From assembly GCF_025602895.1 (NCBI RefSeq), contig NW_026516222.1:124001-188000 (forward strand): a stretch of DNA of 64,000 nt. The letters run 5' to 3'. Position 1 is the stretch's first letter; each line of letters starts with the position of its first letter. Below, in pieces: positions 1 through 64,000 of this stretch. Origin of the DNA: Polychytrium aggregatum. Lineage: Eukaryota > Chytridiomycota > Chytridiomycetes > Polychytriales. The translations under genes were made by a program, and so were the position numbers. The notes beneath the pieces were generated by a model that saw only the letters and a list, made by a program, of their open reading frames with translations, ran no database searches and was not told where the DNA came from.

Positions 1-319
1 CGAGTTCAACACCTCGCAGGTGTGCTCCAAGTGCCTGGAGCCAGTTCGGTTGGAAGGACTCGATGCGCCCAGTGTTGCGAATTCCCACTTTGTCAGGAGC
101 TGCAAGAATCCCAGCTGCCAGACAGTGTGGAATCGCGACGTCAATGCGGCGCGCAACATGATCACAGTATGCAGGTCGATTGTGGAGATCGGAGAGCGAC
201 CGGCGGTCTTCACTCGGAGGCTGCCAAAGTGATCTGATCTATTTCTTGTGGCTTTGCTTGACGCAAGCACAGCACATACTACATGTTCATGGAAACGGCT
301 ATATTGTCCCGTTTTTTTC
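1..319 (+). mobile_element. Right end of the Fanzor-bearing element, ending in a TGTCCCGTTTTTTTC terminus
   Basis: After the Fanzor stop codon, about 55 bp (230-285) are conserved in the two relics at 12.6 kb and 49.2 kb; shared words include TGATC, TGTGGC and GACGCAAG. The element then appears to end at 305-319 in TGTCCCGTTTTTTTC. Read in reverse this is GAAAAAAACGGGACA, matching the ends of the repeat elements at 20696-20713 (GAAAAAAAAACGGGACAG) and 41108-41117 (GAAACGGGAC). A Fanzor guide RNA would be expected to come from the 3' end of the coding region plus this flank. An AATAAA lies just outside, at 322-327. The left end is off the window. Calling 319 the boundary is inference from the shared terminus; no target duplication could be tested. 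Confidence 0.6.
2..232 (+). CDS. Fanzor (eukaryotic TnpB-like RNA-guided endonuclease), C-terminal fragment
   Basis: The open frame enters from the left edge and stops with TGA at 230-232, so only about 76 C-terminal residues are visible. They carry the hallmark TnpB/Fanzor C-terminus: a TS.VCSKC segment (CxxC), then SCKNPSC (CxxxxC), which together form the zinc-binding pairs, followed by WNRDVNAARNM. That last motif is the RuvC-III motif, and its Asp is a catalytic metal ligand. Fanzors are nuclease proteins carried by eukaryotic transposons and guided by an RNA that overlaps the 3' end of the gene; the best-studied one comes from the chytrid Spizellomyces punctatus. The first two RuvC acidic residues and the REC/WED part lie outside the window, so activity cannot be judged. 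The surroundings are intron-rich eukaryotic DNA, so this is not a bacterial IS605 contaminant. Related 3' ends occur near 12.6 kb and 49.2 kb. Confidence 0.88.
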   Translation, partial: EFNTSQVCSKCLEPVRLEGLDAPSVANSHFVRSCKNPSCQTVWNRDVNAARNMITVCRSIVEIGERPAVFTRRLPK

Positions 320-601
320 TGAATAAAGTGTATTGCGATTGCTTGACCCCCAGGTGTGACTTCACGAATGGCCTGTCGGATTATTCCTGTATAGCATCGA
401 CAACCAGTCAATATCGCCTCGGCAGCCAAACCAGCCGGCTGCTCTCCAAGGGCAGAGCAACTCTCCACGGCATATAACCTGAACAGATTTGGCTTATCGG
501 CGCCCCATCCAGCACCCCGCAGTCAACATGCATGCATGCATGCAGCACTTGTGTGGCCGTCACCGCCCTCGGACAAGCGATAATCCATCGGCGGCCAACA
601 C

Positions 602-2251
602 TTACCCCGAGGACGCCGAGGCGGACGAGTTCAGCGTGAAGAAGATGAAAATGAACATGCCTCCCATCAGAATGAGAGCGACGAGGTAGCATTTCCACTG
701 ATGGAATGCAACGACGCATGGGTTGGCTCCATCGAGGGACTGCGGGCTGGGATAGCACCACTCGCAGAGCGGGTCATCTACCAGCACCGTCACCGGGGTA
801 TCCTCGGCACCCGTGTACTCAGGCATCTCGAAGAGAACGGCGTCTTTCGGATCAATTGCGTTTGCCTTGAATATCGCCCGGATCTTTCTGTTCTCCAAAA
901 AGTCGTTGTCGGTCGCAAACAGAAAGGCATCAAACACATGTACGAGTTCAGGCCTCTTGGTTTCTTCATCGCGCACCGTCTTGGTGGCTTCAGTGCCTTC
1001 GTCAAAGGGGTTCTCGGTGATAGGTGGGGCCTTGGCAGGTGACTTTTTATCCTTTTGAACCATCTCCAGCCACTGGGAAAACGTCGCCTTTTGTCCTGTG
1101 GGTGTAATTGCATTCACGTACGAGAGCGATCGGCGGCGGGATGCCGGTGTTGGCGGAGCCATTTTCCCAGCCTCCGTCGCGGGGATCGGCACCGCAAATC
1201 GGGTGACAAAGCCGACCGGGATAGGGGCCTTGGTCTTCTCGTAGTTGCCGAGCGACAGCGGCTGGTCTGGGAGCTTGGCATATGTGGATATGGCTGTGGG
1301 CGACAGAGAGTGGCGTCGCCCAATCACACTGGGATCGATCGACATCGGACTGGCCCCTGCATACGAGATGGAATGCAGCCGGTTTCGTGGGTTGGGTGCA
1401 TCTGCAGAGTGCGGGTGTTGGACAGCACCTTCCTCGGCCTCCTTCAGGGTGGCCTTGCGAGTGGGTGACGGAAGAGCCACAATCGAAGCTTTCCTGGTTG
1501 CGGGTGCCATCGACTGTCGGCGTGCAGGAACGATTGCCGTCGATACCGGCTTGAGACTCAAGCGGCGCCTCCTTGGGCTCTTTGGGTCCTCGGCATCCAG
1601 GTCTTCGATAACCGCCGGGCTGGCCATCGTCCAGGTCGACGGCGCCCCCGACTCGATGGCCTTGACTGTGGGACTCGGATCCAGCCCCATGAGCTGGGCG
1701 CCGCGCAGACCTTCGGCCGGCGGATGCGTTGGCAGTCGCTGCAGCGGAATCTGGATCGACAGCTTCCTTTTCACGAGAGGCACCGGCTCGTTTTCTGCTT
1801 TCGGGGGACCGCCGGGCTGACTGGCGACCACATCTGCATCCTTCACGGTCTTGGTACTCTCCTCTGAGGGACTGGATGAGTCCGCACTGGAATTGGCTAT
1901 GCGGACCATAAAGTATTGCACATTGCCAATGATGTCGGTGTTGGTCAGCGGGTTGAGCACATGCAAGCGATGGATCAAGTTCTTGCCCAAGTACACCTGC
2001 GTCTGAAAGAGGATCTTGTTGAGCTCGAATGCGTTGTAGTATGAGTAGAAGGCTCGATCGGGCTGCTTGTGGTCCCAGGTTTGCACCCTGGCGATGATGA
2101 AGCACTTGGTGCCCTTGGGCTCGGACTCGTAGTGGGCTCTGGCCAGGTCGCCGAAAGCCTCGAGGCAGAACGAGTCCTCATAGTCGGCATGGATAGAGTC
2201 CAGGAGGGTCGTGCCGTTGCTGTCGAACAAGCGAATGACTTCGTCCTCCAT
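602..2251 (-). CDS. Unknown protein with conserved N-terminal domain and C-terminal membrane segment (3' exon not placed)
   Basis: One long exon encodes about 550 residues. I prefer the ATG at 2251 (MEDEVIRLFD) over an upstream one at 2284, because a CCCCAG acceptor-like site lies just before it. Roughly the first 110 residues look globular (tracts such as FCLEAFGDLARAHY and YYNAFELNKILF). A long Ser/Pro/Lys-rich stretch follows that is probably disordered, with repeated RRxSL-type sites. A second ordered block (HVFDAFLFATDNDFLENRKI) comes next, then a hydrophobic segment near the end (YLVALILMGGMFIFIFF). The frame runs into GTAAGTG at about 600, a strong donor, so at least one more exon probably lies below 600; an acceptor near 470 is possible. 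I do not recognise the family. It is transcribed divergently from the TmcB-like gene. Confidence 0.6.
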   Translation of the reverse strand: MEDEVIRLFDSNGTTLLDSIHADYEDSFCLEAFGDLARAHYESEPKGTKCFIIARVQTWDHKQPDRAFYSYYNAFELNKILFQTQVYLGKNLIHRLHVLNPLTNTDIIGNVQYFMVRIANSSADSSSPSEESTKTVKDADVVASQPGGPPKAENEPVPLVKRKLSIQIPLQRLPTHPPAEGLRGAQLMGLDPSPTVKAIESGAPSTWTMASPAVIEDLDAEDPKSPRRRRLSLKPVSTAIVPARRQSMAPATRKASIVALPSPTRKATLKEAEEGAVQHPHSADAPNPRNRLHSISYAGASPMSIDPSVIGRRHSLSPTAISTYAKLPDQPLSLGNYEKTKAPIPVGFVTRFAVPIPATEAGKMAPPTPASRRRSLSYVNAITPTGQKATFSQWLEMVQKDKKSPAKAPPITENPFDEGTEATKTVRDEETKRPELVHVFDAFLFATDNDFLENRKIRAIFKANAIDPKDAVLFEMPEYTGAEDTPVTVLVDDPLCEWCYPSPQSLDGANPCVVAFHQWKCYLVALILMGGMFIFIFFTLNSSASASSG

Positions 2252-3010
2252 CTTGGACGGCTGGGGATAGCGAAGGTTAAGCACCGGCTGGGAAGCCCAA
2301 GCAGCAAGAGAGCAGCCCTTGGCTTCCAGTCTCTATACCAGCCGATGCATCCTCGGTCCAGCCGCGCATTAGTGCAAGTCGACGTCACCCGAGCTGCTGT
2401 GGCGATCAATGCCGACCCAATCAACTGCATGCGACATATGTCGACCCTGGCGTGAACACCGCCTGCCCACCGTATGAGCTCCGGTGAGCATGACCCATGG
2501 GCGGGGCCTTCGACCGCTCTTGGCATAGACAGAGCGCCGATTGGACCGATACTGTCGCCAGGCTGACCACAACAGAATTAGTGCGGCCCGGCTGGTTTGG
2601 TTGATGCTCTCACGCTTTGAATGCATTTTGTAGCAGGCCCGGACGAACTCGATGCGTCGCTTTGCGGCGCCTTGCCCCAGTCAATCAAGCAGATTGCTCC
2701 GGCTGCAGGACATTCGAACGGACCACCAGGCATCGACTCTCTTCGAGTCTTGCCAAGACACTGCAATCCGTCAGCCAGCTCAACTTCGGCATCGACCACC
2801 TGTCGTTGGAATCGCTCAAGTTTCGACTCCCCCAACAACACCCGTCCACGTTTGGTTGCTTCCCTTCCGCCCTGATCAGCGCCGTTGCTCGTCCCTCGTC
2901 CCGACTTCCACGGCTCGAGCTGAGCTGCAAGTCCACGTCGCCGTGAATCCGAATTTGCGTGTTGCAGACCCTCGGGCTTCTCGTTTCTGTCTGCTCTATC
3001 GCCGTAACCG
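2252..3010. promoter_or_regulatory. Divergent intergenic region, no recognised elements
   Basis: About 760 bp separate the start of the minus-strand membrane protein from the plus-strand TmcB-like gene. It should hold both promoters and possibly 5' untranslated exons. Open frames on both strands are short and lack family features. I see no clear TATA box or repeat here. Confidence 0.4.
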
Positions 3011-6000
3011 ATGCCCCTGAACCAGCCCGGGGTCCTCGATCCGGCCGAGTCCCCAGACGCGTCGGCTGTGGCCGAAGCCGACGGAACTCTCGAGGTCTGG
3101 ATCCAGACCGTCAAGAAGGGGCTCTTTGGGGTGCTCTTCATCGTCAACAAGAACGACCACAAGGAGAGTCCGATATGGATAATATCCGAAACCATTCTGG
3201 ACCACTTTCAAGACCTGGGGTTCCCGCTCCTATGCGTGCTGTTTCCGTGGCAGCCCGAGATCCAGTGGCTCCAGACCTTCCTGGGATGGTTCTCGCCCGA
3301 GTCTCTCATCGCGCAGTCGGATATTATCCTCTACATCCTCATGATCGTGCTGCTTCTGATCATCATCAACACCATATTCGTGGCCTACTCGTTCTCGCGC
3401 AACCAATTCCGGTACTTTTGGACCCTCAAGATCCTGCGTGTGACCCTCGGGCTGCTCGCCAACGTTCTCCACATTCCCACGCTCTCCAAGTTCATCCTGG
3501 CGATGGTGTACTGCCCAGAAACGCTGAGCATCAGCGACGGCACCCCAAGAAACATGATCAACTGCTGGTCGCCGACGCATCTGCCTCTCAGCATCGTCGC
3601 CGCCGTGCTGCTGACATTCTTCATGCTGTACGTGATTGCACGGATGATGCCGCCCCGCTCACCACTCGCTCTGTCGCTTTCTGGCACAATACTCATAATC
3701 AGCGAGCTGGACACGCCTCGTTGTTGATGCAGCTTGTCCGCCAGTGTAGTGATGCATCTTATCCGCGGCCCGTCATGCATCATATTATCGTATCCGCTTC
3801 CCTATCAGCCAACAGGCTAACCTGCTGCCCAACTGTTCTTCAGACTGATCACAGCCGTAAAGGCCACCTTCTTTGACCCAGATCCAAACGAAAAGAACAT
3901 GCTGTGCCGGCCGCACTCGCGAGTCGAGCTGCTCTATTTGGGCTGCCGCACTGTCTTGACGGTTCTCAATATTATCTTGGCCGAGGGCTATGGCGAGACC
4001 TCCTACCCCTACAGCAGCCCAACCGTCCTGACATGGGTGTTTGCCGCAGCATGTGCATGCTGCTCTTGTCTGCTGGCGTTTTGCTACATCTGGGTAAGTA
4101 TGGCACTCCTTGAATCGCGCGTGCTGCCGGCCTCCCTTCGAGGATAACGCTGTTGCTCGCCGCTGTATATGCCACGCGGCAGACTAATTCGAATCCCATA
4201 CTCCTTTGCCGTGGACCGGGTACAATGGATTTGGATTCGATGCCTCGGATAACCAATGCGCCAAAGTATATTCCGTTCTACAACTTTGGCTACGCCTGCT
4301 TCAGAGCATGCACCATGCTGAACTTTGCCTGGGCGTCGCTTTGCGCCATCTACACTATCGTCCGGCCTGACTCCGATGTCGGGATATTTTACGTCGCTAC
4401 GATCCCGCTGGTGTCTGTGTTTGCCATTCTCGCGGTTCGCTCGCGCAGGCGCTACATCGAAGGCAAATACTACAGTGACATCAATTCGCCATGGGTTATG
4501 GAGCTGCACATACGTTTCAAGCTCGAGCGCGCCGGCTTGCTCTACAAAGGAATGGGCAAGGCCGGAGCCCTCCGTAATGACGAAAGTCCTGGAGACTTGT
4601 CCTATCAACCGACTGTTTCCGATGACACTCAAGCACCGCCAACAGCATCCAAGGCCAACGTGAGCTCAGAGGAAGGCAATCCGCAAAAGGTCGTCATCAT
4701 GGAAATCACCGAGATCATTTCCTTTGCCCTGAAGCAGTTTCAAGAGTCCTGCTTTCTCCAGCTGCTCGCCGGCCAGTTTTATCTCCTCCAGCTTGGCAAC
4801 CGAAGCCAGTGCCTGGCTTCCCTGGGCCGAGCGGAGCATCTGGATCGAGACATTGATGAAGAGTTTTTGATCTACCGTCGGCAAAGACTGCTGAACGAGA
4901 AGTTTTCTGGTGGCGATGTGATTGACTTTATTGCGTGCGAGCAGAACCTGCGCTTTGCAAAGAGGTTGGTCGTTTGTCTCGATGACGCGGGTGGATCGAG
5001 ATGCGATGGATGGCCGTGATCGATAGCCCGCTGGTCTGAACCGAGCTCCTTTGTTCCCAGATTCGAAAGACGAGCGACCATCGCCATAGCACAGTTCTGG
5101 AGAGAGCTGCTCAAGAAGCATCCCGGCATCCAGAAGCTCCAGAACAAGGGCTCGGACATCAACTCGGCAATCACGAGCGCACAGCAATATTACCTCTCCG
5201 TCCTGAAGCTGTCCCCCAAATCCTCAAACGTGTATCGCTTATACGGAAAGTTCCTCACCGAGATCATGAACGATCACAGGGAGGGCCAGCGGTACCTCGA
5301 CAAAGCCGAGGAGATGGATACGGCAAATCCAGAGTCCCGGGACGGCGGCGAGAGGTTTGACGCTTTGGATCTCTTTGACGAGAAAGTTGCGCATGTCACC
5401 ATAAGCGGCGATCGCGAGGATCTCGGCATTGTAGGTGTACCTGCATTTCGCAGCGCAGTTGGCTGATGTATGACGCAGAGGCAAGCACCGTCACTAAAAA
5501 TCCAGGGCGCCTCCATAACCCTGCTTCCAAACAGATCCAAAACGTCAACTCGACCGTCTCAAAGCTCCTGGGATTCCATAAGAGCGAGGTTCTCAACCAC
5601 AACGTCAAAATCATCATTCCATCGCCATTCGCAGAAATGCACGACATGCTCCTGCAGCGCTATCTTGATACAGGGTTTGCAAAGGTAATGCCGCAGCCCC
5701 GACCACAGAGCGATGTGGATGGCGCCTGTAACCGAGGCTGTTCTCAGTGCATCAGAGCCAGGAATGCGTTTCAGCCATCAGCGCATTCCTGATCTGCATT
5801 TCTTGGTGGTCAACTCGTGCCGAGTGGATTCGAGATACAGGCCTACCGCGTCACCATCGCTCGATGCTGACAGCTCCTTAACCCGGCATCATGCTTTCTT
5901 CCCAACCAGGTCATCGATAGAAAGCGGCACGTGCTCGCCATCCGAAAAGATGGCTATTTGCTTCCGATTGATCTGTGCGTCAAGCAGCTGACGACGTCTG

Positions 6001-8753
6001 GCGGTGGAATCTCCTTCATCGGCCTCATGCGCGCTGCCGAGCGTCCCGACGAGGAAGAGTTCATTATTCTCTCGGACTCGTTGCAGTTGATCCATTTCAC
6101 CCAGGGGATGTCGCAGTATTTCAGCGTATCGCCGAGCGAGCTGAGCCGCAATGCAAGTGCCGGTTTCACCATTATAGACTACTTTCCCGGAATCAAGAAG
6201 GAGCAGGTCATCGACGGCGGCCGAGAGGTGCTCGTCACACTGCCGGACGACTCTAGCGAGGGCCATTATGATCTGTGCTTCCAGTTCACGCACTTTGTCA
6301 TGGGCTCTGCTGGTTGCTACATTGTCAGGTTTGCCAAAGTTATCGCGGACCGCACGTCAAGAAGCAAGCGCGGAAGTATTGTCGAGTGCCCGTTTTCTGC
6401 GCGAAGACGATCGGAAGCACCCGAGTCGTTCCCGATGTCGTTCTCGCCGGAGGGCTCCTCCAACCAGCTGTCAGCCCAGAAGTCGGCCGAGCTCGGCCCA
6501 GGATCGGACCGATTGCGGAGCAGCAGCGTCAGCAGTAGCCGCACGGGAATTGGGGGCTCGTCGTACGCAATTCGCCTGATCTCCAAGAAAAACAAAGCCT
6601 CAGAGGCCAAATTGCGCCACCTGGCGTTCTGGTTTATCGTGTGTCTGATGATGGTATTTACAGGTACGGCCAGGGATTCCGTCTCGCTGATGGCAGCTGC
6701 GCTTTTCACAGTTGGAGGGCTCTATGGCTGCACTGCTGCAGCTGCTCATATATCCGAAAGTCGCCTTGTGTGCTGCCCTCGACCGAGACATATGCTTTGT
6801 AATGCGCACGGCATGTCACTTGATGTGCGTGTGTCTCTGTTTGTTCTCTGGCAACTGACAGCCAACGTTTGAATTTGACAGTCACTGTGACCGACATCAT
6901 GCTCTACCGATTAGAGATAACCCAGCGCCTCAACAACCTGAACTACGTGTCGGCCACAGGAAGTGCGATGGTGTCGTCGGCCTCCATCGCGGACACTGTC
7001 CGCACCATTGAGCTCATCGAAAAGGGGATCGTTACCTTCGAAAGCATCTCCGACAAGGCCGTGTTCAGATCGCGGCTTTTGAACCTCATTTCTGTCATCA
7101 ATACTGATGCGTTGTTGATTCCTACGGGCAGCGCAATCACCTTGATCAGCACTCCGGGCAGCAGCATATCCACGGGCCAGCTCACCTTCGTGGACGGCAT
7201 CAACCGGTTCCTGACGGTATGTCGAATCCTTCAAAGCAGCAACCCGCTTTACACAGATCAAGCGGATATCCAGGCCGTCCTGCAGAATGCGATCGGCCCG
7301 ATCATCACTGCCTTGGACTCGTCCACAGACCTCTATCTCGATTCAAGCGAAAACTCGTCGGGCGTCTTGAGGGCCTTAGTCGCACCGCTTCTCTGTGTCG
7401 TTGTCTACTGTTTTTTCATGGGCCCCATATTCGCCAGAATCAACGACAGCAAGGAGGACTTTTTGAAGATGTTTCTCGACATCCCAAAGGAAACCGTCAA
7501 GGCAATATACGAATCGCACAAACGTAAGTGTTGCAGTGGACTGTATCCGGCTCGGCGATACAACTGCTGAGAGCTGCCGGGTCAAAACGGTCATGCTCGC
7601 TAACGAATGCACTTTTATCTGCCCAGAACGGCTGGCCGAGGATTCCGATAACGAGGGAGAGGAGGATATCTTCGAGTTTGAAAACGACATTGAGCAACTG
7701 GAGAGCGAGCTCCGGTCGTCAGTGGCATCGTCGGTGATGAGAAGAAAGAACGCCAGCCTCGTGGACTCTTGGAAATCGTGGATCATATCGTTCTTTCGCG
7801 GACAACGGACGCCGCTGATCCGGATGGGGGTCATGACAACCATATGCCTCGTCTACTTTTTCATCGTCAGCGGAGTCTTCTATGCCTACATGAGCAGCAA
7901 CTCAGGCGTCACCGTTACTATCCACCAAAAATACGTGCGCTTCATGTTGATGCGGCGCGTCACCTTTGCGCTGCGGGAAGCCTTCCTCTCGGCCACTGGG
8001 CAGAACGTCACCGTCGTGGCGCAGCAAGTCGCCAGCATCATCCAGAGCCTCGATCTCTACGAGACCCAGGTCATGGCCACGGCGTCGAACCTCTTGCCGT
8101 CTTCGTATGAGTACGACCTCACCTATCTCGATGCCTGCGTGCCAGGGTCACTGGCCGGATGCGACCAGTATGCCTTTAGCCTGTTGTCGAACGGACTCGC
8201 GACAAGCGTCTATTGGTATATTGATTCAGCGTACCAGGCTTTGCAGAGCATCCAGACAATTGGACTGAGCGGCACATACACCCAATTGGTCCAGTTGATG
8301 ATGCTTTTGAGAAGCTTGGACTACAGCTACCTGCAGTACACCATCAACCAGGCAGTCATCAGCCACTACCAGCCGTTCATCGACTGGACGCAATGGTTCG
8401 AGACGTTCCACATCACCGTCGCATCGATCTTTGTGGCGGTGATGCTTCTCTACTACTGGCGCATCATCAATCCAATGTTTTCCTTCATGAGCGAAGAAAC
8501 CAAGCGGGCGCACATCATGCTGCTAATGATTCCTCCCGATATCTTGGCGAAGATCGACTCGATCCAGGCGTGGGCAAATGAAAACAATGCCTCCAAAGGA
8601 ATCCTCCGAAAGCTGAGCTCCATCATCAGCGTTGAAAAGATGGTTCCACCGCCTGCTCCGTCAAGTGCACCTCCTGCACTTGACGCGGGGATGCTGAAGA
8701 AGAACGTGTCGTTCTTCCATCCGGACGAAGAAGATGGCATCGACCTCGCCTGA
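3011..8753 (+). CDS. TmcB-like multi-pass membrane protein with PAS domain
   Basis: Eight exons join in phase: 3011-3627, 3844-4093, 4183-4964, 5061-5430, 5535-5684, 5910-6663, 6882-7523 and 7627-8753, giving 1563 residues. The N-terminal half has several membrane segments (for example ILYILMIVLLLIIINTIF). The middle (about residues 650-770) is a PAS domain: NSTVSKLLGFHKSEVLNHNV, then PSPFAEMHDMLLQRYLDTG and RKDGYLLPIDL. More membrane segments follow, some flanking long extracellular-type loops. This architecture matches the 'tiny macrocysts' TmcB family known from Dictyostelium and abundant in chytrids. PAS domains sense small ligands, redox or light; the ligand here is unknown. Donors used include GTACGT, GTAAGT and GTTGGT. 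Function is inferred from family resemblance only. Confidence 0.85.
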
Positions 8754-9458
8754 AACGAAGGGATATTAGAAATGTTTCAACGCAATGGCATCGGGGTGTG
8801 GAGATTCCGCAAGAAAGCGTTGACGCACAGTGATAGAAGCAACGAGAGAAACCAAAGGCGAGAGACTCTACGACAGCATTTGTATTATTGGTGGCGGCTG
8901 GCGATGCGGTTGCTTGCTGCTCTAGATCTTGAATACACACGTGTCGATTCATCTCCTGCGCCGAAAGGGGGGGGAGTGCTGGGCAGATATGGATAAGGAG
9001 GCGACATAACAACGCTGTGGCACTCAAATCAAGAATGGGCAGATCGCCATTGTGACTGATGGTGAAGGGTGGATGGTGGATGAGAATATGTATTCAGGGT
9101 CCAGACAGGGATGTGGCCCCATTCTGGCCTCAAGAACAAGATGTTCGTCCCCCCGCCCCTCTCTCGTTCGTTTGTAAACGTTTATAGACAAATATTACTA
9201 AAAAATGGGCAAAATCACAGCGGAGGAGGAAGAAGTCCGAGTAAGGAGAGAACTGGAGCAAGAAGATGGAGGCGGAGGTGCGAGAATGGTGCAAGACTGT
9301 AAAGCGCAGAGGTGGGCTCGGGAACCAGGACCACAGAGGTTGACAAAGACATGCGCATATGGAAGTTGCATGACATGCGCGAGAGAAAGCGAGAGAAAGA
9401 GGGAGAGTGTAAAACTCTTTAATAAACTGCGAGCCTGTACTGGAGTACCTGACTCGGT
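8754..9458. other. Convergent intergenic region, no gene seen
   Basis: This region lies between the 3' ends of the TmcB-like gene and the secreted repeat protein. It contains purine-rich stretches (around 9220-9260 and 9380-9410) and no open frame with family features. It presumably holds both 3' untranslated regions. Confidence 0.5.
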
Positions 9459-9580
9459 TTACTGGCTCGAGTTGTCCAGATAGTAACCAGAGTTGTCGGG
9501 AGTGTAGCCACTGTTGTCGTCGCCAAAGTTGTTGTTGTCAAAGTTGTCGCCGTTGTTGCTGTAGCTGTTGAAGGTGTCGC

Positions 9581-9612
<32 letters not shown>

Positions 9613-11484
9613 AAGTTGTCGCCGTTGTTGTCGTAGGTATCGTAACCGTTGGCATCAAAGTTGTCGTAGCTGCCAGTGTCGCTGTTGACGTTGTCGTAGC
9701 TCTCGTGGCCGCTGGCAAAGTCGTTCTGGTAAGCCTGGTAGTTGCCATAATATCCGGTCGCGGTCGAAGTGGACGTCGAGGTGACGCTACCCGCCAGGTA
9801 GTTGGTGTACACGGTGGGGTAGTAGGTCGCAGTAGGGGTCGCGGTGGGGGCTTGGCTATTGGCCCAAGTGGTGCTTGGGGTTGGAGTGGCTGCGGGACCG
9901 TATCCCCAGGTCGAGGTTGGCGAGGGAGTGACGGTAGGAGCTTGTCCCCAGGTCGAGGTGGGTGCAGCTGCAGGGCAACGGGCGCGAGGCACACCGGTAG
10001 CATCGACATTGGCACGAGACGAAGGGCAGACGGTCACCGTGGCGGTTTCTGTCCAGGTGTTTGTGATGGTGGCCGGGACAGCCTGGACGGTCGAGACCAT
10101 GGTGCGGGTGATGGTTCGGAGCTGGGTCTGAGTCTTGGTCTCGGTCTCAGTCTCGGTGCAGGTGCGCACATCGACTTTGGTGACGGTGCTGGTTTGAGTC
10201 TCGGTGCGGGTTCGGAACTGGGTGACGGGAAGGGTCGAGGTGCTGACGACGGTTTGGGTGGCAGTGGAGGTAAAGGTCCGGAACCAGGTCTTGACCGAGG
10301 TCAGGGTAGAGGTGAGCACCTGGGTCTTGGTCGCCGTCGCGGTGGTGGTGACCTGGCGAGTCTCGGTGGCCGTTTCGGTGCGAATCCAGACCTTGGTGGT
10401 GGTCATAAGCGAGGTCTTGGTCTCGGTCTGAGTCTTGGTCTCGGTCTGGGTCAGGGTGCGAGTATCGGTGATGGTTTGGTACTTTGTGGTCGTTGTGGGA
10501 ACCTGCACGGTGACCGTCAGAGTGGTGATGGCAGCCGGCTGGACGGCCGAGGTGGCACCCCAGGTTGTGGTGGTCGTGGGAGTCTGGGTGGCAATGGGGG
10601 CAACCGAGGACTCGGGGCATCCGTACGGACCGCAGCCCCAGGTCGTGGTGGGGGTCTGGGTGGCGACGGGAGCAGCTGAAGACTCGGGGCATCCATATGG
10701 GCCACAACCCCAGGTTGTGGTAGGAGTCTGAGTGGGGACTGGCGCTGCCGAGGACTGGGGCCAAGGCTGGTAGCTCTCGGTTACAGAAGGAGACGGCCAA
10801 GGCTGGTAGCTTTCAGTCGCAGACGGAGATGGCCAAGGCTGATAGCTCTCAGTCGCAGACGGAGATGGCCAGGGGGCATTCGATGGGGTGGGAGTTGGAC
10901 CCCAGGACTGCGCTGAGTACTGAGGGGTTGCGGAGGGCTGCGGTGTGCTGTAAGCCGGAGGGGACCATGTCGTGGGAGCGGCCGAAGGAGCCCACGAAGA
11001 CGAGGGCGATGTGGCAACGGGGACGACGGACGAAGCAGAAGCGGGGTACGAGTATGCCGGGGTGGCCGAGGCGCTGGGCTGCCACCAGCTGGACGACGAG
11101 GACGACCAGACAGCCGAGGCGGTTGGGGTCGAATAAACCATTTGGGGATAGCCACTGGGTGGGTCATTCTGGAGGAGCAAGCAAGAGGTAAGCAAAGGCA
11201 AGATGGATAGCAAAGGCAAGATGAATAGCAAAGGCAAGATGAATAGCAAAGGCAAGATGGATAGCAAGCGCCGGGATCGCATCCACGGATCCGGATCCGG
11301 GCAAGTATATCGCACCGGCCGATGGTATTCGCGGAGCCAGGCACCGCCCCCTCCCTCAGATCCCGAAATGAGTTCTCGCTCCAGACAAACGACTTACCGG
11401 TCCACCGTCCCGCTTGAGGATGGCCCGGCCATCGACACAGGCGTAGAGAGAGACGAGGACGAGCGAGGCGGCGCGGATCTTCAT
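9459..11484 (-). CDS. Secreted Thr/Ser-rich repeat protein (mucin- or adhesin-like)
   Basis: Two exons (11484-11398 and 11168-9459) join in phase to give about 598 residues. Exon 1 is almost exactly a signal peptide: MKIRAASLVLVSLYACVDG followed by a KR site. The mature protein is low complexity. A Pro/Ser/Trp region holds three copies of an ATESYQPWPSPS-type repeat; three copies of a WGCGPYGCPES unit follow, separated by TPTTT linkers. A long central domain repeats short Thr/Val/Arg/Glu motifs (TETxT, RTxT) about every 6-10 residues. The tail is Asn-rich, with one run of 10 Asn. Such proteins are typically O-glycosylated cell-wall, cyst-wall or adhesive proteins; that role is inference. The paired Cys in each GCGPYGC unit could form disulfides. 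The 18-bp tandem repeat at about 11.2 kb lies in its only intron. Confidence 0.75.
11193..11267. repeat. 18-bp tandem repeat, about 4 copies, in an intron
   Basis: The unit is GGCAAGATGGATAGCAAA with small variations (GATG/AATG). It lies inside the single intron of the secreted repeat protein, between donor 11397 and acceptor 11169. Confidence 0.85.
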
Positions 11485-11546
11485 GGCAAGCTCGAGGAAC
11501 GCCGGTTCAGCAGTGTCATTCTGCGTCGGCGGGCAGGCCAGCCAGC

Positions 11547-11554
11547 TATATATA
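11547..11554 (-). promoter_or_regulatory. TATA-box candidate for the secreted repeat protein
   Basis: The palindrome TATATATA lies 63 bp upstream of the ATG at 11484 in an otherwise GC-rich stretch. Position and composition suit a TATA box for this gene; there is no other evidence. Confidence 0.45.
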
Positions 11555-11556
11555 CG

Positions 11557-12539
11557 ACCAAGGATGGCAAGGCTGGGCAATGTGCGGGGGCAATGGGCCC
11601 TGCTCCTGAAGGAGAATCGATGGCGATTGCATCCAGCGGCCGGATGGCGCTCTTGCGGATGGTCAACAAAGCGGGGAGGATGCCGTTGAAACAGTGTGTC
11701 GTTGGAGTATTACGCCGATGAGCAGCACCACACCACAGTCGACACCACAGTCGATACCACAGTCGATACCACGCTCGAGCAGCGCGCGGCTTCATGGCGC
11801 AGACGCCGAGCCCTCAGGGGCGCGCCGGGCTTGGGCTGCGTTCCTGGGCCCGCCGCGCCAGAGACCCAAGGCGTCGATGCGCCTGGCCTGCTGTCGCCCA
11901 CCGCCTGCTCCGCCGACGGCCGGTGGGGGTGAGGCCGCCCACCAGAGCAAGCGCTCGGGACAAGGCCGTCGCTGGACCATGCAGGCGAGGCGATCGAGAC
12001 ATACCACTCGAACGTGAGGTGGAACATTGCCTGTTCCGCAGACGCCCATCCCACCGGCCAATTCCAGCCCACCCGGCGACGACGACATGCCCGACATGAG
12101 CCCACGGGCGACGGCAACACCGCCGGCGCAGGTTCATGGGGAAAGACAACAAGGTTCTCGTCATCGCAGGCGGCTGCATTGTCGCTGGCTTGCTGCAAAG
12201 GCCGGGCGTCGGGCTGGCACCGGACGATCCTGCTCCAGCAGCGGCCAGGCGCCGTGGGGACCGCTGGCGCAGAGGCTTCCCACCGGGTCCGTGGTCGATC
12301 GCCCGATGCACCGAGTGCCCAGGCGGGGAGAGGGGGCAGAGTCTCAGGCAAAGTTCGCAAGCCGCGGTGGGGCTGCGAAGGAAGGAATGGAAGGGTGGGA
12401 TCGGAGCTCACATGTCGATCAACTTTGCGGTGTAGGACTTGTGCGGTGGAGATCGGGAGTGTCGACGACTGTTTCGATCCAGAGTGGACTTGGGAATCGA
12501 GAGCGTTGGTCGACACCATATTCTCGGGCACCCGATTGT
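11557..12539. other. GC-rich region with overlapping open frames on both strands, no supported gene
   Basis: Long open frames exist on both strands (for example 11710-12669 minus and 12014-12547 plus), but all have biased compositions (Arg/Pro/Ala/Gly) expected from GC-rich noncoding DNA, and none shows family motifs. A 12-bp tandem repeat (ACAGTCGAYACC, about 4 units) is at 11728-11775. A short plus frame at 12136 begins with a hydrophobic segment (KVLVIAGGCIVAGLL) and could be a small gene, but support is weak. Confidence 0.4.
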
Positions 12540-12680
12540 TAGCATAGTATGAGATGCCTTGCGTCCAACAATGCCACATGCAATCCAACAGATCACTTCC
12601 GAGTGAAGACCTCGGTCGCTCCGGTCTCCTCAATCGACCGGCGCTGCTCGAATGGGAATGCTGTATCACTGCAGAGTGTT
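12540..12680 (-). pseudogene. Relic of a Fanzor gene 3' end
   Basis: Read on the minus strand, this segment aligns with the last part of the Fanzor gene at 165-285. Both have GTCGATTG(T/A)GGAGA, GCGACCG, GTCTTCACTCGGA and TGATCTG, then TGTGGC.TTG...GACGCAAG and CATACTA in the 3' flank. The zinc-finger and RuvC-III codons upstream are gone, so it cannot encode the nuclease end. Conservation crosses the former stop codon into the flank, which is where a guide RNA or transposon end would lie. It is about 75 bp from the repeat copy at 12756. Confidence 0.75.
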
Positions 12681-12755
12681 TGATTGCGCTATCACACAGA
12701 CGCTGGTCATTGCAGATGGAGGCAACCCTTCAGATGGCCATGGACAGCGTGCTGC

Positions 12756-13000
12756 AGCCAATCCAATAAAAAGCAGGTTTTGGTCGTTGGTGTATGTTAT
12801 CACTCAAAGCATTGCGTGCTGGCCATGACCATTCAGTGATGTGTTTCTGGATCTGCATCAAGGATGCTTTCTCCATCAGATGGCTCCCCGCAAGCGAAGG
12901 CCGAGTATCTTGATATCGATACACCATGGAGTTGTCCAGAGAGTCGAGTGAATGCACTGCACTCCCACATCGAATGCATGCACCACACTTCCACATCGAT
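12756..13000 (+). repeat. Type-1 repeat element, left part (copy a)
   Basis: From AGCCAATCCAAT onward, this copy is nearly identical to the reverse complement of about 20890-21135. Agreement ends near 13000, while the other copy continues to its terminus, so copy a is truncated or interrupted on the right. It has no coding capacity. Part of it (TATCTTGATA, CCATGG, TGTCCAGA) is also shared with the type-2 elements at 41.1 and 49.3 kb. Confidence 0.85.
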
Positions 13001-13155
13001 TGGGGCTCGCTGTTGGTTGACTTCCTGCCAATCATGGGCTGCAAAATATCACCAGCACCGATCGAGCAAGTCACCCCCGGAGTGTGCGTGCGAAAATCTC
13101 CAGCCGTTGCTCGAGCCCCCCCTCTGACCCGCTGCCGCCGAGCAATGGCCATAGG

Positions 13156-16100
13156 ATGCTTTCGCTCCACCTCGCACCTATGAATGCGGCCTCCTTCGAC
13201 CCCTCGCTTCCCTCTGATAGCGGCCTGAGGAGCTCCCTCGCAACCCTCGTCTCCGGCCCCGCCAACACAAAGACCCGCTATGCCTCCTCGCCAGGAATGT
13301 GGACCCATGAACCATCCGCCCAGATGACCAATGCCTATCTCCATAACTCAAGCTTCTTTCATGCCGACCACCATCACCACCATCACAAGAGCTTTTCCAG
13401 CCACGGAGAGTCCAAGGAGCACTTCCAGGGGATGCAGCTCCACCCAAAGATCATGGCCGAACTCTCCGGCACTCCGTCTTCCTACGCGACCTTCTCCGGA
13501 GGCATCAGCGTGTCGTCCTCAACTGCGAGCTGCAGCGGCCGCCAGCCCAGCATCGTCGACTATGCCCCGAGCAGCATCGTCAGCACCGTGAGCTCGACGT
13601 GGGACGGATCCGACCATGTAGGAACCCAGAGAGGCGGTCCGCTGCGGCCATTTGTCTCTGGAGCGTAGTGTCCGCTGGGCGATGCGGTGTGGTATCTGCT
13701 GGGCGATGTGATATCGTAGCTATTGATTGATGCCGAGTCGTTCGCCTGAACACACTCACGCTTGTTTGAACACACTCCCGTTTGCCTGAACACACTTTCC
13801 TCCCCTACGCGGCCCATCATCCTTCCAGAACTTTGATAGTCATGCCACATCGCAAGTCCACGACATGCTCGTAAAGCTGGAGGCACACCTCTATAATGGT
13901 AAGATGAGGCTTTGTTCCGGTCTGCTGGGCTCGCTGGGCCCGAGACACGCCGAACGAGCCGTGGGAACAGCCTCGCAAACCTCGGCCAAGCGAATGAACG
14001 AAAGCCGAGGCTGCGATGAGCACGACTACACATGCCATGGCGATTCTCGGGGCGATTCTCGGGGCGACTGCAGTGCTTGTACGGCAGTAAAACCAGGGTG
14101 CAGCCATACACCAAACTCCTGACTCGATGTCACTACTAAATCTCCCCCCTCCTGCCATATACAAACCCACCATCCTGCTGCTGTCACTTCTCCAGAAATC
14201 CAATGCCCAACAAATTCGCCAATAGCAGAGGAATGCAAGGAATGGTCGTCGCTCTTTCCGCACATACGGTACTTCCCAGCTGCCGCCGCTGTATATATTC
14301 CGGGGATATCCCCGCGTCGTGTGTGCGCCTCCGCTGCCTGACCAGCTATCAGTTGGATACGGCTTCGTTTCGCATATATTTCGTCTGCGGCATCAGTTTC
14401 ACCGAATCGGGGTCTGGCACACAGTATACCCTGACTCGTCAACCCTTTCCATGGCGGGCCATATTTCTCTCTCGCTTCTCTCTTCTCTTCAGGGCAAGAG
14501 GACTCCAGATGATTCCTTCCAACGACTGTGGTTTCGAATACATCACCAGAGACCAGGTCCGGGTGCATTCTCCGTACTTTTACGTGCCCGAGTATCATGT
14601 GCCCGAGGACTCTGCTGCGGAGCTACCGATCGGAATCTTTGGTATCGGCCTCGCCAGCAGCGTCATGACCCCGCCACGCACACACGGCGAAACGCTCCCG
14701 AGCGATGCGCTGTCGTCAAGCACGCCGAGTCTCTTTGAGCAGTACCTCGTCAACAGCTCGTTTGACTGGTTTGGCGACCCGAAATGCGTCGAAGTTATCA
14801 AGTCCATCAAAGAGATGAAAGACCGGAACATCAAAAGTCGTTGGTACGAGCCCTGTCCCCTTGATGCCAACAGTTAATACTGTTTGTGGCTGGTGCGAGG
14901 ACGGCGGACGATGGTGGATGTGTGCGTGTGAAGAGGCCGCTTCCCCTGCCTCCATTGCCCGCGTTGCCTCCATTGCCTCCATCGCCTCTATTGCCACTCT
15001 GCCCTGGATCCAACGCCTGTTTCACACCTGTTTCGTGAGATCCCAGTACCCTTGATTCGGTCCAAGGCTACTCCTGCAGACCTTGCTGACAAACTCGACT
15101 TGCTCCACCACAGGGCTATCTTCAAATACAAGACCACCCCAAACAGCTGGACCGAGCTCGGACGAGAGGACATGCCGTGGTCGAAAGAGATCGCGCTGAG
15201 CAAAGGACTCGGCCACACGGATGACACCGCAGCCGACCTTGCCCATAGCGCCTTCCAGTCCGAAGGAGCAGAGAGAGCCAATATGGGCGACAGCTTTGGC
15301 GACTATGCCGATTCTGACGATGGCGACAATAATGAAGGCGACGACGACGACGACAACGATGATGATGATGATGATGATGATGAGCGGTCCATCACTCCGA
15401 CACCAGGCAATCGGCGACACCGACGCCGACGTCGGCACCGACAGCGAACATGTACTCCCACGCCCCATCGATGTGCTTCCAAAAAAGCTCTGGCAGGGTG
15501 CATCCGGAAGTACCCCGTCGAGGTTGTCTCGCACGGAGGCGGCGGCATGGATTCGCTGCGATCACAGCTCAGCAAGTGTCAGCAGGAGTTGCTCCAGGAA
15601 GACTCTATGAGCTTTGCGTTGCTGTGCATGGACAGCGCCAACATCGGCACGGTTGCCAAGAGTTTCGGAGTTCCCCAGAGGGACCCGGCAGCAGGTGTGT
15701 CCAAGGACATGGCCACGGCAGCAACGGTGTTTTCGGTCGGACCAAAGTCGCAGAGCCGGTCTCTGGAAGGCTACTCCATGCTCTTGTTCTGTTGGCCACA
15801 GCACAGCGATAACGATCTCCAGAAACCGGGGCACACCATCGATGTGCATGACGTATCAGTGCTGTTTCAGGTACAGTGAAACCACATCGGCGCAGCCGCT
15901 TCGGAAGGCGGCGGCAGTATTGGCGGCGTCTATTTACCAACAACCCCACGAATCATTCCCTGTCCCTGCCTCCATTCCTGTTCTTGCTCATGCCTTCCGT
16001 ATCCAGAACGAGAATCTCAACATCTATGAGGCCATCGTGGCGTCGCTTGAGGAGCTCGTGAGGCACACCGTTGAGCGGCCGACATGTACCTTTTCGCCAA

Positions 16101-18514
16101 TCGAGTGCTTCGAAAAGATCGACACCGACTCCAACAACGAGGAAACATTTGCAACGGATGGAGAGATCGACGAATGGTTTGCTCATGACGAGACGTAAGT
16201 AGATAGGGGGGTGGAGGGGAGGGACATGTATGGGAGTATATTCACTCAGCGGATCAGAGTGTCCTGACCGCTGTGCTTTCACAGCGGGACAATCGAGACG
16301 ATCGAGTCCAGTACATACTCAAAGCACAAAGCCGGATACCCCCCAGTCACTCCAACTGCAAGCATACATCAAGATATTCTCGGGCACTGCTTTGATGACA
16401 TCTGGTCCGAGGTAAGGCAGCATGGGAACAGTGCTGCGGCTGAGTCCTCCAAGGGCCCCAGAGCACGAGACCCCCTTGCTTTCATGCTTTCGTCCCTTCC
16501 CCATGAACGAGCTCCAGATAACCGAGACTGTGATTCCATTCAGATCATTCCATCACTTCAACCTCTGATGGAGATTGTATCGGAAGGTGAGCCCACCCAT
16601 GCCATATTGCGAGATACGGGACATTGGCGTGTCGTTCAGCGACAGCCCTGAGGCTGCAGTGCAAGCCGTTTGTTTGCACCGACCATATCGACGGTCTGTT
16701 GTTCAATGTCCAACCGCGGGGTGTGGGGAAACCACCAACAGAGTTCAAGCGGCCAAAGTCCATCAACAAGCTGGATGAATCAGACTTTGAGGACGAGGAG
16801 ACCGATGAGCTCCTCGATCTGGCGAGCGAAACCCTTCTGAGCGCCATGACCATCCGGCCCGTTCCCCTGCAAAAGCGCGAGCACTCTGCCCGGGCGAGAT
16901 CCAAGTGAGTCTTTTCCCACCCACGGCCGCCTTTGTGGACCTTGGGTTAGCCCGACCGACGATAAGCTCGCTGACTGCCGCTGTTGCATGCAGCTACGAC
17001 TCCTTTGGTCCGTACCACCTCGATAATTTCCAGGTCTCCCGTCCGACTTCGGCTCGGCCGACGTCAGGACGACAGCCTTCGACCCGGGCTACGTCTGCCC
17101 GACCGACTTCGGCAAAGAATGCAGAGCTCCTGCACAACACCCAAGCCAACATGCGAATCCCCAGCGCACTCATCAACAAAACCGGCAACTCGTACTCGTG
17201 GAAGAGGTAGGGCTCTGGCGTCCACAGACAACCTGTCTGTTGCTGTTGCTGGCCGTTTCTGCGCAGAATGATATTCATGCCAGGGTCGCCTCATCGCATA
17301 TACCAGGAACAACCCAGGAATGCGCTTGCTTCCGCTCAACTCCTCAGTGGCGTCAGCGCAAGCTCCAGCGTCGTTACCGCTGAATGATGTGATATTCGGA
17401 ACCAGGTAGGCTCAGTGCATTCTTCCTCAGCAGACGCAAGGGAGGGGAGATCAGCGCTGTTCTCGAAACAGACCCATCAGCTTCAAACGCCGCTTGTCTG
17501 AATCCACATTCATTACAGCATCGGGCAACTCAAGGCTGCCGGCGGCCCGCCCCAGCCTCCGGTTGGATGGTAGGGAGAAATGCCCCGTGCTTTCGATCTC
17601 AATGTAGCCTGGGTTGATGCAGCGGCAGGTCCGAGATGAATCTCATCGTGTCTCTGACCGGGAACATCTCGATGAACGGAATTGCAGGGACACTTCGTCG
17701 CGACCATCAACATCGTACTCGACCGCCGCGGCACCTTCCGGCAAGCGTCTCCCGCCGATCCGAGGTGGAATCGCTACGCCGAGCGTGGCTTCTCACGATG
17801 CCATCACGGAGGCCCTTGGAGGAAGCAGCCCGGCGCTCATGTACGGCGGTGGGGTGCCGATGGGCCAGGCCAAGTCTACGAGACATGTGCTTTTCGACGC
17901 TCCAGAGACCATCGAGATAGTGAACCGAACTCGGGCAGGCTCGCCCAGGCCATTTTCGGCGAGGTAGGGATGTGCTCGCAGCGAGTCGAGAGTGCGCTTG
18001 CTCATTGCCAGTGCGGCAGGTGTGGGGATGTCGAGGTATCGCATCAATACTCCGGACGGATGAACCAGGACGCACAGCCCAGGCAAGGCAACGAGTCCAT
18101 GTCTGGCTTATGCTGATGATTGCATGGACTTGCTTGCCGCCTCCGCCTCCCAAACTCCAGACGACAGCCTTCCGCCAACTTCCGGAACCGGCTGACATCA
18201 ACGTCCAGGCCACACACTGCCTTTGAGCGAGAGGATTCCAAGGTGGGTTGCGGGTCGCCTGTGTGCACCGACGATGCAAACCGACCTGGTCAGCCGGGCA
18301 GAGAATCCCTCAGCGCAGGGAGAACTAGTTCGGCGCAGCTCGTCCAGCGAACTAATACTCGTGGGATTACGTTTGCTGTCCCTCACGGCCACGTCCGCAA
18401 CCCAGACGGCCGCCATTGCCTCCAAGTCAAAATCTCGAATCACCAGCGGCACGCATACCGCCAGCGAGGACCGGGCCATCAGCCCCATCACCGGCACAAG
18501 AATGGCGCATTCAG
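13156..18514 (+). CDS. FAM149-family protein (ciliary), many exons
   Basis: Exons that close in phase from the third onward: 14493-14843, 15114-15870, 16007-16194, 16285-16411, 16544-16586, 16640-16904, 16994-17206, 17307-17405, 17519-17561, 17629-17963, 18209-18242 and 18319-18514. Two upstream exons (13156-13617, 13829-13898) look coding, but exon 2 ends in the wrong phase for the next, so a small exon may be missed. Features matching human FAM149B1 in the same order: GEIDEWFAHD (human GIIEEYLAFD), AGYPPVTP (GYPPIAP), DILGHCFDDIWSEII (DVLAYVFDSVW), MTIRPVPLQKRE (VHGMPLQPRN) and KRLPPI (LLPPI). FAM149B1 acts at primary cilia, and loss causes a Joubert-type ciliopathy. An Asp-rich run and a HADHHHHHH stretch are seen. 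The 3' end is uncertain; a further exon with a hydrophobic segment may start near 18564. Confidence 0.68.
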
Positions 18515-19231
18515 GTGAGCCATCTGCACCAAATGCCTGCTCGGTGGCCTGGGACCGGCCCAGCGGCAGCCGCCCTGACCGTCCTCGCTTCCATTGCTCT
18601 GGTCCTGGCTTTGGTCAACGTCGTTCCTGGTGCCGTCATGGAGGATCGCGGCCGCCGATCATCTCCAGACGAAAGGCCCGAGACGGCTGAATGTCCAATG
18701 CTCGCCCAAGCAAAACAGATCCGCATCGGCGGTGGCGGTGCCGTCCTGCTGTCGAGGACTCAGGCAAAGCCGCAACCTGGATGATTCCCGGCTGTGCCTC
18801 CCGCACAATCCACCCCAGCGAGACCGGCCGAGAGGAAGGCGACATGCGGCGAGAAGCAGGCGCCTGCCCTCCCAGATGGCCTGCAGCACCATGCCCGGAG
18901 CTGCCCAGCGGCAGCAATAGATGTATCTTGATCCAGAGCCAATGCAGCGCGCACCATGATCGGTGTCGAGGACTGCAGTGCTGGACCGGCTGTGTGGGCG
19001 GCGGGCTTGCTCGACAATTGTTCTCGTTCGGCCAGCGCTCTCGCCATTCGCGTTGCTCTCGTCATGGAGAGAGCAACCCAGCAGCGCCGCTGATACCCAC
19101 CCCTTGATTGCCCCGCCTCGATTGCTTCGTCTCGATTGCTTCGTCTCGATTGCTTCGTCTCGATTGCTTCGTCTCGATCGTCCCCGGTCTGTCTCCATTC
19201 AGCCTTTACCCTAGCACATCTCCAGCTCGCA
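18515..19231. other. Intergenic region, possible last exon of the preceding gene
   Basis: A plus-strand frame (about 18564-18783) encodes a hydrophobic helix (LTVLASIALVLALVNVV). It could follow the FAM149-like gene in phase, but the implied intron would be only about 50 bp. Nothing else recognisable was found. Confidence 0.35.
19117..19176. repeat. 14-bp tandem repeat, about 4 copies
   Basis: The unit is CTCGATTGCTTCGT. It ends about 55 bp upstream of the ATG of the small protein gene at 19232, so it lies in that gene's promoter or 5' untranslated region. Confidence 0.85.
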
Positions 19232-20502
19232 ATGTCCGAAGTCGCTCTGCCCAAGCTCGACATCAAGTTCAACGTCAACAACCGCTACTTCCTCGTAAGG
19301 CTTGTCCCAGCAGCCGGTTTCATCCCGCCCCTGGGCGGGACATGATCGGTCGTCCTGCTCCCCCGCATATTACTCCAAGCCTGATTTGTTCGGTGCCGTC
19401 CTCTCCCCGTTGGCAGACGGGAATCTCGGGCGAAACGCGGGTCATCACCAGTGAGCACGTCAAACCCAACCAGAAGCTGCATGTCAGCGAGTCCAGCGGC
19501 TGTGAATTTGTCGTGGATGCCACCACAAGCAAAATATGCATCGGTAATGCACCAACAGACGGCCCCGAGCTGCCACTCCATTCACCTTTGCCCACTACAG
19601 CCAGCCTGTTATCGCACCGGTCGAGCGAAACCCTGGGTGCTGACCAATAGCTGGCTTTGTTGCCGACAGAGCGGTGCAACGACATGGTCGTCAAGATCAA
19701 CGGAAGGATGATTGCCAGCACCGTGGAGGTTTGGCTCTCCAACAACGTCACGTTTGAGGTGCGTTGGTCCAGCAAAGCATATAATGCAAAGATTCGGCCA
19801 CTCCGTTGCCAGGACATGGGCTGCACATATCTGTGCTATCATGGTCGTGTATATCGCCTCTCCTCTTTCAGCAATACTGAGCCTCTCCCAACAACGCTAT
19901 GCAGATCAATGTCCCGGCGCTCACTCTGCAGGCCGAGCAGTGCCGAACCGTGACGTTCCACTTCAACACCCGCCAGAACTTCCAGTCCCTCTACTGGAAC
20001 CGCTGCTTGGATATTGCCTTTGAGTTCCGGGACGAGCCCGAGCTGCCCAAAGGTATCTGGCACAGGCCCCCCCCCTTGCTGATGTGCTCCACCTTGCCGG
20101 AGCTTGCAAGTCCTTGGGCCGGCGGCAGGCTCCTAATTCCTTATTTTGCTTTTCAGAAAAACTGACGAGCGGCATTCGAGTCGCATGCACCATGTTCAAG
20201 AGTCTGTATAGCACGGATCAGTTCCTCGTGGAGTTGCAGGTAGGCAAGCATGCACTCTCATTACCCCGCCTTGTCGCGGGTGTGATCTACAATGCTCGGC
20301 GTCGTCGGAGAGGAGGACTGGGTTGTAAAGATCAAGTTTGGGCTGTGAGCGCCAATGGTGACATGTGAACCCTTGATTGCAGGAGGGAAACCAGGGTCTG
20401 TCGCTCCACAAAACGGCTCGAAACAGGCTGGGCTACATCTGCCGGATCGTTAATGCTCCTGTTGATTCGGAAAAGGAGGGTAGCGAGTATCAGGCGCACT
20501 AG
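19232..20502 (+). CDS. Small conserved protein, possibly C-CAP/cofactor-C-like beta-helix fold
   Basis: Six exons join in phase: 19232-19294, 19417-19543, 19670-19758, 19905-20052, 20157-20239 and 20383-20502, giving 209 residues with no signal peptide or membrane segment. The middle is a run of short beta-type segments (ICIERCNDMVVKINGRM, then STVEVWLSNNVTF and INVPALTLQAEQCRTVTFHF). This resembles the parallel beta-helix of adenylyl-cyclase-associated protein and tubulin cofactor C (C-CAP domain), which bind actin or act on tubulin-related GTPases. The resemblance is one of pattern only, and I would not name it CAP or TBCC. Intron density and phase consistency make the gene itself secure. 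Confidence 0.72.
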
Positions 20503-20695
20503 TGGAAGGAAATGGGGGGGGGATTCGATTGGAGCCATTTGGTCAATTCTATTGTTGCGGGAGAGCAGCTCGTATCTGTATGTGGGCTGCGGCCATGGCT
20601 TTGGTGACTCGGTCTCCTCGACTCGGTCTGCGTATACGCCATGAACAAGATGTGAAAGGAGTCCCATTCACGGTCTATGAAAAACAGTCTATCCA

Positions 20696-21135
20696 GAAAA
20701 AAAAACGGGACAGTCACTTCCTGGCTTCAGATGTCTGAAACCCGCTGACTGACTGTAGGCCCAGCGGGCAAGCCATGCGATTGTTTCCCGTCCTGGTTGG
20801 CAATCTCTTTGTTTTGGTTGGTTTGGGAAGCATGGTCTTGAATACACTCGGTCGATCTCCTGTGGCGATGATCGACTGGCATTGATGTGTCGATATTGGA
20901 GTGCGGTGCATGCATTCGATGTGGGAGTGCAGTGCATTCACTCGACTCTCTGGACAACTCCATGGTGTATCGATATCAAGATACTCGGCCTTCGCTTGCG
21001 GGGAGCCATCTGATGGAGAAAGCGTCCTTGATGCAGATCCAGAAACACATCACTGAATGGTCATGGCCAGCACGCAATGCTTTGAGTGAGAACATACACC
21101 AATGACCAAAACCTGCTTTTTATTGGATTGGCTAT
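20696..21135 (-). mobile_element. Type-1 repeat element (copy b), probable non-autonomous TIR element
   Basis: Reading the minus strand, it starts at AGCCAATCCAAT (about 21135) and ends in CTGTCCCGTTTTTTTTTC (20713-20696), the same terminus as the Fanzor-bearing element at 305-319. Its first half matches 12756-13000 almost perfectly. Its second half (GGAGATCGAC, GTGTATTCAAGA, GATTGCCA, GGGAAACAATCGCATGGCTT) aligns with the type-2 elements at 41.1 and 49.3 kb. It encodes no protein. The opposite end lacks an obvious matching terminal repeat, so it may be solo or truncated on that side. Confidence 0.7.
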
Positions 21136-21243
21136 AATCAGGGAGGATCATCGCAAAGTATCCCGGCAGAGAAGGACAATGGAGAAATGTTGGTAGGCGC
21201 TAGGATGTATCAGCCGGGGGAAGGCGTCCACTCACACAGGTGT

Positions 21244-24200
21244 CTAGTTTCTGCTTGTCCGTTCGTCAATCTTGACCTTGGCGCTCAGCCCGGCAGCGCT
21301 CAGATCAACCACAAACTTGAGCAGGCGGCAAGCCCACAAGATGTCGATCAGAAGCTTGTTCCATGCAAACGAGCCACTGACAAGCTGCTCGATCTGGACA
21401 TAGTTGGTAAGGATATACTCGATCATGGACAGTAACAGATGGATGACGGTGACGGTATAGATGTGGAGCTTCATGTCGACAAGGGAAAGGGTGATAGAGA
21501 GCAGATTGCAGGACAGCGTGAGAGGCGTGTCGACTTGCTTGCTCGCGAATACCTCGGTCACGCTAGGGAGAGAAGTCGACAGAGCCACAACTTCCTAATT
21601 CTTGCGACCAGAGCCGCACAAGTCCAGCCGGTTTCCAGTCGAGACAATCACTTACCGCGTCGACATTGGGACGAGTGGGCGGTAGCGCTTGCGGGGCGGC
21701 AGCTGCCATCCCAAAGGCTCCGTATACACCTGCATCTGTCCTTGGAGCCAAGGGGACACTGTTGTGTTGGTGGCTGGTTTGCACTGCCGTCCAAGAGGCC
21801 GCGGCCGCTTCCAGCACCAGGACCAGATTCAGCGATATGCTTGAAATCTATCCGCGACACAGCCGAAACGGGTCAGCAATAAGCATCAAGCACCAACGAC
21901 GACGCGACATGGTTTGGTTGGTACGGAAATGAGGCTGCCGCTCCCAGCAAGGGCTCGCCGATCAAATCAAGGAGATACGACCGAGGGAGCAGGACGGCTG
22001 CGTGTGGGGCGCACTCTCACCTGGGAATAGAATGCAAAATCCAGAATGGTCGTGATCGCGAGTACGCCGTCCAGCACCCAGCGCCAGCTTTCGACAAACA
22101 GAGACAGAGCATGTCGAAGTTGATCGCTTTCTTCCTTTCGAACGTTCAGCGAGTCTCCAAAAATGCCCTCGATTCCTGTCTCCTTGGGAGGCGGGAAGAA
22201 CCGCTGGGGTGCGAGCTCGATCTTGCGTCGGTTCGCGGGCGCATCAATGTCCATTCCAGTCGACGGCGCAACGTGGCGTTGGCGGAAAGAACCGACGCTG
22301 GGGGCCGACGATCGTGATGACGAGGAAAGGTCTAGAGACTGGAAGGAAGTTGCGAAGGGGAGTGCCTGAGCAGAGACAGGGACGTTGTTTCCAGGCAGTG
22401 CTCCTTGGGCGCGCAACGGAACCGGAGGCCGCAGGCCGGAAACGCTGGTCGGAGGAGTGCTGGCTGAAGGTTGAGACCGGACCGGGAGCTGTCCGAAAGA
22501 ACTGGGCCGAGTGTTTTGGTTCACCAAGTCAAGCCGGCTGTCCATTTTGCCTGAAAATCGGTTGTGGTGCCCAAAGTATCCCGGTTTCAGTGTGTTGGAG
22601 GTGAGTTCCCACCACGGGGCGGCCTTGGGCTGTGCCGAAGGCGCAAACATCGGATGGACATTGCTGGTAGCCCTGGCCGGCTTCGACGACTGCCCCAAGC
22701 TCAAGGACCCGAGGAGGTCATTGTCATCCATAATCTCATCGTCGGACACAGGCAAATGCTGGAGAGACTTGATAGGGGTTGGGTTCTTGGGTTTCGTCGG
22801 TGAGGACACTGCGGATGGCCGGACCGCCGCGCGAGGTATAGCAGCAGAGTGACCAGGCTCGGTATGGCCAAGGTATGACCGACCGATCGAAGGCATCGCG
22901 TACGCTCGGAGAAGGAGCGCAATCCGATAAGCCAGCTGGAACAGGCATTAATGCAGTTGATCAGCCAACTACTTCGGTCTGTAGAGCTGCAGGCACCGAT
23001 CGAGTCAAGGCGCCAGGACCTACGCAAACGTATCGGCGTACGTGGGTCCAAGGGGCGCCAATCCCAAAGGTGTGAAGCCACAAACCCAATCAACTTACAT
23101 AGATGCACCCGGCAAAATATGCTCCGTTCAGCCAGGGAAACACGCTATCAGGAGCAAAACTCCACAGCGCTTTGCTCGCAAAGCCAACGGTCAGAGTTGC
23201 GGCGGGCCAGACCTGCGGGCGACAATTGCGTCAGTGTCACTTGCCCTTGACATGTTATGCTTGACGTAAAGAGACCACACTGGCTGTGAGTGTGGTCATG
23301 CGTTCTAACTGAGCAGTTTGCGCGGCTCTACTCCATGCCCAAGTCACAACTTACCATGACCGTCCGCTTATACTGCTTTGGGATTGCTCGGAGCATCGGC
23401 ATCGAGCACGCCACGACGCGAAGGAAGATGGTTGAGAGATAGATCGATGCGGGGATGCAGTACAGAACCAGAATATCGTAGTGCTCGAGCAGTAGGCATG
23501 TGCAGCCGAGGTTAATGTTGATCTTGCGACCGACATAGCCCGCATTGTCGTCTGCCTCGGTGATCCACGGGTTTCTCAGACATGCAAACAGTTTGGACGG
23601 CAGTCCCCAGCTGTGCAGACTGACAGCTGGTAGCTCGTGACTGGGCAAAGGACTACTCCAGAGGCGAGAGAGCAGCGAAAACGTGGTTGCTGTGCAATTG
23701 CCTCGATCTGCAAACAACACCCAGTCGCTGAATCCTAGAGGAATCGATTGGAAACGGCCAGTTGATTCAGATCATTGTGGCCGCTATCGTCGCGACTGCA
23801 GCCGAGACAAGCAGGCCCCAAACCCTAAAACGAACGTCGCCCACCATAGATTGCGTGTCCGCTCCGTACCTCGGAAAAAGGCCATGGTCAGTAGTGTCAG
23901 ACTTGCTGCTCCATATCCGATTGAGACGAGAGCAAAAGCCGTTTCCAAAATCAAGGCCGAGAGACTGTATAGGCCATTCAGCATGTGTGACTTGATGCCG
24001 AGTCGCCGCTGCAGCTTGTCAAGCCATGTGCCTGGACGGCCAAGATTTGCATGGAAGCCACTGTCGTCGCCATCGCCGTCGTCCAATTCACGCAAGTCCG
24101 AGTCTTGACCCTGCTGTGTGATGTTGTGTCGCTCCGTGCGAAGTTTAGTGCGTTTGTACTTGTTGACGAGAGGCTTCAGATAGCTCTGTTGCTGTTGAAG

Positions 24201-25460
24201 GAACGAGTCGACCCGTCCACGACAGAGCTTACAGACTGGCGGATAGCGTGCCTCGATCTCTTCCCGCTTTGTTTCAAAGCTAGCACAGGCAATCTCGTAG
24301 TTTGGGTCCTGCGTACGCATCCAGCAGTGTGGTTAGCAGTGCACTGAGGTCTGGAGTTGTGAGCTGAGCCAAGGGATGCCGCACCTCTTCATCGGGAATG
24401 CATTGACTCAAGAGCTGGTAGATAAGACTCTGATTGTTGATGCATTTTTCGCAGAAGGGCGAGTCTCGGCTAGACTCTGTATGTTGTTGTGTGTTCAAAG
24501 TTGGAGGAGGGGGGAGTTGGAGAGGCATCGGGCTCAGTTACGGGTTGGTTGGGTTCGATCAAGTATGCCTTGATCAAGCTCCATAATACGGATGAACATT
24601 GACAGCAAAACGATGGGCGATTTCTGTCCGCAGGTGATAGCTGCTCGCAAAAACTCAATCGCACAACCTTGATATTCTGCTGGCGACAGATCGACTCACT
24701 CTGCGACGATGCCTCGGTGGCAGATAGGGCATATCGGGGTGTGGGTGTGTGTGTTCCTTCCCAGTTGTGAACGTCCGGCTCGAGAATATCGCCATTGGGA
24801 TCGAGCTCGTTCCAATTCATGCATGGGCAGTACCACCGCTTGATGACATTGGGGCTGTCTGTTGGCCAATAGTCGATCTGTTTGAGGCCGCTTCCTCGAG
24901 ACCGAGCTGGCTCGGTGCCGGGGATGGCTTTGGTTCCGATGGCCAGAGGCGGTGGCGGAAGCTGGCTGATGCTTTGACAATAAAAGCATTGAACGGCGAT
25001 GGGTTGGCGCTTGCGAATCAGTGCAGCGTTGCTGTTGTGGGGGGGGGAGTTGGTCAGTTGGACGGCGCCCAAGGAAGTCGTCAATCGCCCGAGCGCATTG
25101 AGCAGCCAAGCGGGGTCGAAGGGGAGCCAGAGAGTAGCAGATGGCAGTGTCAGCGAACAGACAATCGCATTAACACGCCTCGGGAATGGAGAGATGGGCG
25201 GATTGCGCATCTGCAAGGTGACGGACACATGGCATGCGGCGATATGTGCTTTGACACATCACATGCAATGCCATGGGCTCGGCCGCACCGTATACAGTCG
25301 CATGAGATTGGACATGATCTACACATTTCAAGCTGGAGACGCACCGGTATGTGACGTAGAACAGAAGCACCGAGACCGCAACAAAGGAAAGGAGCACGAT
25401 GACAGAGGAGACGCTCTCGCCCAGAGCCATAGGCAGCGAGAGTAGCATGGGAGGGAGCAT
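21244..25460 (-). CDS. IMA1: Ima1/TMEM201 (NET5, Samp1) inner nuclear membrane protein
   Basis: Nine exons on the minus strand: 25460-25345, 25031-24700, 24476-24385, 24308-about 23815, about 23735-23355, 23212-23099, 22935-22021, 21847-21656 and about 21565-21244, roughly 980 residues. An N-terminal membrane helix (VIVLLSFVAVSVLLFYVTY) is followed by the Ima1 N-terminal domain with Cys pairs: QCFYC, YCPCMNWNELDPNGDI, FCEKCINNQ, IPDEEDPNYE and RYPPVCKLC. Further membrane segments follow, then a Ser/Pro-rich nucleoplasmic-type region and two last membrane segments. In fission yeast and animals this protein links the inner nuclear membrane to LINC complexes and heterochromatin. Three boundaries are approximate (end of exon 4, start of exon 5, start of exon 9). 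It shares a promoter region with glutathione synthetase. Confidence 0.82.
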
Positions 25461-25987
25461 GGCCTGTGCGGAATGCCACCGGGGCCAGATCAAAACCGAT
25501 CCATCTCGGCGGCACGGTTTGGCGGGCAAGTCACAAAAAAAGCGCTCGCCCAGAATGGCAAGATGATGGTTGGCCGGGTGGTGGCCGGGTGGTGGCCGGC
25601 CGCGCCGTGGCAATGTGGCTGCCCTCAATGTGGCCAGGTCGTGTGGCAGTGCCGACTGAGCCAGAGCCAGCAACACAATCCGAGATATTCGCACCAGGAC
25701 ATTCGCACCAAGATACTCATATCAGGACATTCGCACCAAGATACTCATATCAGGACATTCGCACCGGGGCCGTCGGGGATTCCAGTCGCCGCTTGGCCAC
25801 GCCGTGCCCTGACAAATCTTTCGCCATTTCAAATGCCGGATTGCGAATTCGCGCCCCTGGTGTCGTTGGGCCGAGCCCACGATCGTGGCTGCCGCGCCCA
25901 GCCTGGCTCCATTTCTTCTCGACCTGATCCGCGCTGCGATCCGCTCTGCGATCCGCCTGCCCAGCCCGCCATCAAAACACCGTCGCC
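25461..25987. promoter_or_regulatory. Shared divergent promoter of IMA1 and GSH2, with a 28-bp tandem repeat
   Basis: This 527-bp interval separates two divergent ATGs. At 25698-25765 lie about 2.5 copies of GACATTCGCACCAAGATACTCATATCAG. A short GGTGGCCGG triplication sits at 25578-25605. No TATA box is obvious. Confidence 0.6.
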
Positions 25988-28923
25988 ATGGCTCTGTCGT
26001 CGTCCTCATCGTCCTCGTATCTGCCCGACCGGCCTCCTCCTCTCACCGAGACACAGCTGCAGGAGCTACGTGACCACGCCGTCGACTGGTCGCTGGTCAA
26101 CGGCCTGGTGCTGCGTCCTGCCTTGGCTTCGGTCAATGTGACGCATGCTCCATTTGCTCTGTTTCCGTCGCCCTTTCCCAGGGCTGCCTACGAGCAAGTC
26201 GTGAAGCTGCAGCCGCTCTTCAATTCCCTTGTGCATGCCATCGCCCAGGACGACAAGTTCATCCGCGAGATCATGGAGGAGTACGTCCAGTCTCATGCTC
26301 GCCTGTGTCGCTCGCACTCCGGTCGGGCTGCCTGTCTGACCTTCCTTCCCACACTGCCGCTCAGTCTCTCCAAGGTCGATGATTTCGTTGAGCAGGTCTA
26401 TGAAATCTACAAGGCTGTCTCGGCCGAAGGCTCCACCCAGGTGAGCGACGAGATCACCATCCGAGCGTCAAATCGTCGTGTGTTGGGGGGGGGGTGCTCA
26501 GCAGATTCAGCCGGGCTCCCGACTGTAACGCTCCTTGGCCCCATCGAATGGCATAAACTATGTGCGTCTCGAGCGAACTGCATTATCTCTCGAACTCAGC
26601 CTCACGCCGCTCTCCCATGCTTGTTGTTTGCGTCGATGCGCCTCCCTCATAGCCCGTCACTCTGGGATTGCATCGGTCCGACTATTTGCTCCATGTCCCG
26701 AGCGGTGCCCCCAGCGACTTTGTTCCTGTCCCACAGCAAGTCGAGCTCAACACCATCGCGTCGTCGTTTTCGTCGCTGTCGAGCGTTGTCTCGGAGCTTC
26801 ACAGGTAGAGCAACACACGCAGCCATTAAGTTCTGTTGGGTGAGAGCAGGCGCCAGGAAATGTACTAGGCGAAACCATCTGCACCCGGGCGTGCGAGGTC
26901 CTTTGGATTGAAGTCACCACCGACGAGCCTGAAGCCGAGAAGCCCTCCAAACAACTCGGAGGCATGATGGAAAGCGGCCTTACCGACATGGTGGCCGACT
27001 GGCTCGGCTTTTGTTTTCGGAATCTATGTTGACCCTTTTGTCGCCATCCTGCTTTAGATTCCTGGCCGAGAGAACCAACTACTTCAACAGCCCCAGCCTT
27101 CCCACTCCCGATATTACCGTCGCCGGAATGCCCGAGAATGCGTCGAGACTGGGCCTTCCGAAGGCGTTGGCCAAGGCCTGGCAGCTCTACGACAACAAAG
27201 AGTACGTATGCTGTTCTTCAAATCGGGTTGTGCGAACCAAGTGCGATACGTCTTGTCGGCCCCTTGCCCAAGTCCAAGCGGGCCGCGCATAGCTAATCTT
27301 GCTCTTGCCGTCGCTCCAGTGCGGTCGTAGTCATGGTCGTCCAGCCAGGCGAAAGAAACGCGTTCGATCAACGATGGATCGAATACACCTTGTTCAAAGT
27401 GTTGGTATCAGTGCCACTCGAGACTGAGAGCCTGTATTCACGAATTCGTAAATGAATCGCTTGCTGGTTGATCGCCGCGAGTGCTCACCTGCATCGTGCT
27501 GACGACCTCTCTCCAACACGCGCTCGTCTACAGCCACCATATCAAGCTTGTCCGCAAGACCCTGGCCGAGATCGATAGCGAGGGTACCCTGGTCGGCGAC
27601 GAGCGAACGCTCGTGATGTACGTACATAGCCGAAGCCTCTTTGCTCTCTCAGAATCGCTCCGTGCACATACAATATGGCGCAGTTTGTGAATGACCAGAT
27701 GCTGTTGCTGTTGCTGTTGCCATGACCAACATCGCTCCGTACCAATCGCAGCGGAAAGCATGAGGTCGCCGTCACGTACTTCCGATCTGGTTATGCCCCT
27801 ACTGACTATCCTTCCGGAAAGGGCGGAGCGGTAAGTGATTGGTCTGATGATATCGCAGCGGATCGACTGCAGCCCAAAGCGCCTTCACCCGACAATCATT
27901 GGTCTCTGTGGTCTGGGATCGCCTGGCTGATTATCCACCCGAACACCGACTCCAGGAGTGGAGAGCACGCCTCTTGATTGAGCGTTCCAAGACAATCAAG
28001 TGCCCCAACGCAGCGTACCATCTTGTTGGCACAAAGAAAGTTCAGCAAATCCTCGCCCGCCCTGGCGTAGTCGAACGGTCAGCTCGTGCTCAATGTCCTC
28101 TCACGCATTCCGAATTACGACGAATGCGATTGTTGACAGCATCTTTGCATCCATTAGGTTTCTCAAGAACCCTGTCGAGGCAGCTCAGATTCGCGCTAGC
28201 TTCACCGGACTCTACCCGCTCGACAGCTCGGCCGAAGGTTTGGAGGCAGTTAAGCTGGCTCTCTCGGATCCCGGTCGGTTCGTGATGAAGCCTCAGCGAG
28301 AAGGCGGCGGTAGGTTCGCCTGTAGATCTGAATATCAGCGTATCTATGTTGCTGCGTGCCGATAGTTCAGTGTGCCGGCATATTGTTGGCTCAAGACCAT
28401 CGTTCTCATCACCGCCATTCGTTTTCGAATGATATGGTCGACACGCCGGGCCTTAGGCAACAACATTTACGGTCAAGATATCGCCGTGGCCCTGAACAAG
28501 CTGACGCCTAAAGAGCGTGAGGCTTTCATTTTGATGGATCTCATCCAACCACCTCGCATGCAAAATGTGATGGTCCGCAATGCCGAGATTATTCCGTCCG
28601 AAGTCATTAGCGAATTGGGCATCTATGGCATCTGGGTTAGGTGAGTGGTGCGGGTTGAATTGGTCGTGATCGAGGCTAACTATCACCAGCCACCCAGTGT
28701 CTGAGGGCTGCTACTATGGTTGGCGATATGGCGAGTAATCGAATGCTAATCCGCAGCAATGCTACTCTCGATCGGTCTCTGTGCAAACTCGGAGCGCAGC
28801 GAAGGCAGCGTTTGCCATCTCAACGAAGCCGCTGGACATCTCTTGCGAACGAAGAAATCGGACTCCAACGAGGGTGGCGTGGCTGCTGGATTCGCTGTCA
28901 TTGATAGTCCTCTGTTGCTGTGA
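25988..28923 (+). CDS. GSH2: Glutathione synthetase (EC 6.3.2.3)
   Basis: Eleven exons join in phase: 25988-26280, 26365-26440, 26653-26804, 27058-27201, 27320-27400, 27534-27617, 27752-27830, 27956-28077, 28158-28309, 28457-28640 and 28800-28923, giving 496 residues, normal for the eukaryotic family. It is the ATP-dependent ligase that adds glycine to gamma-glutamylcysteine, the last step of glutathione synthesis, in the cytosol. Family signatures in order: [51 protein letters not shown], the ATP-binding glycine loop [21 protein letters not shown] and the C-terminal HLLRTK...EGGVAAG. All expected parts are present, so the enzyme should be active. The divergent partner (IMA1) has no known link to glutathione. 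Confidence 0.95.
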
Positions 28924-29313
28924 TCGCTCGCCTTCGAGTCGTCCGCTTTCCCAGCTGGTCCGGTGTCGCCCGATGGATCGGCCTTTGGGCGGCTCAGTGC
29001 TCGCTGACGAGACGTTTGCACGTCTTCATCAAGGAGCTGCGGTTAGGCTGTCGTTAGGCTGTCGTTAGACTGCAGATGCGTGGCCCTCACATCATTCATG
29101 CATAGGGTCGGCTGGGTGGGGCCCGGACAAGGGCATAATGGTATTGCAAATGTAATCGTGCATACAGTGAGCTCGTCAGAACGTATGGCTGCAAAAGCAA
29201 CCAGCTGAGGGGGGACTATTGTGCAAGGCTGCTGTCTGTAGCCACACACACGGATCAGGATTCCGCTTGTTTCCATCAAGAACATCTGCAATGCAGCACC
29301 CGAGCGCAAGAAA
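28924..29313. other. Convergent 3' region of GSH2 and ERG26
   Basis: About 390 bp between two convergent stop codons. A small direct repeat (GGCTGTCGTTA, two copies) is at 29046-29068. No gene was seen. Confidence 0.5.
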
Positions 29314-30919
29314 CTACTGCTTCGCGGCCTTCTGCTCTTCATTAAATTGTTTCCAGAACTCGCCCGTGATCTCGAGCGCCTCCTCCATGGGAACAAGGGG
29401 CTTATAGCCGAGCCGCTCCTTTGCCTTTTCGCAACTGTAGTAGCGGTTGATGGCAAAGGCTTTGATTCGGAAGACGGTGAAGGATGGGTGCAGCTCAACG
29501 AAGGGCTTAAGCGCCCAGGTAGCAGCATCGGCAAGGTAGGCAATCGGGAAGGCGACCGAAAGTGGGATACGGATGGTGCCTGAGGGCAGAGCACCCCAGA
29601 TCTGGAAGAAGCGCTTGGGGATATCCCAGAAGAACATGGGCTGGTCGTTGGTGATAATGAAGGCCTGTGTGCGTCGATTGGAGCGAGGTAGCACCGCAGA
29701 GTCGATTAGTTGAGCGGCAATGATCGTCATTCTTCATCGCAAGGCCAGCAAGATACGCCGAGCCGCGACGAGAACCACGCCGAATGGAAAGCACTGAAGT
29801 CCCGAGCCGCAACGAAACCTGCGGACAAAGCCGGGGCTCGCTCCTCGGCCAAGGCTCGCCGACAGGGATACCAACCTCTCCAGCAACACCTTCCGACTCC
29901 AGCTTGTCAGCAGCCTGGAGATGGGCGTACGCAGCGTTGACAACGAACGTCATGTCAAACAGAGTACGGTTGTTGCCGATCATGTAAATGTGCGACTTTT
30001 CGTTGGCGACCTTGAGCATGGCAGGTCCGCCTTGAGCGTCCCTGCATCACAGAAAATGGCGTGGTTTGGGTGAGAGGATGAGCGCTGGATCCAGGTCGCT
30101 GCGATCCAATCGGCCAACATCAAGTGGGGGAGCCTGCCTGGGCGAGCAATCGATAAACAGAGAGAGGTCCCTCTGGACTCACCGAGGGCCAAAGATGCCC
30201 GAGGGCCGAAGCGCACAGGTTGCCATGCCGTTCTTGCCGTTATAGCTTAAGACCAGGCTTTCTCCTTGCGCCTGATGAAAGGATGGATCCCCTTGATGAA
30301 CAACACATTCAAGAACAACCCTGGATCGAAGTCAGCGCCGGCCACAAGACCGGCACTCTGAGCCTTGCCGTCTTACCTTGGACTGGTTGTAGGCATCCAT
30401 CGTTTCGGGAAAGGGCCAGGTCTCGTCAGCGGCCACCATGGGCTGCCCGTTGTAAATGACACTGGCGCTGCTAGTGTAGACAAACTTTCGAACCCCGCTC
30501 GCAACAGCGGCATCGAGGATGGTCTGGGTGCCTTCGACGTTGACCTTGAAAAAGACTTTGTCTGGCAGACCGTGCGGTGGGGAGGCTGAGTGGATCACAA
30601 CGGTGCGAGACTTGAGGGCAGGGGCCAGGTCAGCCGGGCTGCAGAGATCGCCGGTAAAGTATTCGACCTTGGGGTTGGGCTCGCGGGGGACACGCATGTC
30701 GAAGACGGCAACTTGGTCACCACGCTCGACAAGCTGGTCGACGATGTGCCCGCCGAGGAAGCCTCCTCCTCCAATGACAAGATACGATTCCTGCTTTGAT
30801 GGGTGCACAGAGGGCAAATATTAGATCCAGTACGGCCGCGGCACGACCAGGGCAAGCTTGCACAGGTAGACGGGAGCTCTGGGTGGCTCGTCCCAAGAGA
30901 GCTACCTTACCTTGGTCAT
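29314..30919 (-). CDS. ERG26: Sterol-4-alpha-carboxylate 3-dehydrogenase (decarboxylating)
   Basis: Five exons on the minus strand: 30919-30911, 30790-30377, 30271-30183, 30041-29876 and 29664-29314, giving 342 residues (yeast Erg26 is 349). The first exon is only 9 nt and codes for MTK; it is supported by a GTAAGG donor and by the absence of an ATG before the Rossmann motif in the next exon. The NAD-binding loop VIGGGGFLGGHIV begins almost at once. The catalytic YNQSK (Tyr/Lys of the SDR/3-beta-HSD superfamily) lies near residues 135-140. GIFGPRDAQGGPAML and MIGNNRTLFDMTFVVNAAYA follow, typical of the Erg26/NSDHL family. It removes the C4 carboxyl group during sterol C4-demethylation at the ER, with ERG25 and ERG27. 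One donor is GTTGGT. Confidence 0.92.
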
Positions 30920-31182
30920 GTTTTTCGGAAGCGGTAGTTCTCGGCAGCAAGAGCAGGAGCAGCAGGAGCAGGAGCAGCAGGATATGGAGATGCCACTCGC
31001 GGCAAAGTCTGGCAGATCGCAAACCAAGGCAGCGGCCGTTCTGTTCGCCTTCCTGCTCGACATGTGTGTGTGTGGCATCATGTGCGCAGCCACTGGCCAA
31101 TAGGAAATCCGTGCACAGCAAGCACGTGTCGATACTTGGGGTTTGGCTCGTGACACATGGAGCGAACAGGGAGCCGAGCAGG

Positions 31183-31494
31183 CAATGGGCACATCGTCTC
31201 ATCCAGACAAACACGGCGTTGTCGGATCATATCACACACCCGGTCAAGTGGGTCAAACCATCTCCCTGTGTGAGGGAGATGCACGGGTGAGTGGGCACGA
31301 CGGAACCAGCGAGCCGCTGCCAATGCGGTCACTGCGGGTCATGGCACGAAGACGTGTGGGATGAGGGAGGAAGGCGCAGGGCAAAGAGCAATATCGCCGC
31401 AGGACCTCGAACGAGTTCCATAGAGTTCGAATGCCGATCGAGGCCGTTCTGCCAGATCGATCAACATCAACGAATACACAAGCCCTTCGTGTGT
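31183..31494 (+). repeat. 312-bp repeat, copy a (inverted copy at 52881-53193)
   Basis: It runs from CAATGGGCACATCG to CTTCGTGTGT. The reverse complement of 52881-53193 matches it throughout; conceptual translations of both copies are identical over the stretches I compared. It lies just downstream (25 bp) of the XRCC3-like stop codon. No terminal inverted repeat, long open frame or poly-A tail was recognised. Confidence 0.92.
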
Positions 31495-31518
31495 GAAGGT
31501 CTTCCGTTTCAAAAAGGC

Positions 31519-33008
31519 TCATGCACTGTATTTGGCGACACCCTGCACACCTTCGCCCGAGATAGAGAACTCGCAGTAATCGGACATTGCCATGTTCGGC
31601 CCAAAGACCACCCGTAGCAAACGAATGTCGTTGGAGGGGTTGTCGCCCTGCACCATCGGGCGGTCCCGGGTGAGCCAAAGCCGGGCATTGACCATATGCG
31701 ACCAGGCAAAGCCCAGCGCCGGGATATGGTCTGCCTGCCGCTGTCCAGCAAGGGCTAGCATGCCATGGATGTTGCGGTCTGCAAAGTCGGCTGGATGAGA
31801 CGCTTGATGGGATGTGTTGACCGCATCCGAGACCTGGTTGATGCAGACAACAACCGCACCGTAGTGGTCGCTGATGCGCTTCAACATCGAGATTGCCGAG
31901 TCCAGCATCCGTGTCTTTTCAACCGCCGGCAGGCTTTCGCCACCACCAAGCATCGTCTCCTCGGCGCGAAGTGTGGCTGCTATCGAGTCGATGACGATGA
32001 GTCTGATCGGCCGCTGCGACATGAGCACGGGCACCTGGTACATCAGAACATGATGCAAGGTGTCAAAGTCCCGGATGTGCATCACATGAACGTGGTCACC
32101 GACTCTGTCCAGGGCCGCGGCTGGGAAGCGCTTTCGCATGTGGTCGCTGATCTGATATAGCCGTTGAAACTGGAACTTTTGCTCCGTGTCGATGTAGATG
32201 GCGCCTGCAGAGTCAGCGCGGGACACAACGGCGGTTGCCTACGATTAGCACAGCTGGACAAGATCGAGCCAGCAGCGGCTGGGAGCTTGGCCAGCACGAT
32301 CAGCCCAGCACGATCAGCCCAGCACGATCAGCCCAGCACGATCAGCCCAGCAACGCAGATCCAATGCGGACCGGGCTGACGCTGATCTTCGTTCCGAATC
32401 CATCGATCGCCAGCGAGCCTTCATCCGCATCGATTCGATTCGGCCACCATCATCGTCCTACCTCCTTCAAGCCCGCCGCAGTGATGTGGCAGTTGTGCCG
32501 ACAGACACAACTGCAATGCAACCTGTGTCTTGCCGGTACCGTTGCGACCAAAGATCTCGATAATCCCGACCGGCAGCCCACCGCGCAGGACCCTATCCAG
32601 AACGTCTGGATCGCCAGTGCTCAGTCGGGGCCTCTTGTTGACGACCCCTTGCTCTATCAGTGGCAGCCGAGCGGACTCGATCGGATGGACGATCGAAACA
32701 ATGGCCTCAATGAGCTCAGCAATATCTCTGGCATCAAGCTGAGTCCTCCTCTGCAGCTCGCTTTCTGATGCTTCGAGAACCTCGGACCCCAGCGATAGAT
32801 TTGCTGCGGATGCCGAGAGTGTCAGCCAGATCCGCTCTCGTGCAGCAGCATCAGTGAGCCGGCTTGTTTTTCTGCAACAGAATTGCAAGGGAGCGCTGTT
32901 TGCCGTGTGAACGGTACGGAGCGGTCCTGTACCTCGTTTGAGCGCCTCGCAGATTCGTGGGCGAAGGGGAATTGACGCAAGATCAGGATCCTCGGTCAGA
33001 AGCGGCAT
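31519..33008 (-). CDS. XRCC3: XRCC3-like RAD51 paralogue
   Basis: Three exons on the minus strand (33008-32933, 32803-32462, 32204-31519) join in phase to 367 residues; human XRCC3 is 346. The N-terminal region ends in LSTGDPDVLDRVLRGGLPVG, followed by Walker A GRNGTGKT (about residues 111-118) and QVALQLCLSAQLPHHCGGLEG, which closely follows XRCC3. GAIYIDTEQKF and Walker B LIVIDS (about 209-214) come next, then the INQVSD segment of RecA-fold proteins. XRCC3 pairs with RAD51C to support RAD51 filaments in homologous recombination. RAD57 is the fungal relative; the GGLEG and PHHCGG wording favours XRCC3. It lies tail to head with ERG26 and is divergent from epsilon-tubulin, with only about 375 bp between their start codons. 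Confidence 0.86.
32291..32351. repeat. 14-bp tandem repeat in XRCC3 intron 2
   Basis: The unit is CAGCACGATCAGCC, about 4.3 copies. It lies entirely inside the intron between 32461 and 32205. Confidence 0.9.
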
Positions 33009-33383
33009 TGCGAGGACTGCAAAGTTCAGATCGAGCGAGAAATTTGGCGAACCAAGAACACCCCCCGGTTTCAACCACCGACGGCGATACCCCTGCAGAT
33101 CGAGACAAGGCGATCCACAGCTTGTGCAGGATCATCTTCTATCCGCCGCTATCCAGCGGCTTCCGTGCCTGTAGCTGCATTGCCCGTTGCGAGGAAGAGT
33201 TGCTTTGGAAAATGCAGTTTCTCGGAGCTGGGTCCTGGGAGGCCGCAGAGCAAGAGGTCCACAAGCACCCGGCCGACCGGCAGACCGGCGCTGCAACTCT
33301 TGCTGTGATCTGGTCGACACAAGACCCCAGATCCAAGACCCAAGACCCAACCAGACGTTCCGGCGCACAACTCGGCCAGAAGC

Positions 33384-36380
33384 ATGCCCGAGTGCGTCGT
33401 GGTGCAAGGTGAGCCGGCGCTTTCGATGAATGCAGGCTGCCCAGGCTGCTCCCGCAAGCGTCGGAACTGTCGCAGCATAACTTTGCAGCAGCGATCCCAC
33501 CAGCAGCGAGCCTTGGCTGACGACCATGACTGGATGGAGGCCGACAGGCCACTAATATTCTGCGGACTGTTGCAGTTGGACAGTGTGGAAATCAGGTAAA
33601 GGGTTCAAAGTAGTAGACGGATTTGAAGCTCTCGGTATTTTGCTGGAGAGTCCGGCAAGGAGCAACAACGACAACCAGCGACAAGGCGAGTTGATAGAGC
33701 AGGTTGTTGCCGCCACACTAATCCGCCCTCGTTTGAAGATCGGATCGAGATTCTGGGATTTGATCCTGCATGAGCACGCCAAGCACAACAGATCGGCCAC
33801 CTACGACGAGTCGTTCGCAGCCTTCTTCAAGAACAAAGACTCATCGTAAGCACCCGCTCTCGATCTGCAGATGCGTGGCTACATCGGTTGGTCTGCGCAA
33901 GTCTAACAGTCGTCTCTTCGTTCCAGCGGCACAGCCATCGGATATGGGCAGAAGGTTTCATATCTCGAAGCCCGAGTAAGCATCACCAGCGGACGCTGTT
34001 GCGCAAGCAATGTCCAATGCCAGCACTGGGCCTTCGAAACGACGATCCCGCGACAGGCACAACAACATGCCCGACGGAACGCAGGTTGCCAGGTGCCACT
34101 CCCAGCAACTCACCGTCTCCTTGGTTGGCATCGCCACTTCAGGGACTTTTGGTCGATATGGAAGAAGGAGTCGTCGGCCAGGTCTTGAAGAGCCGCATCG
34201 GGGAACTTTTTTCGCACAACCAAATCGTCACCAGCAACTCGGGCAGCGGAAACAACTGGTACGGACTTGAGTCTGCCTCGCGATTTGTTGATGGATACAC
34301 TCAACAGGTTTCTTTCGATATGGTCCTGCAGGGCGGTCGGATATGCCGTCTATGGCCCCGAATACCGGGAGAGGCTGCTCGATGCCCTCCGTATCGAAGC
34401 CGAGCAGTGCGACTCACTGCAGTCCTATTTTCTGATCAACTCGATCGGTGGAGGCACCGGCTCTGGGCTCGGATCGTACATGGTCGAGATGCTCGAAGAC
34501 AACTTCCCGAGAGTCCAGCGATTTGCGTCTGTTCTCTGCCCAAGCGCAAACGACGATGTCGTTACTTCTCCGTACAACAGGTGAGTGCGCCAGCGACGCT
34601 CATTTCTTGTGTCAGCGCATTCGCTGCCAGCATATTTCACATTTTCAGCGAGAATACATGGACAGATCCAATGGCCACGGCCAACAGGTTCTGGAGATGG
34701 CCGAGTCGTAAGCTGTTGCGTGATAGTAACGACAGAGGGACTTGAAACCACCACAACGTGTGTTGACATTCGAACAGCATCTTGTCCTACTCCAAGTTGA
34801 TTGACCACGCAGAATGTATCTTGCCGATCGAGAACCAAGCGCTGGCTGACATCTGTGATCGCGTTGGAAGCTTCGCCGGTAGCCACGGAAGGCCAAAGAG
34901 GGAGGCTATCAAGCCTGGAAGTGCCATCACAGACAGCCTTGGAACAGGTTCCAGGCCTTCCAACTTTGACGCCATGAACAACATCGCCGCCAATCTCCTC
35001 ATAAACTTGACCAGGTGCGCTGTCAACTGATCAGAAAAGTGTCTTTGGATGCGCTTCCTCTGCTCCGAAGCATAATGCCCTTCGAGATATAGCGGTGGGA
35101 TGATGCGGTGCTATGCGACGTGACCTCCGCACTTGAACACATGCGCCTCTCGTATCTCAACGCAAGCTTCGATTCTCATAACTAGCTCGATGAGATTTGA
35201 GGGCTCCCTCAATGTTGACCTCAACGACATTACAACAAATCTCGTCCCGTTCCCGCGACTCAAATGTCTGATCTCGAGTATGGCACCACTCTATGTGGCC
35301 GCCGACCATGCCGTCTACTCGCGCAAGTAAGCCATTCTGACAACGCTAACGATCGAGGGCCAATCATGCCCTCGGCCAGAAGCACCGCTGACGGATCGAT
35401 TGCACTGATATCAATAGCATGGACCAGATGTTCACCGACTGCTTTCAGCGAGACTCGCATCTCCTCAAGGTGGATCCCAAGTCCGGAGTGTAAGCCTTCT
35501 CGCAACTGAGACTTGATATCGATGCACTTCACGTTCTTATGTTCCGCCTATCTCTGGCCCGCCTTTTGTCGCCGGTGCAGATATCTTGGCTGTGGACTCA
35601 TCACGCGGGGCGACATCGAACTATCGGATTTACGTCGGAACATTGAAAGGTGAGTCGAAACACACCTCGATCTCACTGCCCATGTTTGTATGACCCATCA
35701 GTACTGCTTATCGGAATTCGACTGTGTTTTCAATATCGATGTTCGGATTTGACTTTAACTTTGGGCTCAATTTTGGATTTCTTCAGGATCCGGCCAACAC
35801 TCAAGTTCCCGGTTTGGAACACAGAGAATTGGAAGACCGGCGTGTGTGCCATCCCGCCAGCCGGACAGGTACAGTTTGGTTGGTGGCGTGATTACAATCG
35901 GTGCAGCGAGACATTGGTCGGTGCTTGACTGTTCCGGGTACGGCAGACGGCCCAGGCCTACAAGTTTTTCAACCAGTGTTCGATTGAATCGCTGGTGCTG
36001 CTCACGCCTGCCATTTTGCGCATCTCTGACCGGGCGTCCCAGCGGTCGCGACACACTAAGCTCTGACGCCCCCTGTATATCAGCCTCGTTGTGTGTTGCA
36101 AGTTTCAAATAACACTTGCGTACAAACATCGCTCAAATCCATGGTTGAGCGATTTACCAAGCTCTACAGGCGTCGGGTCAGGCTGAACCGCAACTCCGAG
36201 ATCGTTAGACACTGGTGCATATAGCTGCCTCTCCATGATAAACTAACAGCCATGTGCTTGCAGGCCAACCTCCATCACTACACGAGACACATCGAGCTGG
36301 ATTTGATGAAAGCAAGTCTCGAAAATGTCCGCACGCTGGCAGCTGAATACCAGCTGCAGCACGAATCATGCATGTCATAA
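33384..36380 (+). CDS. TUBE1: Epsilon-tubulin
   Basis: Thirteen exons join in phase: 33384-33408, 33576-33595, 33739-33845, 33927-33975, 34143-34258, 34332-34580, 34778-35014, 35186-35326, 35418-35489, 35581-35649, 35787-35868, 36084-36176 and 36264-36380, giving 458 residues (human TUBE1 is 475). Exon 2 is a 20-nt micro-exon supplying GQCGNQ of the nucleotide pocket. The tubulin signature GGGTGSG is near residues 145-151. Text close to human epsilon-tubulin includes IGSRFWDLILHEHA, DMEEGVVG, SGSGNNWAVGY, DDVVTSPYNSIL, FDAMNNIAANLL, RFEGSLNVDLND, NLVPFP, MDQMFTD and DLRRNIER. Epsilon-tubulin is needed for the triplet microtubules of centrioles and basal bodies and is found only in lineages that build them, which marks the host as a flagellated fungus. 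Confidence 0.94.
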
Positions 36381-36867
36381 GTGCAGCAGAGCCGCTTTTG
36401 TCCATTGACCACACGGAGCGAACAGCCTATTCTGACGACAGCCACCGTTCCTGGAATATGGGCGCTCAACTATTCAGTGCGCTTGGGATGGCCATCCTCC
36501 ATAACGCCATGGATGCACACGGCTTAATCCCACACTTACACGCTGATTTAATCGAGGAGCAGAGCCACTGTGTACAAATCGATCGCCACTCGCAAAACCG
36601 ACCTCCTGAACTGAGGGTCGCTACTCGACGTCAGGATACTCGAGTCGAGCGAGTCGCTTGGAAGCATAATCCTTGCCCAGCCTCCACGGACGGGTCATCA
36701 GTGTGAATGATGGATGTGCATGTATTCCCACCAACGAGCGTGATCTCTGCGTGGCCGCCGCCCAAGATTCGAATTTCATGTACCAGCACTGTTTGTTTGC
36801 CGACGCATCCGGAGCCTTTACTCCCACATTTTGCAGTTTGCATGTATTCAATCCGAACTCTCGCTCC
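36381..36867. other. Convergent intergenic region, no gene seen
   Basis: It lies between the 3' ends of epsilon-tubulin and the acidic membrane protein. Open frames here are short and unconvincing. Confidence 0.5.
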
Positions 36868-39645
36868 CTAAGCGTCGTCACGGTTGATGGGTGTATCGAA
36901 TTGACCCTGGTCGCTGTTTCCCCCGCTGTCTCGTCTTGGTTGGGTGGTGATGCGGGTCTGGTCACGACTCTGCTTGTGGTGCTCAGTAGAAGAGCTTCCC
37001 TCGATATCATCCTCCTCCCTTTGCGTGCGAACTTTGCCGGTGCTATCGAGCGCCACTGTACCCATAAGAAAGTTCCTCTCTCGATTAGACCACCAGCCCG
37101 AATTCACACGTGCTATTGCTAAAAAGTACCCCCAATATTCACCTGAAGTATCCAGTTTATCCTCCTGCTGGGCCTTTTGGTTGTTATCGATGATTTTCGA
37201 TATCTTATCAATCATACTGCTCGGCATTGTGCCTTTGAGATCGGACAGGAGCTGCTGCTTATCGGCTGGGGTCATCGGCGGCACCTTCTTGTCGACCGCA
37301 TCGCCCTGGGTTTTCATTTTCCTGTCGGCCCTGTTGATTTCTTTCATCTTTGACTCCGTTTCGGCGAAGGGAGGGATGTCGATCTTGTCATCTCGTTGAC
37401 CGATGCTGTTCGAATATTTGGAGGTCATTTTGTCCAGGAAATCGGTATCGGTATCCTCGCGAGATTCTTTGCTGCGCTTAGGGTCTTTGTTTGATATAGG
37501 GTCATCTCTGTCGTCAGGCGCTGATGTCTCAAGCTCGTCGTCGACAGTTTCCTCGCCCTCTGTTTCCGACTGTTGTTGTGTGGCCGCGAGGAAGTCCGAG
37601 CCATCCTCATCTGCGACCGAGACGGCTGTATCCTCAACACCAAATACGACAATCGATTCTGCGTTCTTGGGTTGATAGCGCCCATGTGCATCAGGGGTCG
37701 TGCCAATGGCCTTTGGAGGATCCGTATCAGCTCCATCTTGGAAAAACGGCTCAGATATGCCAGCCATATCTTGCTGAATATGGGAGAGTGCCGTGTCGCC
37801 GCCTTTGTCAGAGATGGTATTTTCACTTTTGGCCCTGGAGCTTTCCGAGTCCTCTTGGACTGCGGAAAGATCCATACCGTGCAGCCACCCTTGCTTGAGC
37901 AAACTTGAATCGGTATCGGGAGTCGAGCCGGAGGGCCCTTCCCGCTGTTCGGCTTGAACATCTTCTTGCTTGCTCCCAGCCGCAGTTATGGCTTTATCTG
38001 CATATTTTTTGCTGTTGGCGTCGACCTTTGACCAAGCCGTGTTTGTGGATTTGTCCGAGGTATGCTTGTGGGACTTTTCCTCTTGCTCGCTCTGTACTTT
38101 GTCTCCTTTTCCTACTTCCAAGCCGGGTCTCTTAGCCGTCGCATGACCTTCACTCGCGATGGCATTTGCTGGTTGGCTGCCTTCTGTTCGCTTTCCGCTA
38201 TCCTTGATAACTTTCTTAATGCTCGAATGCTGCAGAGTATCGTCGGTGGCGATGAGTGGGCCCTTTGAATTTCGAGCGCCATTCTCGACTAGCGCCTCTA
38301 TGGGTTGTTGCTGATTTTGCTTCTGCTTCTGTTTCTGGTTGATGATTTGCCTTTTTTCGTCGATTTCGCTCCGGTCGATGCTACTCAACTTTTGTGTGTG
38401 GATATTACCTTTCGGGCCTGAGATTCTATCGGCCTCCTCTGAGGCTGAGCTTGGCCCCCAAGCTTCCGCCAGAGAAGATTTGGAGTTAACAGAGGCTCTT
38501 TGGTGTTCATGTTCATCCAACATCGGGTCTCCTTTGGCCTTCATGGCCTCTATGAGTTGTCTTGTGCCCAGCTGTTCATCAACTAGAGGTTGCTCTTGAG
38601 TCGACTCCAACGCTTCCTCGACACCAAGCGGAACCTTCTTTCCAGAGTCACTTGATACAAGCGACAGGTTGTCCTGGAGGTGTACGTTGCCGGGCTCCTG
38701 GCCGATTTGGTCCCGGGCTCTGTCCGGCTCTTGATTTTGCGGCTTGTCTTCGTGAACACTGTCGATATTTGCACCCTTGCTTTCTGGGATGCTGCCAGGC
38801 TCGTCAGATACGGCAGATTTCCCAGCAACACCCTCGCCGACTTGTCCATTGGTCCACTGACTGTAGATGCTGGCCTTGGGGCTCGTTCCTGGGCCGGAAA
38901 TGGCCACTTGCTCGCCGACTTTGGTATCGTCTCTGTTGTCGGAGATCGTGTCCTTATCCAGATGATGTGTGAACTCGGTGGCCGGTGCTTTGACGACTTC
39001 TGCGTGGTCGTCAACAGGCTGAATGACGGTAGCCTGGATGCCACTGAAGCGATACCTTGGCCTGCTGCTTTCGACTGGGTCCGAGTCAGGGCCGGTGAGA
39101 GCTGGACCGAGCACCGAATCATCACCCTCATAGTCTTGGTGACCAATCGATGGTTCATCACGGTCGTCATGAGCAGTCACATCCCTCTCTGCATCCGAGC
39201 GGGTCTCGGAGGCTCTCTGGGTGTCCAGGCCGCCATCTCCAGGCCAACGATCCCGCGAGTCGTGCCCGGATCCGTCGGCGCTATCGGCAGAGGGTGAACG
39301 TTCCTGAGCACCCGGATACTGCTCCACGGAAGCCGCGGCCCCGAAGTCGGCCATGTCGGCTGCACCCGCGTCGGGTGCGGCCAGATCCATGAGATTGAGA
39401 GGTTTGCTCACGTCGATGGGCGGGGGAAAGATTGCATCGCGAAACTTTGGCTTTGTTTCCCTCTCCTGAACTGTCGCTTCCTGGGGCGGGGCTGCAGTCT
39501 CGCCGCTGGTCGCCGATCCGTCCTCGTGGGAAACTCGCGTTGTTCCGTACAGGAGAAAGAAGAGGATAACCAGCGTTGCGCAGAGCCATCGTCTCGTGGG
39601 CTTGGTCCTCTGTCGAGCGATCAACATCAATCGGTCAGTCAGCAT
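36868..39645 (-). CDS. Acidic, probably disordered type-II membrane protein of unknown function
   Basis: One uninterrupted frame. I start it at the ATG at 39645 (MLTDRLMLIARQ), with 39627 as an alternative. The same frame stays open upstream through a heptamer minisatellite, which would add HVACCML repeats and is unlikely to be coding. About 925 residues. A basic stretch (RQRTKPTRRW) precedes one hydrophobic anchor (LCATLVILFFLLYG), so the rest probably faces the lumen or outside. That part is very rich in Asp, Glu, Ser, Lys and Gln, with short runs (QKQKQKQNQQQ) and no recognisable domain. The last 100 residues are odd (YWGYFLAIARVNSGWW), and a GTGAAT donor-like site near 37143 suggests a possible intron there. 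I do not recognise the family. Confidence 0.6.
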   Translation of the reverse strand: MLTDRLMLIARQRTKPTRRWLCATLVILFFLLYGTTRVSHEDGSATSGETAAPPQEATVQERETKPKFRDAIFPPPIDVSKPLNLMDLAAPDAGAADMADFGAAASVEQYPGAQERSPSADSADGSGHDSRDRWPGDGGLDTQRASETRSDAERDVTAHDDRDEPSIGHQDYEGDDSVLGPALTGPDSDPVESSRPRYRFSGIQATVIQPVDDHAEVVKAPATEFTHHLDKDTISDNRDDTKVGEQVAISGPGTSPKASIYSQWTNGQVGEGVAGKSAVSDEPGSIPESKGANIDSVHEDKPQNQEPDRARDQIGQEPGNVHLQDNLSLVSSDSGKKVPLGVEEALESTQEQPLVDEQLGTRQLIEAMKAKGDPMLDEHEHQRASVNSKSSLAEAWGPSSASEEADRISGPKGNIHTQKLSSIDRSEIDEKRQIINQKQKQKQNQQQPIEALVENGARNSKGPLIATDDTLQHSSIKKVIKDSGKRTEGSQPANAIASEGHATAKRPGLEVGKGDKVQSEQEEKSHKHTSDKSTNTAWSKVDANSKKYADKAITAAGSKQEDVQAEQREGPSGSTPDTDSSLLKQGWLHGMDLSAVQEDSESSRAKSENTISDKGGDTALSHIQQDMAGISEPFFQDGADTDPPKAIGTTPDAHGRYQPKNAESIVVFGVEDTAVSVADEDGSDFLAATQQQSETEGEETVDDELETSAPDDRDDPISNKDPKRSKESREDTDTDFLDKMTSKYSNSIGQRDDKIDIPPFAETESKMKEINRADRKMKTQGDAVDKKVPPMTPADKQQLLSDLKGTMPSSMIDKISKIIDNNQKAQQEDKLDTSGEYWGYFLAIARVNSGWWSNRERNFLMGTVALDSTGKVRTQREEDDIEGSSSTEHHKQSRDQTRITTQPRRDSGGNSDQGQFDTPINRDDA

Positions 39646-39670
39646 GCAACGTGCGATGTGCAACACACGA

Positions 39671-39743
39671 CATGCAACATGCAACATGCAACATGCAACA
39701 TGCAACATGCAACATGCAACATGCAACATGCAACATGCAACAT
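39671..39743. repeat. 7-bp tandem repeat (CATGCAA), about 10 copies
   Basis: This perfect heptamer array starts about 25 bp upstream of the likely ATG of the acidic membrane protein. Because three units make 21 bp, it stays open in that gene's frame, and each unit contains ATG or CAT in some frame. The remaining 355 bp to the CINP gene (39744-40098) hold both divergent promoters. Confidence 0.95.
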
Positions 39744-40098
39744 GTGGTTTCTGGCCTGTGCATGGAGGCACCCGCAGCTACGAGAGGCGGCATCCATCGC
39801 GTCCTACCATGGTGCCGGCGTTAAAGTGTGTATTAGGCTTTGGGATGGAGGCTGGGTCAAGCGGGCGGAGGGCCGAGATCAGACGGATCAACCACATCGA
39901 TCTCGGCGAGCGGCGTCCGGAAGCCGGTCGCTCTCCATTCCCTCCCAGTGGCCCAGAGGCCGTTCGCCAACTGCCCTGTTTCGCGCCCAGCATCCAGCTT
40001 CAAAAAACGGCCCGGCTCGTGCTGGCATGTTGGCCAACTGGCTCCGCCATCACCAGCGACTTGCACAGACACCCAGGCCCCACCACCTGCTCCAGCCA

Positions 40099-41046
40099 AT
40101 GCAGTCGGTCTCGTCTGTCCAGCGGTCAGTGCGGCATTGGATCGCTGAGCTAAAGCAGTGCCGGACATACTGGACGGATCTAAACGACGATGGAAGCCGG
40201 TGGGCGAACCAACTGGCGAATCTTGCTCTGGAAAAAACGTAGGTGGCCCCAGACAGAGACCCGTCCTGCCCGAGACAGACTCGGCCAAGACGACGAGGAT
40301 CGCAACGATCGCACCTCTGACAGACGGGCGGGATCAATTTGAGGCAATCGAAATATGATCGCAGTCTATGGTTGACACTCAGGCATCGCTGGTCTCCTAG
40401 CTTTGTTGCCCATGGTGCCCTTTGGTCGCCTGGGCTGGTTGACCACCCGGATCTGAAAGAGCTATATAGAGATAAAACGACGACGGCATGCCGACCCATC
40501 CAAGCGGCCTTGCTCTCGATCGTCGGCAAGATGGTGGGTAGGATCGACGACGATCTCGGATCATATGCAATTATGCAAGCTCTGGGCTGACACTCCATCA
40601 ACAGGAGGGACAGCTGCGGAAGATGCAGACAATCTCGTTCGATATTGCCACACTCCTGACAGAGACGTGCTCGACGATGGGAGCCAAGCACGGCACCCAG
40701 GTGCCGGTATTCAAGACCATGTCGCTCGAGAATCTGTGTAAGCTCGTATTCCGGTGCTTCTCTGGCTGCTTCCAAAACCCACCGTTCTGATCAAACCGGT
40801 TATGGGCTCGTGCTATCGACAGGCGACGCAGTGCGTCGAGTCGTTTCAATGTATGCACTGGAGCTCGCTACAAAGCAGGCAATTGTCCGCGAGCTCGATA
40901 ATCCCAAAGATCGGCGACATGCGATGCTATCTATCTCGGCGTGGGTCCATCAGGCGCATCTTTTGGATGAAGATTTAGTAGAGTTTGACGACATGGTGCA
41001 GACAGAGACATTGGATGACCAGGACAGCCAGAATGCTGGGCGTTGA
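40099..41046 (+). CDS. CINP: CINP (CDK2-interacting protein) homologue
   Basis: Four exons join in phase: 40099-40238, 40401-40533, 40605-40737 and 40823-41046, giving 209 residues (human CINP is 212). The N-terminal part RHWIAELKQCRTYWTDLNDD followed by ANQLANLALEK parallels human DWHNLILKWETLND followed by TANNIANLK. The C-terminal part VVSMYALELATKQAIVREL, then LSISAWVHQ and the DDMVQTET end, parallels human LLEMYRKELLLKRTVAKEL, LSYLSMWLHQ and ESMLLETG. The protein is mostly helical. CINP works at the replication fork and is part of the 55LCC AAA-ATPase complex that clears proteins from chromatin. The start of exon 2 has an alternative site near 40383. It immediately precedes the type-2 repeat element. 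Confidence 0.82.
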
Positions 41047-41107
41047 TACACCGACAAATGTTTCCGATCCGCAAAACCGCTCGTTCCATTTGCAACGTAA
41101 GGGTTTT

Positions 41108-41638
41108 GAAACGGGACACCCTGCTGTGAGTCAGGGTTGTCGTTGTTTTCTGGTCCTGAATACACACCATTCATCACCCACCATGACCAAAGAGCATGTT
41201 CGCGGTGCCTGGAAGCCGAGCGACTCCAGAAGGTCGACTATCTTGATACCGAGTAACCATGGGGCTGTCCAGATGGTTGGGTGCATCCAGATGGTTGGGT
41301 GCATCCAGATGGTTGGGTGCATCCAGATGGTTGGGTGCATCGAGTGCATCTAGTGCAGCTGGTGCATCTGGTGCATCGAGTGCATCGAGTGCATACAATC
41401 ACATTCCACATCCAGTGCATACAATCACACTCCAGCATCACAACATCAATGACAATCGATTGCTGCCACGGGAGATCGACTGGGTGTATTCAAGATGATG
41501 CTCCCGAAGCCAATGAAAGCCAAGTGATTGCCAGCGAAGACCCGAAACAATCTCATGGCTCGTCCACTGGGGCCAACAAAAGTTCAGCAGTCCTCGGGCC
41601 TCCGATGCCAGCGAAAGAGGGGTACCGTCCCACTTTTC
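41108..41638 (+). mobile_element. Type-2 repeat element (copy a), non-coding with short terminal inverted repeats
   Basis: This 531-bp sequence begins GAAACGGGACACC and ends GGTACCGTCCCACTTTTC. The ends are imperfect inverted repeats (GAAA.CGGGAC and GAAAAGTGGGAC). The reverse complement of 49342-49834 is the second copy; homology starts and stops at these termini in both. The middle holds an 18-bp minisatellite and GTGCATC repeats. The right half is related to the type-1 element at 20.7 kb. It has no protein-coding capacity and is presumably moved by a transposase encoded elsewhere. No target-site duplication could be recognised. Confidence 0.8.
41274..41341. repeat. 18-bp minisatellite inside the type-2 element (copy a)
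   Basis: The unit is GATGGTTGGGTGCATCCA, about 4 copies, followed by irregular GTGCATC-type repeats to about 41395. The copy at 49.6 kb has a shorter downstream part, which accounts for most of the length difference between the two elements. Confidence 0.9.
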
Positions 41639-41962
41639 TCTGGGGTGACTGTAATGAATATCGACCACAATGCTTGGACAGGGACATATTCGTCGTTGGC
41701 TATCCCCCAAGGCAGCGATGGGTGATACGCTTCGGTACGTTGTTTGCCATGGGGGACGATGGACGAATGGGTATTCTCATCCAGGGAATGATGACACCCA
41801 GACTCAAACACTGCTCTATTTCGATTTGGGTGGCTGGAAGCAAGCCCTGTGGTTTCCTTTGCGGCGTGGGCAACTCCCGACCGCAGCTATTCTTCGGTGC
41901 TTCCGCTGCTGGCCTCGCTCTTGATCGACAGGAAAACAGGCAAGGGGCATTCGACGTGGAGA

Positions 41963-42726
41963 TCAGTCTTCCACATCTCCCGCGGCTTGCCCAGTGGCCA
42001 CCATGATGATCATCTGTCTAGCACAGCCGGCATAATACGGGCCGGCCCTGGACGGCGCAAGCCACGGCAATCGAATAGCTCTCTCGGATGTCGATGGCCA
42101 AAGTTGCGTTGTCGAACCCTCACCTGCAGAAATGCATCCAGGCGGTTGTTCTCGAGTCGCAGATCCTCCAGCCGCTGCTCGACCTTGATCTTTTCGGCCA
42201 TCAGAAGCTCGATTCGCCTCATCAGGACGTTGACCTCGTCCTTGGCCTTCTTTTGTTGCGCCTCCAGGCTCTCAAATTCGGCTTCCTGCGCCTGGCATTG
42301 GGCCTTGAGATCCTTGGTGACCACGACCATCTTCTCGAGCTCCTCACGACCCATGCGCGTCTTTTCGGTCAGGGCCGCCATCGACTGGATGAATCGAGTG
42401 AACTTTGGCGGTGCGCCCAACTTGAGCGAGGCTGCCGTCGCCTCTTCCACTGTCTCGGTCTTTTCGCCTGGTGGCCCTGGCGACACGGATGGCAGCGCTG
42501 GATCGGCGGTTCCTTCTCCAGCAGCGTCGCCCTCGTGGCCATCGACGACAGAGGCATGAACAGTGCTTGACTGCGACGGCTGTCGGCGATGGCTGTCCTC
42601 GAGATGCGGCGAGGAGCTTTTTTCTTTGATAACCCGATTCACGGCATTCGCGAGCTGCATCGACTTGGCCTCGTGTATCTTGGTTGATGCGGCCTTGAGC
42701 TTTCCAGTGGCGCTGGGGTCGGGCAT
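41963..42726 (-). CDS. Coiled-coil protein of unknown function
   Basis: Exon 1 runs 42726-42124 and codes for 201 residues. A CAG|GTGAGG donor follows, and the most likely second exon is 42013-41963, for about 217 residues in all. The first 110 residues are Ser/Pro/Thr-rich. From about KFTRFIQSMAALTEK onward the sequence is a continuous heptad-type coiled coil rich in Glu, Lys, Gln and Leu (EELEKMVVVTKDLKAQCQAQ and onward), ending in RLENNRLDAFLQ. No specific family is recognised. It is divergent from IFT46, which would suit a flagellar or cytoskeletal role, but that is only a guess. Confidence 0.6.
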
Positions 42727-43378
42727 GGCGGGCTGAATACGCCGGTGCAATCAGTCACGAAGGTGCTATGAGCCGATGGATGTTTGGGAGGCGACCGTGC
42801 GGGCGAGTGCGCTTGGAGGGCAACCAGCGCATCATGGAGTCTCGATCGGCTCTGGCGACGGAAAGCATCCTCGACGGGCAGCGGGCTTCTCGGCTGCTGG
42901 AATTGGTGATTGGCGCTCTCGGCGAGATGAACTTGGGTGTGCTTCCTGCGAGTCGATTGCAACCCCGACACCACACCGCCGGTGCTGTGGTTGAGCCTCG
43001 GCCCTGATTGCAGCACAACTCCTCCCTCGGCGAGGGAGGTGTCTCGATTTCTCTGAAGAAACTGTGCTGTGCTGCTGTGTGTGAGCACGTCGGCTTGCCA
43101 GTCGAGGTCAATCAGAGCGTGATCGGACGGGCGCCCATTCCTCCAGCACAGTCCACCCCAACCACACCTGTGCAAACAGGGTAGTGTATGATGCTCTTGC
43201 CGGATTCAAGCCCCAACCTGGAATTGCACCTTTGCTGGGAGCCGTGCCCTGACAGGGTCGCTGAGATTCTTGCGGGTGTGTGTTTTGCTTACGCACCCAT
43301 CGCACCCATCGCACTTGCCATTTCGCGACGCTGCCGTCGCCAGCAGCGCTTCTGCTCAACAACGATCCCGCCTCACTC
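42727..43378. promoter_or_regulatory. Divergent promoter region of the coiled-coil gene and IFT46
   Basis: 652 bp between two divergent ATGs. No TATA box was seen. I looked for an RFX-type X-box, used in animals for ciliary genes, and found no convincing match. Confidence 0.4.
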
Positions 43379-45959
43379 ATGTCTGAGACCTCGAGAGACA
43401 ACCCTGGTCCCCAGCGGACCTCTGCTGGAGAGAGCCTCGAGGCCAGGGCACGCGCCATTGCCACCCAAGAGCAGAACCAACGAGACCAGATGAGGTTGGT
43501 GTTTCCACGACGCTCTGTCACAGAGGCCGCTCGAGCACCGGGCTGCAGCCTCGGCTCAAGTTACTTGCTACAGATGAGCTCACCCAGATACCAACCCTCG
43601 GGCTTTGGCACAAAGGTTTCAGATGGATCTCGCGGAGCAGCCTCGCAGTTCCCGTCCGAGCACGGCCTTGAAGGCCTTTAAATCCGAGTCGACCTTGCAC
43701 GAATTTGCCATCAACGACAGCCACACTTCGATGGAGCAGCTCGGGACTGCGGCATTGAATCAGAGCGTCAGCCACAACAGCATCAATGAAGGGGAATTCT
43801 CGACCTCGAAATCCTTCAGCCGCAGCGAGGGACTCAACGAGCTCAATATCGATCTCGCTGGGTTGCCTGTCGATGATCCTCGGGTGATCGCAGCCAAGCA
43901 CCAGGAAGAAGTAAGCCTGTCGCAGCATTCCGGCTTTCGACCATTCGGGTTTCCTGCATTGGCATTTCATGGCACGTTCGCTGGGCATGGCGTGGGTCTC
44001 ACGATCCCTCAAGCTATAGGGGCTCTGGCTGGGCACCAACTTTGGCGCTAACTGCATTGTATTTGGTCAAAGCAAAACATGAGAATGGTGTCGCTCAAAG
44101 GCTCGATATCGGGAAATAGCCATAATTTGTCGGGCTCGCGCTTTGACGAGGTCGACCGTGGCAAGGAGGTTACCCGGCCCAGCCAGGCACGATCACCGAG
44201 CTACTCTAATGCCAGCGACATCAAGGAGCCCATGCCTGAGCGCCACAATAGCGGCGGACGAAGCGACAGCGAGATCGAAGATGATGAAGCGCTGAGCTTA
44301 GACGGGACAGACGAGTCGCATTCGCAGACCCACAGCACCAGCCCCTCGGACGATCCGACGGCCAAGTTTGCAAAGTGAGGCTCGTCCCGGTAGCCGTGGG
44401 AGACTGCGATTCCCGCGGGGCTTTTGCTCGGCTTGGAGGAATATGGTCTTTGGTGATAGACCAGATAGACCACGCTATGTTAACATATCGCCGCCCAGTA
44501 AGCATGCGGACGCCCGGGATGAGCAGAGCAGAGCTTGTGCCTGCCATGTCGAGCTGACGGCTTCTTATCCCTGACTCTGGCAGTGAATCCGAGCGCCCAA
44601 CAGCACCGCAAAAGTCTGGCGCTACAGCTGGAGCAGTGTCCAGGCCACAGCAGCAGAGTGCCGGAACCGATTCAGAGAGAGCCTCAAAAACCAACGGTAA
44701 AGGTAACCCAGCCGTCTCCAAGTCACAGAATCCCCAGTCCACGATGCAGTCCAATAGGCAAGGGGATCTTCCGCCGGAAGACGTCCCGCGAGACGTACAG
44801 GAGCTCTTTGCCTACATTGAAGGCTATCAGCCCGAAGTCGTTGACCTCGTGACGGAGCTTAAATGCTTCCTTCCTGATTATATACCGTCGATCGGCGATA
44901 TCGACCCGATGATAAAGGTTTGACTGCCACATGCACTAGGGTCGTGAGTCGCTCTGGATCATCCTCGCCGCTCACAAAAGAATATCGCCTCGATGGCGAT
45001 TTCTCACGTCCGCGGCTTCGATACTGAATCCTTGCTTTGCTTTGCTTCCACCAACGGCTTCTACAAGATTCCTCCCCCTCGGCCCATCGACACATCAAAA
45101 TCCAAGGACAGCTTTTCAGAGCTCTCACTGCTTGGCATCACCGTAATCGACGAGCCTGCAGCCAATCAAACTGATTCGGCGAGTACGCATTAAGCAACTC
45201 GGTTGTTAGTTATTATGGACTATGAGAGGGAGGGGGCGTCCCAGGCAGATGCGGTAGCGATTGTGCAGCATCGTCTGTTTCCTGCACTTGACCTCGGTGT
45301 CCAGTCTTTCCTGACGGATTGGTTTGCTGTACATCCAAATCTCCCGGCCGCTGCGGGTTGCAGTCCTCGACCTCCAACTCCGTTCGGCACACAAATCGGC
45401 GGCCTCAGCGGCACCCCAGCACGTGCGCTCGATCCAGTTCACATCAACGGCTGAAAGCAAGGGCTACAAGAGCCTTTCACAGTGGATCCAAAATATATAC
45501 AATCTACATCTTCAGAAGCCTCCGGACACAGTCACGTACTCGAAGCGTATGCCTGAGATCGAGACATTGATGGCTGAGTGGCCAGCCGAAATTGAGTCAC
45601 TGTTGTCTTCGGGCGAGGTGAGCACCAAGCTCGGGCTGTCTCGGGCCCTTTGAAGGGAGTGTCAAGGACCTAGTGTGATCTAACAAGTCGAACCCAAAAT
45701 TTAGATGCAGGTACCACCGCCAGAGATCAATCTGCCGCTGGGTGAATACGCAACGCTTTTGTGCGAGCTCCTGGATGTTCCCGTGCATCGGTCTGCAAAG
45801 TCGGAGGCGAGCTCGGGCAAGAAACCTGCCGGGGGGGCCAAAAACTCAAAGACCGCCTACATTGAGTCACTCCACCTTCTGTTCACACTTTACTGCGAAT
45901 TCAAGGCATCGCAACACTTTGGCAGAACCATACATGGCGGAGCTGAGCGGTCGGTGTAA
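43379..45959 (+). CDS. IFT46: Intraflagellar transport protein 46
   Basis: Seven exons: 43379-43494, about 43616-43910, 44073-44374, 44584-44917, 45068-45182, 45364-45617 and 45705-45959, giving 556 residues. The first junction has two phase-consistent options. The N-terminal 300 residues are Ser-rich, acidic and probably disordered. From about residue 300 the conserved IFT46 domain begins: DVPRDVQELFAYIE, LKCFLPDYIPSIGDIDP, LLGITVIDEPAANQ, SLSQWIQNIYNLH, KRMPEIETLMAEWP, EINLPLGEYATLLCELLDVP and ESLHLLFTLYCEFKASQHF. IFT46 is a core subunit of the IFT-B train that carries outer-arm dynein and other cargo into the flagellum. The N-terminal extension is longer than in animals. It is good evidence that the host builds a flagellum by IFT. 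Confidence 0.92.
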
Positions 45960-46274
45960 TAGGGGTGTATCCTGCGGACCTTGTCCAGGTGCGTCTCTGG
46001 GTTGTTCATCAGCACATCGCCACTAGCGTCAGGCACCCCTGTTATTGTGCTCAATTGGACGCAACTATGTCTCCCTGGTGCTCAAATGATGAACATTAGT
46101 GTACCATGTATCTGTCGCCAAATATCTATTTCAATATATTACTGCGCTATAGTTCTTGCTGATGTTTCCCGCTTGCTGTAGCTTTGGAGCTTGTAGTAGT
46201 CTGTCAAGGCCGAGATGAGGTTCTTGCCAAGCTCTTTGTCTACGAATCATGACCATCGCCGAGTTGCTAATGAG

Positions 46275-48972
46275 TCATGTATCCATGTACCAGCCGCCAC
46301 AACCTTCGTACACACCAAACACACGAGTAAGGTCCTTGAGACTCGCCGTGCGCCTGCGCTCTCTGGTGATGCAGTAGAAGACTTTCAAGGAACGAATTCG
46401 GACGATGGATTCTTGGGCAAACTCACATTTGTCAATTGTATATATGATATTTTCGGTGGTTTCTGGGTCCTGGTAGCAGAAGAAGGATACTTCGAGTGTA
46501 TAGCACTTGGACTCTTTGTCCAGAAATTCACCCAGGGTTCTGAGAACCAGCTCCGATGCACGCATTCGTTGTGGCAATAGAATGCAAAGCAGCAACAATA
46601 TCACAAACGGCGGCGGACGGATATGGGAGATAAATGCGGCAGTCGGCGGAGAGTGAGGATAGTATAAGACTCATAAAATGTCGGGTAACGTCCCACTCTA
46701 TTAACGATTTGCATCGGGCTAATGCGCCGTGGGCATTCTCATGTAGTCGACTGATGTTTGCACTTGCCTTCTGCCTGTTCCGGCCTTGAGTGCATCCTTG
46801 TTGAACGACGAGTTTTTGAGGGAAAAATCCTGCAGCTTCGAGTCAAGAAGTCTTGGGAACTCATTTTGGATCTGACATCGCTCGTCGTCTTCGTACACAT
46901 TTCCATACATGAATCCATTCATCAAGGTGCTGTGTGCGTGGATGTCAATGTAAAACTCAAGCTCGTAGGCTGGATCATCCTTGTACTGCATAGCGTGGAT
47001 GAAACAGTTAATAGCGATGGCCTCTTGATTTTTCAGGTGCTTTTCGATTATACTACTCGGCGACTGTCGGCTGCATAGTGACACGCAATGCCGTACGATG
47101 ACGCATGTATATATGTCGCACCTCTATCAAAAGGTTTTTGGTTGCCACAATCGTGGGTTGCTGTTCAATCTTTGGACTGGCACGAAGAGTCACCCAGCGT
47201 CAGCGCAACGAGTTTCTTTACGCAATACAGCTCAGAGAATCATGCTCACTTTTGCCAGTATCGATTCAGGTCGTAGCCCAGTCCGCAGCATCGGTAGTTT
47301 CCGTGGAAGACCCCGTCCGGATTGAGCATCGGCACGATCTTGAAGACTAGGTTCCGGCGCAGGGTCTTGTACATAGTATCCGACAGAACATCGGAGTCAG
47401 AGCGTGTTCTGCCGCATATGCCTCGCCACCGAGTCATGATGCGGCTACTTGGGTAGGAAGCACCGAACCGCCCCCGCATCCCTCCATCCTGTCAGCCCTT
47501 GAAAAGCTATCGACAGGCATCATAATATGAGATGCTCGCAAAGTTAGCGTGTACCTCAGCTTTTGGATCTGCGCTTGTCAAGAAGTCGATGATTCCGGCA
47601 CAAACCCACGACGCCGGAGATTCTCCGGGATGAACGCGGCTCGTGATAAATATAATCTTTCGCTGTATGATGAGCCAATGTGGACATATCAAGTGTCCCG
47701 CCATGAGTAGCTTCATATAAGTCGAGATCCAACTTCATGGCCAAGCGCATTGCTCGCTGAGCGCTGCGACACCCAGCTCCAGTGATCACTGACCTTTTCT
47801 TCAGCCGGAGACGTTGAGGTGATTGTGATGATGTCCAGCCTGGATTGCTCGAAAGCCGATCGGTACATGATGAGATCGGCATTCACGGTTGAATCGAGCC
47901 AGTGATTGACTTAAGCACCGAGAAGGCCGGCGTTCCGTCGTCTGTCTAAAAGATGAGCTGCGAGTGGCATCGGAGATTCAACGTGCTGCGGAGAGCTGCT
48001 ATATGTGCTCTGGGAGCTCACCTGCGCCCTTGCTCGCTATATCCCAGAAGGCCGCGATCGAAATAGGGCAGCTGCCGGTTCTCCAATTCTTGCAGGTACA
48101 TTTGCAGGTCCGTGTAACTGGAGTCGGTGATCACATCATTATACGTTAGTTCCCAACGTCCACAACCGACCATCGCTTGCAAAGATTCAGGGCTCTGTTC
48201 TTGTGAGAGTCGACGTGCATCGGTCCTACGTGTATGGAAAGCTATATGCTGTTTCGAAGAAAGCGTTAGCATCAGCGCCTCATCCACGAGGCTACACGAC
48301 ATCCGGGATGGAGAACGCACCAAAGTAGTATACATCATCGGCGCGGTCGAAGGTAAATGCAAATGACATGATGTAGCTCTTCTTGTGGCGCGGTGATCGG
48401 TAGTAGAAGACGCTCTTCGAGGGAATGCGGTGCCTGGGGTTGAATAGGAATTGAATGCGAGACTCAGGTACGCTGTTTGGGAAGGCTGGCGCTCTGTTCC
48501 CATGGATACCTCCGCTCATGCTACGGCCTAGTTAAACCACGTCAAGCCAAGGCTTTGTCCGAGCCGGCAGACGCACCATTGAGGCCGCTGTTCCGATTTG
48601 ATCACTGGGCTGGCGCCATTACGATACAAGCTCTTTGTTTTACTAAAGTTGATGATATTGATAATAATTCTCTGGTTGGGTTTGGCGTTCTCGACACTAA
48701 AGTAGAACCAAACTCGATGCCTGCAAGAGAAATGGCCGCGTCAGCGCATTCGCCAGTCTATGGAAAAGTCCAAGCTTGAGGGTCGACAACGGCCTGTACC
48801 TGTCGTTGGAGGTGTCCGGTCTGATCGAAATGTCGAATTCCCACTCGGATATGACCTCCACGGTTCCGAGATTTCCGGATTCAAAGTTGTCTCGGAATAT
48901 CAAATCCGACTGCAGGGGTGGAGGCTTTGGCGGCTCACTCCGCCCGGTTGCGAGCGCGGTTCCCTTGAGCAT
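46275..48972 (-). CDS. Cytosolic carboxypeptidase, CCP6/AGBL4-like (tubulin deglutamylase family)
   Basis: Ten exons on the minus strand join in phase: 48972-48800, 48720-48577, 48520-48321, 48248-48230, 48117-48022, 47839-47794, 47662-47555, 47365-47250, 47070-46768 and 46539-46275, giving 489 residues (human CCP6 is 503). The N-terminal domain reads [19 protein letters not shown]...RPDT and VWFYFSV. The M14 catalytic domain has VHPGESPAS (zinc His and Glu), [31 protein letters not shown] (third zinc ligand), [13 protein letters not shown] and CYTLEVSFF (catalytic Glu). All are present, so it should be active in trimming polyglutamate from tubulin. Exon 4 is a 19-nt micro-exon (AYSFPY). The intron after exon 9 has a GC donor (GCAAGT). 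The start could lie further upstream. Confidence 0.88.
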
Positions 48973-49165
48973 CTTGCTGCCTATTTGCTGTTGCTGCTTT
49001 TTCCTCCAGAGTGCAACTGCTGGTGCGCTTCAGCTCCCAGCGGTAGTTTTCGATTGTAGTTCTCCTGTCGATGCTGTTCCCAATCAAATGCTTCAGCAAA
49101 GCAACGGAACGTCATGGCTGTCGAATCAGACCCGCAATCGCATCGTCTCCACCAACAGCCAAGAC

Positions 49166-49310
49166 GAAATGGGACACGGTTGATTGTGGAGACGGAGAGC
49201 ATCCCGAAGTCTTCACTCGGAGGTGATCCGTGTTATTGCACATGGTTCTGTTGGACGCAAGCCATCAGATACCACACCAACATATGGGTCATGGGCTAGT
49301 GTCCCATTTC
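49166..49310 (+). mobile_element. 145-bp miniature element with perfect 12-bp inverted ends enclosing a Fanzor 3'-end segment
   Basis: It starts GAAATGGGACAC (49166-49177) and ends GTGTCCCATTTC (49299-49310), exact inverted repeats of each other. Between them lies a degenerate copy of the Fanzor gene's last codons and 3' flank: GATTGTGGAGACGGAGAG, GTCTTCACTCGGA and GTGATC, then TGTTGGACGCAAG. It corresponds to about positions 177-285. Nothing else of the nuclease is present. The most direct reading is an internally deleted derivative that kept the element's right end. It lies 31 bp from the end of the type-2 element at 49342. Confidence 0.72.
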
Positions 49311-49341
49311 CCCTGAAGAAAGTGTACGGCTTGTTCCGAAC

Positions 49342-49834
49342 GAAATGGGACGGTGCCCCTCTTTCGCTGGCATCGGAGGCCCGAGGACTGCTGAACTTTT
49401 GTTGGCCCCAGTGGACGAGCCATGAGATTGTTTCGGGTCTTCGCTGGCAATCACTTGGTTTTCATTGGCTTCGGGAGCATCATCTTGAATACACCCAGTC
49501 GATCTCCCGTGGCAGCAATCGATTGTCATTGATGTTGTGATGCTGGAGTGTGATTGTATGCACTGGATGTGGAATGTGATTGTATGCACTCGATGCACTC
49601 GATGCACCCAACCATCTGGATGCACCCAACCATCTGGATGCACCCAACCATCTGGATGCACCCAACCATCTGGACAGCCCCATGGTTACTCGGTATCAAG
49701 ATAGTCGACCTTCTGGAGTCGCTCGGCTTCCAGGCACCGCGAACATGCTCTTTGGTCATGGTGGGTGATGAATGGTGTGTATTCAGGACCAGAAAACAAC
49801 GACAACCCTGACTCACGGCAGGGTGTTCCGTTTC
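49342..49834 (-). mobile_element. Type-2 repeat element (copy b)
   Basis: The plus strand shows GAAATGGGACGGTGCC at the left end and CACCC/GTTCCGTTTC at the right end. The sequence between is the inverted counterpart of 41108-41638, including the minisatellite and the GTGTATTCAAGATGATGCTC block. The shorter length (493 against 531 bp) comes mainly from fewer GTGCATC-type repeats. The sequence from 49835 to 50108 shows nothing recognisable. Confidence 0.8.
49596..49680. repeat. 18-bp minisatellite inside the type-2 element (copy b)
   Basis: The unit is ACCATCTGGATGCACCCA, about 4 copies, the reverse complement of the array at 41274-41341. Confidence 0.9.
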
Positions 49835-50108
49835 ATTTTGGAAGCTGTACATTCCGCCCATTTGAGTGGTTCATCGACTGGGGTTTCGCCGAGCCATCCC
49901 GCCGTTGTTGTCACTAGCCTTCGTTGGTAAGCTTGTCTCGCAGCATGTACATCTTGGCCACAAGAACAGGCGCTTCTGCATCGACGGGGGGGGGCTACAG
50001 CAGTGATGTTTGGGTGGTCAGGCATTTGAAAGTCACTTGAACGAAATCATTGCTTGGCCGATATTAAAAGTTGATGACAGGCACCAAAACCAGCGTAGAC
50101 ATTAGTCT

Positions 50109-52655
50109 TCATCGACTTTTGAGGATTGCTAGCGATGCCTTCTTGCTAATACTTTTGATCCAGCCGCCCCACGTCAGCTGTGTCGGAGAGGCAGAGTCGT
50201 CGCTGATCGATTTCGAGACGCCCCTTTGATCCATTTCCTCGAGCCACCTTGTGAATGGACCGCCATAGTCCAGAGCCTGAACTTGGGCCTTGATTTGTGT
50301 CTCTGGATATGGCGACGGGCGATCGCCCTTGGAGTATTCTGGCTTGGAGGCATGGGGCTCGAGCAGATCTGTTAGTTCCTGGACACATCCAAAGAACCGC
50401 CGGACCTCCAGCCATCCGCGCTCATTAAGATCGCCCAGGCCGACCCGCTCCGATATCGAATCGATCCAGACTTCAGGCGCCCCAAGCCCTGTCTGTTTGA
50501 AGATGTTGGCAGCCACGCCACCAACCCCTTCGACTACCTCCACCGCCGTCGTGGATACCTGGACAAGCCCATCGACGACTGCTTGCTGGGCGCTTGCCAT
50601 GGGATCGGGCACGCTTTGTGATGCCAGGAGGAAGCCACCGCTCAGGGATTGTGCCTGCATTGACTTGACAGGCTGTAGGAGCTGCTCGACAGGAAAGACA
50701 CGACTACGCCAGCTTCGATCTGCCAGTACAAACTTGTTGAACGCTCCGATCCACCGGGTTTTGGACCATTTAACTTTCTCGGTGTCGAGATGAACGTGAG
50801 GCGGGAGGTATCCCTTTCCATGTGAATAGACCGTCACGGCGAGCAGGCCCTTTTCGGCTCGGGCGAGAACATCCAGATGTCGGGGGAGAACCTTCTTTGT
50901 GCCGAACACGACAGTGGATATGGGCGCAAATATCGACGGATCGAGAATCATGCCTGCTTGTAGGAGCACCTCGAGGGATTCCCTGGCACCGGCATCGCGA
51001 TCAGCCTCCGGGTCCTCGTGCTTATCATCGGCAACGGTTGGGCTCGAGGGATCAGGGACGTCTGCCCAAATAAAGGCTTGGTGAACAGGGGAGGTGACAT
51101 CGAGCATGTCTTCGTCATCTGGATCGTACTCCTTCTCGGGCAGATAGGGAGCGCGCCCACCAATGATCAAGTCATTGAGACAGGCATTGATCAAGATGTG
51201 ATTGACCCCATAACGACCCAGAATCAGTTGCCATAGTCCATCGATCATGCCGCCGGACTTTGCTGCATATGTGGTGAAGACCGGAGGTTGGAAGGCTTGC
51301 GGAGAGTCATAGTACCGACCCAGGCGGCAGCGGACGCACCGCAGCTTGTACGGCGAGACAAGCAGGGCGCTGAGGACGTCCTCCTGAGAGAGTCGAAAAT
51401 ACTCAATCAAATGATCGGCAGCGCGTAGAGCCGGCTGAGTGCCATCCTCAAACAATCGCTGTAGTGCGCGAACAGAGTGTTCCTTGAGCTCGGGTGGCGA
51501 GAAAAAAAGGCATAGCAACTCATGGGCATGTTTCCCGCTGCCCTGACGGATCGGATGCTTCGTTGATGACAGGATTGCAGCAGAGACGCTGGCATCGAGA
51601 CGGAAGCCGGATTCAAGCAGGCGATCGATATCTTGCCGCTTCGTCTTGAAGCTCTGGAGCAAGAGGCACATGATGTGGTCGTGGGCCTCGTCCCAGGAAA
51701 CGCCGGCGTGTGAGGCAAAGAAGATGGCAAGCTTGGGATCGTATTTCGTGAGCCGTACCAGACGCGACCACAAATCCTCCATCTTCTCTGTAGGCTGTAT
51801 GCCCAACAGCGCCGGGGTGAAGTGATGGGAATACGCAATTTTCCGGAGGCTCTCGACGCTGGCGGGCCCAAGATTAATGAAGGACATGTCGAAAATGTTT
51901 GCGTCGTCCGATGGACCTTCCTGTGCAATTTGGATGATCGACAGCCGAGAGCCACCGCCGTATTTTGCATGGAGACGGACAGGAGTCGCCTCAGGGTCAA
52001 TGTCGTCGTCCGGGTCGAGATGATCCAGATCATGATCCATGGAGGAAAACGGAAGGATGGTCTGGAATCGCTCGCCGTAGAGCTTGTACCCTTGTGCCAC
52101 AAGGTACTCAACGGTGCCCTCGGGCAGTTGTTCAGGATGATGGCGGGAATACTTGTAAATCCTCTCGACAAAGTACTTTGGGAGCAGGGCCCCGGCCATC
52201 ATCAGGGCATCGCACACCTCAAAGGTGAGCAGACTAGGGCGCCGTTCAAAGGTCTCGTGAAAGACTAGGTGGCGTTGGTATCTGAACATGGCGACACAGA
52301 CGATGGGAGGGGTGAGAATGGCTTTGGCAGGCCTTCCGACCGATAATACCGTCCCACACACGAGGGCCGTTCACTCAACCCACCGATTCAGGAGAATATG
52401 CGCTCGACAGGCCGGCATCTCGAGGAGATGGGCAAACGAGCGGGAGACCAGAGCCAGTCGCTGGATGGTCTTGGGCGAGTGCCCGAGATACGAGCAGACC
52501 TTTATCCACAGGTCCCAGCCCAGCCGTGGCGGCGGACGGGGTGGGAGCAGGTATTGGCGGTCATTGTTGATGCGATTCCACTGGGCTGTGGCGGGGCCCT
52601 CCTCTTTCTTGATGTTGGCAAGAGAGACTTTGGGCTTCAGAGCAACCTGCATCAT
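50109..52655 (-). CDS. F-box-like protein with a large C-terminal region of unknown function
   Basis: Two exons on the minus strand (52655-52384, 52281-50109) join in phase to 814 residues. The start at 52655 (MMQVALKPK) is the first plausible one; an upstream exon is possible. Near residues 50-90 is an F-box-like motif: LGWDLWIKVCSYLGHSPKTI followed by RLALVSRSFAHLL. F-box proteins bring substrates to SCF ubiquitin ligases through SKP1. The rest is a long, mostly helical region (for example FEVCDALMMAGALLPKYFVE and VRALQRLFEDGTQPALRAAD) in the style of ankyrin- or ARM-like solenoids, but no standard repeat is clear. Similar large single-exon F-box proteins are common in chytrids (general knowledge). 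The substrate is unknown. Confidence 0.75.
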
Positions 52656-52880
52656 TCCGGGCTGGTGGACGGGCGTTATGCAGCAGGGGGCAGGCCTGTG
52701 CGCTGGGATACTGAGTAAGTTGGCTTCGGAGTGGGAGGAAGGGGAGAGGGTCGAGCGATGGCCCGACGACGACGACCAGAAGCCCGACGTGGACCAACAC
52801 ACAAGCCTCGGCTGGACGCGCTTTCCGAAAGCGGAAGGCAGGCGGACACAAGCGCGCCAAAAATACAACGAGCGACCTCA

Positions 52881-53193
52881 ACACACGAAGGGCTTGTGTA
52901 TTCGTTGATGTTGATCGATCTGGCAGAACGGCCTCGATCGGCATTCGAACTCTATGGAACTCGTTCGAGGTCCTGCGGCGATATTGCTCTTTGCCCTGCG
53001 CCTTCCTCCCTCATCCCACACGTCTTCGTGCCATGACCCGCAGTGACCGCATTGGCAGCGGCTCGCTGGTTCCGTCGTGCCCACTCACCCGTGCATCTCC
53101 CTCACACAGGGAGATGGTTTGACCCACTTGACCGGGTGTGTGATATGATCCGACAACGCCGTGTTTGTCTGGATGAGACGATGTGCCCATTGT
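52881..53193 (-). repeat. 312-bp repeat, copy b (inverted copy of 31183-31494)
   Basis: This is the inverted copy of the sequence at 31.2 kb and appears essentially identical to it. It lies between the 5' end of the F-box gene and the 3' end of POL2, about 240 bp from the POL2 stop. Flanks on both sides differ between copies, so the boundaries are sharp. 53194-53436 shows nothing else. Confidence 0.92.
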
Positions 53194-53436
53194 TTCTTCA
53201 GCGCACTCCATCGCGCTCGGGAGCGACTTCTTTCCGGATGTGAATACACACCCATCCACCATCCACTCGATATCGCTGTCTCCGCGGCGGGCGGGTCCGT
53301 TTGCTGGGCATCAATGTATTGGGGACAGAAAGGACCGTCATCGACAGCGAAACAGGGTCATTGGTCCATTTCGAGCATACTGCTCAGCGATATGACGAAG
53401 CAAGATTTGTCCCAATAATGAACGCCCATGCATCCG

Positions 53437-56400
53437 TTAAGCCATCGCTAAAACCCATTCCGCAACCTCGCAGAGCATATTCATCTTGTAGAATTGCCCA
53501 ATGTTCAGCACCACCTTGAGTGTCCTCAAGCGCTCATCGCGCTGGAGAACAGTCCCAAACAAGCCGCCGCAGTCGCAACTCTCCCTCATATTCTCTGCTT
53601 TGACCTGGCGGCACTTGACGCAGCTGGTGTCTTGGAGCTGCCATTCCGTAAGTTTCCAATGAACGATTTCGATCAAGCGCTGCTCAATCATGCTTCGATC
53701 GTACTCCGTTCCACAGTCGTGGCATATCCACCAGCGGCCATCGGAAGCTTGGTTGACGGGGGAAGTCTTACTCTGAGCTTCAAGCTCGGTCCCTTCCCGC
53801 GTCAGATCAACATCGCGGACGTTGTTGCACCACTCGCAGAAGACCTGAGAAAGGACAAAGTTGGCGCAGGGGTTCTGGAACGCGGCTTCGTCTGAAAACT
53901 CCTTGACTCCGGCAATCATCATCGTGTCTCGTTTGAGCAGCCGCGCCTCGAACTCGATGGCAGGGTCGATCGCGACGACCGCGCAGACAAACTTTGCATA
54001 TTCAAGCTCTGGCCGTTTCATGGAGAGATGCGAGCCGGCAAGGACCGGAAAGGCGTATGCATCGCTCTGTCGGCCGTGCTTTACCAAGTGGCTTTCGATT
54101 TCATTCATATCTTTGAACATCAATCTCTTCATCGTTTGGGAGACGTAGGACTTGACGCAGGACGTAAGATCTGCATCCGTCTCGGGCTTGTTGCCTAGAG
54201 TCGATGTCGACTGTCGGGGTGCGCTATCGACCCGGCGTTTGAACTGCAGGATCTCGTTAAGGAGACCGCCGATCTGGAGGCGAAACATTTGCTGAAGTGG
54301 GGGAGGAAGATAGGACTGTATGTTCCACTCAAGGAATAGCTTCAAGGTTCCAGCGACGGAACAATTCGAGACCACACCATCGAGAACATCTTCAAAGTTA
54401 CTGCAGATCAGTCCGCCCAGGTTGTGCTTGTCCATCCAGAGTAGATATCCCCAGAATGCCGTCGGCTCGAGCTTCAGATATGCGAACAGAGGTTTCTCTG
54501 ACAGCGCTTTGACAAGGTAGACACCATAGGCTATTCCCGTAGCAAGCAGATTCTTGGAGGTCATGAGCACAATCTTCTCATAGGAAGCATATACGATCGT
54601 CGATCCGAGCTTTCTGAGGCTTGCGATGAGCTGCATGTACACCTTCTTCATCATTCCGTGGATCAACTCAAAGAGGGCGCGGTCGTAGAACTTGGCTGTT
54701 GGGGTACTGAGCCAACGATACAAATGCCCGAGGAGCATGAGCGAAAGGGTGTCTCCACTCTGGTTGTAGTGGATATACCAGCCATGCACCATGCCCCGGA
54801 GAACGCCGAATGTGTGCGAGGACACTTGATTATGGTCCGAGGAAATGAAATTGGCATTCTTCAAGATTTCTTGGATCGAGGCCTTGCTACTCTCAGCGTA
54901 GGGCGTGTTTGCATCGGAGCTGCCTTCGAGCTCACTCAGGGTGGCTGAGGCCAGGACTGTGTTGATGGCAATGTTTTGAACGCTGATTTCCATCGAGACG
55001 TTGCTGTATGCGCCAGCAACATTGACCTCGGGACTGAGCAAGTCGTCGAGTTCTCGCCGATAGTCATCCTGTTCCAATCCTCCCAAGTCAGGTTTCTCGG
55101 ACGAAGAGTACCACAGGAGCATATCGCCCTTGACCAACTTGCGAGCAAACCATATATCTGATATGCAGATGGCGTAATCGTGATCGAGATTGCAGAGTGG
55201 AACGTGAGAGCTTTGTGATATCGCTACTCGCTCAGAGAGCCACGAGTCCACATTGAAAAAGTGCTGGAGCATCTGTCGAGTGACGATTTGTTGCCAGCCG
55301 AGCGCCGGGAAGATGCTGTCCTCCTTCCGGAGCGGCATTTCCGCCACAGGAAAGTCGTTGATGAGTGGAATCCACTCCACCATTTGCCGAGGAGCATGGC
55401 CGGATTGAAGAATCAGCACCGTTGGCCCTCGGCGTTCCTCTTGGTATTGCTGCAGCATACGGTTGGCGCCCAGATAGCCTTCGCGGCTGCTTCCGAAGAT
55501 TTCCCATTGAATCTCGATGTCATCAAAGTATTGAAACATAGCTTTGGAGGCCACATCAACTTTGTCGTTTTCGAGGTCCATCGTTTGGGATGCTTGTCTG
55601 GTCTCCTCTCGCAGCTCGCGATAGAGGGCTCGGAGGTTTGGAATCGCACCTCGATTCAGGCCGGGGTCGACATAGGCAATGTAGCCCCGGTCGCGCGCTG
55701 TACCGAACAGCGCAAAGACGTGTCGGTTGCCAGAGCTTGAATGGAAGAGATAAAGATGGTGGAGGCTGCTGTTTTCGAGGTAGCTTGCCCTTCCATCGGC
55801 AGTCAGGTCGTCGAGATCGAGCTCATCAATGGATTTCTTGCTTGTAGTTGAATTACGCTCAACACGGGCCGTGCAGCCGAGCTTCACCAGCGCGCGGAAC
55901 AAGAGGGGAACTTGCGTTTCATAGGTGCCCTCGATCTTTTCGTGGTTGAACATCGCCGTGAACAATCCCGAGTGCTGCTGCCACACCTTTTCGTCCATCT
56001 TCATTTCGTACAGATGCAGGCATGGGTGGGATCGCGGGAGAATCTTGGTTTTCTTTTCGATCTGCAGGCCTTCGATTGCGGCAATATCGTCATTGGCCTC
56101 GCGGCTGTTGAGATAAATGATTCGTGGGATCGTGATCTTGATGTTGTGCAGTTGCTGGCCGTGGAGAAGAACCCATAGACGAAACACGCCCGGGGAGTCT
56201 GTTTCGACGACTTGCAGAATCTCCCAGGGAGTGTTGAATATGGACGCGGTCTGACGCCGGAAAAACTGACGAGCATTATCGCCGTGATTTACCCCAGAAG
56301 TCTGAGCGTCGTCCTCGAAGCGGTGCCCCTGCCGCTCAAGGCGGGAGCGTTTCCATTTGCGTTTTTGAAACTTGAGCCATCCGCGGTAGTCGCTATACAT

Positions 56401-59400
56401 GTCGGGCATGTTTTCGGGCAGATCGGCCACGGTCATGGTAAGATTGTCGAGGCCATCGGTCGTCTTTCGCTTTTTGTAGGCCTTACGCTGAATCTTGGAC
56501 GTTGGCTGTTGGTTCACCGAATGCTTGCCAATGTCCTCCATATCCCTGATTTCTGGCACCAGGAAGCGCTCGGTCGTTGTCTGAAACATATCCGAGATTT
56601 TGAACTGCTTGAGTTTGTCGCTCCTGGCGGCGACACGTTTCGAGAGCCATTCAGGGTGCTTGATGCGTGGAATTGGATTGGCCACTCCCTGCATAGCAGC
56701 TGGAATGGTGATCAGCTTTTGGATCACACTTCCAAAGCGCTCGAGGTAGTAGCTCCAGTCGATGATGGTGCGAATGTCAAAATTGGTGAGGGCCGGATCC
56801 TTGAGCCACTTTCTCAAAAAATGTCGCTTGACGCCTTCTTCGGCCTGGAAGATGGTCACGGGAATGGCACGTTCGCTGACAGGGAGGCCGCTTGGTCCAC
56901 TCGAGATGATGAATCTACAATTGAGGCCCTTGTCCTTGACCATCTCATCGCCAAGGAACTCGGCCAGTCGCTTGGCAGTGCTGATTGACGTGGACTTTTG
57001 GCTGCCGTATTCGTCCAGGGCCTTGGACATGCTGCGGTTCTCAGAGATGAGATCAAAGAGCTCTTGGTCATTCAGATCAGCACCTCTTGAAAACAAGATA
57101 TCGAGCCACTGGTTGGCAACGGAGGCGACGGCACTGTAGCATTCTTCAAGTGTGCTTCCCTCAAGAAAAACCTTGAAGATTTGTGACTGGAATATCTTGA
57201 TTAGCTTCAGTTCACCTCGGCGCTTGACTTCGAATCCTTTTAGCTCGGCAAGGCTACCGTCATCGTTGAAGACGGCGTAGCGCTTCTTCAAGAGTTTGTC
57301 CTCTTCGGTCGATGACGGAAGAATCATGGCACGGTAGGGCCCATCGACTTCGAAAAAAATTGAGTTTTCGCTTCGGACATCGTATTGGTGCGAGCCGGGA
57401 TTATAGTCCTGGTACTGATGATTGGTGAACTGTGCATGTACCAGGTGGTTGAGCATCACGCACGGATACGAGATGCCATAGTTCTTCCCGTTTTTGAGCT
57501 TGAATTTGAAATTTTCTGGGAAGCAGCTTGGAAGAATGCACCAGATGCCGTCTGTGTCGAGCTCCAAAGGGCGTCCCACTTTCTCGACTCTGGAGCGAGC
57601 TAGCTGGATGATCGTTGCGCCGGTCAAGCAAACGATGCCGGCCATCGACATGGAGTACCATCGAGCTCCCTTTCGCATCACATAGCCATAGAAGGAATTG
57701 AGGATACACTTGTGTGCGAGCTGAAGCGAGTCGTAGACGACAATGAGCTTCTTTGCTTCGTCGATGGCAGTAAGATCTCCTGAACCCATTGCTTCGTCGA
57801 GATTTCTCTTCCAGGTTTTGAGAAGGCCCTTGTATTCGTATCGCCGATCACGGAAGTTGCGGACAGTATTGATATAGAACGGATTCTCACGCTGGCAGAC
57901 GATAGATTGCTTTTCCATAATACGAGTTTCGTGTATCTTGTGATAGACTTTTCGCGAATACTCCGATATTCGCTTTTTGAGCAGCGCGTTTTGCTCGGCG
58001 TCCTTCAGCTCGTGAAAGGCTTTATAGGAATCGGTTGGGTGCTTGCTGGGGAAACGCTCGGTCGACAGCTGATTCTTAATCATCATAACCTCGCCACTCT
58101 TGGCCGGAAAGTACTCGCCTCGCCACGACCATGTCATTTTGCGCTGACAGGTGTTGTTGCCTCCGTTATGGAAGTCACACGAAGCGCACGCGCCTTCGTC
58201 TACCATGGCATCTGGTTGCAAGCGGTTGGTCAAGATAATGTTGGGATACATGGCAGCAACATCCAAGTGGTAGATCAAAGGCGTATCCATGCGTGATGGA
58301 TTGTCTCGGAGGTAGCGGAGCTTGTCAATGATGCTGGATTTAACCTATCGAGTTGGCGGGAGGACGAATCGGTTGATTGAGAGAGGCGGATGTGCCATCA
58401 GCAACCCGTGACGACGTTGCCAACGGTCAAGGGCTGCTCTGAATGAGTGGCCTTGCAATAAATGTGGCTTACTTCATCGTAATTAGCGACATCATCCATC
58501 TTTAGGTGGCCTTCAGTCTGAATACTGAACTGCAAAGCGTGATCGACCTCCGAAATGAGCTGGATCGGGATTCAGAAAAGGGGTATGAGCTACGAACTTG
58601 CCGCACGAGCGCAGCCAAAATCGCGATACGAATCGACCAATTACCTGATCCAAAGCCTCGGGTACGACATCGAACTTGACAGATATATCGCTGCGAAAGA
58701 CGCCTGCCTCAAGGGCTTCAACATGACCACCGACATACGTCTCACTCTCAAGCAGATGGCCGTTGAAGGTCTTGCCAACATGATCGAGGTGCTTATTGGG
58801 CATGACCACGTTCGCTTTGAAGGCTTCGACCTATCGATCGGGAAATGACGGGGGATATGTCACTACGTTAAGGCGCCCACTTTGGAGCAGAGAGGCAAAT
58901 GAGAGACGCGAAGGCTGCAGCCTCGGTAGCTCTGGATATCGTGTGAGCATACCATCAGCAGCGTTTCGCATAGTGTGCCCGATCCTTTCCTTAGAACCTC
59001 ATCGGGGTTCATTGGAATGATGTTGCACAGCGAGAAAATGAACGGATTCACGTATTTCATGTAGAGATAGTAGGTTGCCACAGCATCGGAGACGGAGTAT
59101 TGAGCAAGGGTCTGTGGCTGTTCAGCAGCGAATCTACAATTGAGCCAAGCGGTGGTTTCAGTGTTGGTGCTTGTACAGCATTGGATGGATACCTTGCAGT
59201 CGTGACCTGTGATGGTGGGTACTGCCACAATTTGGAGTAAGGCTCCACAGTAACCTATGGACTCTACCTCGTCATATCCTCGGGATCGAGTTCGAGAGGA
59301 TCATAGCCAAGCTTGCTTTTGGTGACGGCCTGGAGTGGCGAGCCAAGAAGGTTAGTGGCACGAGCCCTGTGATTGAGCATTCAGATTGTTTGGGCTGCAG

Positions 59401-61959
59401 ACAATACCTTCAAGCCTTGGCTGCCCTGCGGAAGATAGCTGTCACGTTTGACCCAATAGAAGCAATCCAAGTGACTGGCAAATGACGATCGATATTCGTC
59501 GTTGGAGCATTCAAAGCCTATTTCCTGTCAAACAATAGGGAGCGATTTGATGAGGGTGATGCTCAAGTGAAAATGCAGCCGCACACGTCTAGGCAGCCAT
59601 AAAGATGGGTGTGAACAAACACGGGAGGCGCCACTATCCGTCGATTTCTGTCGCTATCGAATATCAACCTTTTTCATGTCCAGACCATGGTGTTGAGCGC
59701 GCTTCTCCACAAATGGCCAATCGAAAAAATCACCGTTATACGATGCGATGACAGTGGGCTTGACCTGTTCGATATGCTCAAAGAACCGAACAAGCACCGA
59801 TTTCTAATAGCAAAAAGACAGAATAAAACAATGATTAGTGATCGAGATATGGTTTGCCAGGAGAGCTGCATAAACAGCGCGTTTAATGAGTTGATTCAAA
59901 ATGCAGCCGATCGAAAGAAATCAACAGATCCGAGAAGCTTCACCTCATTTGGTTCATTGAAAACAGTAAACGGGCCTTCATACTCTGGCTTTGGGGTGTA
60001 GTCAAAGTTTTCTATATCCTCCGAGACAATCTCTCTGTTGGTGATCAAGTATCCCTAGATGGTGAAATCAAGTCGAGTCAAGCCAAACATCCAGAGCCAG
60101 CAGCAGCAGTAACAGTAGCAATAACAGTAACAAAAACAAAGGTCGCCAGCGCCGTCGTTCGAGTCCAGCTGCAAGCCAGGCTTGTTTCATGATCGGTGGA
60201 GGGCGATGCATTTTATCGGACATAGGGCCAAAAGAGCCTACCTGGCCGTCGATCATGTACGATATCATCATGATACTGTCGTACTCTGCGTCAGGAAACT
60301 TGAGCGGCAGCTTTGTTGTTTCAATATCAAAGGCCAAAACAACAGGCTCGGCTCTTTTGACTTTGGTTGTGTCTCGTGTGATCGACACCTTGCCTCTGGA
60401 CGAAGAAATATGATACCACACACCAACTCGAAAATCTGGGAGAAGGCCAATTGGTTATTTTAAGAAAGAGTTGAACTCGATAGAGCGGTCCGAAGTGTTA
60501 GCAGAGTAAATACATCATAGCTCACCGTTATCGATGGCTGCGCGGATGTAGTATGGCACATCGTATTCACGAATGTCGATGATGTGGTCGAGTGAGTTGA
60601 CGTTGGTTTTTTTTGTGTTTTTAGTGCCCGGTCCTAACATCCTGACATTTGTTTCAAGAGTGTCAACGTTTCTGGGGAAGCGGCATAGATGTATGCAATG
60701 CTTGGCGAGCTTTTCGTCAAAGAGTCGTACCGAAACGCATCCTGAAAGGCATCGGCTTGTGCCAGTCTTTTTTGGTTCCATTCGACAGCTGTCAGCATCA
60801 CTTTTCGGACAGCAAGTAGATCCGAGACATTGTGAAACGAAAACTTCAAGAGGGCACTCTTGTTTCCAGAGAGATGGTTCGTCTGCAGAAGAAAGTCTTG
60901 CGGTCAGCTGCCAAGAGAATTGCACCGGGAGCAGGTGCAATATCGATCCTGTGAAAGGAATAGCAAGCTGCTCCAGATCGAATTCATATGTTTTTGCATA
61001 CCAGGCTCAAATTTTCTTTCTGGATGCGCTCGACAGAGGCAATCGTAGACTCAAAGCGCTTTTTAAAATACTCTTCGATTTCCTCCTCGGTATTTTCCTA
61101 GACCGAGGATCACGATCCACGTTTGGTGGAAGAAGAAGCTGTGAGCGACAGGCGCTGAAGCGGAGAGTACGAAGGGTAAAAGCGCAAGCTCCATCGCGAG
61201 CGGAGGGCATGGGCGGAAGGAATTCTGCAGAGCTTGGCAAGCGTATGGCCCAGCAGACTCGATGCCACAACATGACACTTCCATGGATCGTTTCTGGGTC
61301 GAAGACTAACCTGGCACATCACTAAAAAGTATGGCTGATATATCACAGTTGCCTTGAACGATCCACCATCTTCTTCGAGAAAGTAAAAATCCACTGCGGC
61401 CTTGCCCGAGGGCCACTCTGGATCTTTGATCAGGGTCTAGAGGGACAAAAATAGGGGTGAGATACAAGGAAGCTGCGGATCGCTTCAATCTTCAAGTGGA
61501 TGTGGATGTGGATGTGGATGTGGATCAAGGACAGGATCCTGATCGTTAAGAACGTACCGCATGCATGTTGACCATCCAACCGAGACGAGTTTCGCCATCT
61601 GAAACTCTCGAAAAGCCCATCCTGGCATCAGTTTCATCGCGAGCAGCAACTTCCTGGAAGCGGCTGCTCTCCGAGACCACAGTGCCATCGCCATCGATGC
61701 CATCTGGCTGGCCGGAGAAGGCTTCGCTACCGGGATATTTCTGGGGAAGATCACTATGGAATCGTAGGGGTGGCCCGCCAGGAGGGGCTGCCCCAAACTC
61801 TCGTTTTGCTCGCTTTGCGGCCATCGATTCCGATCGATTTGCTCTCGACGGCGATTTCTCTGGATCTGCCAGACGGCGGGCGCTGTCTGCTTGGGTGAAG
61901 AGCAAGCCGTCCGCCCGTTTTTTGGCGAACGGAGGCAATTTGACCATATTTGGGAACAT
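53437..61959 (-). CDS. POL2: DNA polymerase epsilon catalytic subunit
   Basis: Fourteen exons on the minus strand: 61959-61558, 61436-61311, 61097-61002, 60882-60731, 60642-60536, 60435-60242, 60054-59944, 59803-59669, 59524-59408, 59329-59268, 59133-58953, 58830-58645, 58559-58473 and 58344-53437. All phases close, giving 2287 residues, as in human POLE (2286). The exonuclease site has [14 protein letters not shown] (Asp and Glu near 331-333) and NGDFFDWP. Polymerase motif A DVAAMYPN has its Asp near 680, motif B is [20 protein letters not shown], and motif C ELDTDGIW lies near 915. CASCDF..NTCQRK matches the iron-sulfur CysX region. The inactive second polymerase half follows, then two C-terminal Cys modules (CEWC..CHDC and CVKC..CDCGG). 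It is the leading-strand replicase and a CMG partner. The start codon is the least certain point. Confidence 0.96.
60097..60133. repeat. AGC/AAC-type microsatellite in a POL2 intron
   Basis: Interrupted trinucleotide repeats (CAG, then GTAACA units) lie in the intron between 60241 and 60055. Confidence 0.85.
61495..61525. repeat. 6-bp tandem repeat (GTGGAT) in POL2 intron 1
   Basis: About 5 copies of GTGGAT lie inside the first POL2 intron (61557-61437). Confidence 0.9.
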
Positions 61960-62160
61960 GGCGGGACAACTCCGCGCCTGGTGGGCTTGCTGGGTCTCGG
62001 CTCTGAACGAGAATCCACCGTCGAATCCTTCTCGGACCAAAGTCGAGCTGACACAGGAGAGCGAGCGAGCACGGAAGATCTGAGGCAGCTGGCTGATCAA
62101 TCGCTTGCTCGAATGCACTCGGCGCCTGATCCAAACACAGATCCACCCCACAAGGCCTCG
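61960..62160. promoter_or_regulatory. Short shared promoter between POL2 and the SLD2-like gene
   Basis: Only about 200 bp separate the two divergent start codons (about 150 if the SLD2-like gene starts at 62113). Open frames from both genes extend into it, so the exact starts are uncertain. I looked for an MluI cell-cycle box (ACGCGT), used for replication genes in yeasts, and found no clear copy. Confidence 0.5.
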
Positions 62161-64000
62161 ATGCCGCGGGAGAGCCATGACGATGCTCTACTGGGCCTGA
62201 AGCGTACATTGAAAGAGTGGGAGCGCACCTTTCAGGAGGCCCAGGGCCGAGCCCCATCCAAAAACGACATCAAGGGTGCACCCAACATAGGTAGCTAACA
62301 CATGAACGAAATTCTGCTGAGGCGATGTGACGGAACAGGCGTGGCCCGTAGCGGCTCCTAGATCAGCAATATGTCTGCATCCAAAAGCGCACACGAGGCG
62401 GAGATTGCCGATCTTGTCATCAGATACACCGCTGAGTGAGCCGCCGGTACTGATCGACGTGCTTTCAACGGTTGATTTTCAGCGGCGCTTTACAAAGAAT
62501 ACCATCGTCTGAAGGCTCGAGACGCAGTGACTCGCAAACACGGGGATGGCGCACCGAAGATATCAACTGGCGCATTCATGGACCACCAGCAAAGCGATCC
62601 ACCGACCGATGCGTCTAAGCTTCATGCGGGCCAATGCAAATATCTATCGCCGTCTTCGATCCGTCAGCAACTTATTTTGAACTCCCCAAAGCGGCAGAAA
62701 CACAACCACAACCCCGAACCACTGCCGATTTCTCAGATCGAACTCGGTAACATCAAGAGCGGACAAGCCGCTCGAGCCCGAAGCGATGCAGCTGTGGCAG
62801 CGAATACGAATCTATCGTCTCCACAACCGCCTAAATCCACCCAAGATCCTGTGACACCAAAGAGTGTCCGTATTCGAGAACCAGAAGTGCGGATCGATGC
62901 CACACCGACAAAGCATCGCACCGAGGCGGGGAGATCTCTCTTTGCCAATCTTAGCGGCGTCGACGATCACAATACCGGTTTGGAATCCCAAGATGCCGTA
63001 TCATTCAAAAGCAGAATTTCCACGCCAATGAGGAATCGAAGTACTCCTGGCCAAGCGGCCAAGGGGTCATTCGTCACCGATGATTCCATCGTGCAAGATG
63101 TATTTGGGGCCTATTTGAATAAGGCAAACTACGAGGACTCGAGTTCGGAGGAGGAGGGCACGGGATCGTTTGCCAGTGCCCACTCAGCGCCAATCGAAGA
63201 CACTGCGCCATCCAGTCTCAAAAGCCTGTCTTCGTTGCAGTTTAGAATCGCTCGGCGACCTCGAATGCATCGAACCTCTGAGACCTCGTTGGTCCCGCTT
63301 CATCCCCCCTCAGCGACCCCGGACACGATGGACTCAGTCACAGCAACATCCATCTTGGGCAATGAGTTGATGAATGTGCCCGACAGCTCCGCCTCGCCAT
63401 TGCGGGAAATTGTGCCTCCTGGGAGCCGGGCGCGCCCAACACGGCAATTTAGCTTGCTGTCAAGGGTTGCGCAGCTGAAACATAGCTCTCTATTGAGTCC
63501 GTTGGATCTTCAGACCTTGGAAGCCCTTGATCAGGATCTCAGCCCAACCAATGGAGCCACTCGGTCTACCGACGTACAGGATCCTATCCATCATAGTAAG
63601 CTAAAGGATGGATATCGATGTGTGCTCTTGGCGATCTTCCCATTGCCCAAGTGTCCCAGTGACCGAAACCTGGGGCGATGACCGATGACCGATGATTCAA
63701 TAAGGCACCGAATGCAATAATCGTGTGTGTGCATCTGTACTTGGATTCAAAGGGTCGCCGCCAGAAGCACAAGGAAACGCCTAACTGACACCGGGATTTC
63801 TTGATCCACGAACCTACCGATCACTTCAAGTCACAGACCAAAATTGTACTCAAACCGACAGACTTCAATTTGTCCAGGGAGCCAACAGCCCTGGTAGTCA
63901 AGTGCCGGGTAGCAAGCCTCTGACCGATTTCATCAGCGAGGAGCAACAAAGAAAGCGAAAATTCAGCGACGGCTCAGCCACTGCAATCGACCCTGTCGAG
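62161..64000 (+). CDS. SLD2: SLD2/DRC1-like DNA replication regulator (3' end beyond window)
   Basis: Exons 62161-62290, 62483-63595 and 63837 to the window edge join in phase; the ATG at 62161 (MPRESHDD) or 62113 is likely. The N-terminus carries the Sld2/DRC1 helical motif shared with the RecQL4 N-terminus: GLKRTLKEWERTFQEAQGR, then PSKNDIKGAPNIAALYKEY and HRLKAR. The rest is Ser/Thr/Pro-rich with many SP and TP sites (LSSPQP, VTPKSVR, LSPTNG), as expected for a protein that CDK phosphorylates to switch on origin firing; this is inference from family biology. It ends in the visible part with EEQQRKRKFSDGS. In budding yeast, phosphorylated Sld2 binds Dpb11 and travels with DNA polymerase epsilon and GINS, so its divergent position next to POL2 is notable. 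Confidence 0.84.

Follow-up and report, generated by a model that had tools for sequence, protein, structure and literature searches.

We found that the left edge of the window (the whole stretch of 64,000 nucleotides analysed here, positions 124001-188000 of contig C113 in the 64.7-Mb, 418-contig assembly of Polychytrium aggregatum) is formed by the far end of a highly abundant cut-and-paste transposon carrying both a transposase and a Fanzor gene. The element has defined ends flanked by TA, two open frames, many copies, short derivatives and, at its insertion sites, a TTA on one side only. We think it fairly probable that a Tc1/mariner transposon, a Fanzor1 nuclease and a guide scaffold in the right end act together here, so that Fanzor would cut empty alleles at a TTA serving as TAM and repair would copy the element in, from which the element may gain.

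Extent and copies of the element

Up to position 330 the window holds the right end of an element of 3,633 bp (C113:120698-124330), which begins with CAGGCAATCC, ends with AAAGTG and has TA on both sides. The right boundary was placed at 330 because the sequence common to the 29 right ends that were read (of 30 loci) runs through TGAATAAAGTG; in 27 of them TA comes next, and the copies diverge only after it. On the left, TA precedes 180 of 183 ends. A common left edge was also seen in a search with the upstream DNA, in which 40 of 718 candidates were scored: leaving out C113 itself and C405, which shares the host flank, most of the scored copies start at query position 1088-1095. Further copies of the element among the 40 were 94-97% identical. 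Nine of ten further copies align across 3,633-3,637 alignment columns with 95.7-96.9% identity, and the alignment of the tenth reaches position 1,989 only. The terminal inverted repeats are 26 bp long and imperfect, with 19 positions identical and all seven differences in the outer 13. Some regions are present as both alleles on separate contigs (e.g. C113 and C405), so copy counts are inflated, and distinct sites are given beside raw counts where possible.

The initial annotation had put a transposon terminus about 75 bp after the Fanzor stop, ending at 319. The 15-mer on which this was based, TGTCCCGTTTTTTTC, does lie 72 bases past the stop, at 305-319, but it is subterminal; copies run past 319, which had been named as a sign against a terminus if no boundary followed, and the boundary does follow, 11 bp further on. 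The explanation that nothing more than a degraded Fanzor remnant and a 15-mer occurring by chance lies here is refuted, and we give it practically no weight. It is true that TGTCCCGTTTTTTTC is not significant within the window alone (three matches with up to 3 mismatches vs 1.28 expected, a count attained in 13 of 100 shuffles), but the genome has 257 exact copies (129 + 128) vs 0 + 0 for the reversed control, and the right ends that were read share the sharp boundary at 330.

Table 1 Features of the element and its relatives (positions in the window)
Feature	Position	Strand	Basis or remark
Fanzor1 CDS 3′ end, last 76 codons and TGA	2..232	+	Open frame, profile match
3′ non-coding region, predicted omega-RNA/reRNA scaffold	233..332	+	Fold prediction
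Right terminal inverted repeat TGTCCCGTTTTTTTCTGAATAAAGTG	305..330	+	Right-end and copy comparison
TA, presumed target-site duplication (TSD)	331..332	+	TA also before left end, C113:120696-120697
Predicted guide-encoding stretch (host flank)	333..347	+	Inference; 15-nt length borrowed from published Fanzor1 RNAs
Left terminal inverted repeat CAGGCAATCCAATAAAAAACGGGACA	Outside window		
Ghost element, sister Fanzor family B	20685..21134	-	End comparison
Diverged element of same group	41107..41635	.	92% identical to 49343-49835
Diverged right end TGTCCCATTTCCCCTGAAGAAAGTG and TA	49300..49326	+	Abuts another CGGGAC-type end (CGGCTTGTTCCGAACGAAATGGGACGG)

Fanzor1 and transposase genes

The left edge of the window had been read as the zinc-finger and RuvC end of a Fanzor, and this reading was confirmed: CSKC, CKNPSC and WNRDVNAARNM all stand in a frame that stays open to the TGA at 230-232. 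Upstream, where the full ORF and the left end were to be sought, both were found, the ORF at C113:121860-124232 (790 aa, no intron, uninterrupted) and the left end at C113:120698. The whole protein matches PF07282 (Cas12f1-like_TNB) with 37.5 bits (cut-off 26.3 bits). The Fanzor1 pattern given in the sections consulted of PMC3627910, D-X(125-275)-[TS][TS]-XX-C4 zinc finger-X(5-50)-RD, is present with D539, 178 residues before TS, cysteines at 722/725/748/753 and D760. Fanzor1 proteins are further described, in the consulted part of PMC10711439, as having DPG and an alternative Glu that replaces the canonical RuvC-II Glu; here D539 lies in the DPG of IDPGVGS, E715 in NEFNTS is the alternative Glu and FGNASW occupies the canonical place, all assigned by eye rather than from an alignment. 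A phmmer search of the Fanzor against solved structures gave no match at 0.001, and the best hit was SpuFz1, in the tail only (E 0.36).

A transposase sharing these ends, which the initial annotation had proposed to look for, was found inside the same element, where its ORF precedes that of Fanzor. It is a Tc1/mariner (DD34E) transposase: the triad D145, D221 and E256, with 34 residues between the last two, is present in both of its versions, and it matches the IS630-family model with 118.1 bits (cut-off 100) and DDE_3 with 75 bits (cut-off 28.6). All ten translated copies, which were chosen by likeness to the copy in the window, have the short version of 268 aa, whose last residues are NFFGVESPPIWG or NFFGAESPPIWG. 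Genome-wide, with 143 copies scored of 525 candidates, the match ends at residue 267-268 in 55 copies and at 261-262 in 88; a 325-codon open frame, that of the longer, 310-aa version, was found in 64, and 129 have no internal stop. A 310-aa product is encoded by L042, a copy with this open frame of 325 codons, and also by the C405 allele of the window's copy, which has a Fanzor match without stops and a left repeat 2 bases short. Repeats of the TTTGGGGTTGAGTTCCTCCAA type (L009:4562-4622) stand at the place of the transposase C-terminus that is missing from the short version.

The best 57 of 1,273 Fanzor candidates were scored, every one of them covering residues 2-790 or more at 94-100%. Among the ten translated copies, which are less selected, the 790-aa frame is whole in six and broken or shortened in four (L044, L047, L050 and L051). 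Mean pairwise dN/dS over the same ten copies was lower for the transposase (0.20) than for Fanzor (0.34). It could be argued from the higher Fanzor value, from the internal stops in 14 of the 57 scored copies and from the four damaged frames that Fanzor is carried along, idle or in decay, by a successful mariner, but we regard this as improbable, since 0.34 is well under 1, 43 of the 57 are free of internal stops and open over 789-790 codons, and fourfold sites show unusual conservation over the final 200 bp of the ORF. Sixteen copies, chosen without regard to their similarity at the 3′ end, gave a fourfold-site diversity of 0.07-0.12 in four blocks spanning 2140-3330, and it dropped to 0.008 (3330-3434) and 0.038 (3434-3535). 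An earlier sliding-window analysis of 43 copies was set aside because most of these had been picked by likeness to the last 330 bp. The low fourfold diversity at the ORF end fits an overlapping functional sequence, and gene conversion could be an alternative cause.

Predicted guide RNA at the right end

The 98 bases from the stop to the end, together with TA, are predicted to fold into two hairpins, of which the last pairs the final bases of the element and TA and closes on GUGUA. The predicted MFE was -24.2 kcal/mol, a value equalled or bettered by 8 of 200 shuffles (z -2.12). For the right end of the sister family B described below z was -1.75 (13 of 200 as good), with TA again taken into the last helix, and for the diverged end at 49.3 kb it was -1.84 (11 of 200 as good), with the last helix one base short of TA; the left end of the element, used as a control, gave 0.11. 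The fold scores of the three right ends are thus modest. Published Fanzor1 RNAs have the TSD inside the predicted scaffold and about 15 nt beyond it, according to the consulted part of PMC10711439, and the fold predicted here takes in the presumed TSD as in these other Fanzor1s; for SpuFz1 an RNA of 75 nt plus a 14-15 nt guide is given in PMC10432273, as far as consulted.

The diversity data count against a simple guide-RNA reading, as the presumed scaffold (3534-3633) is only ordinarily conserved: its diversity was 0.036 in the 16 copies (0.030 in the 10-copy set), and that of the coding stretch 2934-3333 was 0.033-0.042 in four 100-bp windows.

Short derivatives and related families

Deletion derivatives of 279, 308-310, 380 and 1,110 bp share both ends with the element, and 18 of 79 distinct paired sites are shorter than 1,300 bp. 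Eight of nine short or partial loci have a left part, from position 1 to 97 (102 in one), 207 or 663, fused to a right part that starts at 3420, 3468 or 3187/3188 and runs to 3633; for the ninth, L066, the fetched stretch holds the right part only. The shortest right end kept among the nine is 166 bp. These derivatives, like the ghosts of family B, have kept both ends and the presumed scaffold region and have lost the nuclease gene.

Family B is a sister Fanzor1 family, with a different repeat and an end design in common with the main element; its CAGTC end is the right end. The element at 20.7 kb, which the initial annotation had taken to end in the same terminus, is a ghost of this family, with a right-type end CAGTCTATCCAGAAA at 20685, a left-type end TAGCCAATCCAATAAAAA ending at 21134, TTA (TAA on the plus strand) at 21135-21137 and no TA beside the right-type end. 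It contains a match to TGTCCCGTTTTTTTC (20698-20712, minus strand, 1 mismatch). The ends proposed as variants at 41.1 and 49.3 kb proved to be related, but only as the diverged forms AAACGGGACA and TGTCCCATTTCCCCTGAAGAAAGTG. The more general proposal, that Fanzor carriers and non-coding relatives share one end design, held, both through the derivatives with their two ends and through the 20.7-kb ghost. Four translated family B loci contain Fanzor reading-frame pieces of 151-176 codons; a 131-residue Fanzor match (65%) was found at L027 and a 38-residue Fanzor tail (58%) at the allelic pair L055/L056.

Three side observations were made on these families. At L082, L089, L091 and L073 of family B, which is a diverged Fanzor1 family, pieces of the Fanzor reading frame adjoin the right ends. 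An inverted piece of the same ghost family as the 20.7-kb element lies at window 12756-12999 and is 97% identical to 20890-21133. A directly adjoining CGGGACA-type end was seen at 11 of 161 distinct right flanks of the main element vs 17 of 3,208 for the window's TA sites (Fisher p 2e-8), a comparison made with a loose repeat pattern picked after the flanks had been seen, and 2-3 of the 11 look like chance.

One-sided TTA at insertion sites

The left-end set consisted of all 183 (90 + 93) exact matches to one 23-base form, variant ends being excluded. TTA precedes 174 of the 183, and when identical 8-mers were collapsed it was found at 104 of 112 distinct left flanks, with A or T ahead of the last three bases in 87. 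A T stands before TA at 461 of 3,224 sites (14.3%) in the window, vs 104 of 109 distinct TA-ended left flanks (binomial p 8e-81). On the right side, the base after TA was C in 51, G in 45, T in 34 and A in 31 of 161 distinct flanks, taken from 200 of 320 right ends with a search pattern that itself required TA. The right side is without a mirror bias; A would be expected at this place if the preference were symmetric.

Left and right ends were paired for the part of the 183 left ends that lies on contigs up to C334. TTA was present at 51 of 52 paired sites of 3.5-3.9 kb, 17 of 18 short ones and 8 of 9 others, the three exceptions having TTG, TTG and TCA. One unpaired exception has GTA (C119), and its allele at that site, C372, has TTA. 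The pattern in family B is less clean, with TTA at 6 of 9 left ends (exceptions L088 CTA, L074 CTC and L055/L056 ATG); six distinct sites and the window's ghost gave 6 of 7, and two more left ends among the 20 loci fetched were read by eye.

Our best reading of these insertion sites is that TTA is the predicted TAM of Fanzor, as CATA is for SpuFz1. By the logic of SpuFz1, (W)TTA is predicted here, made up of the target-site TA and the T ahead of it. The transposase would insert the element into TA. The right end would hold Fanzor's guide-RNA scaffold, and because of this position the guide of each copy would be the host sequence to its right. Fanzor would then recognise TTA (probably WTTA) together with a match to the guide, which are present side by side only in an element-free allele or sister, and the break would be repaired from the occupied copy, so that the element is restored or spread, as expected of an OMEGA homing system. 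The occupied site would be spared, and empty alleles cut, because in the former the target is preceded by GTGTA instead of TTA. Tentatively, and with less confidence than in the combination of parts itself, we suggest that a DDE cut-and-paste transposon may in this way have been made into a copying element, by a Fanzor with a (W)TTA TAM that cuts empty alleles into which repair copies it.

The transposase itself might instead read TTA in one orientation, its two repeats being unequal, with Fanzor carried along and of no effect on the insertion pattern. We consider this unlikely, though a serious contender. The differences between the repeats are confined to their outer halves, and the 17 of 18 short sites with TTA belong to Fanzor-less derivatives, at which a target preference of the transposase would give the same pattern. 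To our knowledge, however, target preferences of Tc1/mariner transposases are symmetric around TA, and the two flanks differ strongly here. The nine short or partial loci, moreover, all retain 166 bp or more of the right end and may use Fanzor in trans; since the derivatives with TTA that were examined have the presumed scaffold as well, the transposase explanation still stands. A search for a Fanzor-free Tc1 family as a control found none among 150 scored of 335 candidates, which were apparently dominated by the same family.

Allelic insertions

Contrary to what was expected, a search for empty alleles at eight joined sites found none; six of these sites have a single place in the assembly and two are occupied on both contigs. 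Allelic insertions whose flanks are 99.75-99.9% identical were seen to differ in the interior of the element. At L009/L040/L011 (C113/C405) a copy with the short transposase faces one with the long transposase, with divergence of up to about 20% in patches, not counting the block in which the transposase tail is deleted; at L069/L070/L071 (C172/C190) a 307-bp derivative faces an element of about 3.73 kb (size by end coordinates). The differing interiors may be due to gene conversion between copies or to assembly error. If the proposed cutting and copying is true, they would also be accounted for by repair that uses other copies of the element. We looked in the C113/C405 pair for heterozygosity lost locally next to the insertion and saw nothing clear, the flanks differing by 0.1-0.25% and a small gap.

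Comparison with known systems

The one-sided TTA target motif is new here; the kind of element is known, but this one is unusually complete and abundant. The genome offers a transposase, a nuclease, a presumed scaffold, derivatives and more than 100 insertion sites together, so that natural insertions allow a TAM to be predicted, and this abundant set bears on the question of what Fanzor does for its host transposon. The titles and opening lines of abstracts among the matches listed from the open-access Fanzor literature hold no description of this very element. The system as such is not undescribed, as had been suggested at the outset: the consulted parts of PMC3627910, PMC10432273 and PMC10711439 already report mariner elements with transposase and Fanzor1, ghosts that share ends and scaffolds, and a TSD within the scaffold.

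PGv-1 and PUl-1 combine TIRs, a TA duplication, a mariner transposase and Fanzor1 in one element, and PUl-4 is a Fanzor-only element with Mariner TIRs (PMC3627910, consulted in part; Bao and Jurka 2013). Our element is like PGv-1 and PUl-1 in having all of these features together, with a TA duplication that is presumed. PGv-1, however, is described in that source as single-copy and viral, whereas here there are many 94-97% identical copies, two transposase versions, derivatives and a one-sided motif in one genome. The Fanzor1 element of SfAV differs as well, being non-autonomous and present in two copies in an ascovirus, according to the consulted part of PMC10711439.

Spu-1 of Spizellomyces punctatus has a conserved CA before its left repeat, and the TAM of SpuFz1 is CATA (Saito 2023; PMC10432273, consulted in part); a putative TA duplication is given in the consulted part of PMC3627910. 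In the sections consulted of PMC10432273, no transposase was found between its repeats and the authors left the function unknown. The two elements are alike in their TIRs, putative TA duplication and ghost elements, in a guide RNA (predicted here) between the stop and the right end, and in conserved bases before the left end, which match the TAM in Spu-1 and a TAM that is only predicted here. Unlike Spu-1, our element has the transposase inside; its predicted TAM is TTA vs CATA, and the sequence similarity is weak. The cut-and-copy model of TnpB is described in the consulted part of PMC10432273.

The arrangement proposed here resembles that of IS200/IS605 TnpB in its right-end guide, its TAM at the left end and its proposed maintenance by cut-and-copy. 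In those elements TnpB uses an RNA guide from the right end and a TAM abutting the left end, and the transposase is a single-strand HUH enzyme. Unlike them, the element described here would combine such a nuclease with a DDE cut-and-paste transposase.
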